From Owenia fusiformis (taxonomy: Eukaryota; Annelida; Polychaeta; Sabellida; Oweniidae), in the NCBI GenBank assembly GCA_903813345.2, contig CAIIXF020000001.1:43863366-43927365 (forward strand): a stretch of 64,000 bases of DNA. The letters run 5' to 3'. Shown here piece by piece: positions 1 through 64,000 of this stretch (within the stretch, counting starts at the first letter, position 1; each line of letters begins with the position of its first letter). The notes under the pieces were generated by a model. That model did not search any database and had not been told where the DNA came from. It worked only from the letters and a program-made list of their open reading frames with translations. A program made the position numbers and the translations under genes.

Positions 1-3000
1 ACAAGCCAAAAAAAGAAAAATCACGACGTAAGTACCTGTACAATTTCAACAGTAGTTTATCCATTTTCTCTTTATTTGCATTTCTAAAGTTAGAAATCAT
101 TATGAATTAAAAATTCGAAATACTCATCCTTCCTAATCCTCTTATCTCCCCATCATTGTTCTTATCTCTTCTTGTTTATAGATTTGAACGAGACATGATA
201 ATGTCAAATCTGCAGCCAACCCTCGATTATGATGGCTTTGAGCATGCTGATATGGTGATTGAAGCAGTGTTTGAGGACATCAATATTAAGCACAAGGTCT
301 TGAAAGAAGTAGAATCTGTAAGTTAATTACAAATTTTAAATAAACAATAGCAATGAAAAATAAGATTTCTGATTAAGAACTAAAGCAATCTTTGGCTGGT
401 TTGTAAAATATTTATTAATGTTTCAAAACTTTGAGAGAGTAGAAAATGAAATTAGGATTAGGAAAATGACATGCTTTTTGAAAAGTCTGCTACCAACTTC
501 TTACTCTCTCTATCACTTTTATATCCTTTAAACAATATAGACTGATACAAAGCTTCACTTTTTCTGTTTATGTAGCAAAAGAACAGGTTAGGATAAATCA
601 AGCCAAATCCTGATTTACATATAATTTGTAAAAAAGTATGTTATGAAATCATTCTCTTAACTAGATGTGATAGTATATGCACCAGACAAATATTTCATCA
701 CAGGGACAATTTATATTTATTAAAGTACTATGATTTGTTTTGTTTTCAGAAAATTGGTGAAAATTGTATATTTGCTTCCAACACATCGGCGCTACCAATC
801 ACAAAAATTGCAGAGGTCAGCAAAAGACCTGATAAGGTTAGTCAATTCATACATAGCTGTTTAAATGATGTAATACTCCCCCTAAAATTCCATTTTTGCA
901 GAAACAAAAATTTTGATCAATTCTCACAGAATTTCCAGCAGATTTGACACATTTTCTGAAATTATGAATAATCAGCCTGATCTTGGTAATTTATTACTTT
1001 CTGCAGTCGAATTCCTTGTTGGAATCAGTCTCAAATGACCAAAGTACGTAAAAGACATCTGCCGCATTGTTTCTTTCGTTTTTTTCTCTTACTAGATGGT
1101 AGCATGCATTTTTGACTGTGTGTACCCAAGGAGGATTGGAATCCATTATTCAAACTCGCTATTTCATTGCCTTACATGGAACAATTTAGTAAAATATTTC
1201 AACCTCCGACAAAATCCAGAATATATTCTTTCTTTTTACCCCCTGCGATAAGCAGTTAGCATTTCCCCTATTAAGAACTCGCAATCTGATTGGCTGTCGC
1301 AACACTGCGAATAAAACACTGCGGAAAAAAAAGAAATCATGTATAAGTCATTACACATAATAAGTTCACATGATTCAGTTTAATCGGGCGCTTCCAAATT
1401 GGTTATAGCAGGGGGGAAGAAGGAGGTACGGATTCTGGACACTTGCTTAGGAGGATGGGTTCTCTTTGGACCAAGTATTTCATTGGAAGATTGACATTAC
1501 AGATATTATGGTAATATGCAAGCTTCCTTGGCAGTTCTAGTAATCAAAATTGTTACCAAATTGATCTATGCCGAGCAACAGAGTATCGAGTTTGAACAAC
1601 AGCTTGACCAATCCTCCTTCGTGTGTACCTATCACAAAATTTTACCCTCAATTTACTATATTAACGCTAAAAACAAATTTATCACTATTATTGTCTGATA
1701 TTATAAAATAATGTTAATTTCACTTGGGCCCTGTTCTTAGCAACATTTACTCCATAGCAAAAAATGGTGAAAAAAGAAATTATGGCTATTACCATTGATT
1801 GCGAATTTATCACTATTATCGTTAACATTAAAAGAAGATTGGCTTCAGGCAAAAAGGATTTGCCAGATTTAGACAAAATCAGAATTTCCATTTAAATAAC
1901 ATGGGGGCAAGAATATTAGCATAAGAATTCAATAAGACATCAGGACATCAGGGGTCACACACTATCAAAAATATTAAGGGGAGGCATCAAAAGTTCAATG
2001 TCTGATAGGAAACTAAATAAATCTAGTTTTGAGCTGGACCCCCCCCCTCCCCCTCAAAACTAAATATAATGAAAGTTGATCACGGACTTTTCACATGTTT
2101 TAGCGACTCAATTTGGACTTTCCTGGGGGTAGTACTATAACTTATTTATGATTCATAAAACATGTGCCATCAACAATAGGCATAATATTCCATGTTGCAT
2201 GCATCTTGGTGAAGAAGGCATCTGGTAAAGTCTTTATTTTCAAACCATTCCAAGGCATTTCGAGTCGAAATTGCAAAAAAATTCAAATGTTGAAATTTGT
2301 CGGATAGCAAACTGAAATAGCTTTGACCCCCTCCCCCCTAAACTAGATTTATTTAGTTTTCTATCAGACATTGATCTTTTGATGCCTCCCCTAAATTGCA
2401 TAAGGATATCAAACAAAAGATTTATTTCTGTTGTATTATTATCAAAATATTTTTATTATTTTGTATAGTTAAGTACAGTATACTTTTTTCAAAGACCAGT
2501 ACATATCAATATTATTGATATACATTTTACATACAATTTGGATGTTAAAATCAATTACCAAACTGTAAAAATCAGATATTTTGATGCTATACTGATACAC
2601 CTGTCAAAAAATCTTTTGCATGTCCATTAGAATTTCAAAGAGATTGTTTTGAGAAATGAAGTTTGTGATTTGGAGCTGGTTACTCTCTCGGTAATATTCA
2701 CTTTAATACACTTAAGCTCCGCTGATCTAGCCGTATCGAGGGATTCTGCTTCTAGAATTGTCATCGCTTCTATATGCAGCTTCATCAAAACCAAACAAAT
2801 AGAAACCCCCTGTCAAAGGATGCCACATATAGATTCCTGATTGTCTACGATGGCGTATAGGGTGACGTGAATGGATGCTACGTCTCGCTCTCGTTGTTAC
2901 AATTGAAGCTTTTGGATTCTCAGTGTTATCATCAAATTTGTTGATTAGTTTTTTTAACTGAGGCATATGTTCCCTAGAGCCATCTTGTGATGCTTTCATG

Positions 3001-6000
3001 AGTTTCTTTGGTACAAATGTCTCATGCATGTACTTAGAGTCTATGTCAGTGAGAATGATATCTTGCTGCTTTTCTGGCTTATCTTTAAGATTTTCGCTTG
3101 CTACATGCATTAACACTGCTCCTCCCGCCATGTCCATCAAAAGATATAGATGCACAAAACTCAAAATCAGCTTCATCATATTATCTGTGTTAGCACTCTT
3201 CAGTAGTTGAAGTCGTAGAGTCAGATACTTGTTGATACTTCTGTTGCTATGTATAATGTCAAGATTGTAAGATACGGGTCTTATATACCAGAGTACCATG
3301 GTGATTTCATTACATCATTTGTTCCACCTTAAAGATAAATATCTCATTATTACAATTATGGTGTGTCATCTAGGGTAGTTTAGTAGTTTATCCGGGGTAA
3401 ACTGTAATTATCCCACATTCGGATGGATTTGGTTCAAATTATGCCTAGGGACACAGGTTCTTTGCTCGAGAAGGAATTTTAAAGTTGGCAGCTGTATTTT
3501 AAAATGCCCACGATTTTTCAAGGAATTTTTAAGTTGGCAACTGAATTTTAAAATGGCCGCTATTTTTCTTAGAAGAACATAATGTTTGATAACGTATATA
3601 TATCCTAGTGGATGGATTTGGTTCAAATGTGATGCCTAGTGACACAGGAGCTCTGCTCGAGAAGGAATTTTCAAGTTGGCAGCTGAATTTCAAAATGGCT
3701 GCCATTTTTCAACACTGACGAATTTGGTTGAACTTGCATATGTTCATGCCTAGTAGGGACAAAGGAGCTTTGCTAAAGAAGACATTTTCAAGATGGCCAC
3801 TAAATTTCAAAATGGCCAACATCTTTCATAGAAGAGCTTAATATTTGATAACTCAAATACTAGTTGATGAATTTGGTTCAAGGTTTATTTCATTGATATA
3901 TTTTTCATGGCATAATACACGATGGATTTGGTTTTAAAATTTTATATGCTGATGCCTAGATACAAAGTAGCTCTGCTCAAGAAGATATTTTCAAAATAAA
4001 GAATGTGGACTTTTTTCGCCCACCATGTGGAACTACATTATCTTTTGGCAATACATGTGCATCTAAAGTGGCCATTTTGAGACATGATTTCTAGGATTGT
4101 TGTCTGATACTCATGAGATGTTTAATATGATTTGCTACACCTTGGCATTGCTATTATCTAGTTATATTGATTTGGTTCTTCCAAAGCATAGAATATTTTT
4201 TGTAATTTGCTCAACCTACTTAATTATTGCAATTTACATATTTTTTCACTGGAGAGAATTTGCGTCATTCAACTTAGAGGTCCAATTAGAACTCAACTTT
4301 AACTCAACTTTCACCTGGGTGAAGCATAAATGCTGCAATTACTTGATTCTTACATTTTTGTCCTTTCAGTGAAACAATACCACACTCATTTATGTACAAT
4401 TATCAAGAATCATAATTGCCTTCAATATTAACATGCAGTGACTGGCTTATTATACCCTGGAGCAATATTGTCTTGTTCTTTGTCAATGGCGTAGGCAGGA
4501 TTTGGTGACAAGGGATTCTATTTTTTACACCCCTCCCTTTCATTAGGATTCCTTAATTTAACACATTTTTTGTATTTATACATACAATTTCCACTTCCCC
4601 CAAAAGTTTGACAGCCTAACTCCCCCATTGGATTACATGTTAAACAGGCCTCTTTATGTTTGATTCGTATTTGCATAATGTGTTAAAAAAAGAATTTTGA
4701 AAATTAATATCTTTCTTTACATTCAAAAAGTTATAGGTTTTCAAGAAACCTCTCCCATTGAAATAACACAGGAGGCGAAATGATTTTCAAAAATGGATTT
4801 GCAGGTCTGTAACTTTAATGTTCACAAAGTAAACTGCACTGTTGCTCATAAATATGGAATATTAGATTTGGCAGCTCAGAATTCAAAGTTTGGAGTAAGA
4901 GAACATTTATTTGTAGTTGGTTCAGACATTTATTTTCTAGGCAAATCATAACCACATATTTCATCTACAAATCAACATTTTTTAGAGAAAAAATATTCAC
5001 ATTTAAGTTTAGAAAATTACTGTTATTTAAACAGAGGTGCACCAAGAATTTTTTGCATTTTCAAAACACCCCGATCCAAATCGTCATGTAAAACAGATCA
5101 AACAAAATAAACATCTGGTCATGAAGATTGAAGTGTCCTCTATCCAATAGCACTAATAGTACAATAACGTCATTTCTAAGGGCAATATAGTGAAATATTG
5201 GACCGAGGGCCGAAGGCCCAAGGTCCAATATTTCACTATATTGCTCGCAGAATATATTCTAGACCGGTCCATATAGACCACCACTATGACGTCACATATT
5301 TCTCAGGTCGATATAGTAAAATGAATGCCTTCTCAACTAGCACTAAAACCCCTAGAACTGGCCCGGCAAGGTGGTAATAATATGCGTTATGCCCTCTTTG
5401 TGCTGCAATTAGATTATCAACCCTACCGGACCATCATTGAATGAAACATCTGACCTTTCTAAGTGAAATAAGGCCCAGTTCCTCAATCTGGGCAGTGTGT
5501 AACTGGTAACGTGTCTAAATTTTGAGGTGGGGGTCCAAGTCACGAATCTCATTACCAAGGTCGTCCCACATTTGCTCTGCATTAGCCTGATTGGCTGACT
5601 TTTGTGCCCATGGTAGCTGGTCCATATTGCCTGCCTTGATGTAATCCAACACGATGCCACTAGAATATGCAACAGCATGATCATTCTGCAGTTGAATGTT
5701 GCCCCAAAACACTCTGTTTACATGTGGTACTTGATGGAGGTCCAAAAGGTCAATTTACTCTGAAATTATATTTGGGAATCACCAAGGGGGTGCAACTTCT
5801 GTAATACTGCTCCAAACATAAATAGGGTCGCCTTCATGGACTGCCACATTAGTCAGTGTCCTTATTATCTCTTTCCCCTGGTTTATCACAGAAACGAACA
5901 CAATTATCAACTTTGTGGAGGACACATCTTATTTCTTCACATGATGTCCTTTGACACCAAAGATTAGGTCCAGCGTTTTGATGCTTTCCTGCCTATTGAG

Positions 6001-9000
6001 ATCGTGGTAAGCCACGTCCTCCCCATCTCTATCTTTCTGGAGAGACCGTGGTCTTATGTGGACTTAGTTTCGATCTCCGCGATCCTCAAATCTAGATTTT
6101 TGATGTGTTGTCTTACTTACCAATGGCTATTTATACACTAGGTTTACTCTGTTGTGCAATTTTTTCATTTATTTGTGAATATTAACAACGATTAATATTC
6201 TGGAGTAACGGTTAGGATCAAACATGAAATTATTATCCCATCGAACAAAGTTCGGAGGGATATAGGGAACGCCTCCGTCCGTCCGTCCATCCGTCCGTAC
6301 GGGCAATAACTCAAATACCGTTGACCCGATTTTGTTCATATTTTGTACACATATACCCTATGGGGGTAGAAGTTCTGCTCGAAAGCTGATTTTCAAAATG
6401 GCCGCTCATTTCAAAATGGCGGCCATTTTAGTGCCGAATTTACAGTAATTTAGGTGCAATATGTAAAACTGTAATAGCAATATGTTTTAGATGTAAAAAA
6501 ATTATATAGGACATTAATAAAGTTAGAAATGTAGATATTAAAGAAGCACATGGCAGCCATCTTGAAAAATGGCGGCCTTTACTCGTTATTTTACGATTTT
6601 TGCTGTAACTCGAAAAGTAGTGGAGCGATTTTGTTCATATTTGGTATGTGAATACTATAAACATTGCAGACTGTCTAAAGACACTTTTGGTAGAAGGTGG
6701 CCATTTTAAAAAATGGCTGCCATTTTGAAAAATGGCCACCATTTTAACCTATTTTACTATAACTGGAAAAGTAGTGGAGCGATTTTGTTCATATTTGGTA
6801 TGTGAATACTATAAGGATGGCACACTGTCTAATGACACTTTTGGTAGAAGGCGTCCATTTTTCAAAATGGCCGCCATTTTAACGTATTTCACTATAACTC
6901 GAAAGGTAGTGGAGCGATTTTGTTCATATTTGGTATGTGAATACTAAAAGCATGGCAAATGGTCTAATGACACTTTTGGTAGAAGGCGGCCATTTTGAAA
7001 AATGCCTGCCATTTTTACTATATACTTTGTTTGTAAAAATGCCATCCATGGCTGTTCGATGGGATTCGCTACGCTTTGGCGTTGCCGTTGTTCTGGTTGA
7101 AAATGACGCAGACGTCTTACTCCAAAATATCGTTTTCTGTTTTAATTTTTTAACAACTGGACAGAACTCTCTTATACAAAAATGATCATTTGAAGTATAG
7201 GACGTCTGTGTCTTCGTATTGGACCAGAACTAGCTTAAAACAAAATTCCTATAAAATATTTATTATCCCATCGAACGAAGTTCGGAGGGATATAGGGTAC
7301 GCCTCCGTCCGTCCGTCCGTCCGTACGTACGTCTGTCCGTCCGTCCGTCCGGGCAATAACTCAAATACCGTTGGCCCGATTTTGTTCATATTTTGTACAC
7401 ATATACCCTATGGGGGTAGAAGTTCTGCTCGAAAGCCGATTTTCAAAATGGCCGCTCATTTCAAAATGGCGGCCACTTTAGTGCCAAATTTACAGTAATT
7501 TAGGTGCAATATGTAAAACTGTAATAGCAATATGTTTGAGATGTAAAAAAATTATATAGGACATTAATAAAGCTAGAAATGTAGATATTAAAGAAGCACA
7601 TGGCAGCCATCTTGAAAAATGGCGGCCTTTACTCGTTATTTTACGATTTTTGCTGTAACTTGAAAAGTAGTGGAGCGATTTTGTTCATATTTGTGATGTG
7701 AATACTATAAACATTGCACACTGCTTAAAGACACTTTTGATAGAAGGCGGCCATTTTGAAAAATGGCGGCCATTTTGAAAAATGGCCACCATTTTAATAT
7801 ATTTTACTATAACTCGAAAAGTAGTGGAGTGATTTTGTTCATATTTGGTATGTGAATACTATAAGCATGACACACTGTCCTATGACACTTTTGGTAGAAG
7901 GCGGCCATTTTGAAAAAATTTTTGAAAAATGGCCGCCATTTTAGCGTATTTTACTATAACTCGAAAAGTAGTGAAGCGATTTTGTTCATATTTGGTATGT
8001 GAATACTATAAGCACGGCACACTGTCTAATGGCACTTTTGGTAGAAGGTGGCCATTTTGAAAAATGGCCGCCATTTTAACATATTTTACTATAACTTGAA
8101 AAGTAGTAGAGCGATTTTGTTCATATTTGGTATGTGAATACTAAAAGCATGGCACATGGTCTAATGACACTTTTGGTAGAAGGCAGCCATTTTGAAAAAT
8201 GGCTGCCATTTTTGCTATATACTTTGTTTGTAAAAATGCCATCCATGGCTGTTCGATGGGATTCGCTACGCTTTGGCGTTGCCGTTGTTCTGGTTGATTT
8301 AGCCATTGCCTGAGATGTTTTATTTTGTCCAAGAAGAAGTAGCTTTTAAGAAAAAAATTAATTCTGCGAAATAATTGATATTTCTAAATCTAAAATGTCA
8401 TGCTCTGGGGTCTTCCAAAATTACACAATCCCACCCCATGGCTATGGTCGCCAAACTTTTGGAGAGAAGTGTAAAACTTTACTATGACATGTTTTTTAAC
8501 AAATTAGCTAGGGCTCTAGTGTTCACCATAACAAATACAACCTTATTTATTGATCATATCAAGTTTTCAAATTGCACAGTAAATCAATATTTCTGCTTAT
8601 TGCTGTGATTTTTTCCACAAAATAAATTTTTGGGGAAATCCTGACTGGGGTTTTGTCCAAACCCACCGAACCCCAGGTGCCTACAGCTATGCTTGACTAA
8701 TTGTTTTGTTTGTATTTCAGGTAATTGGGATGCATTATTTCTCTCCAGTGGACAAGATGCAATTGCTAGAGATCATTACCACAGACAAGACATCACAGGA
8801 TACTGCAGGTCAGTTCAACAATGACATCATTTAAGAGTCTTGCATTAAAGGTAGTATCAGATCTAGCAAGCAACCTTTACCTTAACAAAAAATGTCTCGG
8901 TTATAGAATATTTCTCTATTTTCTAAAAATCCACAAAGTACAAACTTTATTTGAGGAAGACTAAAGATTTTTACAATATATTGTGTTCATATTTCTGTCA

Positions 9001-12000
9001 ATTCTGTCACCACATTTATCATTTGAGAGCATTTACACATTTGTGACAAATTGTGCACTTTGAATCTTTAATAACTTCACCAATCGATAACATACCACAG
9101 ATCTTTTGTGAGATATTTCATTTAAATGGTAAATGATACATTGAAATGAATACTGTTTTGCTTAATAATTGTGTTGTGATTGTTTTCTGTGCTTAGCTGC
9201 TGCTGTAGCTGTAGGCTTGAAGCAAGGCAAGGTTGTGATCACAGTGAAAGATGGACCAGGTTTCTACACCACCAGAATATTAGCACCAACTCTTGGAGAA
9301 ATCATCAGACTATTACAGGTCAGGCTCCACCTTTCTATTCTGGCTCATCATGTCAAAAACCTTGATCTTAACTTTATTATGAGTTTTGTTCTGATTTATA
9401 CCTCACATTTTATTGAGCCTTTTGGAGGATGTATGCTATTATATGTTAAGATATGTGAACATAGGAATTTATAATCTTGTAGTATTAGAAGTCCCTGTTC
9501 ATTCCACACTTCATTCTATTTCGAAGTGCAAATATGTTGGACTAGAAACTTGATGCAAGATTACAAATTCCTATGCATGATATGAGCATGAACCAAGAGG
9601 TTTAGAAAAATCAGAAAATTCAGAATTTCTTCAAAAATGACTAAAATTGTTGAAACGAAAGAAAGCTCAGTGAAAAGTGAGTGAAATTATTGAAAATTGG
9701 ACATCCATCTGAGTGAGTTGGCTTTTTTCCTTTAATTTTTTGTTGATCAAAATGACACATTTGGTCAAGGAATTTTTATTCTTGAATTAGGAAAAAGTCA
9801 AGAAATTTTGATTCGAAAATATTGTGGCAGCCCTGATCAATAAGATTAAAAGTGATTGGATTTATGATAGCACTAGATGTGAAATGAGGATCAGTTCAGA
9901 TACATCCTCTTTAAATTCAAATCATGAAAATGTATTTGATAATTTCAATGCAGGAAGGAGAGTCCCCCAAGAAGCTTGACAAGGCATCTAAGGGCTATGG
10001 TTTCCCAGTGGGAGTTGCCACACTGCTAGATGAAGTAGGTGTCGATGTTGCTGCTCATGTTGCTGAAGATCTCGCTAAAGTGTTTGGGGAGAGATTTGGA
10101 GGCTCAAATCCACAAGTACTTAATGATATGGTAGCTCAAGGATTCTTAGGTACGGATCTAAGACTAAATGTCTCTTCAGTGAACCCTTCCAAGTCATACT
10201 TAAACCTTCATGGTCAGGATTTTTTCTTGGCTTTTTATTAGGATTTTTATTTTATTTTGGTAAGAGGTAGGAGTCTGAGATAAACATGTACTTGAATCAT
10301 TTATAGAAAAACCTGTTTGTGTAATCATCTTCCAAAGCAAACATTTTAGATTGTGAATACAATTGATTTCCATGATTATGTTCACCGCTCTCAATTTGAC
10401 TGATAAATTGGCCAATATCAGCAATGTTCTCTTCAGACAGGTTTTATTGTATCTTATCGTCAGTATGTTTGGTATACTGCACTTGGATATTTGAGGTTCA
10501 GTTGTTCCTCACATAAGGCCAGATTTTTGTCTCACTAACCTGGATTTTATTTGGTGATGTCTTGTTGGCATAGGAATCTGGTCAAGAAGAAATGATGAAT
10601 TTAAAATGGCCAGCATTTCTCAGGAAACTTCTTTCTGATGTTGCATGTTCACGAGACTTCTGCTCAAGATAAAATTTAATAATCACGTCAAATCATGGGT
10701 GTAGATTTTGCCAAAAAGAGACAATACTTCTCTACTATTTCCTGGTTATTTCTGATGAGGTAATTAATAGAGGTGTCGTGGGTCAGATATTTTTCTTGTC
10801 GGGTTGGGTCAGAAAAAAAGTTTGCAAGTCAAGTAATTTCGGATCGGATCAGAAGAAAACAGAAAAATGAATTTGACTTAATATAATTGTTGATCCATCT
10901 AAGTGAATACATGGCGCATTTTAAGCCTGCATTACTGCATGTTATGCTTTGATAAAGGGAAAATGATAGAAACTTAGCATGAAATCATTCGGTAAGACCC
11001 ATAAATTATTTTCAGTTCTTAATTAATACATATACAAGAAATAGGCCAGCTGGAAGTTAAAAATTTTTGCTGGGAATATAAAACATTTTACGATAATTTA
11101 TGTTATTATTTCACTGTCATATTCCTCACTGATTGGTCCATGTCCTACATGTAACTGAATGATGTTCCTCAAGTGTTCTGACCTGACCTGAAAGTGGTAA
11201 GTACAGTAGTTGTTTGTGACCTGACCCGAGACTTCAACCCAATATTTAGGTCGACTTCGGGTCAGTTTGACACCTCTAGTATCTAATAAATTATGTTTTG
11301 TTCCATGGGATTTTCTAGTTGGTCTATGTCTTGCAAATGAATAAAAAATAATAAGCGAAACTAGTATTGACTTGAAGTGACACTAGCTGTACACGTGACT
11401 GGTGAATATCAAACTGAATATTTGTTTTTTACCGTTTATTGTAATTTAAAATGTGACAGTGATAATTGTTTCCTGTAGAATTATATGACTGTCATTCTCT
11501 CGGCTTGTTACCACATCCTTATCTCATCTTATCTGCTATTGGCACTTTGAGATTTTGAAAAACAACTCTTGACTGAGTTGAATGCTTTCATTTTGTTTAA
11601 TTGTATGTTTTATTCTAATGATGAAATACAAATTTTTCGTTCTATAGCTATTGATTCAATACTGGAGCCTTAACATACATGTAGGATTCGAGCATTCTTA
11701 TTAAATTTGAAATGACAAATTGATAAACTTAAAGATTTAATAAAATGGCAGAAAAAATCTCTTCTTAGCTTCTACTTACAACTCAAAACAACACTTTAGT
11801 CATTTCAAATGCAGAACTAGTAAAATTACCCTCAAAAACATGATTTAACAAAATGAAACTTTCAGTTTCAATTTGTTTATTTCACAAAACACATACAATA
11901 TACATAATACAATGAGTGGGTGACACAAGGGTTTGTGTCTATTCCCAAGATGGAGAAAATTTACAAAGTATGTTAGAGTGGTGTATGTTAGATGTTAAAC

Positions 12001-13964
12001 CATGTAAACTGTCAACCTCTAAAATGTTATTTGCCTACATTTTATGATTTCCGAAAAAATATGATTTTGTCAATAAAAATAAAACCATGGCCTGTACCGC
12101 TAGGTGATCGATACTAAAACCTTCCTTGTCAGGATTTGCTCTTGGCTTTTTAGGATTTTTATTTTATTTTGGCAGGTAGAAGCCCGAGATAAAAATATAT
12201 TTGAATCATTTATAGAAAAACCTGTTTTTGTGAAAATCATCCTAAGTAAACATTTTAGATTGAACAATTGATTTCCATGCTTATGCTAACCCCTCTCAAT
12301 TTGACTGATATTGGCAATGTAAGCAATGTTCTCTTTAGACAGGTTTCACTGTATTGTATAATCAGTGTATAACTTTCTATAGTATACTGCATTGGAATAT
12401 TGGGCCTGGAGTTGCTCCTTACACAAGGCCAGATTTTTTGTCTCACTCACCTAGAAGTCAACTTAAGTGAAGGTTGCATGAAAGGTGCAATGAAACAGGT
12501 TTAAACATACTTTTGTACATGTATTAAATCTTAAAATGAAATCTTCTGGGTTGACAAAGCTTTTTATAGCACTGAAGTGCAAATACCCGATCCTACTTCT
12601 ACTTTGATGCATTTGTATCGTAAGAATCAGAAACAATTGTACTTGTGCCCAAAATCCTATGGAGGTGGAATGCAGGTGTGATACTGTAGTTACATTGAAT
12701 AACTTTTGCAGGTCGTAAGTCTGGCAAGGGGGTGTACCTCTACCAAGCAGGTGTCAAGGAGAGACAGGAAAATGAGGCGTGTCTAGATATATTTAAGAAC
12801 TATCGTATACAACCAAAGACTGAGTAAGTTGAAATAAATTGTTTATGTCATGAAACTTAAACAATAAAGTTCAAATGATTTTGAAAGAGAGTGAAAAATA
12901 CATTATTCTCTGACTATCTGCCATCATTTTTTGTCACCTCAACAAGCGGTGACATATTATTATAGTCTCCAACTTTTTTGTGGATGGCAGTTGGTGTTCA
13001 GGGTTCAGCGTCTGTAACAAATGGCATCTGTAACAAATGGCAGGTGGTAACATTTTGCATGCCAATACCTTGTGTTATGTAACTATTATAGCAGACCTAG
13101 ATTTAACAAGGCCACAATTACTAACAATTAAAAGTCAGATATAACTTCAAAGAATTAATTCAAAATTGTATGTTGCAGAAATTCTGTTGAGGAAATCCAA
13201 CTTAGAATGGTGTGTAGATTTGTGAATGAAGCAGTGCTGTGTTTACAAGAAGGCATTCTCAATACACCTGTAAGTACATAATACCCCATGATGTCCTTCT
13301 GTCTGTAACAACTTAATGCACTTTTGTGTCTGCATAGTACATCATAGAATTTAATACTTTTACCTTATTTTTACCATTCGGTATAAAAGAGTTTTGATAA
13401 TTTGAATACAACGTTCATCTAAATTTGTATTTCACATTGCGATAAATGTACATGTATGTGTTTTTGTCAACTCCAGGCTGATGGGGACATAGGTGCAGTG
13501 TTTGGACTGGGATTCCCACCAATGAGAGGAGGTAATTGCCCAAAATTCTTTTCATTCATGCATTAAATCCAGAGTAGATAAGTGGTCAAAAAATAAGATG
13601 GAGATTAATCATATTAGGGATTCAAGCAGACATTCAATGCTGTATTTTCAAGCAATAGAGTCATCTTCTTGTTACTTTGTGTCAATGCTTTTCTGTTTAT
13701 TTTTTCTGTCACCAACATTAAGAGATGACATATTGTTATAGCCAGTGTATTTTTGTCAGCGCTTGTTTTAGTAGTTATATCCTCTTTATAAGTATTATTT
13801 ATACATTTCTTCCAGGTCCATTCATGTTTGTGGACACTTATGGTGCTGATAAACTAGTAGAGAAGATGCAACAGTTTGAGTCATTATATGGCCCACAATT
13901 CGCTCCATGCCAGATGATGCTAGATTACGCAAAAGACACTACGAAAAAATTCAGAGCAAAATGA
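1..13964 (+). CDS. HADHA: HADHA, trifunctional enzyme alpha subunit, 3' part (10 exons)
   Basis: Mitochondrial trifunctional protein alpha subunit: long-chain enoyl-CoA hydratase plus 3-hydroxyacyl-CoA dehydrogenase of beta-oxidation. Only the dehydrogenase half is here. Exons, in phase with GT-AG ends: 2-27 (partial), 182-317, 750-836, 8721-8808, 9197-9318, 9954-10149, 12712-12823, 13179-13269, 13477-13531, 13816-13964 (TGA); 353 residues. The order matches the vertebrate protein as I remember it: FERD with [25 protein letters not shown], the catalytic-His segment [91 protein letters not shown] and a C-terminal lysine-rich end. No frameshift or stop is seen. The hydratase half and mitochondrial targeting peptide lie upstream of the window. 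Introns 3 and 6 are expanded by repeats. Confidence 0.96.
1977..2391. mobile_element. 415-bp TA-flanked foldback MITE
   Basis: The ends AGGGGAGGCATCAAAAGTTC and its near complement GATCTTTTGATGCCTCCCC form terminal inverted repeats of about 60 bases that also pair through an ATAAATCTAGTTT block and C-rich tracts. TA lies immediately outside on both sides (2392-2393 on the right), as left by Tc1/mariner-type insertion. No coding sequence. Confidence 0.7.
2421..2426 (-). terminator. candidate poly(A) signal of the nested peptide gene
   Basis: AATAAA on the minus strand about 300 bases past the stop codon at 2727, with more A/T-rich sequence beyond. It is a plausible 3' end, but AATAAA is common in such AT-rich DNA. 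Confidence 0.35.
2727..3179 (-). CDS. secreted peptide precursor, augurin/ECRG4-like candidate
   Basis: Single-exon reading frame of 150 residues if started at the paired ATGATG (3179); the frame stays open upstream to 3299 but a TATA box falls inside that part, so the inner start is preferred. Seen: a hydrophobic start ([15 protein letters not shown], signal-peptide-like, to about residue 25), a polar Lys/Asp-rich propeptide, RARR at 97-100 and RHRR at 109-112 (both furin-type R-X-R-R), then a Gln-started 38-residue C-terminal peptide containing [16 protein letters not shown] and ending in Gly before TAG. The length, RxxR-Gln cleavage point and FLYMGFDEAKFEDD-like block recall vertebrate augurin (ECRG4, 148 aa). 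The family call rests on that short match and is inference; secretion and processing are better supported. It lies antisense inside HADHA intron 3. Confidence 0.5.
   Translation of the reverse strand: MMKLILSFVHLYLLMDMAGGAVLMHVASENLKDKPEKQQDIILTDIDSKYMHETFVPKKLMKASQDGSREHMPQLKKLINKFDDNTENPKASIVTTRARRSIHSRHPIRHRRQSGIYMWHPLTGGFYLFGFDEAAYRSDDNSRSRIPRYG
3280..3287 (-). promoter_or_regulatory. TATA box of the nested peptide gene
   Basis: Reads TATATAAG followed by ACCCG on the minus strand, about 100 bases upstream of the preferred ATG at 3179. Transcription would be expected to start near 3250, giving a 5' UTR of about 70 bases. The match is exact and its position argues for a real intronless gene. 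Confidence 0.55.
3420..4010. repeat. degenerate tandem repeat, units of about 120-200 bp
   Basis: Four diverged units share GATGGATTTGGTTCAAAT, then GATGCCTAG, GACACAGGAGCTCTGCTC, GAAGGAATTTTCAAG and TTTCAAAATGGC. Some units add a ATTTTTCATAGAAGAGC-type segment. Similar AAATGGC-bearing tandem blocks occur at 6.2, 30.7, 32.5 and 49 kb. Confidence 0.7.
4480..5050. mobile_element. decayed copy of the 46.6 kb foldback element
   Basis: The stretch CTCCCATTGAAATAACACAG followed by AGGCGAAA, TTTTCAAAAATG and CTGTAACTTTA is shared with one arm of the element at 46613-47729. CCCCCATTGGATTACATG and TTTGACAGCCTAACTCCCCC further support the relationship. Only one arm is recognisable; limits are approximate. 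Confidence 0.6.
5182..5244. repeat. 23-bp-arm perfect palindrome
   Basis: GCAATATAGTGAAATATTGG plus ACC (5182-5204) and its exact complement (5222-5244) flank a GC-rich loop containing GGGCCGAAGGCCC, which is itself palindromic. It could extrude as a cruciform and is probably the centre or end of a transposon. Confidence 0.75.
5253..5408. other. intronic sequence, nothing recognised
   Basis: Short AT-rich intronic stretch between the palindrome and the transposase relic. No coding or repeat structure stands out apart from a CGATATAGT echo of the palindrome. Confidence 0.4.
5409..5900 (-). pseudogene. Tc1/mariner-like transposase relic
   Basis: Minus-strand conceptual translation gives [38 protein letters not shown] and [14 protein letters not shown]. 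This follows the C-terminal DDE domain layout of Tc1-like transposases (QQDNA.PH...V.....I..L.WP..SPDLNPIE..WD.LGR.VR), with both catalytic-region motifs substituted. More N-terminal sequence continues past 5745 with stops and frame changes (a VWSSITE-like stretch). It cannot encode an active enzyme. Confidence 0.6.
6094..6205. mobile_element. single end of the 23.7-27.1 kb element family
   Basis: CTAGATTTTTGATGTGTTG, CTTACTTACCAATGGCTAT, CACTAGGTTTACTCTG, CAATTTTTTCATTTATTTGT and a terminal ATTCTGGAG followed by TA match the right terminal inverted repeat at 26995-27110. No matching partner end was seen nearby, so this is a truncated copy. Confidence 0.75.
6229..8310. repeat. duplicated ~1 kb block with internal GCCGCCATTTT tandem repeats
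   Basis: Two copies (about 6229-7105 and 7260-8300), nearly identical, same orientation. Each opens with a small hairpin (CGAACGAAGTTCG), GGAGGGATATAGGG and a CCGTCCGTCCGTCC run, then GGGCAATAACTCAAATACCG, then three to four units of about 135 bp containing GTAGTGGAGCGATTTTGTTC, ATATTTGGTATGTGAATAC and CATTTTGAAAAATGGC. Each closes with ATGGCTGTTCGATGGGATTC. Short reading frames here are repeat artefacts. Confidence 0.85.
10195..10470. repeat. interspersed repeat, copy 1 in HADHA intron 6
   Basis: TTTTTATTTTATTTTGG, TTGAATCATTTATAGAAAAA, ACATTTTAGATTG, CTCTCAATTTGACTGATA and AGCAATGTTCTCT recur in the same order and orientation at 12115-12450. Flanks also share AAGGCCAGATTTTTTGTCTCACT, so the repeat may run to about 10560. 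Confidence 0.75.
10768..11278. mobile_element. hAT-like MITE, 511 bp
   Basis: Ends TAGAGGTGTC and GACACCTCTA are inverted, with further inner matches (GGGTCAG and CTGACCC tracts). The flanks GTAATTAA and GTATCTAA look like a diverged 8-bp target duplication (6 of 8 bases), the hAT size. No transposase is present. Confidence 0.6.
12115..12450. repeat. interspersed repeat, copy 2 in HADHA intron 6
   Basis: Second copy of the repeat at 10195, same orientation, roughly 85-90% similar by eye. Together they bracket the hAT-like MITE and about 800 bases of AT-rich intron with no other recognisable content. Confidence 0.75.
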
Positions 13965-15740
13965 AAATTGAGCATGATAGGAAATAGTGTATGAACATAA
14001 TTATAATTAATATATGGAAATTTAATTTCATGCCAAATGTATGTTTAAAGAACTGTGATTTTTGTCACCAGTGCAAAGCATTATATGTACAGTATAGTGG
14101 AATGGACATGTTTTGTCACTTAGTGTCTGTTTTTCTGTGAATACACAATTTTGACATATTATCCTTATTTATTTTTGTATATGATTTCTAAACTTTTGAC
14201 TACATGACATGTTTATACAAAGCAAATGTGTTGGAACTTTATAATGAAATATGAATGCTCAGTATTAATTTTTCATTCCAATGAAAATAAGTAACATGGA
14301 ACTGAATGTAATAAGTGGACTTAATAAGTTTCAGTTACAGACACCATGTCAGCTGGCATGATAGAATGTAGATTTTATACCCAGATGTGGCCTTCTTTGA
14401 TTGTTCTAGTTTATTCTTCTAGTTGACTATTTTGAATGTGATAATTTGTATGTACTTGTCTCATATAGAAATACAGAAAGCAATGCAATGTACAAAGGCA
14501 AGACATTATTTGTTCTGTTATTAAATTAATTCTTATTATTTTTCTGTTAAAATAATTTCAGATTAAATGTCAACATTTTTCATGAAGATGTCCATTTCAT
14601 AGTTGTTTCACAATCAAGCAAATTATTTTTTGCTTCAGACTTGAAAACATTTAATCCCCATATTTTTTCCCCTTTATTGGTTAAAGGATTTAAGCCCTGG
14701 ACTCAGAGCATTGTTTGCTGAATCATACCATGAAGGTTTCCAAACCTTTGCATGACCGAGCAGCGGGAGTGCAAAGTTTTGGAAACAAAGCCTGAGTGGA
14801 ATGAAGCAGCTACAATGCATTGAGTCTTGGGCTTAAATTCTTTTCACACATTGCAAATCGTTTTCTTTAAAATCATCTAAAAGGAACGAAAAAAGAACAC
14901 ATTTTCAATGAAATTTTTGCAAGGGTCAAGTTGGCAAGTCATCAAATCCAATGTGAAAGATCCACTCATCACCATGACAACTGTTTAACTAGTGACCTTG
15001 CATGTGTTATTGATATTTCACACACTGTTCATTATGTGATGAATACTCTGTTCAGATTGGTTGGAATGCTATGTGTGAATTGTAAATTATGTACCATTAA
15101 AAATACCATCCCTGGGTATATTTGCATGCAAAATGAGATTACGAAATGATGAGTCAGGATATCGACTTAGAAAATATCGATTACTGAAATGTCTGGAACT
15201 TAATATTTTATCCTTCTGAGAGCCCAAAAATATCAATTTGTATCATGATTAATGAAAAATATTGTCATCAATGTGTGTGACTTTTTAGGATGAAAGATGG
15301 CAACATCCTGCATGGGGTAAAAAGATGGCTGTATCTGTTAGTCATATATGCTAGAATTGAAAAAATTTTGAGTCCAAATACTTAATGAATGTATTTTGCC
15401 CAATCAAGCTGAGAACACCTTTACTGTTTCAATTTTACAATCTCTATACATGACCTGGATGATGAATTGTCAGATTCAATTCAAAAATTAGAAGCAGAAC
15501 ACTGTACTTACAATGTGAAAACTAAAAGTGAAGCAAATTTTTTTCTGATATTTCTTACATCAAATGGCAGCCATCTTGTTTCCCCCCTTCAAATTACTAG
15601 TAAACTGGAGGGAAAACCAAATATTTGTAAAATAGAAAGCTAAAATAATTCATTTAATATTCAAATAAAATGCAAAGCTTTTGAAAATATTACATACATT
15701 ACACATACATTTACATGAATAATACATATTATTTCTGTAT
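13965..15740. other. HADHA 3' UTR and convergent intergenic space
   Basis: AT-rich sequence after the HADHA stop. It holds the HADHA 3' UTR (no single convincing poly(A) signal; ATTAAA near 14519 is one option), an imperfect foldback at 14686-14841, and at 15274-15350 a segment (GATGAAAGATGGCAACATCC, TGCATGGGGTAAAAAGATGG) that recurs in diverged form near 54567. No coding sequence seen. Confidence 0.5.
14686..14841. repeat. imperfect foldback repeat
   Basis: TTTAAGCCCTGGACTCAGAG and ACAATGCATTGAGTC followed by TTGGGCTTAAA are inverted; inner AAGGTTTCCAAACCTTTGC and GCAAAGTTTTGGAAAC also pair. The arms are about 75 bases with mismatches. It is probably a small foldback transposon. Confidence 0.55.
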
Positions 15741-15744
15741 CAAT

Positions 15745-15756
15745 CTTTATTTATTA
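15745..15756 (-). terminator. candidate SF3B4 poly(A) signals
   Basis: Two overlapping AATAAA motifs on the minus strand about 300 bases past the SF3B4 stop codon. They give a 3' UTR of plausible length. Confidence 0.4.
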
Positions 15757-16048
15757 TATAAAAAATGTAATCAATGACAAGACACTGAAGGCATACATGT
15801 TCTATATATACATGCTCTCACAATTGCAATTAAGTGTCAGCCTCTACTGAAAATAAATTGGAATGATACATTGTTTCACTCCTCACTGTGAGAGACAGTT
15901 TTATGATGTTGGTATTTCTTCCCACTTTCACTGTAGTAAAGTTTATCTTTGCAAAAGATTGAGATCCTGCCTGGGGTTGAAGTGTCTCTTTCATCTCAGT
16001 GGCCCTTCACCCTTTCCATAATGCATCTACAATTGTCCATCCACCTTG

Positions 16049-19000
16049 TTACCACTGGGGTGGTGGCCCCCCTCTTGGTGGAGGGGGTCGCATACCTCTT
16101 GGGGGTGGTGGCATACCTGGCCCACCTGGGGGTGGCGGTCTCATGCCCCTGGGGGGTGGGGGCATACCCCTGGGAGGCATACCTCGGCCTGGTCCTGAAA
16201 TTAATGAGGAAAATAATAAATACTACTGTATTTTTGTATTGTTAGGAAAATGTAATATGTGTAATAAACTATTTTAACTAACTTATTAATTATGTTTAAC
16301 ATGTCAACATGCTCCAAAATCACAATTTATAAAACCATATAAGCAATAAGTTCAGGAAGCAATCAGTTTGTATAAATGATGACTTACCAAATGGGGGAGG
16401 GGGTCCTCTCCAGCCTGGAGGGGGTCGCATCCCTGGAGGAGGCCGCATTCCTGGGGGAGGGGGCATTGGAGGCATCCCAGGAGGTGGGGGCATCCCTGGC
16501 GGGGGTGGCATACCTTTATAAAGAACAAAAGACAATGAATTTTCTTTGATTTATATTTCATATATTTATTAATATTATGAATAATTTAATAAATATTTCC
16601 CTGAATACAAGCGTAACAACTTTGACAAGTAAGTTGTCTTTAAATAAGGGGAAATTGGCAATTATCCCAATTACAATTCAAAGTACATGGTTCAAAGTTA
16701 AACATAGATATTAAGTATTTCTACAATCATAGGTTGTACCTGGTGGCGGGGGCATCCTGGGTGGGGGACCCTGTGACTGTTGGTTGTTCTGGTTGCCGTC
16801 TTGGCCACTGTTGCTGTTGCTGGTGTTTGGGAGAGGGGGCTGCTGGGGTGGGGGAGGACGCATTGGGGGTGGAGGATATGGCATGCTCCCTACAAAACAA
16901 GTACAAATTATATAATACACATGTACAATATTAGTCAAAATATTTTGAATTTGCACTTGTTGAAAATATCTGATAAAATATATGTGGTTACATTTTTTAG
17001 GATTGGAGTATCCCTAAACATTGGCTCTCAAGGGAAAGCCCGTGCCCTGAGCAAAAAAATTTATCTATATCTTACATGTACACATTGACAGAAATGGCTT
17101 ACAATACTTTAACTTGTAATCAATTTTACCGGCCTAAGAAGCATTTACCTGGTGGAGGCATGGGTGGAGGAGGTAAATAGTTCCCCGGGGGAGGCATAGG
17201 GGGTGGAGGCATCCCAGGGGGTGGCATCATCCCCCCTGGTGGAGGCATGGGGGGTGGTCCTGACATTGGGGGCATGTTTGGAGGTCCACCTGAAAACACA
17301 TAAACATGTACATACATTTATATTTATATGTATCACGCCTAACCATCGACAAGGTACAGTCACGTGACATTGACAAAATATACCGTAGTACACTTTTGAT
17401 GTACTTATAATGTCATTTCCACCATTTTAGATCGCCATTTTCTAGAATGAGGAAGCGAGGAAAGAACTAGCATTGATTTGATCAATATTGTGTCAGTTCA
17501 TCATCAGGTAGTTGTTGCATTCGATTTGTAATTAAGTTGCAAATATGCATATCTACTTTAAATGATCCTCAGCAACTTCAATATCTTGTTATAGATCTAC
17601 CCAGCACGTCAGGGATCTCTAAATCTTGACTGAATTTCTCAAAATTCTCTCTAATTTTTGTTTTGCTATGCAAATAACAGCCAAACTACGACTAACACAA
17701 CTTAAGATAAGTATACAAATATGCATTCAGAGTTAATGCAAAACCGATTTTTACTTTGGATTCTACTACGAAAAATAGATAATGTATGTTGTCAACTCGA
17801 ATGTATGTTGTCACATTGGCCTTACAGATCTCAATTCACAGTTAATTTTACAGTGAATGAAATGCTATAATGTACAGTACGTGTAATAGAAGGAACATAT
17901 TTGATAATAAAGTAATAATATTTAATAGGCATATCAGATATATTTACCCTAATATTTTTTCCGTTAATCCATAAAATTGTCATTGATATGATTAAATGTC
18001 AATGTTACTAATTCTTTTTTTGTGTTCCATACCTGGCTTTTGAACTTCTGCACTTTCCAGATATACAGTGTCCCAAAGTATGCCCCCCTCCCTAGGCAGA
18101 CATATACCAATGTCTCCATAGTATGTGTCATATATCATTTTTAAGCTTATCCAAAGTTACATTGATTTGCCAAATATGATGGTTCAAATGGTAAAAAGTA
18201 ACAGGCATTTCAAAAATTAGCGTTTTGCCAAAAAGATAGTTCATTTCAGTATCCTGGAAACAGCCCTGACCTGAATGTGACAGAAAATATGGATACCATT
18301 CTCGAAGATAGGATGGCTATTGAGGTCTAAAAAGATGACGTTTACGTTTAGGGTAGATACTCCAAGGAAACTCTTCTTATGCCTTAAAAAGGTTTCATGA
18401 GGATTACGAAACGCCATATCCCTATTTGAAGCCTGTTTAAGGTCATATATGGAAAGTATTGCTGCTGTTAACATGGCGGCTAAGGAGACACACCGACTAT
18501 TGTTTTGGTGTAAAACTGACTTTAATTTTGGCCAAACACTAACTTTTGTATTCCTGTAACTTTTTTCCATTTGTGAGTTGAACCATGATACTCGGCAAAT
18601 TAATATAACTTTGGATGAGCTTTAAAATGATATATGACACATACTATGGAGACATTGGTATATGTCTGCCTAGGGGGCCCATACTTTCGGGACACCCTAT
18701 AGCATAAATTTTGAAAGTCATCTTGGATTAGCTAGTATAGATCTCTCCATGAACTCCTTGAGATTATTAAAATTCATAAAAGTGCAACTAAACAAAACGT
18801 AACGTACCGACGCCGAGTGGCCAAAAAGGTCGGAAGATATCACGCCATGGTCACATATTAATCACCATATTAACACTTTCATAAAATAAAATAGCATTCA
18901 ACGAAAAAATGACGTTTACCTGTGTATCTGTACTAGGGATACAGGAGCATGTTTGTTGAACATCACTTGTTACGCATAAAACCCTTAATGCATTTTGAAA

Positions 19001-22000
19001 TTAAATCATTGCAATGTTTAATATTATAACTCATGAATTTCAATTACAGGGACAACATACACTGTGAGTTGACAACGTACATTTCTGATTTTTTAAATTA
19101 TACCAAATGTATGAATATTTATTAAATCTTAACCCGTCTTTAATTGTGCAGTTTAGAGAAACACATTCTCATTAAAATATTTGACACTCTGAGACGTCAG
19201 GGGAGAAAATTATCAAAGGAAATGTGTAAAAAACAACATTTTTCCAACCGAACAATTGTATGGGTAGACGTACAACGAAAAAAATCGAGCACTGCTCGAA
19301 GATCTTTTAACGTAATTAGAAAAATAAATGTCTTTGAAATCGAATACACGCGAAATCAAACAGGAAATCCTTTTTGTATTCCTCAAATTTATTTTTGAAA
19401 ACCTGCATCAAACCTACATCATAGTCTTTGCTTAAAATCAGTTAAAAGTGACATAGTACATCAAAAGTGTACTACGGCATATTTTGTCACGGTCACGTGA
19501 CTGTACCTTGTCGATGGTTAGGCGTGATGTATACACTACAAATATTACATTAATAACTAGAAAATGTGATCTGAAAAATATTAGAAACTACAAAACATAC
19601 TGGTGACACATAATCAATAAATTAAAACTTAATTGTGAAGTTATAAAAGAGATATAATTTATAGAAATCAATTATTTAGCAAACATAACATAGATTGAGT
19701 ATAAAGATATCAAAGAGACATGCCTGGGGGTGGACCTGATGCTCCCATGCCTGGGGGTCCCTGGCCCATGGGTGGTGGAGGGGGAGGTGCAGCACCAATG
19801 CCTGGGGGTTGATGTGCAGGAGGAGCATCTGCAAACAGCTGATGGGGTCTGTCAGCCTGAGATAATGGATTCTGCGCAGCAAGTAACCTCTCTAAAATAA
19901 AACGGTTATATTGTGATGTAACAGTCATATTATACATTCCCTACATCTACGTGTACAATCTGAACACTTAAAAATTGATGGAAACCATAACTAGCTCTGG
20001 ACATAAGTGACTTTGAGAAAATGTGAAACCAAAACTGATGTTTTGTATATGGCAAAGTATCCCATCCTGGTTTATTTATAAATTGACATATGAATTCTTC
20101 AATCAATTGTGGTCAGAATTGTGATGAATCTTACAGTATATTTACAGTAGATCTAGAATAATTAAATGACAAAATATAAAATATTCGATAAGCCATTTCA
20201 CAGCAAATACAGAGAATATGCATACCTGCAGCGGACCCGTGTCTCTCTCCTTTGCTGTCTTTTTTAAATGCATATGAGATTGATATAGCTCTGTTACATA
20301 AATATTGTCCATTCATGGCTTCTATGGCAGCATCTGATGTTTCAAAACTTGCAAAGTTAATAAAAGCAAATCCTTTACTGTTACCAGTGTCTGGGTCTCT
20401 CATAATCTGCAAAGGAAATCATTTTGTGTTTGAAATTTATCTTGAAGGCACCAATTTGTTTTCTTTCTTGATACATGTTATATTAGCAATAACTATATGT
20501 ACAGTGAGTTTATTTCTTCACTTCCTGTAACAATTATGAGAATTTATGTATCCTCTTACAACGCACAATTAATATTACATGAAGATTCTTACATAATTTT
20601 ATTCATAATATCAATAGATATCTATTAAAATAATGATGGGACTTGATACATGTGACCACCTCACCATCAAATTGTTGCTTTGACAAAAAGTTGAACTTAC
20701 TTTTGGAGTTTGTAATATCACACCAAAGGCGCTAAATGTGTCATACAGTAATTTTTCATCCACTTCAGGATCGAGATTTCCAATAAATATATTTGCTCCG
20801 ACATCAAGATTTTTCTGATGAGCTGATGCCTGCAATTGGAATTGCGAACATGGATTAATAATCATACATGTAATAAAGAACATAAAAAACAGCAGAGAGA
20901 GAACTGTGTATATGAAACACCTTCAACAATGGCCAAAATAATTCTTTGTAGACAGACACAATCATGCTCAGTATAAAGTGTTTTCAGGCAGCAGGCCTGT
21001 TTTCTAATTCTCAAGTGAGTGCTCCCCTTGTTTCAAAGCTGCACCGACCCCTACACAATAGTAAAAATGACCTACTGGTATGTTCAACTTACAGACTACA
21101 CATACCTTATTTACACGAACTGGTTTTCCATATAATTTTATCATATTCATGATTTTTATGGCATAATCTGCATCTTCTTCACCAAGGAACTCAACAAAGC
21201 CATATCCTTGATGAGACTGAGTCACACGGTCTTTAGGCATATGGACATTCACTGGAATTAAATGACAAAAGCATATAACTTTAAAATCATGCTTATGCTT
21301 CAACAATGACACCATAATTAGTAAGGAACAGTTCTTACTCAAAAAGATTACTTCCAACTGAACTGTCTACACTTTATCATAGCTAGACATATAATGTTTC
21401 AGAAGAGGGATCCTTGTACACTCACCAACAGGTCCTGCCTGTAAGAACAGCTCCCATAATATAGCTTCTGATACCTTGTCATCAAGACCTCCAACATACA
21501 CAGTGGCATCTGCAATTATAAGAAATAATTATCATATATTATAATAAAAAATCTTCATGAAAGGAAGATCTATAGTAAATGCAACAGACCTTTTTACATT
21601 AAAGTAATGCAATACATTGTACTCCTGCAATTGTCAATTTTCCTTTAAGAAATGCTGGACCTCTATCAAACACATTTTTAAGTTCCATTACACCAAACAC
21701 TTTAGAAGGGGGTGTCTCTGAATTTATTATTAGAAGCAGATTTGCATGGGGTAATACATGGCATTCTCCTTGGCCAGAACAGCAATAGAAACTCACAAAA
21801 GAAAACAAAATGTTCTCATTCTGCCTTGAAACTGGAAGTAGGATGTGCTTCAATCAAAGTTAAAAAATAAACATTAAAAGGAACATTACAAGTGTGATAG
21901 TCTATGGAAAATACATGCATATTTTAAATGCAACCTATTACAGTCTATTTCACTTACATGTTACACCAAAAGCAATCAAAAGGCCACAGTTCAGTATCAA

Positions 22001-23323
22001 ATAGACAAATACATTCATATTTTACACAAAAAATATTGTTTTTTGGATTGCTTGTGATTTGGCTGAAATTACCCCCATAAATATGGGGTCGAATTGGCGT
22101 TTTTTCTTATTTTTTAATATTCTAGTGCCAATTCTCCCCCACACTTAAAACCCATTCCTTATCGTGTACCTGGGTACCTTGGTAATTCAAGTAGAAAATC
22201 CAAACATAAATAGGCAGTTTCCTTACCTCTTCTCTTGACTTTTTTGACAAAACACCTTCCCCGAAGTTATTAATGATTAATGTATGTAAATGATGCTATG
22301 TATCGGCAACTATTCAGATTAATGTGTGAGCCTCCAATTTTTGTGAGATTTTTGAAATCTGAACTAGTTTCTACTGCATTGTGGGATTACTGAGTTCCGG
22401 TCTGAAGCTGGGTAAATGTAAAACTTTTGATGGCAAAACGAAATTACCTTGTGATATTTACAGAAAATGGCCATGTCAAAAATATGCAAGGCAGGGGTAA
22501 ATTTGTATTTGCTTTTGATAATTTCAAATATTCCCTCCATTTTACTTTTCGATTATTTGTGATTTCGTTTTTCGTTTTGTTACACATTTCGATATGTAAT
22601 ACGCTACTGCGCATGCTCAAAAATTAAAAATGGAAAAATTATCTTGTTATCCGTAATAAATCTTCGATAAAAGACTAAATACTTGAGGCTACAAATAGTA
22701 TCATATTGATGAAGAATCATTTGTGGAAACGAATATCGTAAAAACGTGAGTAATACCTAATTATTTATCAATAATTTCAACTTTCTTTCAACTTGCTTTG
22801 AAATTCCTCCGAGATACACGATAAGGAATAGGTTTCAAGTGTGGGGGAGAATTGGCACAAGAATGATAAAATATAAGAAAAAACGCCAATTCGACCCCAC
22901 ATTTATGGGGGTAGCTGAAATATACAAACATTTTGCATGTAAAACGTAAATGGATTTTCCATTTGATACTGGACCTTTTGACTGCTTATTTTTCAAGTTT
23001 TGTGTATTGGTGAACAACCTAAGTGAAATGGACTGTATAATATATAATTCATCTCTATACATAGCCAAGTTCAAAAACGTTTGAATAACGTTTAGATCTG
23101 CCTGTTCATATTTTCGAAGACCAAAAATAAGAGCACATTTTTTTTATAAACGGAGTATAAACCTATTTATCATCGTATACGATCTACATAAACACACAAG
23201 CGGCAACCCATGATTATATTGTATCCGTCTTGCAATTATCTAACTCATCTATTGAATGAATAATATAGAAATCACGAATAATAGTGTACCTTGATTTCTT
23301 TCGGCTATCGGGCCGGCCGCCAT
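16049..23323 (-). CDS. SF3B4: SF3B4, splicing factor 3b subunit 4 (10 exons, complete)
   Basis: Subunit of the SF3b complex of U2 snRNP; binds pre-mRNA near the branch site. Exons 5' to 3': 23323-23290, 21509-21426, 21251-21106, 20829-20701, 20406-20226, 19891-19724, 17289-17149, 16889-16740, 16513-16388, 16194-16049; 434 residues (human 424). [20 protein letters not shown] opens RRM1; RRM1 ends near [11 protein letters not shown] and RRM2 contains [20 protein letters not shown] and [20 protein letters not shown], then [20 protein letters not shown]. The rest is Pro/Gly/Met-rich repeats (PPPPGM) ending GGPPPQW. All phases agree provided exon 6 uses a GC donor. Start is fixed by the conserved N terminus. 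The intron after exon 1 holds an 840-bp MITE; the intron after exon 6 holds a 2.2 kb transposon. Head-to-head with PLEKHJ1. Confidence 0.97.
17334..19526. mobile_element. CACGCC-terminal transposon, copy 1 (2193 bp)
   Basis: Terminal inverted repeats of about 75 bases begin CACGCCTAACCATCGACAAG and continue through GTACAGTCACGTGAC and GTAGTACACTTTTGATGTAC. They are flanked by a 6-bp direct duplication ATGTAT (17328-17333 and 19527-19532). The interior has no transposase; 18066-18697 is a second, nested MITE. Its right half (TCGAGCACTGCTCGAAGATC) resembles copy 3 at 53859-55376. It sits within an SF3B4 intron. Confidence 0.85.
18066..18697. mobile_element. nested Tc1/mariner-like MITE, 632 bp
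   Basis: Inverted ends CAGTGTCCCAAAGTATG and GGGTGTCCCGAAAGTATGGG (minus-strand reading), continuing through CCTAGGCAGACATATACCAA and TGTCTCCATAGTATGTGTCA for more than 100 bases. TA flanks both sides. A 109-codon minus-strand reading frame inside resembles nothing I know and is probably chance. Confidence 0.8.
22072..22911. mobile_element. TA-flanked foldback MITE in SF3B4 intron 1, 840 bp
   Basis: Inverted ends CCCCCATAAATATGGGGTCG and their complement continue through GAATTGGCG, then more loosely through GCCAATTCTCCCCCACACTT and ATCGTGTA, about 100 bases in all. TA lies on both sides. No coding content. Confidence 0.85.
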
Positions 23324-23709
23324 TTTAACTGTAGTTAATTTATGAACAACTAATGATTTGTATTGCAATATTATCCGTATATTTATTGGCAAATGATATC
23401 AATACAAAAGAACCATTTTATAAATTAATTAATTAGATAATCTTTTTCAATCTTTCCAATATTTTTTGTGGATGTTTTTTCTAATTTCATGGTCATTTGA
23501 ATGTTGAGGCGTTGTCGAACCAGTGTCGAACAAAGAAAATCAAAGGCAGATGAAAGGAACGTTCGCTTTTTCAAAGAATATATTTTACGACAAGATCGTC
23601 CGTCAGTCGTTTGGCGTGACGTCATTTTTATAAAATACAACAAATTAAATTTGAAGTATCTCACTTTTTAAGTCGCTCCTAGTATCCTAGATAGAGTTTT
23701 CATATTATA
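23324..23709. promoter_or_regulatory. SF3B4 upstream region, remains of a divergent promoter
   Basis: These 386 bases are all the non-transposon sequence between the SF3B4 start codon and the element at 23710. With that element removed, the SF3B4 and PLEKHJ1 start codons would be about 400 bases apart and divergent, typical of a shared bidirectional promoter. No TATA box is obvious; GGCCGGCCGCCAT spans the SF3B4 start. Confidence 0.5.
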
Positions 23710-23999
23710 CTCCAGTAAAAACACGAAAAATAAATGAAAAAATTGCAACACTTATTAAACCTAGTGCAACAAATGCATATTGATGAGTTTAAAGACATAT
23801 CAAAAATCTAGAAAAATCTAAGTAGTGGAAGACATGTAAAAATCACTATTTGTACCCCCTGGTCTTATTTTATGAGGGGGTACTGTGTTAAGCATTTATA
23901 TCTTCTGTTGGGTGCCTCCAATCACATTCAAATTTTCAGGGATTATGCATCCATATATAGTTAGTTGTCATGAAAAGACTGATCTTGATTGGTCAATTG

Positions 24000-24013
24000 G
24001 TTACCATGGCAAC
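24000..24013. promoter_or_regulatory. RFX X-box-like palindrome (with more copies nearby)
   Basis: GTTACCATGGCAAC fits the RFX consensus GTNRCCNNRGYAAC at every position. A second full match lies at 24356-24369 (GTTGCCATAGTAAC), and one-mismatch versions at 26423-26436 and 26799-26812. All are carried by the transposon arms. RFX binding is untested inference. Confidence 0.4.
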
Positions 24014-24654
24014 ATAACTTAATTGCAAAATATTGTAAATATTAAGGATAAATCTACCGTTTCCCTACAAACAGATCGTAGTTTGTCATTTTTAATTTTT
24101 CAAAAGGAACACAAACTTGAGCGTTATACATATTGAAGGAATTTACAACAAGATAACATGATAAATAGGTTAATAGGATGACATATTTGGCTCATGTTTG
24201 ATAACTACTGCTCAATTTACCACAAAGTGGGCGTGGCACTTTTTGTTGTTATTACAATTCCAAATAATTTCATGTTGACAGAATCATATTTACAAGGGTC
24301 ATTAATACATATGTAATTATCTGGAATGGTGAGTCCAAATATCTTTTGTCAATTGGTTGCCATAGTAACACAACATATTGTATGTGAATGTGAATCGTGG
24401 GTAGAGGTCATTTCAGGCAATCCTTGTTAATCTTAATTGTTTATTACATTCATCCTTAATAACTGTTTTAGTGTATGATCTTTTTTAACAAATACAGGTT
24501 TGGATAATATTGATATGCGTTTGCTATGGTAACACAACTAATAATGCTGTTTCTTGAATTACTGCACTGTTTGTTCGTCTGCCCGCCCATCTGTCTAAGC
24601 ATTTCCTGACCTATTAATTAATCACAGATTGGTGTTATATGTGACAAAATGGTG

Positions 24655-26335
24655 ATTCTTGACATCTTAGACTCAAGAAGATATACCAACTTAGACCCTG
24701 TACGCTGTATCAATCTTAGATTATGGATATTCTACCCATTGTAGACTTTGGAGGATGTACCCATTAAACACTAGAGTCTACAACCTCTAAGACTCTAGAG
24801 GCTGTACCATCTTATATCTATTTATTAATCACATATTTATGTTATATGTGGCAAAATTGTTATTCTTGACATCTTAGACTCTAGAAGATTTATCAACTTA
24901 GACTATATAGGCTGTATCAATCCTAGATTATGGATGCTGTACCCATTAAACACTAGAAGCTCTGGAGGCTATACTCATTGTAGACTCTTGGAGGCCGTAC
25001 CCATTGTTAACTCTGCATCTGGAAGATGTACCATCTTCTCTCGAAGGCTGTTCCAAGAACTCATCAAAGGTTCTGGAGGCTATACCATTTTTGACTCTGG
25101 AGACTATACCCATTGAAGACTCTGGAGGCGATATCATCCTAGTCTCTAGGAGGCTGTACCCATTGTAGACTATGGAGGCTATTCCATATTAGGCTCTTGG
25201 AGGCTATACCATCTCAGACTCTTGTAGGTTGTACTATCTTAGACTCTTGGAGGCTGTACCTATCTTTGACTCTTGACTTTCATAGAAATCATAGACTATT
25301 GTGGCTGTACTATCTTTGGCCCTAGAGGCTGAATCCAAATTAAACTCTGAAGCTATGCCATATTGGTCTCTGGAGGTTGAATTCATATTATACTCTGGAT
25401 GTTGTACCATATTAGACGCTATGGGCTGTATCAATTTTAAATTATAGAGGATGGGTCATCTTAGACTCTCGGAATTGAAGGTTGTAGCCATTATAGAAGT
25501 AGATGTACCCATTAAACTCCTGAGGCCATATTAGACTCTAATTGTTAATATTAGTCGTAGGCTATACCATTTTCAACTTTGGAGGCTGAACCATTTTAGG
25601 CTCTGAAGGCTGTACCATCTTAGATTCTGGAAACTGGTCCTATGTTATATCGAGAGGCTGTACCATCTAAGGGTTGGAGGCTGTACATGTTAGACTCTTG
25701 GAGGCTGTACTTATCATAGGCTGAAGGATCTACCATCTTGGGCTCTGGAGACTGAACCCATGCTATATCTGGAAGCTGTACCATCTTAGACTCGTGGAAA
25801 CTGTGCCTATCTTAGCCTCTGGATGCTATAGCAATCATAGCCTCTGAAGCTGTATCATCTTAGACTCTGGAGACTGATTCCATGTTATATCTGGAGGCTG
25901 TACCATCTCAGACTCATGGAGGCTGTACCATCTTAGACTCATGGAGGCTGTACCCATCCTAGGCTCTGAATGCTATAGCAATCATAGCCTCTGGAGACTG
26001 ATCCCATGTTATATCTGGAGGCTGTACCATCTAAGGGTCTGGAGGCTATACCATCTTAGACTTATGGAGGCTGTACTGATTCTAGGCTCTGACTACTATA
26101 GCAATCTTAGATTCTGAATGTTATATCATCTTGGACTCTGGATGCTGAATACATATACTACTTGAGGCTGTATCATATTAGATTCTTGAGACTGCATTAA
26201 TTTTATACTCTTGAGGCTGTATCATCTATATACTCTGGAGGCTGAACCAACTTAGGCTTTTCTGAACTATTCTATAGTCTCAGGTTCTACCATATTAGAC
26301 TATTGGATGACATGTTCTTGGTATTGAAGGACACC
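24655..26335. repeat. degenerate 25-30 bp minisatellite, about 1.7 kb
   Basis: Some 55-65 imperfect units of the form GGAGGCTGTACCATCTTAGA then CTCTT, in one orientation, with variants CCCATTGTAG and CCATGTTATATC and some higher-order grouping. It forms the core of the element at 23710-27110. Reading frames across it are interrupted, so no protein is implied. Confidence 0.85.
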
Positions 26336-27122
26336 ATATACACTGGGGGTTGAATCACATTCTATGTTATACGTTTTTTCAGAACATTATGCACTACACT
26401 ATTTGCGTTTATTATGCTCTGTGTTACTATGGCAACCCCTTGACCAATCATGTAAAGACTCACCATATTAAAGAATAACATCCGTATCCATGAGCCCTAT
26501 AAATATATCTTTGACTGATTTTGTAAAAATAACTGTTTTAGGACATTATCACTGAAAAGTGCCACGCCAACTTTTGAGTAGATAGAGAGGTAGTCACCTA
26601 ATAGAATAGAGTTCAGGGTCAAAGATATCATATAATTTATCACATTTATCATCTTATCTTATTAAACACTCCTCAAATATGTTTTTAGGGTAGTTTAATG
26701 TTCATTTCCAAATGATTTGAAGAGAAATGGCAACATCTGTTATTAAAAGAAGCTTCAGATTTACCTGAAATATTTAAGATTTTGAGCAATGAAATTGCGT
26801 TGCTATGGTAACCAATTGACCAATCAATTTCAAAATTGTCGTGACAACTCACTATATATAGGCGCCTGATCCCTGAAAATGTTATAGTGATTTGAGTTAT
26901 GTAACAGAAATTATTAATGATTATCATATTACCCCCTCATGAAATTATCCCAAGGGGTATAAATGGTGATTTTAAGGTCTTCCACCACTTAGATTTTTCT
27001 AGATTTTTGATATGTTGTTTTACTTACCAATGGCTATTGATTACACTAGGTTTACTCTGTGTTGCAATTTTTTCATTTATTTGTGAAAATTTACAACGAT
27101 TTTACTGGAGTATTATTAAAAT

Positions 27123-30100
27123 ATGCGATTTAATGAAAAGGATATACGATTTTTTGCGAAGTCAAGAAAAGCTGATAAGGAAGGTCGCCTAAGCTACAAA
27201 ACTCAAAAGGAAAGTAAGTGTCACATATTACAATTCCATGTGCAGTTGGGGACAAAAATAAATGACAGGTCGATTTTCGATCACCATTTCCTAATTATGG
27301 TCGTCTGAAAGCCCATAATTTCCAATATTGTCTAGATACATATCCCTTAAAATTTGTATATTTCACATTTTGTATTATCTCATCCACTGATGTATGGCCT
27401 CTTGAAAATTCTCTTATTTTTAACATGGGAAATTCTCACTTCAGCAAATCCACCTGTCATTTATTTATGTCCCGAACTGTACTTATCCCGTGCCAGGACT
27501 ATAGTCCTGGACTGAGCCCAATCTTTTGCCTTTACGATTACAACTTGGGAGAATTATCTTCGCCCCTTACACTTAAGATACTTTCAATAGATTTCTTGGT
27601 ATTTTAGCATTCTTTTCGTGTAGAATCCACAATTGTCAAGATGGCGGTTGGATTTAAAAGGGGTTTCCCCGTTTGTCTGGCCCGGAATTGGCCTGGAAGT
27701 ACCAATAAATGGAAGAATTTGACGGTTTATATAAGCAAATATTGCGATCAAAAACGAAAATTTCTTCGTTCTGCCACTGAACAAAAATAATGTCAACATT
27801 GAAATCCCCTGGAATTTCCTTGGAATTTCGCGAATTAGAACTGTAGGAATTTTGTGACTATTATATTTTGCGAATTTTCCAAAACTTGCGAAAAGTGCGA
27901 AATATAGTAGCGCGCGAAAATTACCGGGCATACAGTATAGAGCAAATTTGTTACATCTTGCTAAGAATTTGAGTTTTGATCCTTAAAAGTCATTTTTTGT
28001 TTCAAGTAGTTCTCTAAATAAGTGTGTTTCTTGATTTTTGAATAAAATTCTAAGGAGCTGTACTCCTTAATACTAGAGTGAAACTCATTAACGTATTCAT
28101 CCTTGCAAATAGGCAAATAGTTATCATACCAATCACAATCTCTTCTATAAATTACATCATCAAGACCTCGCTTACACAGTAGTTCTTTAACGGCCCTTTA
28201 ACATTAGATACATACTTCCATGAAGCTTCATTATCTTGTTCAAAGCACTTCCTGAGTGTGCATAATATTTTGTGTGAGAGGAAAGTCTTACTGGCTTGAG
28301 GCTTTGCACATAAAATAATCAATAAAACGTTTTCATAAATCCCACGTATAGGGCTTCAACAAAGATCTCAAATCAAGGCTGAGTGGGCAGGTTTGCATTA
28401 TAATTGAAGTACTGCTTGAGCTGCTCTATATTGGATAGACTTAAGGGTTTTATTTGATTCTTTCCTTAAGGTAGACCATATTGAGCAGCTGTGAAGTATC
28501 GCTGGTTCGAGCATTGACTTGTATATAGTGTTTCCAAATTCAATTCGATTGACATTGCAATGTTTTGTAAGAGTTGCTGAGGTACAGTATAATTATACAT
28601 TTTACGTGCCTTTTCCTTCACAAAATTATTAATATGATGTGAGTTTCTTTTTTTACGGTCAATTTGCTTTCTTATCACCATAATTTTTGGGTTTTTTTCT
28701 GCTGAATTTAAAGCCCCATTTAAATTCACAGTTTGGAGAAGAATTTTCAAATCATATTCATCTTTTCCCAAGAGAACAATGTCATCCGCGAATAGCAAAC
28801 ATGGAATACGCTCCTTATCAAGATTAACACTGAGATTAGTTTTCATCAGGCTGTTTTTTTGGTCTGTCATCACAATTGAAAAGAGAGTTGGAGAGAGAAT
28901 GCACCCTTGCTTGACACCAACATCAGATTCAAACCAGTCTTTGCAAAAATTGCAAATCATCCAAACTTTTAAATAAAGGTCAAGACATGATATGCATGAA
29001 TGTTGTACAAACTTTTTTCTTCAAAAGAAGGAACTCTATATAATTCCTATTTGATACATTCTCTTAACAAATATAAGGTTGTATACTGTACATATACATG
29101 TGGATGATCCATAGATTTTCGATGAATACAATTATTTGTAATGAATAAGATATTTACAATCAAAATGTTTGACAGTTCCAATTGAAAATAGTTTAATTTT
29201 TCTTATAGGCTATAGACAGAAATGGGTAAGACTGCAAGGGAACATGCTATTCTACTATAGATTAAATGATAAAGGAATGCTATCAGATTCAGAGGTAAGA
29301 TCAAAAGCTTAATTTCTGGTCTATCTGTTGTGATTACAGAGTGGACCAAAATGGTCGCTTTGTAAGAGGCCAAGTACTATACCTAAACATTGATTGTACA
29401 ATGTCAGTATAATACAATCTTACGCATACATGTGCATTGTAAATACCGTGTACATGAATTGCAAGGGATACATAGACTGTATATTATGTAAAAATCAATG
29501 TCACATTTTATCATGAATAGAACCTTAATAAGCAATGTTTAGACAGCATTCTTAAAGTCTCTCAAAATGTATTAAGACTTTGATCCAACCTTTAGTTGAA
29601 GTCATTCAGTGCCTATCTCAAAACTCTGCCTACTAATTTCCTGGATGATTTTAATGTACATGTCTTTAGTAGTATTGTTGTTGTTCTTGTATATAATTCC
29701 TATACTTTTATGACCTTTTTGATAAAGAACAAAATTGTTTCTTTTTAAGGTTTAGAGAGAAAATAAAAAAATGTTCAATTTCTCTCTTTTCAGCCTCAGT
29801 TTGCATTTGTCCTGGAGAGATATACAGTCAAGATAGAACAGAATGCTGACGCTCCATTTGCGTTTTCATTGTGTAAGATATAAACATTTCTATGTGATCA
29901 ATTATAATACATGTTATGGGCAAAAATCACATTTTCCCTTTGATAAATTACTTAATAAATATCTACCTACATATTCTTTAAGTATTATAATTTGTTATAG
30001 ATCGTTACTGTGCAGATTATAATTGAATTCATATTTGCTGTTTTATAACATTCTTCAGTATTTGCTGGGGATGGACCAGAACGGAAGCATATATTCAGTG

Positions 30101-33100
30101 GACAGACTCTACAAGCATGTCAAGAATGGGTGGAATGTATAAAAAAGGCAAGGTAATCACTGCATCTTTATTCTGTACATTCTTTATTTTCTGGGGTTCA
30201 AATTTCAAAATTTCCAATTTTGCATACTTTCAACTGGTAAACTACAAACTGTATATGTTTGCATTTTAAAATATTTATTCCACTTCAAGTAAGTGCTTTT
30301 ATGTAAATGAAAACATTTTGAAATGTACTCTTCAAGATATCCTATAGATAACATATATTATAAACAGTACAGTAAACTCGTCAGATTGGGGGTCATTTAT
30401 CACATAGCACTTGTAAGGTGTTATAAATTACTTGTCAAACATCATATAACACTCCTATGTGTCTATAGGGATTGTATTAGACTTCAGATTTGATACCATT
30501 AACGCTCTGAGAATCAAGAGTGGCATTTTTCTCATGGAGTAGTTTTCCTGAAAATACTTAAATTTATAACAAAGGGAAACATTTTGAAATAATTATGAAA
30601 CTTTTTTGAATTTATAGATTTCTCTGATTTCAAGTATGAATGTTTAAGATTTTTATCGTACCTAAAAAAAGGTACGATATTGTCGTCAGCTTAGCGGGCA
30701 GCTGGCTGCGTCTCACTTTTTTTGTCATCACGATTCCAGGAAAACCACTCTGCGGAATTACTTCAAATTTTTACACATGTTACAAGATAAGAAGTTCTAG
30801 AACTGATTAACTCGGTGGCCATCTTGCATTCTGGCTCCCATCTTGGACGTCTTTAGATTAATCTTGTCATCCTGGCCCGTAGCCATGGGGGGGGGGGGGT
30901 TCGCAGAGTTTGGGCGATCCCCCCCCCTGGCCAAAAATTCTTTCAAAATCATGCAGTTTTTCACCATTTTGAGCACTTCTCAAGTGATTTTAGCCATATT
31001 TTGGACAAAATTGTCAAATGTGAACCCCCCTGGAAAATTTTGAAAACTGAACCCCCCTTGGCAAATCCTGGCTACGGGCCTATCATAGTTATTCCAGGAA
31101 AACCACTTGAAGAATTTATTTCAAATTTTTACACATGTTATAACATGGTAAGAAGTTCTAGAGCTAATTAACTTTTCGGCAGCCATCTTGCATTCTGGCG
31201 GCCATTTTCGAAGTTTTTAGATAGATAAATCTTGTCATCGCAATTCCAGGAAAACCACTTTAGAATTTATTTCAGATTTTACACAAGTTACATGGTAAGA
31301 AGTTCTAGAACTGATTAACTTTTCGGTGGCCATCTTGCATTCCAGCCGCCATTTTGGAGGTTTTTAGATAAATCTTGATTTATGAACTTAATGGACTTGC
31401 TTCGGAGGCCATCTTGATTTCTGGGTCAACAAGCCCACACTGCTATGTTTTAGATACGATATTGTTCACCCTGTGCTTTATTAAAACGGATATGACAAAT
31501 GTTTTTCACATCAATAGAAGAATTTATTGTATACACTGGTTGATGTTCCCCTACCCTCTCAGGACAGGCCTCATGAAAAATTGGGCTGGTACAATAAACA
31601 CTGGCCTTTCATAGCTGGTAATTCTCAGATTTCTGAGTGAGTATATTAGAAATCAGACCAGGATACAGTATCTGTTTTAAGAAAAGGAAACTAAAGCACA
31701 CATCAGCAAATCATGCAGAAGTGTCACTTTATTCAAATTAGCCTTTAATACAATTTACACATTTTCAGTATGGAACATCTGCAATCCTACATCTATGACC
31801 TCCAGGCAAAGATCATTAGCATCACTGGAAAGGTAAGAAATAAATGAGTAAAATTAATAAATAAGTGACATATGAAATGATTTAAAAATGAATATACAAT
31901 GTCGCAATGTATCTGCATTTTTATAGGTATATTATTGCCAGTATTGTTTTCATTGAACTAATATTGAAATGAATTGGTTATTTCATTTGTTGTATAAATG
32001 CCCCAACCAACCAATTTTTTCCAGGAAATATACCATAGTTAGACTACATGTATATGTATAAATGTTCTATTCATTTGATATTATTAGGACCCATTGATTG
32101 AATTGAGACGGAACCCTCATAGGTTTCTAGGACGTCCAGCAACATACCATTCGGACACACAATCTAACAATACACAGATCACAACCCGGCCTGTCTCGGA
32201 GCCTGTCAATTCTAATACACCGCTACAATCAGGTATAGCGTTGGTAGATTAAGAAGCTCTTACTCCACCCAGAAAATTTTATATTTGACATGAAATATTT
32301 CTTTTCAACTTTTAAGTCTTACTCAGATTTTCATTGGATGGCCTTTACCTAATGTATAATGTATATTTTGAATAAAATCAAAGAAAGTCTTTGAATTTTG
32401 CTTTTTTATAATGTATATTTTGAATAAAATCAAAGAAAGTCTACTTCTCTTAAGTTATTTGAATTTTGCTTTTTATCGTACCTAACAAAAGGTACGATAT
32501 TGTAGTCAGCTTGACGGGCGGGCGGCGGGCAGGCGGCGTCTCACTTTTCAGCTTGTCTACAGGTTTCCAGCCAAACCATTTGAGGGATTCATCTGAAATT
32601 TTCAGGGATGTTTCTACATATCAACGTCAAGAACTGATTAGTTTTTGGGCATTTTGGGTAAATCTTAAGGTGGCCATTTTGGTTTTTCTGTCCTAAAATC
32701 TTCACTTTCAAGACTTGTCTACAGGTTTCCAGCCAAACCATCTGAGGGATTCATCTGAAATTTTTAGGGATGTTTCTACATATCAACGTCAAGAACTGAT
32801 TAGTTTTTGGGCATTCTGGGTAAATCTTAAGGTGGCCATTTTGGATTTTCTGTCCTAAAATCGTCACTTTTAAGACTTGTCTACAGGTTTCCAGCCAAAC
32901 CATTTGAGGGATTCATCTGAAATTTTCAGGGATGTTTCTACATATCAACGTCAAGAACTGATTAGTTTTTGGGCATTCTGGGTAAATCTTAAGGTGGCCA
33001 TTTTGGATTTTCCGTCCTAAAATCTTCACTTTCAAGACTTGTCTACAGGTTTTCAGCCAAACCATTTGAGGGATTCATCTGTAATTTTCAGGGATGTTTC

Positions 33101-35092
33101 TACATATCAACGTCAAGAACTTTTTAGTTTTTGGGCATTCTGGGTAAATTTTAAGGTGACCATTTTGGATTTTCCGTCCTAAAATCTTTACTTTCAAGAC
33201 TTGTCTACAGGTTTCCAGCCAAATCTTTTGAGGGATTCATCTGAAATTTTCAGGGATGTTTCTACATATCAACGTCAAGAACTGATTAGTTTTTGGGCAT
33301 TCTGGGTAAATTTTAAGGTGGCCATTTTGGATTTTCTGTCCTAAAATCTTCACTTTCAAGACTTGTCTACAGATTTTCAGCCAAACCGTTCAAATTTTTT
33401 ACATATGTTACACAGTGATAAGTTCTAGAGCTGAATAACTTTTATGCGGCCATCTTGCTTTCTTGGTCAACAAGACCACAATGCTGTGTTTTAGGTACGA
33501 TATTGTTCACGTCTGTGCCTTGTTGTATGAGTGAAAAGAATTCTGGAAAATACCAACATTTCTACTGTTTTTATGTATAAATAGATACAATTTAACACAT
33601 TAGCACTATGAAATGTTTTTTTCCTATTTTTGTAGGGAGTACAACTAAATGGCACACAGAGAAAACAGATCAGACCAAGGTGAAACCAAGCAGACCTGCC
33701 CCTAATATACCATCTAACACTCCCACTGTACCAACATCTTCCCATAAAGAGTCCTCAACTTGGGATCCTTTTGATTCATCTGACTACAAATCTGACCATT
33801 TTGGCATGGACTCATTCAAACCTAATAATGAGAACAACATATCTAAACATTATCCATTTGGCCAACCATCAAAATCTGATCCATTCGGTCAACCATCAAA
33901 TTCTGATCCATTTGCCCAGTCATCAAAATCTGATCCATTTGCCCAGTCATCAAAATCTGATCCATTTGAACAGTCATTACAATCTGATCCATTTTGTCAA
34001 CCATCAAAATCTGATCCATTTGCCCAGTCATCAAAATCTGATCCATTTGGTCAAGCATCAAAATCTGATTCATTTGCCCAGTCATCAAAATCTGATCGAC
34101 TTGGTCAACCATTAATATCTGATCCATTTGAACAGTCACTAAAATCTGATCCATTTGAAGAGTCATTAAAATCATCAAAGTTTGACCCATTTGAACAAAT
34201 GTCAACAAGAGTGACCTCTGTTGATAACAAAAAGTCTAAAGATCCATTTTTGGATTTATCTGGCCTTCCCTCAGACAAGCAAGGAACTGGCAGCAAAGGG
34301 GTGAATACAAATCTGCCCAGCAACTTGCTGACTCCCGCGAATCAGCATCAAAATATAGGAAGACACTCAACCAATGAAACATGTTCAACTAAACAAGATC
34401 CATTTGGTTCCCTTATGAATACAACAGCTGACCCATTAAACTTTTCAAACAAATCAGATCCATTTGGATCTGTTGCTTCGGACACATTTCAACCCTTTGC
34501 TGCAAAATCAGCTGATCCTTTTAGTTCTAAGCCAATGCAAGTAAGGCCTTCAAGTGTTCAAATGAATTTTGCAAATAGGCTACCAGGTTCTTTCAGTTCG
34601 AATACGGCATCATTTGGGAACACACATTTACATTCCAATCAACAATTCAATGGCAAACAAACTCCCTTTACGTCTAATCCGCCATTTGGCTCCATGCCTC
34701 AGATTGGTCAGCAACATCAACAGCATTCCATGGGGGTACCCCGTCCCCAAGGCAACATGGGTGCATGGCAGGACAATAAAAGTGCATTGCAAGCTAGCAC
34801 TGGTGCATGGCAAGGCAACACAAATGCATGGCAGTCTTCAGTTCAGCCAGTCCCAAACAGAACAGCTCCTCAACCCCCAACAAGCAGTCAGAACAAAGGC
34901 AAGAAAACAGGTAAAAGTCATATCACTCTATACTGAAAGCATAGTTGTATGAAGATCTATCTAATATAAGAGTAATTTGATTCAATGCTTAGCATTATTT
35001 TTGCATATACATTTTTTACTTTAATACATATATGACATTTTTAGTGACACTTTTAACCAATTCATTTCAATTTCTCAGAAAAAGCTACATGA
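27123..35092 (+). CDS. PLEKHJ1: PLEKHJ1-type PH-domain protein with DPF-repeat tail (8 exons, complete)
   Basis: Exons: 27123-27213, 29209-29294, 29794-29872, 30059-30152, 31769-31832, 32088-32232, 33636-34910, 35079-35092; 615 residues, all phases consistent. The start MRFNEKDIRFFAKSRKADKE matches vertebrate PLEKHJ1 (MRYNEKEL...). A PH domain follows over about residues 15-140: RQKWVRLQGNMLFYYRL, PQFAFVLERYTVKIEQNADA, ERKHIFSG, QACQEWVECIKKAS, then IISITGKDPLIELRR as in PLEKHJ1. Vertebrate PLEKHJ1 is about 149 aa and stops there. Here a further 430-450 residues follow, mostly in one 1275-base exon: 15 DPF motifs (residues about 230-480), many as SDPFxQ/SKSDPF repeats, then Gln/Asn-rich sequence with three (G/N)AWQ motifs and a basic end. 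DPF is the established AP-2 alpha-appendage ligand, so a role in clathrin-mediated endocytosis is inferred. No stop or frameshift breaks the tail. Confidence 0.9.
27950..28960 (-). pseudogene. LINE reverse-transcriptase fragment
   Basis: The minus strand encodes WFESDVGVKQGCILSPTLFS and CLLFADDIVLLGKDEYDLK, the fingers/palm QG..LSP and catalytic (F)ADD motifs of non-LTR retrotransposon reverse transcriptase. It has no complete N terminus; past 28466 homology-like sequence continues with stops and frame changes to about 27950. It lies antisense in PLEKHJ1 intron 1 and is non-functional. Confidence 0.8.
30655..31480. repeat. hairpin-headed tandem-repeat element, copy A (PLEKHJ1 intron 4)
   Basis: Opens with the hairpin ATCGTACCTAAAAAAAGGTA followed by CGATATTGT and GTCAGCTTAGCGGGC. 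Then come about four units of AATTCCAGGAAAACCACT, TTACACATGTTA, AGAAGTTCTAGA and GCCATCTTGCATTCTGG. It closes at TAGATACGATATTGTTCACC. Same layout and orientation as 32472-33515. A separate 207-bp MITE interrupts it. Confidence 0.8.
30874..31080. mobile_element. 207-bp MITE with GGCCCGTAGCCA ends
   Basis: Inverted ends GGCCCGTAGCCATG and its near complement CTGGCTACGGGCC enclose G-rich and C-rich tracts (GGGGGGGG, GAACCCCCC). It splits a repeat unit of the surrounding element: the broken unit continues on the right as TCATAGTTATTCCAGG. A similar GGCCCGTAGCCAGC end occurs alone at 53469. Confidence 0.65.
32472..33515. repeat. hairpin-headed tandem-repeat element, copy B (PLEKHJ1 intron 6)
   Basis: Hairpin ATCGTACCTAACAAAAGGTA with CGATATTGTAGTC, a GGGCGGGCGGC run, then five nearly identical units of about 160 bp (CTTGTCTACAGGTTTCCAGC ... 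GGGATGTTTCTACATATCAA ... GGTGGCCATTTTGGATTTTC). It closes AGGTACGATATTGTTCACG. High unit identity suggests recent expansion. Confidence 0.85.
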
Positions 35093-38000
35093 AACATCAC
35101 AGATTGTCACATCGGGAACTCAACTTATCCCCATTTCAACCTGCTTGTTTGCATAAATAATTCATTTTCCAATGTTGTAAACATGTATAAATGTATGAAC
35201 TACAAATGTAATTGCAGATGACCTGTTGATTAAGTTCTAGAACTTATTGGCTTACAAGGACATCAACGTTAATAAGGACATTGATGTTAATAGTGACACT
35301 GACTTCACATGTTTCACCATAGGCATGAACTTGAAGTCCGTCCAACAACATGGCATGGCATTTTTAGATCTAGAGAGATCTAGAAAGAGGGAACTTCATT
35401 CAATACACAACTGTGCTTTGGCCATTATTTATTAAAGAATAGGACATTATGGAATTATATGGACCTGTGATGAACATAAATATAACATATTAGTTATCCA
35501 TTATTTGAGCAATTCTGTGATATAGCATGTTTAGTATAGTATAATTTATAGGAACATTGCTTCTATTAATTAGATATTATTCGATTAAAACCCATTGAGT
35601 TTTTGCTTCTTTCATGAAATAATGTCTTATTGTAAAATTGCTGTTTAAGAAAATTTTGCACTGTTGAAGTGATTTTTTGTCAATTTCCCAAAAAGTTGGA
35701 CATTCATATTTCACCATCACGATTCACACAGCCACTTTGTTTAGAACTTTCCATGCAGTAATCAATAAGATTGGGTCTCGTAAATTGGAATGGAAATTCA
35801 CAATTATTTATGAAAGTGGCTCACTGATTTAATCTAATTTATCTAGTGATGTTTGTAAATGTCTAACATTTGCAGATCTACTTTCACATATATTTTATTC
35901 AGCGCAATTTTAATGACATGCTCACAAAAACATATTGCATGCAAAATCTTCTAGCTTTACAGTAAAGTGTCATATAAAATATTTAAAACTCCATTGAAAT
36001 ATATCAATATTATGTAATTAAATAGTTATTTAAAATTATTAGAAGGCAGTTCTGTACTGTTCAGAAGCACTTTGTTCAATAAATACTGTACTGGCAAAGA
36101 TGGAATGTTTGACTTTTGGCTTGAATTTTGTACTGTTCACAATCTGTAACTATTTTTGCGAACTCTTTTTTCACTATTGGCTATCTGTTACAGATAATGC
36201 AGATTTCATAACATTTACACAATGTTTCAAAATGATGACGGAAGTATGTAAAAAACAGATGTAGTTTCAAAGATTGGGGCAAAAAGGCAAAGGGCAGACA
36301 GCAAATTAAAGAATGTTAATTTCTCCACCATCTTGTAAACTCAAATGTTAGAAATAGTACTTTCAAGCTTCTTTGGCACTAAACTGGTACTGTACTCGAT
36401 TACTCTGAATCTGTTTCGGTAACAAGATGGCTACAGTTCCGGTTAGAAAGGTCAGGATTTTCTTTTTCATTGATTTCTCAAGATGATAGCATAAATTCTG
36501 ATCTTTTCGACACAAACATGTATAAGCATCGTATGTTTCTGAAAATGCAACTGATTTCACACAAAATGGTTTGTAGGACAGAACCCTCCATATAGTTCCT
36601 CTCTTTAGTTACATACAAACAGTAGGTGTGAAAATTTGAGGTTTCACGAACCCCTGACAGATCCCCTTGGAAGGCTAAGGTCATAATCCCAGGTCAAGGT
36701 CACCAAAAGGTGATTTAATGGCTACACTTCTACTGAACACGAAATAAATAAACAAAATTTAAGTTTATTTCTATATACCATAAAAGATATAGTATTATAT
36801 TATGTATATGTAATCACAAAACAAAAAACATGTTATTCAAGTACAAAATGATCACAATACCAATTATAGCCCTCTAAAACTCTATATGATAAATCTGTGT
36901 ATACATAGATATTATCCATACAAATATCATTAAAATACATTTGAATTTATTACTAAACATACTACAGAGTTGTAAAATGTATCTGCGATGTGGACATTGA
37001 TAATAATTAAACAACAATTAATAAATATATAATACTATTACTACAAATAATTTCATAAGATAATATTAAACATTCATTATGCAATTTTGTATTGCTAAAT
37101 TGTCAACTATTTGTGATATATCGTGATTGATGACAGTCATATGATAATGAGTATGTCAAATTATAAAACGCCATGTTAAAATGATCTATACATATTATGT
37201 GAGAACTAACATTTTATGGTGGTGTCATATTAAAAATGTTGTACTAAAGTCATTATAAATGGTTGCTCTCTGCTGGATTCTCGTTTATATTATCCATATC
37301 ATAGTTCTGAGGCTCCAAATATTATTTTCATAAGTTAATTAAAAGAAATAATACAACACTTTTATTTTGGGAAATCCAACAATAAAAACAGAAATTAAAA
37401 CTAAAATTTTTTTTTTTTTTAAATTGCCAAAAACTAGAACATTGAGTTGCACTTAACTTGTATACCCTACATCTCCATAGCAACTAACAAAAACCATGGA
37501 GAATCACTGACTCATTGCAATCTTTCGAAGAAATGGAAACATGGAAATGTGAACAAACTGTACAAATCATGATTCTGAAGACATTTTGAAGCATAATAAG
37601 CAGCTACTTACATTGTTTTCTCATTGCTCTTAGAGTTATCTACACGTCAATTACATTGTCTGTTTGTAAACACCGGTGTATAAGTTAAATTGTAAAATTA
37701 ATTTTAGATGAAATGTAGGTAACAACCATGTAGAAACTGATTTCAATACATGAAAGTTTATATGTGAGATGTATAATGTATAACATATATGTATGATATC
37801 TTTTGATATTTATAGTTTATGAATGCATTATTTAAGATAATCTCTCTCTTACTATCCATGGTGGGTTCATTATTTTAACACACACACACGCACACATAAC
37901 TTCAGATCCACTAGATAATCAAAAGTACATATTTGTCTCTTAATTTCTAAAATATACCCTTTCACACTTTAGTACATGTACTACACAGTATTAAACTTGC

Positions 38001-38325
38001 TATCGATATTAAATATCCATTAACTACAAAGTATTCAACTTTCCAGTGATATTGAATATCCATTTTAAAATGTACAACTGTCTGATAATCAAAACAAGAA
38101 AACTTTATACACGTATGTATTCCTTGGTCCAATGCTAAATCTCTCATGCAGTCATTACATGTATTACAATTAATCCCTATACACTGATTTACTCCCATTA
38201 TGTCTCTTGGTATCTTAAATTTTCAGTTGATGAACCAAAATTCTTTAAGTCTACCTGCTAAAGTCGCTTCAATGCTGAAGATGAGTGAAGAAGATCCAAG
38301 TTTCTGTGGAGACCCTCGTCGAGGT
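35093..38325. other. convergent 3' UTR/intergenic region
   Basis: AT-rich sequence between the PLEKHJ1 stop and the stop of the minus-strand gene. It contains a strong plus-strand AATAAA at 36078, minus-strand AATAAA candidates near 36766, and a short CA microsatellite at 37881-37896. I see no coding sequence or transposon. Confidence 0.55.
36078..36083 (+). terminator. candidate PLEKHJ1 poly(A) signal
   Basis: TTCAATAAATACTG, about 1 kb past the stop codon, with T/G-rich sequence downstream (TGTTTGACTTTTGG). A 3' UTR of this length is plausible. Confidence 0.4.
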
Positions 38326-41300
38326 CTAACTTGCCTCAACTTCAGTTTTTTCTTCTATTTTTTCTGCATCTCCATTTGGTTCTCCTTCCTTGGCTGTGTC
38401 TTTTGTATCTTCTACATTATTTTCCTCAGCTTCTTTCTTATCATCAATGCTCTCTTCCTCCTCTACAGGAGCCGCAGCTTTCTTTCCTTTTCTGCTCCTC
38501 TTGAGGTATTCCTTACCTTCCTGCAAATATGTTAACACTTTGTAAACATTGCATCTAGGTTAGGCCTAACTCAGAAAATGTGAAATGTGCACATTTTCAT
38601 ACTCACGAATCTGAATCAATACTAGAAATCAGTCCATACATTAGTTATTTCAAGATATTAGTGAGAAAGATAGCACAAAATAACCCAAGCTTTAAGTACA
38701 TGTACTTCATTTTGATAGGTAATAGTCTACATATTTATCAATTGATTTAACCTTGTTAATAAGAATATCAATACTTTGGTGTTGTAACAAATTACAAGGC
38801 AAGCCAAATATGTTTCAAATTTGAAGAGGAAAATTAAGTGTTTCCCATACATTTGGAAAGGTATATATTCATAAGCATGAAATTAAGGTATAAGAGAAGC
38901 AAATAAATCAACAGTCAGAGATATGTTACCTTGGCAGTTTGTTGCATGGTTCCTGCTCTTTTAATGGCAGGTTTAGCGGGACTTCGTGTTTGTGACCTGG
39001 TTCTACGTCCTGAGCTAGCGTCTGGTGACAGTTCTTTCTCATTGGCTAACAATGCTTGACCTGTAATGTTACCATAGTAATACACTGAGTACTGTTGTCA
39101 AAGGGCTGGTTAATTTTAAACAAGAGACACAGAGAGATAAATATCTTATGGAAAGATTTCTTAGCAAGCGTAAAACTTAACCAGGTTTAGAAGCCCCTCT
39201 GCATTTTTTAAATAGCATACCTATTTTTTGATTATCAATCATATACAATGTGAACTTTTTTATTTTGAATTTAACATATTAAATAAACAATGTTCATTTT
39301 CATATATAATGTACCTTCAGCCATAGTTTTTGCCATGGTGCTTGCCCTCTTGGGGGTTCCCCTCTCTCTTTTGGCTTTTGTTCCTTGTCTAGTATCTCCA
39401 AGCTTCTCTTTGCCAAGAATTCCTTTCGCTTCCTGAAATACAATTGGGAAAACTTTATACTCTATATAATATAGGAAAATGTCATATCAAAAGTTTGTAA
39501 TTTAGGTCAAGGTCAAAAGCAATGTAAACTGCAAAACAAGAGAGTACAATTTGTATTGCATACACATGAAAGACTCCAGGTAAAAAGGACCAAAAAAGGA
39601 CTGAAATATATCCACATTTTAAGAAAATAGTGAATATCTGGAAAGAATGCAGTCTACTAATGTCTGAATAAAAATCAGTGAAAAAAAAATTCTCTAATAG
39701 ACAGCAAGTATAGTGATGTTTTGAAATATACTAGAATAACTTTCATTTTTCCAATAGTATTGATATTTTATAAAAGATGTGAAAATATAGTAGGTGAGAT
39801 TAAATGTATCTACACTTACACTTGCCGTTGCCTTCATTGTGGTATCTTTAGAGATCCTTGGCTTCTTGGGAGTTGGTTCTTCAGCCTCAGCTTCCTCAGC
39901 TTGAATCTCTTCAATCTTCTTCTGTTCGCCACGTGTCTTTGCATTTGGGTCAGGTTTGCCTGCAGCCTCAAGCAAAGCTTCAGCTTCCTGGAGAATAGCA
40001 GATGTTAAAACATGTCAGAACAAAAACAAGGGAAATTATTGGAAAATGCCGATCACCAACCGCCAAGCACCAACTGCCATCCGCCGATCGCCATCACAAA
40101 AAAATGGAGACCATAAAAATATGTCACCACTTTTTGGTAGTGACATAAAAATCAAAATATTTTCGCTTACCTTGTACCTTGATTACTCTTTGCAATAAAA
40201 AGTGACCATTGCGGACTCGCGATTTCAGGTAGAGTGCATTATCAGTATGGTGGATGTAAAAAAGAAAGTGAAAAATTGAGTCGGCATTTAAGTCGAAAAA
40301 GTCAGCAGTTTTGAAGTTTTTCGGGATTCCAATAGTACAAGAAAAATTTATTGACGATAGCACAGCGTGCATGTTATGTGAAACGCTGATCCTATTCATG
40401 GCGGGTGGGTTTATTAGATGGTTTAAGTTAAGTCGTTTTTTACCAGGCATTTTTATTTCTGAATCTGATTTTGAAAAGTGAAACTGAAACTGCCATCAAC
40501 ATAACCTTGCATCATTTTTGTTTGATGCCACACATTGTTACAATATAATAATTGCGTTTTCTTGAATTGATAACTCTGAGCTAATAATTATTTCTTTGCT
40601 TTAAGGTTGAACTGCCATGGTGATGCATCTTAGTTTAGATTGATGCACAAAGAATTCAAAGTAATGACTGTTAACTTTGTTTGTAGCCTTTGTAAATTGT
40701 TTCAGCTGACTCGTACAATAATTGAAGCTTTTTATCAATCATTTTTTTATCACGTTTCCTCCCAACCCATATGGGTTTAAATCGCGTATCATCGCAATTG
40801 CGACCTGCGAAATGAAGCCCACGGAGTGTCAAGATTTTGATGGATTTTAAAATAATCAGTCAAGATTTGTGCTAGTGCTCACTTGGAGTGTCTGTAAAAA
40901 GTGTCACCAAATGCTTCACACTTGCAAATTACAAAAGTTACACAATTAATCACAAATGTGTAGCACCAATCACAGTAAAAATTTGCTTAAACCATATGTC
41001 CCTATCATAAAAATGGCAGTTAGAAGATGCAAAAATATCAACGCAAAATTTTAATTTCCATGACATTTTACAACTTACATTAGCTGTTGCCTTCATTGTG
41101 GTATCTTTAGAGATCCTTGGCTTCTTAGGAGTTGGTTCTTCAGCCTCAGCTTCCTCAGCTTGAATCTCTTCAATCTTCTTCTGTTCGCCACGTGTCTTTG
41201 CATCGGGGTCAGGTTTTCCTGCAGCCTCAAGCAAAGCTTCAGCTTCCTGGAGAACATGCAGATATCAAAATATATCAGAACAAAAACAAGGGATTAATGT

Positions 41301-44300
41301 GTCACCACATGCTTGTTCACATTGCAAATTAAAATAGTTTCACAATTAATCACAAATGTATATCATCAATCACAGTAAAAATTGGCTTAAACTATATGTC
41401 CCTGTCCATGGAACGAACTTGCAAGACAACTTACATTGGCTGTTGCCTTCATCGTGGTATCTTTAGAGATCCTTGGCTTCTGAGGAGTTGGTTCTTCAGC
41501 CTCAGCTTCTTCAGCTTGAATCTCGTCAATCTTCTTCTGTTCGCCACGTGTCTTTGCATCGGGGTCAGGTTTTCCTGAAGCCTCAAGAAGAGCTTCTCCC
41601 TCCTAGATAACATTCAGATGTCAAAAGTAAATTTAAGTAAACCAAATGACTATTCTGATAAGCTACCTATTTGTTGACAAATCAGTGCTCTCCCCAGATT
41701 GAAATCTCTGAGGGGCGGCACCTCCATGTACTTTGTAAAACCAAAATGCTCCTCAATGCAATTAGATGCACCTCCTCAAATGTTTCAAATAAGAAAATTC
41801 AAAAATGTTGCACAAAAAGTTACAAAATCGTAAAATATTGCACAAAAACTAATATGTTGTACTAAAAAGTAAGAAAATCCTCCAAACAACAAATCCTGGG
41901 GAGCACTACAAATGTAATTGTTTCTAGTATATCATCATATACTAAAGCTAAATTAATGACATCATCGAACATCTAATATGGAAAATTCTTCTTGCACTTA
42001 AATTCAGTTTCCTTCCATCAAAATAAAATAATGACATTGAATGTCCAAGGCATAATGTTGGCCCAAATATCAATAGCCCTTCACCCCTCAAGTTTATCCT
42101 TTTCTTATTAACATTTATCTTTTCTGTCATTAATCTATCTGTGATACATAAATGAAAAACAAGACCAATGTAGCACATTTGAATAGAGTTTAGTGATTAT
42201 TATGATGACTGTTTTTAATATGTTATCCTGATAATTTGAAATCTATCCCCTCTAATAATTTGCCTGGAAATGTATAAATATATGACACCCGTCCCCTACC
42301 CGGCAGGCAAATTGGTCACAATATAGGACCCAGGGGTATAATCACTGTGTTTTCACTGTGTCTTACTTTCCTCAATATGGCTTTCAAAAAATGCAACAAG
42401 AAAGATGATACCTTAGCTGTGACAAGCATTGTGTTATCCTTGGTCATTGCAGCTTTGGCAGCTTCTGTTGACTCTCCATTCTCAACTTTATCAGCTGCTG
42501 CATAATCCTGAAAAACATGTAATGAAAAATATTAAAACATACCAATTTATTTATAGATGTCCCTCTGTAAAGTGTAAAATATGTTTGGTGGCTTTGAGGA
42601 TTGGTAAGATCAGGTCATAAATCTTGTTCTTATAAATGTCCAGGTAAATCACAATTCCTTGCAGGCCATAATTCTCACAAACGCCTGCTACTTTACATGT
42701 AAGATAGGATGGGGTAGTTCCGAGTTTCAAAAGTCAATGAGATTAAACTTGTCACAATGTCCTCTTAACTATCTTGAAAGATAGTAATAAGCAATTGTAA
42801 GGATCTACAAGTTAACTGTCTATTCTGAATTTATATGTTAATCGGAGAAAAACTGATTTGAAGATCTATTCTATCACTTATTCAAACATGACTGTTCTCT
42901 GAGTTTTTCAACCAAACAGAATGCAGCATAGCCATTCTCTAATTCTCCACCTGTGCATCTATTAAATCTACTTCTAGGAATCTATGTACAATGTACATGA
43001 CTATGTATTGTGAATGTGATGTCACACCTTGAAATGGCGAAAAATGACAGCAAGTTTGGTTACTTCATTGACCTCAATTCCCAAATATCTGAACAATTTT
43101 TTCATTTTTATGTTTGAATCGAAATAAATAATGGTAGGCCATTCAATATGGTTAAATTCTACACTCTGACAGAATGTCAGTTCAAATGCACCCACCTTCG
43201 GTTTGTACTTTGTACAACATTCTGTCTAACTCTTTCTGAATTTCACCACATTGAATGGCCTATCATTATCTATGCCTTAAATGATGTTGAATGAGAAATT
43301 GACCCCTGGATCAAATCAGTCACCAGATGGGAGAGGCAAAGCTTGGAGCGCAGCTTCGAGCTCTTGTAATAATCGTAAAGGCTAGAGTACCGACAATTGT
43401 CGGTACTCTAGACTCTGATGTGGTGGCACGCTAGAGGACCGACAAATAAATTGTCGGTACGGGAGATATGCTGTGTTTACACGCTAGAGGACCGACAAAT
43501 ATTGATTGTCGAATTTTCTGGCGCATGCGCAATGCGCGGGGGGATATTTCAGATATCATACGGATATTTTGGGAACAAGTGCAAAACCCGGGGAGGGCAT
43601 AAGCCCCGGTTACCCGGGGATTACCAAACCCAGTCAAAAAATGGTAGCCCGGTAACAGGGAATGGTAGTAAACGTTGAAAACCCAATAAAAAGGAAGGGG
43701 CGTTTGCTACCCATTAGATAGAAGAAAATAGCTAGAATGTTTTTTAGAGCTTATCGTATGGTATGAGGTTCCATATCCATCCGCCAAAAGGTATATAGTC
43801 CATTTAAAAACCTGTGGTATCGTTCTAAATAACCCATAGTTGGCTTCTAGGGTACCTAGTATGCCACTATTTGGTATCAAAATAAAGAGGAGTTCAACTT
43901 TCATTTGAATTACGAAAATAGCGATGTAGGTCAAAATAGTTCCGAACGTGAGGATATTTACTACGCGTTTGCCTGTCATATCAGAATTGAGGAAGTGGTA
44001 GCAAACGCGAGTTACAATAAACGGACGCTGATATCTCAAAATGTAACCTGACTCCCTATAATTTGATGTAGGTCAATCGAACCCCTATATGGACAGGTGC
44101 ATTTTGATATATAACACTATGGGGGGTAAGCGTTTCATAGTTGGTCACGAAAGCCATATGTGCAAAGTATTGTTAAGAAATTTTCGAATTTGGTGTTGGA
44201 TTACGGTACTCATACCTTATAGCACAATTTTTGATGGAAGTTGCATTTGGCTCCCTTAGTTATGGCCACGATTCCATCTCGCATGAGAGAGCTACGAAAC

Positions 44301-45590
44301 GCAAAGTAAACAGTGATATATTCCAAATGAGATATTTCTCCTGTGCCATGGCGTAGTAAGGGTAGAGGTCGACGGGGGCGAAAGCATCCCCTCCTAATTG
44401 TATATAACGACCCATTAGATAGAACAAGAAAAGAGCTTTAAAATGTTTTTTAATTGAAGCTTGTAGGACAATTTTGATGGAAGTTGAATCAATTTTTGTC
44501 ACAATAAATTATGGCTCACTACAAGTTAATGCCTGTACGATTCCATACTGCAAAAGAAGCACTATCCCCCCTCAAAAGAAAAAAGTAGGTCTTGCCGGGA
44601 TTCGAACTCGGGACAGAGTGTGCTCGAATCGTGCTCGCTAACCACTAGACTACCAGTGATGAAGTTATTCATGAAACTAAAAGTAGTGAATTTATTTATG
44701 AAATTGTCGGCTCTCTAGCAAAAACACGTAGCAGCCACTTGCGTACCGACAATTGTCGGTTCTCTATCTGACACTATTAGGTGACGATAGAGTGCCGACA
44801 ATTGTCGGTACCCCAGCAAATACCCCTGGACAGTCTCCAGTACCGACAATTGTCGGTCCTGGAGCCACTCCGTGTAATAATACTTTTGAGTATGACCTAC
44901 CCTTGCAAGAGATGGTAGATTTCTAACAAAGATCACGGCCTGTTGTTTATAAGATACCAAAAAACTCTGTCTATTACCACATTAATGATGCCTTTATATT
45001 AATGACTTGTAAAGCCATTGTTCTTGTTGATATGTGACAATCTGTCAAATTCATTTTTTGTGGGTCATTTATTTCACATTTAATCCAACATGGAATACTG
45101 CGTGGTGAAACCTCACAATAATAGAAATATTAAATAGCAACATTAAATGTTATTAACTTAAGATCATTATTAACATGTCTTTCACATACTCCCCGGGTGG
45201 CAAGACAATGAAATATAGCCGGTCTCTATCAAATTATTAGCATGGGCATTTAAGAAGGTCGGCCATCTTGGAATTTAATTCGATAGATTATCACAATTTC
45301 CTCCCCTTTGGTTTGCACAATAGGAACTCAAATATATATCATAATGGTCTTTGATTATTTCAGTACACGTATGTAGTAAAGATATGAAGATTGAGATATG
45401 AGGGATTGGGTTTGAAAGCGATAAAAAAGGTAGGGGTATTTCGCCATTGAAAATAAACAACACAGTAACAAAATAAAAGCTGCATTATTCAACGTGAATT
45501 TCCGTACGATTGCATGCATTGATTTTGACCTACCTGAGCAATAACTTGCACTGTTTCATCTCGAACCATCTGGGGTTTGTCTTCGGCCAT
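38326..45590 (-). CDS. unrecognised Lys/Glu-rich protein with tandem-duplicated exons
   Basis: Not recognised. Exons 5' to 3': 45590-45534, 42507-42412, 41602-41435, 41246-41079, 39987-39820, 39432-39315, 39060-38930, 38520-38326 (TAG); 366 residues, every phase consistent. Starts MAEDKPQMVRDETVQVIAQ. Exons 3-5 encode three almost identical 56-residue modules (EAEALLEAAGKPDPDAKTRG, EQKKIEEIQAEEAEAEEPTP, KKPRISKDTTMKATAN). Exons 2, 6 and 7 end similarly (TMLVTAK, STMAKTMAE, GTMQQTAK) and look like older relatives of the module. Basic clusters (KRERGTPKR, SRKGKK, GRRTRSQTRSPAK) suggest a nuclear, DNA- or chromatin-associated protein; the C terminus is a Glu/Asp/Lys tail. No hydrophobic segment or signal peptide. 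Charged low-complexity composition makes homology hard to judge. Splice sites and near-identical modules make a real gene very likely. Confidence 0.8.
39820..41602 (-). repeat. tandem duplication of a 56-codon exon with flanking intron
   Basis: Three exon copies (39820-39987, 41079-41246, 41435-41602) differ at few codons. Flanking intron sequence is also shared: CACAATTAATCACAAATGT and ATCACAGTAAAAATT precede copies at 40950 and 41345 (plus-strand order), and ATCAGAACAAAAACAAGGGA-like sequence follows two copies. All three are phase-0 symmetrical, so gain or loss keeps the frame. Confidence 0.9.
43374..44872. mobile_element. 1.5 kb element with repeated ACCGACAATTGTCGGT palindromes
   Basis: Bounded by a 9-bp direct repeat TGTAATAAT (43365-43373, 44873-44881). 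Both ends carry clusters of ACCGACAATTGTCGGT or close variants (left near 43389, 43439, 43489; right near 44744, 44796, 44842), usually beside CTCTAG or CTGGAG. The extreme ends are only weakly inverted. Inside are CpG-rich sequence (GCGCATGCGCAATGCGCG) and a tRNA-like segment. No transposase recognised. Confidence 0.7.
44590..44665 (-). ncRNA. tRNA-like Pol III module (pseudo-tRNA)
   Basis: The minus strand reads TAGTCTAGTGGTTAGCGAGC, a good D-arm/A-box, then GAGTTCGAATCCCGG, a good T-arm/B-box, at tRNA spacing, followed by CAAGACCTAC and a TTTTTT terminator. The 7-bp acceptor stem does not pair and the anticodon stem is poor, so this is a tRNA-derived relic or SINE-like promoter, not a working tRNA. 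Confidence 0.55.
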
Positions 45591-45949
45591 TTTATTACGT
45601 AGATACCCGGGACTTAGCAGTTAAACACACCCACCGATATGCACGAAAAACACGAGGGTCAATGAAGAAGCTTTACCACGTGACGTACATCCTGATTCCT
45701 GATTGGCTAGCCCCTTATTTAGGTGGGACATTTAAATATGACAACAGTTCGGCAAATGAAACTAAACAAGTAAAAGGGAGTCTGTGTAAAATATGATTGT
45801 TTTCGCATAATTTTCAACAATCCTTTCACTATTTCCCCCCCTTCCATTTGCAGTTATTATTATTCTGCTAATTAGAAATCTTTTTAGCTCATGACTCCGA
45901 GGTTACTCGAGTCTCTAGCCAATAAAGTGGCCTTAGAAGAAGGTAACAC
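45591..45949. other. upstream region of the Lys/Glu-rich gene
   Basis: 359 bases between the start codon and the MITE at 45950; the promoter should lie here. It contains CACGTGACGTACATCC (E-box and CRE-like core) near 45677. No TATA box is obvious. Confidence 0.4.
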
Positions 45950-46546
45950 TTACTCACTTCGAGAGCCATGTTAGATTTTGAAACTTATGGCTCTCAAACG
46001 GAGAAGTGAACAGCTGATCAATAGTGACCTTTGAAATTGAATTAAGTCGATCCGCGGCTTACTTTTGGTCTCTAACTGTGTCTTACATCAGTATCATCAA
46101 TCCGTGTAAGTATTGGAGCGCTGGAGTACTTCTTTTTCGATCAAGACTTGTAAATTGTTCATCGAGTTAAAGTTTTACAGACCTATTTCCAATATGGCGG
46201 TTTGCTAGGTGCGAGATACGCAACGAACGAAATGAATTTTGAGAATTAGCTAGGTTCGGACAACCTCCGGAGATTTACGAAAATGTCCGAGCAGAAACCG
46301 CCATATTGGAATTTGGCAGTAAAACGATTCACTCGACTAACAATTACAAGTCTTGATCGAAAAAGAAGTACTCCAGCGCTCCAATACTTACACGGATTGA
46401 TGATACTGATGTAAGACACAGTTAGAGACCAAAAGTAAGCCGCGGATCGACTTAATTCGATTTCAAAGGTCACGATCATTGAGCTGTCCAAATGCTCCGT
46501 GGGAAAGCTATTATATCAAAATCCAAATAGCTTTCGCAGGAAGTAA
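45950..46546. mobile_element. 597-bp foldback element, copy 1, 8-bp target duplication
   Basis: Begins TTACTCACTTCG and ends GGAAGTAA, flanked by GGTAACAC on both sides (45942-45949, 46547-46554). Long inner arms pair: GATCCGCGGCTTACTTTTGG, TCTCTAACTGTGTCTTACAT, GGAGCGCTGGAGTACTTC and their complements. A near-identical copy lies at 62140-62735. The 8-bp duplication fits hAT-type or P-type insertion. Confidence 0.9.
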
Positions 46547-46612
46547 GGTAACACCGAGGTCATTACACTGTGGCACTTGGACAGAAGTTAAAGGACTAGA
46601 ATACTCACTGTA

Positions 46613-47729
46613 CACTCCCCTCCATAAGTTTGGCAACCTCATCTCGACCATTGAACTGCGTGTTAAAGCCTCTTTACCTTTAATTTTTTATTTACTTAAC
46701 CTGCGATGAAAATACTTATACTATTGATGGAAACGTAATTTGACTTTATTTCCAATACCTCCAAAATTTTCGCAATTTTTTTCCTCAATTACAATAAGTC
46801 GATAATTGATGATAAATTTGGTGAATTTTTGAAAATCAACATTCCCATGTTAACCAATGGGTAATGATAGGTTTGCCGCAAGTCATATGGCAGAATATCC
46901 ATCCATCCGAGTCCTTGCAAAAATATGAGTTAGGCTGTCAATTGAATTTGCTAACTTTATTTAACAAAAAATGATATGTTTCTTCAGGTTCAACAAAGTT
47001 AGAGGGCTTTAAAGTCAAAATCATTTCTCAAAAAAACTCTCCCATTGAAATAACACAGCAGGCGAAAAATTATTTTCAAAAATGACTTTGAAGCGCTGTA
47101 ACTTTAGTATTCATCAAATAAACTAAACACTTAGTGTACATAAAAGTTAGACAATTCAATTTTCTATATAAAATATTTTTTGCTGAATCTTTTACTGAAT
47201 TTCAGTAAAAGATTCAGCAAAATGAATTGCTGAATCTTTTACTGAATTTCAGTAAAAGATTCAGCAAAAAATATTTTTATATAGAAAATTGAATTGTCTA
47301 ACTTTTATGTACACTAAGTGTTTAGTTTATTTGATGAATACTAAAGTTACAGCGCTTCAAAGTCATTTTTGAAAATAATTTTTCGCCTGCTGTGTTATTT
47401 CAATGGGAGAGTTTTTTTTAAAAATGATTTTGACTTTAAAGCCCTCTAACTTTGTTGAACCTGAAGAAACATATCCTGAATTCTGATTTGCCCCGAACCC
47501 TCCATTTCCCATTGGATTACATGGGAATGACGATTTTCAAATATTCATCAAATTTATCATCAATTTTTGACCTAAATTTGGAAGTATTGGAAATAACGTC
47601 AAGTTACGTTTCCATCAATATCATAAGTTATTTCATCTCCGGTTAAGTAAATGAAAATTAAAACGCAAAGAGGCTTAAACACTTAGTTCAATGGGGGAGC
47701 TAATGTTGCCAAACTTATGGAGGGGAGTG
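46613..47729. mobile_element. 1117-bp TA-flanked foldback element
   Basis: Inverted ends CACTCCCCTCCATAAGTTTG flanked by TA, a Tc1/mariner-type terminus. Arms of roughly 550 bases pair over the entire length (for example CTCCCATTGAAATAACACAG with its complement at about 47395). The centre is two near-identical palindromes built from GCTGAATCTTTTACTG and CAGTAAAAGATTCAGC. No coding capacity. Confidence 0.9.
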
Positions 47730-47773
47730 TACATGTGTTTGGATCTTCCAAGGCCTCCATCGGACTCCCGGCT

Positions 47774-47950
47774 AACCTTGTATTCGCGAATGCAACTAAC
47801 GCCTGTCGGTTACCGGATTAACCTACTATTTTACGACCAACTCATTTAGATATGAATGGCATCGTGGCAGGTGCTATTCATTGATTGCCCATAAAACAGT
47901 AGGTTAATCAGGTAACCGACAGCCGTTAGTTGCATTCGTGAATATAAGGT
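47774..47950. repeat. 177-bp foldback repeat
   Basis: ACCTTGTATTCGCGAATGCA, ACTAACG, CTGTCGGTTACC and GATTAACCTACT pair with the complementary order at about 47892-47950. Only about 60 bases lie between the arms. Probably a very short MITE. Confidence 0.7.
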
Positions 47951-48411
47951 CAGTGACATAGAAACAACACCTTTTGTGGTAGTTGGGAACGCCCTATGAA
48001 AAAGTATACATGGAAATATTAACTTTAAAAGTTAAGACCTAAAAGGTCAATGATAAATTAAAAGACGATGATGATAACTTGTCTTATTTAGGTTACCCCT
48101 GTAAATGTGGGGTTGATATTTCAAATCATCCCATGACTACAGCCCATTTCACCGTTTTATTTCGTTAGTTAGAACCCCAATAAATAAGAAATCAGAAGAC
48201 CAATGTGCAATAATATATGGAAAAGTATACATATTGTACATGAATGACATTTGCATATTTCAGATTATTTAGTTTTTTTGTGCAATAAGCCTATGCCCTC
48301 TTGTAATTTAAAGAATTGTTTTGTGTGACTGATTGTATCAACAAGGTTACTGAAAACGCCAGATTTCAATAGGCCTAGACACTGAAAAATCAACCCAACA
48401 TTTATATATGA
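47951..48411. other. intergenic, nothing recognised
   Basis: AT-rich stretch without coding sequence or clear repeat structure. Confidence 0.4.
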
Positions 48412-48890
48412 CACGCCTAACCATCGCGTAAGCAGGCGTCACCGTACAGCGTCAAAAATACAGTAGTAAGTAAGAGGAGGGAAAACCCCATAATTCAATT
48501 GATGACATACGATTTCCTCCTTCGCGCACCTCCTTTTGTCGAAAACGTACCCTCCATCTCGGTTTTCAACGTTTTCAAATTGATTTAAACCAATCAACGA
48601 TCGACTCGCTAAACCAATCAGCGACGATGTCATCTCAATACAGATTTACATTATAAGCGTATGTCATCTTTGAACCCTGGGGTTTCTCCCCCTCTTGTAG
48701 TAAGCTTACAGTTTTCTGTACGGTGACGAAAAATTAGATGAAAATAAAAAAGATTTCGGGTGTAATAAAAACAGCATTTTCTTAGAGATGGTTTTAACTT
48801 TCTAATTATGATAAAAGTTTTTTAGCACTGCTCGGATTATTTCTGACTGGATCGGCCCACATAATCGACTCGGGAGAAAAATGTGTTATC
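48412..48890. mobile_element. CACGCC-terminal transposon, copy 2 (left end only)
   Basis: CACGCCTAACCATCGCGTAA, GCAGGCGTCACCGTACAGCG and CTGTACGGTGACG match copy 3 at 53859. ATCGGCCCACATAATCGACT marks the last shared part. No right end was found, so the copy is truncated where the GGTCAAATCT repeat block begins. Confidence 0.8.
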
Positions 48891-51570
48891 ATTAAAGGTC
48901 AAATCTATTTTGACCTTGAGAATGTCAAATCTATTTCAGATTTGAACTTTTGAGAACTCGTAGACGGTTTTGAAAAATAAAATTGGTCAATATGAAACAA
49001 GTTGAAAAATACCTTTTTGACCTTGAGAAGCTCATTATTGAAGTCAGATTTGAACTTCTGATAACTTCTTTTGAAAAAAATTGGTCAATTTGAAGCAAGT
49101 TGCAAAAATACCCTTTTGACCTTTTTAACCTTTTTTGACCTTGAAAAGGTCATTGAAGGTCAAATCTTAAATATAAAAATAGTACCGTGGGTACTGGGCT
49201 CACATGGTGTTGCTCAAAAGTGAACGATGGCTAAAATGACAAAAAATAAAGAAAAAACGGATTTAATTTTTTGCCGATTTTTTGTAACAAAATTATTTCA
49301 TACAACTATTCTTTACAAAGACATGGCTTTTTACAATGCAGGAAACCTAAAATTATTTGTAAAGCTAGGAAATGGGTCAAAAGGGAATTTCCCGAGACAA
49401 AAATGGTGGCCATTTTGAAAATAGGAGAGCTTTTGAAGCAGGAGTCACAGATTTTTTCTATATTAATGTTCAACAAAAATATTTTAAAACGGGAATCCTA
49501 TCTACAGAGGATTTAACAAGACACACAGTGATAAATATCGCACTTTGAAGAGCAAACTGGCCACCATGCAATTTACCCAGCATGGCCAAAACCTAATCAG
49601 ACCTAATGGCACTAGTCTGCTCTTGCATCTGTAAACATTTAAAGTTGACAAGGTTAGCGGTTTTCCTGCAATTTTGATGACAAGAATTTATTTGTAGTCT
49701 TGAACTTTGGGAAAATTTAGATAACATTGTTTGTGACCTAATTTGATGACCTTCGACCTTGAAAATTTCACTTTTTCAGACCTCAGTAGGTCTTTTGTAA
49801 TTAGCTGACCTAAATTTAAATCCAAAATATCAATTTAGAAAATCAAATTTTTGACCTTTTCAAGGCCACTGAAGGTCAACGAAAGGTCAAATCTGAAAGC
49901 TAAGGTCAGATTTGAACTTCTGAGAACTTGTAGATGTTTTTAAAAAAAAAATTTGGTCAATTTGGAGCAAGTTGAAAAATTCAAAATGGCCGCCAAATTG
50001 AAAAATTCAAAATGGCCACCATGTAATTCAGCCAGCATACCCAAAACCTAATCAGATCTTGGCAATAGTCTGTTCTTGCATCTGTAAAAATTTCAAGTTG
50101 AACGGATAAGTGGTTTTCCTGGAATTTTGATGACAAGATTTGTTGAAAAATTCAAAATGGCCACCACGTAGTTTACCCAGCATGCCCTTAACCTAATCAG
50201 ATCTTGGCACTAGTCTGCTATTGCATGTGTAAAAATTTCAAGTTGAACAGGTTAGCGGTTTTCTTGGAATTTTGATGACAAGAATTGATTTGAAGTCTCA
50301 AACTTTGAGAAACTTGGATAACATCATTTGTGACCTAGTTTAATGACCTTGACTTTCGACCTTGAAAATTTCACTTTTTCAGACCTCAGTAGGTGTTTTG
50401 TAATTAAGCTGACCTAAATTTAAATCCAAAATATCAATTTAGAAAATCAACTTTTTTTACCTTTTCAAGGTCACTGAAGGTGAATGAAACGGATAAGTGG
50501 TTTTCCTGGAATTTTGATGACAAGATTTGTTGAAAAATTCAAAATGGCCGCCACATAGTTTACCCAGCATGCCCTTAACCTAATCAGATCTTGGTACTAG
50601 TCTGCTCTTGCATTTGTAAAAATTTCAAGTTGAACAGGTAAGCAGTTATCCTGGAAATTTGATGACAAGATTTGGTTTATGTCCCGCCCGCCCACACGCC
50701 CGCACGCCCAAACGCCCGCACGCCCAAACGCCCGCACGCCCGCCCAACAGCACAAGACGACGACAATATAGCACTTTTTCAAAGTGCGATAAAAAGAGCC
50801 AAGCGATGACAGACAGAGGTTTTAAAACTTGCCACTATTTTGGACTGACTGAGAGACAGATGGACAAATCAATGTTTACTAAATTGGCTGAAAATAAAAA
50901 AAACTGTTATGATTTTTTGCCGATTTTTTGTAACAAAATTATTTCATATAATTACTCTTTACAGTGACATGGCTTTTTACAATGCAGGACACCTGAAATT
51001 ATTTGTAAAGCTAGGAAATGGGTCAAAAGTGAATTTCGCGAGACAAAAATGGCAGCCATTTTGAAAATAGGCGAGCTTTTGAACCAGGAGTCATAGGGGA
51101 GTTTTCTGTATTGATGTTGAACAGAAATAACTTAAAACAGGAACCCTATCGACAGAGGTTTTAAAACGTGCCACTATTGTTGACGGAAAAGTGGATTTCG
51201 CGAGACAGATGGACAAGTCAATGTTAACTAAAATGGCTGATAATAAAAAAAATGGATATTATTTTTTTACTCTTTACATTGACATGAATTTTTACAATGT
51301 AGGACACCTGAGATTATTTGTTAAGCTAGGGAATGGCTCAAAGGTAAATTTTGCGAGACAAAAATGGCGGCCATTTTGAAAATAGGCGAGCTTTTCAACC
51401 AGGAGTCATAAGGGAATTTTCTGTATTGATGTTGAACAGAAATAACTTAAAACAGGAATCCTATCGACAGAGGTTTTAAAATGTGCCACTATGACGCACG
51501 CACGCACGCACGCACGCATGCACGGACAGACAGACGGACAAGTGAGTGATTGCAAACGCTCACCATGTGA
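48890..51570. repeat. composite tandem-repeat block (GGTCA / AAATGGC type)
   Basis: Three repeat types interleave: TTTTGACCTTGAGAA with AAAGGTCAAATCT; units with ATTCAAAATGGCCGCCA, ACCCAGCATGCCC, CTAATCAGATCTTGG and TCTGCTCTTGCAT (49560-50690); and units with ATGGCTTTTTACAATGCAGG, ATTATTTGTAAAGCTAGG and GACAAAAATGGC (49200-49515, 50800-51480). Simple repeats close two parts: CCCGCACGCCCAAACG runs with hairpin CACTTTTTCAAAGTG at 50680-50790, and CGCACGCACG with hairpin GCTCACCATGTGAGC at 51495-51575. Reading frames here are artefacts. Confidence 0.8.
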
Positions 51571-51575
51571 GCTAG

Positions 51576-52587
51576 GCTAATAATGCAAAAACCTGTATTT
51601 TATTGACAGTGTAGTGTTTTTGAAAAAAGCCCGTCAAAATCATAAAATTGGAAATTTTGACAAAATATTTATTTTCCATGTTGGAAATTGTCTCCAGAAT
51701 AAAATATGAAAATTTCAATAAGAATGGTTGTTCTATTGCAAATATAGAGTAAAAAACGACTGCATCATACAACCTGTCCGGGGTACTAAGTATTATTTTA
51801 AAAGCGAAAACGTAACCGAGATTTTTGTCAGCGATGTGAAATTACTTTCAATTTTGTGATGTCAATCATTTTTACACACTTTTGCAGTTGCCCGAATGTA
51901 GCATTCGAAATACGTTTTATTTCGTTTAGGGCAAATGGTAAAAACCCGGATAAGGCGTTTTACAAAAATTGATCGGTCTTACACTACACTCCTAAAGCGC
52001 CTAACGATTTAAGGTTTTCTTAGTGACTAGGGTTCTAGGAGTTTTGGAAAAGCGCTTTTGTAAAACCACAATCGTGATTACACCTTTTTTCAAACCGGTG
52101 TGAAAGAAATTATGGTCCACCAGGGATTATGGTTCCCCTTCTAAAGGCCCTTACTGGCCCTGATTGTTTATGAGATAATAAGGGAAAGAGCACAAAGAGG
52201 TCACCATATAAATCAATGGAGAGTAGGACCATAAATTAATAGGACCTCCTGCCCTTTTACACCGGGTTAAAACCTTAGTCGTCTCTCTAAAACGCATGGT
52301 GTAATTCCAGCAATTGAAACATTCTGTAAAAAAACACGGTCCTTTATGTAATGATTTGCTGGAATTACACCAGAAAAACGCAAAAAGCGCTTTAGTGGAA
52401 AGCGCTTTAGAAAATTGTCATCCTGATTACATTAAAAAGTATATATATCACTAAACTGTTAACATTCAAAAGATGACCACTGGATTGACGTTTAAAATTG
52501 TCAGAATGCTTTGATGACTGGTTTATGAGAAACATGTGTTCGATTCAGTTCGCCATATCGATACCAATCCTTTGCGCGTCTCGGTTA
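51576..52587. other. intergenic with a 16-bp-arm hairpin
   Basis: No coding sequence. GGTGTAATTCCAGCAA (52298-52313) and its exact complement (52356-52371) form a hairpin. AAGCGCTTT motifs recur around 52050 and 52390-52415, suggesting an unrecognised transposon of about 0.5 kb whose ends I could not fix. Confidence 0.45.
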
Positions 52588-52994
52588 GGCCATGAGAAGT
52601 AGATTCTCTGTTTTGCGTCCCCTTGCTTGCATGGTTTTGAGTAAATGAGAAAAAAACAAACACATCCAAATAGCAATCACAATAGTCTGAAAGTACCAAC
52701 GTATCAGACGAAATGGCGGATAATTTGATGTGCGTCTAAATTGACAGTGTTATTGATTACTTTGGCATACTGTGTATTTTCTTATTTTTTACCCTTGAAT
52801 AATAGCTATGTTTAAATATATTGTATAAAATGTATAGAATTGGTATGTCATCCCTTTTATGCCCATAAATCGTATACATTTTCAGCAAACAAGTTTGTGT
52901 TTTGCCATGAGTTTGTGTTTGTTTTCCTAGTACCCTTGCATGATTTGAATTTTGACGCTCAGAACGCAAAACAAAGAATCTACTTCTTATGGCC
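52588..52994. mobile_element. PIF/Harbinger-like MITE, 407 bp
   Basis: Inverted ends GGCCATGAGAAGTAGATTCT and AGAATCTACTTCTTATGGCC, continuing through GTTTTGCGT, with a TTA target duplication on each side (52585-52587, 52995-52997). End sequence and 3-bp TTA duplication fit PIF/Harbinger. No coding content. Confidence 0.75.
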
Positions 52995-53089
52995 TTAGGT
53001 TTTGTAACACTGTACATCTGTATTAACAGGCGCGTAACCAGGCTTACGCGAGGGTACGCAGTTGCGTACCCTACATGATGGAGTATATG

Positions 53090-53340
53090 TCATGTCACAT
53101 AAAATTTCACTTCTATACATCGTAAAATAATCTAAGTCCAAGAATGTAAAGGAAACTGGCCAATGAAAAGCTTTTTGAAAATGCAGGAATTAAAAGTTAA
53201 CAACTTTTCATCATAAAATAACAGTAAGTCCAAGAATGTAAAGGAACATAGTCAATGTAAAGCTTTTTGAAATTACCTGCATTAAAAGTTCACAACTTTG
53301 CATGCTGAAATAATCCAAGTCCAAGAAGTGGGTGAAAAGA
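53090..53340. repeat. tandem repeat of about 105 bp, 2.5 copies
   Basis: AAGTCCAAGAATGTAAAGGA, GTCAATG, AAAGCTTTTTGAAA, GCA(G)ATTAAAAGTT and AACTTT repeat in order. The third unit is partial. Flanked by GCGTAACCAGGCTTACGCG and a GGCCCGTAGCCAGC end, so the repeats may lie inside a larger MITE. Confidence 0.7.
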
Positions 53341-53858
53341 CAGTTCTTACTAAAATGGGACAACTTTTTGTCCCTAAATCTCGTGACGTGATGGAGCAAA
53401 AAATAAATTGTTCTAAGTCTAAAAAACTTGTAATGCAAAATATTTTCGTCCCATGATCTTTCACCCGGCCCGTAGCCAGCCACGATTTACCCAGGGGAAG
53501 TTTTACCGGGACTTTTTGCCAGGGGGGGGAGCTTTTTGACAGTTTTGACAACTCAGGCGAAAGTGCTCAGAATGGTGAAAAACTGCATGTTCAATGATTT
53601 CGGAATTCTGGCCGCAGGGGGAGGGAGCGTGGGCCTGATGATCCATTCAATGTCAGCACTGCACTTTTGTATTTTTTTTTGTATTTGGTCCCTTTTTATA
53701 ATTCGTTTCAACTTGGAATAAAAGGTTTAGTATTCCCAGGGTTCAATGATCAGCTGATTACATGGACCTCTGTGGAGTGTTCCTAATGGTGACACTGGCC
53801 ATATTTTGGATTGGTCACTGCAGAGACATGATATCGTAAATCTGGTCACTGCTAAGGT

Positions 53859-55376
53859 CACGCCTTACCATCGCATAAGCAGGCGTCACCGTACAGCGTC
53901 AAAAAATAGCGGAGTACAGTTTTCTGTACGGTAACGCAAATTAACTGCTTTGAAGCAAAAACTATGACAAGGGTTTAAAAAAATTATTTGATGAAAACTA
54001 ATACGATTTCATGTGAAATAAAAACAGCATTCTCTTAGAAATGGTTTTACCTTTCTGATTATGATAAACGTTTTACGAGCACTGTTCGGATTATTTCAGA
54101 GTGAATCGGCCCACATAATCGACCAGAGTGAAAAAAGGTTGTTTTTTCACATTTTGTTTGGTTATTATTTTCCCCACCGTCTGAGAGTATGGATTATTTT
54201 TATGAGAATATGTATTTGTTACTTACACATTTTAGAACGGGCGAAGATTCAGCAAACAACTATTCATTATGTATATTTAAAAAAGATCAAATTTGTACGG
54301 TGACGCACCAGCTGTACGGTGACGCTATGCTTTGATGAACTAAATGAGACTAAGATTGTATGAAATGGAAACTCTGGAGTATGATCATTTGTTCATATAT
54401 AGTGCATGGGCGCTACAGTTCAACGATATCTTCCACAGCTTAATGGAAGGTTACTGGAAATGTATGATACGGTAAAGATCATGAAACCAAAAACTCTCTT
54501 GTTGCTATGTTATTGATGTTTTAAAACAAGGGATGTCACAAGTAAATCTCATCTTGCACTTGTGACTTTTTAGAATGAAAGATGCAATATCTTGCATGGG
54601 GTTAAGATGGCTGTGTAGGCTATCTTTGTTAGTCATATGAGAAAAGCCTGGTTTAGTTAAAATGATACCAAAGCATTACGTCAACTTTCAAATAGTTAAT
54701 TCCATGAAAACTAAAAATATCGAAATTAATACTTCCTGTCCGCCATCTTAAATGCGAAGGTGACGGCTGTAACCTTCGCTTGATACTTACCAGTGATAAT
54801 GTACATGTAGATCTGACGCTTCTTTACCTCTTGTTCGAACAGTAAGCTTAGAGCACTTCATAAAATCTAAGGAAGCGTCACCGTACAGCTGATGCGTCAC
54901 CGTACAGTTCTGATCTTTTTTAAATAAATACACTGAATGATTATTTGCCGAATATTCATCTGTTCTAAAATATGTAGATAACAAATACATATTCTCATAA
55001 AAATAATCCATACTCTCAGACGACAGGGAAATAAAAATAATCCATACTCTCAGACGACAGGGAAAATAATAACCAAACAAAAAGTGAAAAAACACCATTT
55101 TTCTCTCGAGTCGATTATGTGGGCCGATCCAGTCAGAAAAAATCCGAGCAGTGCTCGAAAAACTTTTATCATAATTAGAAAGTTAAAACCATTCCTAGGA
55201 GAATGCTGTTTTCATTACACCCGAAATCGTATTTATTTTCATCTAATTAATCTTTTTAAAACCCTCATTATAGTTTTTGCTTCAACTCAGTTAATTTTCG
55301 TCACCGTACAGAAAACTGTACTACTGTATTTTTTGACGCTGTACGGTGACGCCTGCTCACGCGATGGTTAGGCGTG
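53859..55376. mobile_element. CACGCC-terminal transposon, copy 3 (1518 bp, both ends)
   Basis: Left end CACGCCTTACCATCGCATAA and right end complementary to CACGCCTAACCATCGCGTGA, flanked by a 5-bp duplication AAGGT (53854-53858, 55377-55381). GCGTCACCGTACAG and complement recur at both subterminal regions and internally near 54295, 54875 and 54895. Inner segments ATCGGCCCACATAATCGAC and GAGCAGTGCTCG are also inverted. No transposase. Confidence 0.85.
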
Positions 55377-57279
55377 AAGGTGCTAACTGACTGTAACACT
55401 GTACTGATTCCTAACTTTCAAAGTTATCACTGCACTTTTTTATGAATCACTTTTGATTACAATTGGTTTCACTATTACTTAGGGACCCAGCCTGAATATT
55501 TTTGTTTTTGAATATTGGAGAGTATTACGCGAGATTTTTTCATTTTCTTGTTGGAAAATATATTTATTTTATGATGTGGGGTGATATCTAGAGTTTGAGG
55601 CTTGCGAAAATAAGATATCCTCATCTTTATACCCCCCACCCTATAATTTCAGGGGGGTCAGAAGAAAATAAACTTTAATTCATAACTTTGGAAGTAAATG
55701 AGATACAAACTTAATTTTTCCACCATAATTTAGAGAATAACATCAGTAATTCAGAAAAAATATATCAAATGAAAATAAGCTAATTTGCATAATTTAACCC
55801 TTAAACCGCCATAAAAACTATTAAATAACGGAATGATAATAAACAACTTTTACTGTAATTGCTTTCATATGAAGTTATAACTTATGAAATAATTCCTAAA
55901 AATGCATCTATATATGTATATTAGATGTGCAAAATATTAAAAGTGTATCTTACATAACGACTGTGAAAAATATTTCTCCCCTTACCTTAAAATTGAAGGG
56001 AGGGGGTCAAAAGAAAATAAACTTTAATTCATAACTTTGGAAGTATATAAGATACAAACTTTATTTTTTCACCAAAATTTACAAAATAATATCAGTAATG
56101 GAGAAAAAAATATTTTGAACAAAAATAAGCTAATTTGCATAATTTAACCCTTAAACCGCCATAAAAACTATTAAATGACAAAATGATAATATACGACATT
56201 TACTGTAATTACCTTCATATGAAGTTATAACTGATGAAATAATTCCTAAAAATGCATCTATATATGTATAATAGATGTGAAAAATATTAAAAGTGCATCT
56301 TATATATAGATTGTGAAAAAATTTCTCCCCCTACCCAGATATTTCAGGGGGGTCAACTGAAAATGGACTTTAATTTATAACTTTGGAAGTATATGAGGTA
56401 TAAACCTATTTGTTCACCAAAATTTATGTAATAAAATCAGTTACTAAGAAAAAAATTTTTGATATGCAAATAAGCTAATTTGCATAATTTAACCCTTATA
56501 CAGTCATAAAAACCGTTAAATGACAAAACGATAAAATACAACATTTATTTTAATCGACCTCTCATGAAGTTATAACTTATGAAATAATTCATATAGTTGC
56601 ATTTATATATGTATAACAGATGTGCAAAATATTAAAAGTGTATCTTACATAACGACTGTGAAAGAATTCTCCCCCTACCCAGATATTTGAGGGGGGTCAA
56701 AATGAAAATGGACTTTAATTCATAACTTTGGAAGTATATGAGGTACAAACTTAATTTTCACCTATATTTATGTTATATCATCAGTAATTCAGAAAAAACA
56801 TTTTTTGATATGCAAATAAGCTAATTTGCATAATGTAACCCTTATAAAGTAATAAAAACCGTTAAATGACAAAGTGATAAAATATGGCATTTACTTTAAT
56901 TGACTTCTTATGAAGTTACAACCTCGAGAAAAAATTTACAACAGATATGCACAATATAAAAAGGTTATTTTATATAATGAGTGTGAAAAGAATCTTACAC
57001 CCTACCTTAATAATTTTGAGGGCTCGGGGGGGGGTTAAAGAAAATAATAGACTTTAACTCATAACTTTGAAATAATTTAAGAAAGAGCTTATATTTCTTC
57101 GCTGAAAATTGAGAAATCACATCAATAATGAAACGAATATTACATGGGGACAATACTATATTTCAACTAATTTGCATAATTTAAGCTTAAAACAGTCATG
57201 AGAATCATTATAAGGCAAAGTGGTTCTATACTGAAATTGACTTCACATGAAGTAAGGACTTTGACAATATATCCTTTCT

Positions 57280-57980
57280 TAATACTAGCATTTAAATGGA
57301 AAAATGATATCAACAATTATGAAGCTATTTTTCCCAACTATTTCAATGCCCATGGAAATTTTCATAGATATAATACTAGAGGCAAATCAAACTTCACCCT
57401 TCCTAAAGCAAAACTGAAAATTATGGCAAAAAACAATAGCCTTTAGTGGTCACTCAATCTCCCAGAAGAAATAAAAAAGTTAAATTCCATTTCTTTTCTT
57501 AAATCAAAACTGAAGAAGCATATTCTCTTAGCTTATTAATCATTAGTTGACTATATCATTTCTTGTTTCTTCAGTAAGAAGGGTAGGCTCTCAAGGGAGG
57601 TACATGGGCCAACATGGGCCAAATAATAACTAATATTTTATAAGAATCACACTTTTAACGATTATTTGCGTCAATGCGGTAGCCTGGTATCTTTAAATAA
57701 TAATTAATGAAGCTACACATTCATAAAATTTCCCTGTGGCATATGGCACCTTCTTGGCTTCAAATGAAATGAGCATCATGGATCCCCCATACCTTTACTT
57801 ATTATAATCTAACTTTTGTGATTACATTCCGGTTTGATTCGTTGACAACATAATGATATACTTCATGATTTAACTGCTATATGTACGGGTATTTAAGCAT
57901 CACCTGTGGTGCCACCTATTATTAATAATATGTGTACACATAATGATTAAATGTATGAATAAATTGAGTTTAATTGAACT
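57280..57980 (+). pseudogene. LINE 3' end (CR1/L2-like reverse-transcriptase tail)
   Basis: Translation gives FNAHGNFHRYNTRGKSNFTL, then after an in-frame stop WSLNLPEEIKKLNSISFLKS and KLKKHILLAY. The HxYNTR...P..WN.LP..I......FK..LK..L pattern is the usual C-terminal end of CR1/L2-type polymerases. An AATAAATTGAGTTTAATTGA tail follows at 57958. Confidence 0.7.
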
Positions 57981-57989
57981 TGCAATGTT

Positions 57990-58300
57990 TCAGAATAACC
58001 CTTAAAAAGGTAACCATAACAATTCTAAAGTTTATTGAACCATATTCAGAGTCACTGTGGGGACTGGTGTCATATTCTAGGTTGTAGGTACCTGATGCAG
58101 TGAAAATGTCATCATATATGTTTGGGTTAATCCACTTATTCCCGTCCACACTCACTTTCCTTTGAGCCGCATGAACATGCAGCAAAACATTCTGTGCCTG
58201 CAGTGGCACATGAGCAAGTGGTTTAACATACTGCTTTGTCCTTGTATCGTTTGCATGTGCAAAATGACTTTGGGATTTTTGTTATATCAAGTTTCGGTTT
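57990..58300 (-). pseudogene. cysteine-cluster relic, uncertain
   Basis: In one minus-strand frame 58300-58160 reads FCTCKRYKDKAVC, stop, TTCSCATAGTECFAACSCGS, ESECGRE. Paired CxC clusters of this type occur in some transposon-associated proteins. Another frame is open for 79 codons without stops. I cannot assign either with confidence. Confidence 0.3.
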
Positions 58301-58544
58301 TTTGGTCATTTTAATGGTCTCAAGAGTAATATGAACCACTTGACATCCAAATCCATTCCCTGGCTCTTGAATCTCAAAAAGTGGTTTGTCAGCATTCATT
58401 GAAATGTATAATTGTTATAAACCAAAAATGCATCCATAGTTAGTGGTAATGCTCTAATATCATTTTGGATGCTGCAAACAAGTGTAATACATCCAATGAT
58501 AGTTTGTTTTTATATTGAAATATAAACAAAAATAACGCAACTCC

Positions 58545-58900
58545 CCTAGACCAGAGATCGTGCCTATGTGGACAGTCAATGGAGACAGAAACTCACTTTA
58601 AAGTAGAATGTCATATGTTTGAAAATGAACGATTAAGTCTGTTTGCTTAAATGACTGATATCAATAGTGACTTTTACATGTATACAAGTCTAGGAAAATA
58701 TTATATAATAATGAATGAAAAAAACTGTTCAAAGGACACTTGGAAAATGTATGATAAATATGTTAGTCAAAAGGTGTGAAATAGTTACATGCGATGGTCT
58801 CTAATAGGTCGGCATCAACCAGGAATTGTTTTTTTAATTCATGTATGTATCTTAATATAACACCTTTAGTGTGTTAGATTTTAATTAATAAATTTACTAC
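58545..58900 (+). pseudogene. second LINE 3' fragment with (TAC)n tail
   Basis: Translation LCLCGQSMETETHFKVECHM then FENERLSLFA fits the C-x-C...E.E.HFL..C zinc-knuckle end of non-LTR polymerases. It ends with AATAAATTTACTACTACTAC, a typical LINE tail microsatellite. Confidence 0.65.
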
Positions 58901-60257
58901 TACTACTAGTATAATATTGTTTCCATGTAATATTTGTTTCATTCTTGATGTGATTTCTCAATATTCTGGCGAAGAAATACATGTATAAGCTCTTTCTTAT
59001 ACAATTTCAAAGTTATGAATCAAAGTTTATTATTTTCTTTTAACACTCATTATATACAATACCCTTTTTATATTGTGCATACCCGTTGTAAATGTATTTC
59101 TAGAAATTATTTCACAAGTTATAACTTCATAAAAGTCAATTAAAGTAAATTTCGTATTTCATCACTTTGTCATTTAACGTTTTTTATGACTGTATAAGGG
59201 TTAAATTATGCAAATTAGCTTATTTTCATATCAAGATATTTCTTCCGAATTACTGACGTTATAACATAAATTTTGGTGAAAGAATTAAGTTTGTACCTCA
59301 TATACTTCCAAAGTTATGAATTAAAGTCCATTTCCATTTGACCCCCCTCAAATATCTGGGTAGGTGGACAATTTTTTTTCAGCGTCGTTATGTAAGATAC
59401 ACTTTTAATATTTTGCACATCTGTTATACATATATAGATGCATTTTTAGGAATTACTTTATTTGTTAAAACTTCATGAAAGGTCAATTAGAGTAAATGTC
59501 GTATTTTATCGCATCGTCATTTAACAGTTTTTATGACTGTATAATGGTTAAATTATGCAAATTAGCTTATTTGTGTATCAAACATATTTTTCTGAATTAC
59601 TGATGTTATTACATAAACTTTGGTGAAAAAATTAAGTTTGTACCTCATATACTTTTAAAATTATGAATTAAAGTCCATTTTTATTTGACCCCCTTCCCTC
59701 AAAAATCTGGATAGGGGGAGAATTTTTTTCACAGTCTTTATGTAAGATACACTTCTAATATTTTGCACATTTATTATACATATATAGATGCATTTTTAGG
59801 AATTATTTCATAAGTTATAACTTTATATGAAGGCAATAACAGTAAATGTGATATAACATCATTTCGTCATTTACTAGTTTTTATGGCAGTTTAAGGGTTA
59901 AATTATGCAAATTAGCTTTTTTTCATTCAAAATATTTTTTTCTTCATTACTGATGTTATTTCATAAATTTTGGTGAAAAAATTAAGTTTGTATGTCATAT
60001 ACTTCCAAAGTTATGAATTAAAGTCTATTTTCTTCTGACCCCCCTAAAATTATAGGGCGGGGGGTATAAAGATGAAGATATCTTATTTTCGCAAGTCTCA
60101 AACTCTAGATATCACCCCACATCATAAAAGTAACTTATTTTCCAACAAGAACTGAAAAAATCTCGCGTAATACTTTCCAATATCCATTTTCACTTTCTAG
60201 CTGTTTCTCAGAACTTGGGTCCCTGAGTATATTCACACTGCACTTTTGTGTCGATTT

Positions 60258-60943
60258 CATGGCGTAGAATAATGGAAATAGCGTCATGAATCCCGGGACA
60301 ATGAATCTCGGATCCAAGTACGTCATTAATGGTCGAAAATCAAAATATTGACAAATTTATAACCTAAAAGGCCGAAAGATTATGCGGCAAATATTGAAAC
60401 GGGGGTTGTCAACATTTTGTAGCTTTGATCTCTTAGAATCCGTTGAATCCTAAGCGATTGGAGTTGTTTAGATCACTTTACGAATTAGCCTATATGAAAT
60501 GATGAGGATTTGAGTTTTTTCAAAGTTTATAATGGCGGACGGCCAATGGGAGATTTTAGCAAAATATCCCGAAAATTAAATCATTAAAAGGCCGAAAGAT
60601 CTGTGGATGAATTTTGCTGTTTTATATATCAAAATGAACACTTCGTTGGGCCAAGTTGGGCCTAACAAGGATCCGTTGAATCCTAAGAAAATAAGTGATT
60701 TGCTAAAAAGTTATTAAGATTTTAAATTTTGATGAAGACATAGATCCCGGCCAGATTCTTTTGTAGTAGAATCAGTAGCTCAATAATATTTATATATTAT
60801 TCTTTGAGCCTATGATCCTACTACAAAACGATCTGGCCAATATCTGTGGATGAAGACTGCTCTCCATTGAAATCTCTGGACCATGAAATGTCGATTTACG
60901 CGCATGCGTTGTGACGTTATTTCCATTATGATTCTACGCCATG
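60258..60943. mobile_element. 686-bp foldback MITE just upstream of TECR
   Basis: Ends CATGGCGTAGAATAATGGAA and complement TTCCATTATGATTCTACGCC then ATG; TGACG(T/C)TATTTCC extends the match. Inside, GATC(C)CGGCCAGATTCTTTT with GTAGTAGAATCA pairs with its complement at 60805-60838. Target duplication not resolved. Leaves only 81 bases before the TECR ATG. Confidence 0.7.
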
Positions 60944-60990
60944 TGTGATCGTTATTTAAACAGCGTTAAAAGTACGAACACGCGGAAACT

Positions 60991-61030
60991 ATGATCGTTC
61001 GTATAATTACCCTAAATACACAACATGGAG
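60991..61030 (+). other. overlapping upstream ATG of TECR
   Basis: An ATG 34 bases before the TECR start is in another frame. If transcribed and spliced as predicted it encodes 22 residues and stops in TECR exon 2 (TGG TAA), overlapping the main start. It could reduce translation. Whether it lies in the mRNA is unknown. Confidence 0.35.
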
Positions 61031-63985
61031 GTGAGAGTCCACTATTTTGTATTTTCTACTTATTTACAAATAAGACAGTATATAGCATCGTTAATGCGAA
61101 TAAACATGTCCATAATACGCCAATATATTTATATCTCGCTGACTTACTTACCTGCGAGTACAGATTGGATTTACTCGAGTCTGGCTTTGGACCTAAGTAA
61201 GATTTGATCATTTCAATTTTCTTCGAGAGCTTTCTATGTAGGCCTAGGCAAAAGGGCCTGGACTAAGGCCTAAGGCTCACCCTGTAAATGTCCTACGTAG
61301 GGGGACTGAGGGAGAGGCACTTCCTGTTATATTATTGATTCATACTCGTAGTCGTATGATGGTCACATATGATAAGGCTTCTTACATAAAGTGGGAGACA
61401 ATAGCTCAACCATCAAAAGTTGTCACAATGAGCTAAATTCTAAGTTTCATGTCTCAAACTCTCCCAAGCGGTAGAAAAATAATTCCTGTTCACTTTAAGT
61501 AGCGCAATAAATGAATCCAAAGCTTCATACCTGCAAATGATGGATAAATTCCTACCAAATCGAACAAATGTTTTCATGAATCACTATGTTTGTGATCCAA
61601 GAAGGATTGACTCCCAGAATGCAACATCAGTTAACCTTATTTACTCGTGACAGGTTTCAAAATGGTGGAACGGCATTTTGAAAGCTGGCATGTGTCATGT
61701 TGCATTCTGGGAGCCAATCCTCCTTGCAGTGTAATCGGGCTCCAAAATCACCTCAACATTTGAAGAGTCGGCATTAACACACATTAACATGTTAATATCC
61801 ACTTCAAATTTTTAAGTTCCTATTTGTCATTGTGGACACAAATTCCACTATATTTGGACTGGGGAAAATAGAGCACTGAATACACTGATTTTCACTCTTG
61901 TGCAAAGATCATAGTACATTACTTCAATCCCGTGATTCAAAATGCTTTTCTGCAATTGTTTTGGTTTTAGTTAATATAAGAGAAAAATAATATTCTCGCA
62001 CTATAAGGTAAATTATAGGTAGGCACTGCTGTGAAATACATGTAATGAATGTAAGTGGCATCCATCTAGAAATATGAGCATGCTCAAAGAACAGAATCAA
62101 AAATAGAATCTCATGCAGATTGCCCCAAGTGCATAAACCTTACTCACTTCGAGAGCCATGTTAGATTTTGAAACTTATGGCTCTCAAACGGAGAAGTGAA
62201 CAGCTCATCAATAGTGACCTTTGAAATCCAATTAAGATGATCCGCGGCTTACTTTTGGTCTCTAACTGTGTCTTACATCAGTATCATCAATCCGTGTAAG
62301 TATTGGAGCGCTGGAGTACTTCTTTTTCGATCAAGACTTGTAAATTGTTCATCGAGTGAAAGTTTTTTAGACCTATTTCCAATATGGCGGTTTGTTAGGT
62401 GCGAGATACGCAACGAACGAAATGAATTTTGAGAATTAGTTAGGTTCGGACAACCTCCGGAGATTTACGAAAATGTCCGAGCAGAAACCGCCATATTGGA
62501 ATTTGGCAGTAAAACGATTCACTCGACTAACAATTACAAGTCTTGATCGAAAAAGAAGTACTCCAGCGCTTCGATACTTACACGGATTGATGATACTGAT
62601 GTAAGACACAGTTAGAGACCAAATGTAAGCCGCGGATCGACTTAATTCGATTTCAAAGGTCACGATCATTGAGCTGTCCAAATGCTCCGTGGGAAAGCTA
62701 TTATATCAAAATCCAATAGCTTTCGCAGGAAGTAACATAAACCTCTGTTTACCTCTTTCAAAGGCTGGCTGATCTGAGGCCTTATTCACAAAGCATCATG
62801 ATTTTTAGCAATTGCTATTGTTATGCGATAGCGATATGGCAGTATTTACAAAAGCTCTTCAATAAACAGTTAAGTCTGCTACACCCCCAAAATGCAATCT
62901 GATTTTCGACACCGTTTCGGTGCCAAATTTCGGTGCCGTTTCGGCACCAAATGGACTGACTAGTCCGGTAGCAAATTTTGGTGTCGAAAGGTTTCGGTGC
63001 CGAAACGGTGTCGAAACGGTGCCGGAATAGCGCCGAATTTTTTCGATGCCGAAACGGTGCCGAATTATATTGGCTGTGTATAGTGAGGCTTTTCTTATTT
63101 ATCGATATGCAAAACCCCAAATCGGTAAAAATTGCTTTGCGATTGTGAAATTGCGATGCTTTTTGAATAAGGCCTCTGATTAGTCAGCCTTTGAAAGAGG
63201 TAAACTTTAAAGGTAAAAGTAGAAGTAAGCTTGTAAATATAGAGTTCTCTTTATATTTATAACTATTCTTATACTTTTACCTTAGAGGCCTATGCTTGAG
63301 ACTTCCACAAGGAGCTTATGCTGTATGTAATGTTACTCAGTTACAGATGTATCTCTATCATGAAATGGTCAAAATGATATGTTTTGTGGGATCTATTACT
63401 CTGGTTAGTTGCTGTTTTTCAAGTTTTGAATGTTATTCATTTTATATCTTTTGTTAAAGGTGGAACTGTTAAATGGCAAATCTGGTAAAACTGTTGCAGT
63501 TTTGAAAAATGTAAGTACATTTACATAAACAATAAATTAGCCATTCCTTTAACTCCTTCCTTTTATGGTATCAGATCTGAAAAGAAAGCTTTCAAAAACA
63601 AATTGGAATCTGAAAACCATGATATTTCACTCGAGGATCAGCTGGTTTTCAAAATTATAATAGTACCATGGGTGTGATAAACTGTATTAAAATGGTTGAT
63701 TTATATTTTGAATTTATTTTCCTTGTCTTGTTTCAGTTGACACCAGAATCAACAATTTCTGATGTGAAAAAGTTCCTGGCTGTACAAAGTAAGTTTACAT
63801 TTGTCACACAGACCCAGATTGGTATTTTTCAGCTCATAACACATCATGTGAACTATTATTATTTCCTACTTGTCTGTCTCTATATTATTACTATATTATA
63901 CAATTGTAGCATTTTCATTGTTTTATTGTTTAATTTGTAGAGAAGCAATATTACCCAGATAGACAATCCTACAAGATAGACCCCA
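61025..63985 (+). CDS. TECR: TECR, trans-2,3-enoyl-CoA reductase, 5' part (4 exons)
   Basis: ER enzyme for the last step of very-long-chain fatty-acid elongation. Exons: 61025-61030 (ME), 63460-63510, 63737-63788, 63941-63985, then a GTAAGT donor; the gene continues beyond the window. Translation MEVELLNGKSGKTVAVLKN, LTPESTISDVKKFLAVQ, KKQYYPDRQSYKIDP follows the N-terminal ubiquitin-like domain of TECR (human MKHYEVEIL...ATIAEIKNLF...WYPARQSLRLDP). The reductase/steroid-dehydrogenase domain and membrane helices lie downstream. Exon 1 codes for only two residues and was chosen because ATGGAG is followed by GTGAGA and joins in phase to the exon beginning VELL. The 2.4 kb first intron holds two foldback elements. 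Confidence 0.85.
61201..62139. other. TECR intron 1, left part
   Basis: Mostly unrecognised intron. CTCCCAGAATGCAACAT (about 61611) and ATGTTGCATTCTGGGAG (about 61697) are inverted, with inner partial matches, indicating a small foldback of about 100 bases. Confidence 0.45.
62140..62735. mobile_element. 596-bp foldback element, copy 2, 8-bp target duplication
   Basis: Almost identical to 45950-46546, same orientation. Flanked by CATAAACC on both sides (62132-62139, 62736-62743), a different 8-bp duplication from copy 1, which proves independent insertion and fixes the element ends at TTACT and AGTAA. Confidence 0.9.
62748..63204. mobile_element. 457-bp foldback with CGGTGCCGAAACGGTG core
   Basis: Inverted ends TTTACCTCTTTCAAAGGCTG, then GAGGCCTTATTCA and GCATC, pair with the complement at 63145-63204. 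The core (62907-63066) is a run of direct and inverted GTTTCGGTGCCGAAA-type units, much richer in GC and CpG than the surroundings. No coding sequence. Confidence 0.75.
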
Positions 63986-64000
63986 GTAAGTAATAAAATA

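Follow-up and report, generated by a model that had tools for sequence, protein, structure and literature searches.

Vertebrate PLEKHJ1 is a protein of ~149 residues, which in its human form ends soon after a TGKDPL block; going by this human sequence, we know of no vertebrate PLEKHJ1 that carries a DPF tail. Among monomeric endocytic adaptors, epsin, AP180/CALM and Dab2 share one layout, in which a membrane- or cargo-binding globular head (ENTH, ANTH or PTB domain) is followed by a disordered tail with AP-2 hooks. NUMB is built in the same way (PMC11889595). For Eps15, fifteen DPF motifs are given for the disordered region, a nanomolar Kd was measured for a region with several DPFs, and a Kd of about 100 µM is cited by Shimada and colleagues for a single-DPF peptide on the AP-2 appendage (PMC4731787). 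W840 is the centre of the DPF site on the AP-2 alpha appendage (PMC5694535). Ma and colleagues reported that FCHo1 recognises the triad DPFx3DPFx2DPF, while for AP-2 single DPFs suffice and their spacing is not strict (PMC4921775); two consecutive DPF motifs are a ligand of the mu-homology domain (PMC4731787). PHETA proteins are called endocytic adaptors (PMC7272357). The phosphoinositides listed as ligands of human PLEKHJ1 are PI(3,4,5)P3, PI(4,5)P2, PI(3,4)P2, PI(3,5)P2 and PI(5)P (PMC8282632); lipid binding is the one function named for it in the passages on it in PMC8282632 and PMC2871058, and no PH-domain protein bearing a DPF array was described in the titles and abstract beginnings of the open-licence literature searched.

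The window (64,000 nucleotides of Owenia fusiformis, the whole stretch of DNA that was analysed) contains a gene that is PLEKHJ1 by the features tested, the margin over PHETA being small, and we put at roughly 60% the probability that its product is a phosphoinositide-plus-AP-2 endocytic accessory protein with a disordered DPF tail. The gene was modelled on the + strand at 27123-35092: 8 exons, 615 residues encoded, all introns GT-AG, no internal in-frame stop; the reading frame ran unbroken across all 7 junctions to a TGA stop that ends at 35092. Exon 1 (27123-27213) starts with MRFNEKDI, which was aligned with the human start MRYNEKEL; exons 2 (29209-29294), 3 (29794-29872) and 4 (30059-30152) encode the PH domain, as placed by the gene model and the genome search; exon 5 (31769-31832) holds the end of the PH domain and the next segment up to TGK; exon 6 (32088-32232) starts with DPLIEL, the first three letters of which complete the TGKDPL block, and continues into a 45-residue extension. 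Exons 1-6 comprise 186 whole codons; the tail takes the other 429 residues of the model, opening with a residue whose codon is split. Exon 6, ending at 32232, was joined in phase to exon 7 (33636-34910; DPF tail; gene model, open frame and coding score) and this to exon 8 (35079-35092; final codons and stop; AATAAA at 36078). The borders of exon 7 are tttttttcctatttttgtag/GGAGTA (acceptor) and AAACAG/gtaaaagt (donor). The sequence-only reading had placed this exon at the same positions and in frame through normal splice sites, and the GT-AG introns and the absence of an internal stop in the model bore it out; from these signals we infer that the PLEKHJ1 part is spliced to the tail as modelled.

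The PH domain was recognised by Pfam at residues 19-117 (43.1 bits; cut-off 25.1). Pairwise scores were obtained with provisional human PLEKHJ1 and PHETA1 sequences, no tree being built: the window protein gave 34% identity over 143 columns and 73 bits with human PLEKHJ1, the best match of the sequences compared, and 67 bits both with human PHETA1 and with a PHETA-type gene of the same genome. Like vertebrate PLEKHJ1, the window protein has the N-terminus of the MRxNEK type, the PH domain, the segment that follows it and the TGKDPL block; unlike vertebrate PLEKHJ1, it adds the 45-residue extension and the 429-residue DPF tail. The PLEKHJ1 identity proposed earlier is supported by the 73 bits, a small margin over the 67 bits for PHETA, by the TGKDPL block and by the absence of the F&H context of PHETA. 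The PHETA-type gene (L001:1447-2256, on C12) consists of a single open frame (269 residues) that contains FDEMHLEF, an NPFDS segment and no DPF; its FDEMHLEF presumably fits the F&H OCRL-binding motif. The related PH-plus-helix family of PHETA1/2 (sesquipedalian, FAM109, IPIP27) differs here from the window protein, which lacks the F&H (FxxxH) motif as PHETA has it near the C-terminus: its sole F...H, FGNTH, lies at 513 in other surroundings. Assignment of the window gene itself to PHETA was rejected, a separate PHETA-type gene being present that pairs with human PHETA1 at 153 bits. A genome search with residues 1-187 listed 7 matches, namely the six exons of the window gene and the PHETA-type gene; no tailless PLEKHJ1 copy was among them. 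A close relative of the PH part was not found among solved structures (best E 0.039).

Exon 7 codes in one frame only. The model frame holds no stop; the remaining five frames hold between 12 and 40 each. The training set of the codon log-odds (865 codons, set against intron triplets) was drawn from exons 1-6, from the frame of the PHETA-type gene and from the Eps15-like exon described below, and since it includes a DPF-rich exon it favours the array more than the other parts of exon 7. In the model frame the three parts scored 0.14, 0.29 and 0.18; in both other forward frames the values were negative. The highest value among the intron controls (48 overlapping 735-base windows, one frame each) was −0.19.

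Fifteen DPF triplets were found in the tail (0.2 expected from composition; never above 3 in 20,000 tail shuffles), 10 of them inside an array of 27-bp (9-residue) units at 33842-34201 (+ strand) and 5 outside it. Of the 12 nine-residue units of the array, 10 carry DPF, one carries DSF and one DRL, and unit 12 is displaced by three codons; tandem periods are 27 bp (11.9 copies) and, at higher order, 54 bp (5.7 copies). Before the array lies the first DPF segment, WDPFDSSDYKSDHFGMDSF (33761-33817, +), and past it are four scattered DPFs (34241, 34397, 34457 and 34514; range 34241-34522, +). Near the end of exon 7 stand the repeats GAWQ/GAWQ/NAWQ (34760-34840, +), with a 21-bp repeat at 34748-34833. 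The sequence-only reading had named 15 DPF triplets, with ten packed into a dense SxSDPFxQ array, unit-level duplication of this array and W-containing repeats: the count was confirmed, the duplication is seen in the two tandem periods, and the three [GN]AWQ words with the 21-bp repeat account for the last; the ten array DPFs also stood, while the strict string SxSDPFxQ fits 6. SDPF occurs 10 times in the protein, 9 times in the array and once at residue 461. Serine or threonine is found three residues ahead of D in 9 of the 15 DPFs and directly ahead of it in 10, which may be a setting for phosphorylation.

The tail is probably disordered: charge and hydropathy place it on the disordered side, and AlphaFold2, run on exon 7 alone as a single sequence, gave a mean pLDDT of 43.9 (weak evidence by itself), the [GN]AWQ stretch being the sole one made helical, with low confidence. 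No recognised domain was found in the tail by Pfam, no relative among solved structures at E up to 10 and none in viral contigs. Search of the genome with the tail, in which 98 of the 128 candidates were scored and which does not thereby prove a single copy, listed besides its own locus six weak matches of 29-43% identity. On translation of open frames, one (L006) proved to be a low-complexity repeat without DPF and another (L007) an RDPYAR-type repeat with two DPFs; around two more (L008 and L009) there was no open frame with two or more DPF, and the last two adjoin L006. Among the matches listed, none resembles a retrocopy or a repeat family.

The NPFDS segment of the PHETA-type gene resembles the first DPF segment of the window protein. 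Residues 220-247 of the latter aligned gap-free with residues 168-195 of the PHETA paralogue (11/28 identical; score 53, or 39 once the xPF triplet was left out), the match being short and the sequence serine-rich. Shuffles of the PHETA tail reached 53 against residues 188-262 in 0/300 and 1/3000 cases and against the whole tail in 12/1000; the remaining 14 DPF windows in the tail all scored 20 or less against the paralogue, and the 16 DPF windows of the Eps15-like exon 19 or less. This likeness is suggestive of common ancestry and is not proof of it. The DPF/NPF tail might, then, be ancestral and lost elsewhere rather than newly invented here. A fuller history can be drawn from this, tentative and on balance doubtful: PLEKHJ1 and PHETA would descend from one PH-domain endocytic adaptor with a [W/F][D/N]PFDS...DxFG tail segment; PLEKHJ1 of the annelid lineage would have kept this segment and amplified it to an AP-2 scaffold of Eps15 scale; vertebrate PLEKHJ1 would have lost the tail, the role of the human protein being a remnant of AP-2 endocytosis; and use of the exon-6 donor would regulate the 192- and 615-residue forms.

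The first of these two forms gives rise to another account of the locus. If the exon-6 donor were left unused, reading through exon 6 (32233-32252, +; DNA reading) would add the end ...QSGIALVD and a stop at 32252, and a tailless form of 192 residues resembling vertebrate PLEKHJ1 could result. Since this shorter product would be a complete protein and polyadenylation-like signals lie past its stop (AATAAA at 32371 and 32423), the tail could be a minor form, and an in-frame ATG at 33608, shortly before exon 7, would even allow a start there. That the 192-residue form ending in intron 6 is the main PLEKHJ1 product, and exons 7 and 8 a separate small gene or a rare splice form, is nevertheless unlikely. 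Past the ATG come a polypyrimidine tract and an AG, which are acceptor-like and in the right phase; the intron 6 donor has a U1 pairing energy of −7.2, about that of intron 1 (−7.5) and intron 4 (−6.6), and a weak exon-6 donor was dropped as a candidate, the remaining six donors of the gene spanning −4.3 to −9.6. A separate gene would, moreover, encode a tail in which neither a recognised domain nor a solved relative was found. The partial match to the PHETA paralogue speaks for such a segment belonging behind this PH domain, and because there the PH domain and the segment share one frame, it also favours a link between exons 1-6 and exon 7. If the joined form with its tail is retained, the array within it could still have arisen by neutral tandem expansion of 27 bp in a coding exon of low complexity, its DPFs being carried along without a selected function: its units are highly alike in DNA, show the 27- and 54-bp periods, and have lost DPF in 2 of 12 cases. 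We hold this to be very improbable, since outside the array there are 5 DPFs in 308 residues (shuffle mean 0.085; at least 5 in 0/20,000 shuffles) and since amino-acid changes are rarer in DPF codons than in their flanks: non-synonymous departures from the consensus codon, 3/36 in DPF codons and 21/72 in flanking codons; Fisher P 0.015, an optimistic value, the units sharing ancestry and the test treating them as independent.

A selected tail leaves the choice of partner. One exon of an AP-2 alpha appendage was matched on C6, and six exon pieces (L014), read and joined by eye with junctions not individually checked, matched alpha-adaptin appendage structures (1b9k) over 214 residues at E 7.1e-82. 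The DFFxRWK stretch, which we take to hold W840, is conserved in this appendage; the ligand named in the sequence-only reading is accordingly encoded in the same genome, and the surroundings of its DPF site are kept. An exon on C2 (L011:2350-3639, terminal, 430 codons) has 16 DPFs including a DPFx3DPFx2DPF triad, and looks like Eps15 by the two EH-domain matches that adjoin it, its DPFs and an apparent ubiquitin-interacting end, no tree standing behind the name. DPF gaps in this exon: 3, 10, 7, 3, 6, 3, 8, 3, 10, 3, 2, 45, 3, 3, 3; in the window protein: 35, 6, 6, 6, 6, 6, 6, 24, 6, 9, 16, 49, 17, 16. The smallest gap of the window protein is thus 6 residues, and a closely spaced pair or triad (gaps of 2-3), as for FCHo/SGIP1, was not found in it. 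In the number of DPFs the tail (15) is like Eps15 and the Eps15-like exon; unlike the window protein, Eps15 has EH domains, no PH domain, and closely packed as well as spaced DPFs. With its DPFs in a predicted disordered region, the window protein has the motif pattern of an AP-2 alpha-appendage ligand (several DPF/DPW or FxDxF motifs), the binding itself being predicted, and the spacing favours AP-2 over the FCHo/SGIP1 mu-homology domain: because gaps are at least 6 and single DPFs suffice for AP-2, the tail should prefer AP-2, with avidity. Weighing against AP-2 binding are the weakness of a single DPF as a ligand (Kd about 100 µM) and the use of other partners by some DPFs. It could instead be that the tail is real and its DPFs mainly serve other partners, such as EH domains or the mu-homology domain of FCHo proteins, or that they act away from AP-2 pits. 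EH-domain matches and two mu-homology domain matches are present in the genome, and binding of the REPS1 EH domain to a DPF of NUMB is reported (PMC11889595). We nonetheless give such partners a small chance, NPF, the usual EH ligand, not being found in the window protein by simple patterns, and no DPF gap below 6 occurring in it, whereas the FCHo1 triad (PMC4921775) is found in the Eps15-like exon of the same genome.

For the AP-2 accessory protein that we prefer, the following course may be proposed. The PH domain would sit on phosphoinositide-bearing plasma membrane; the C-terminus of ~430 residues, disordered, would present its 15 spaced DPFs to the appendage platform of AP-2 alpha; a single tail could hold several AP-2 complexes through avidity; and membrane-tethered clustering of AP-2 would follow, presumably at clathrin-coated pits, in the manner of the distal DPF region of Eps15. 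The layout is that of epsin, AP180/CALM, Dab2 and NUMB, a globular membrane- or cargo-binding head with AP-2 hooks in a disordered tail; unlike in these proteins, clathrin-binding motifs were not found in the window protein by simple patterns. Regular-expression scan of the window protein: no clathrin box, NPF, FxDxF, DLL or DxFxxFxxxR; no match to L[IVLMF]x[IVLMF][DE], PWxxW or DLL, such simple patterns leaving room for atypical motifs; one WxxF word, WDPF at 229, which is the first DPF itself. No cargo-binding module was identified in the protein either, and the earlier proposal of a clathrin adaptor is not supported in the full sense of the term. 'AP-2 accessory protein' is the safer name and is preferred because the simple patterns gave no clathrin motif.

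If the tail form is real, AP-2 hooks as many as those of Eps15 would give the little-studied PLEKHJ1 a testable endocytic role, and a PH-headed member would join the set of AP-2 accessory proteins. One genome would also offer a natural test of a DPF spacing code, the Eps15-like exon having tight spacing of the FCHo type and the window PLEKHJ1 not.

The genome has three erythrocruorin-linker-type matches, in keeping with its being probably that of an annelid, and the 28 PH-domain matches listed lie on contigs C1 to C12. The surroundings of the gene were read as follows. No Rfam family reached the gathering score within 18000-40000. Intron 1 contains on the minus strand (28466-29020) a reverse-transcriptase-like open frame (FADDIVLL), probably a retrotransposon remnant. 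In intron 6 a 162-bp unit is tandemly repeated 5.2 times (32541-33387) inside a dispersed-looking repeat, and a similar repeat was seen by eye in intron 4 near 30655-31480. The left, divergent neighbour is an SF3B4 gene (19700-23330, minus strand); for human PLEKHJ1, a bidirectional promoter is cited that it shares with SF3A2, another SF3 subunit (PMC2871058). Upstream of the gene, at 24600-26330, lies a long degenerate repeat, by eye of the type 'ggaggctgtaccatcttagactct'.
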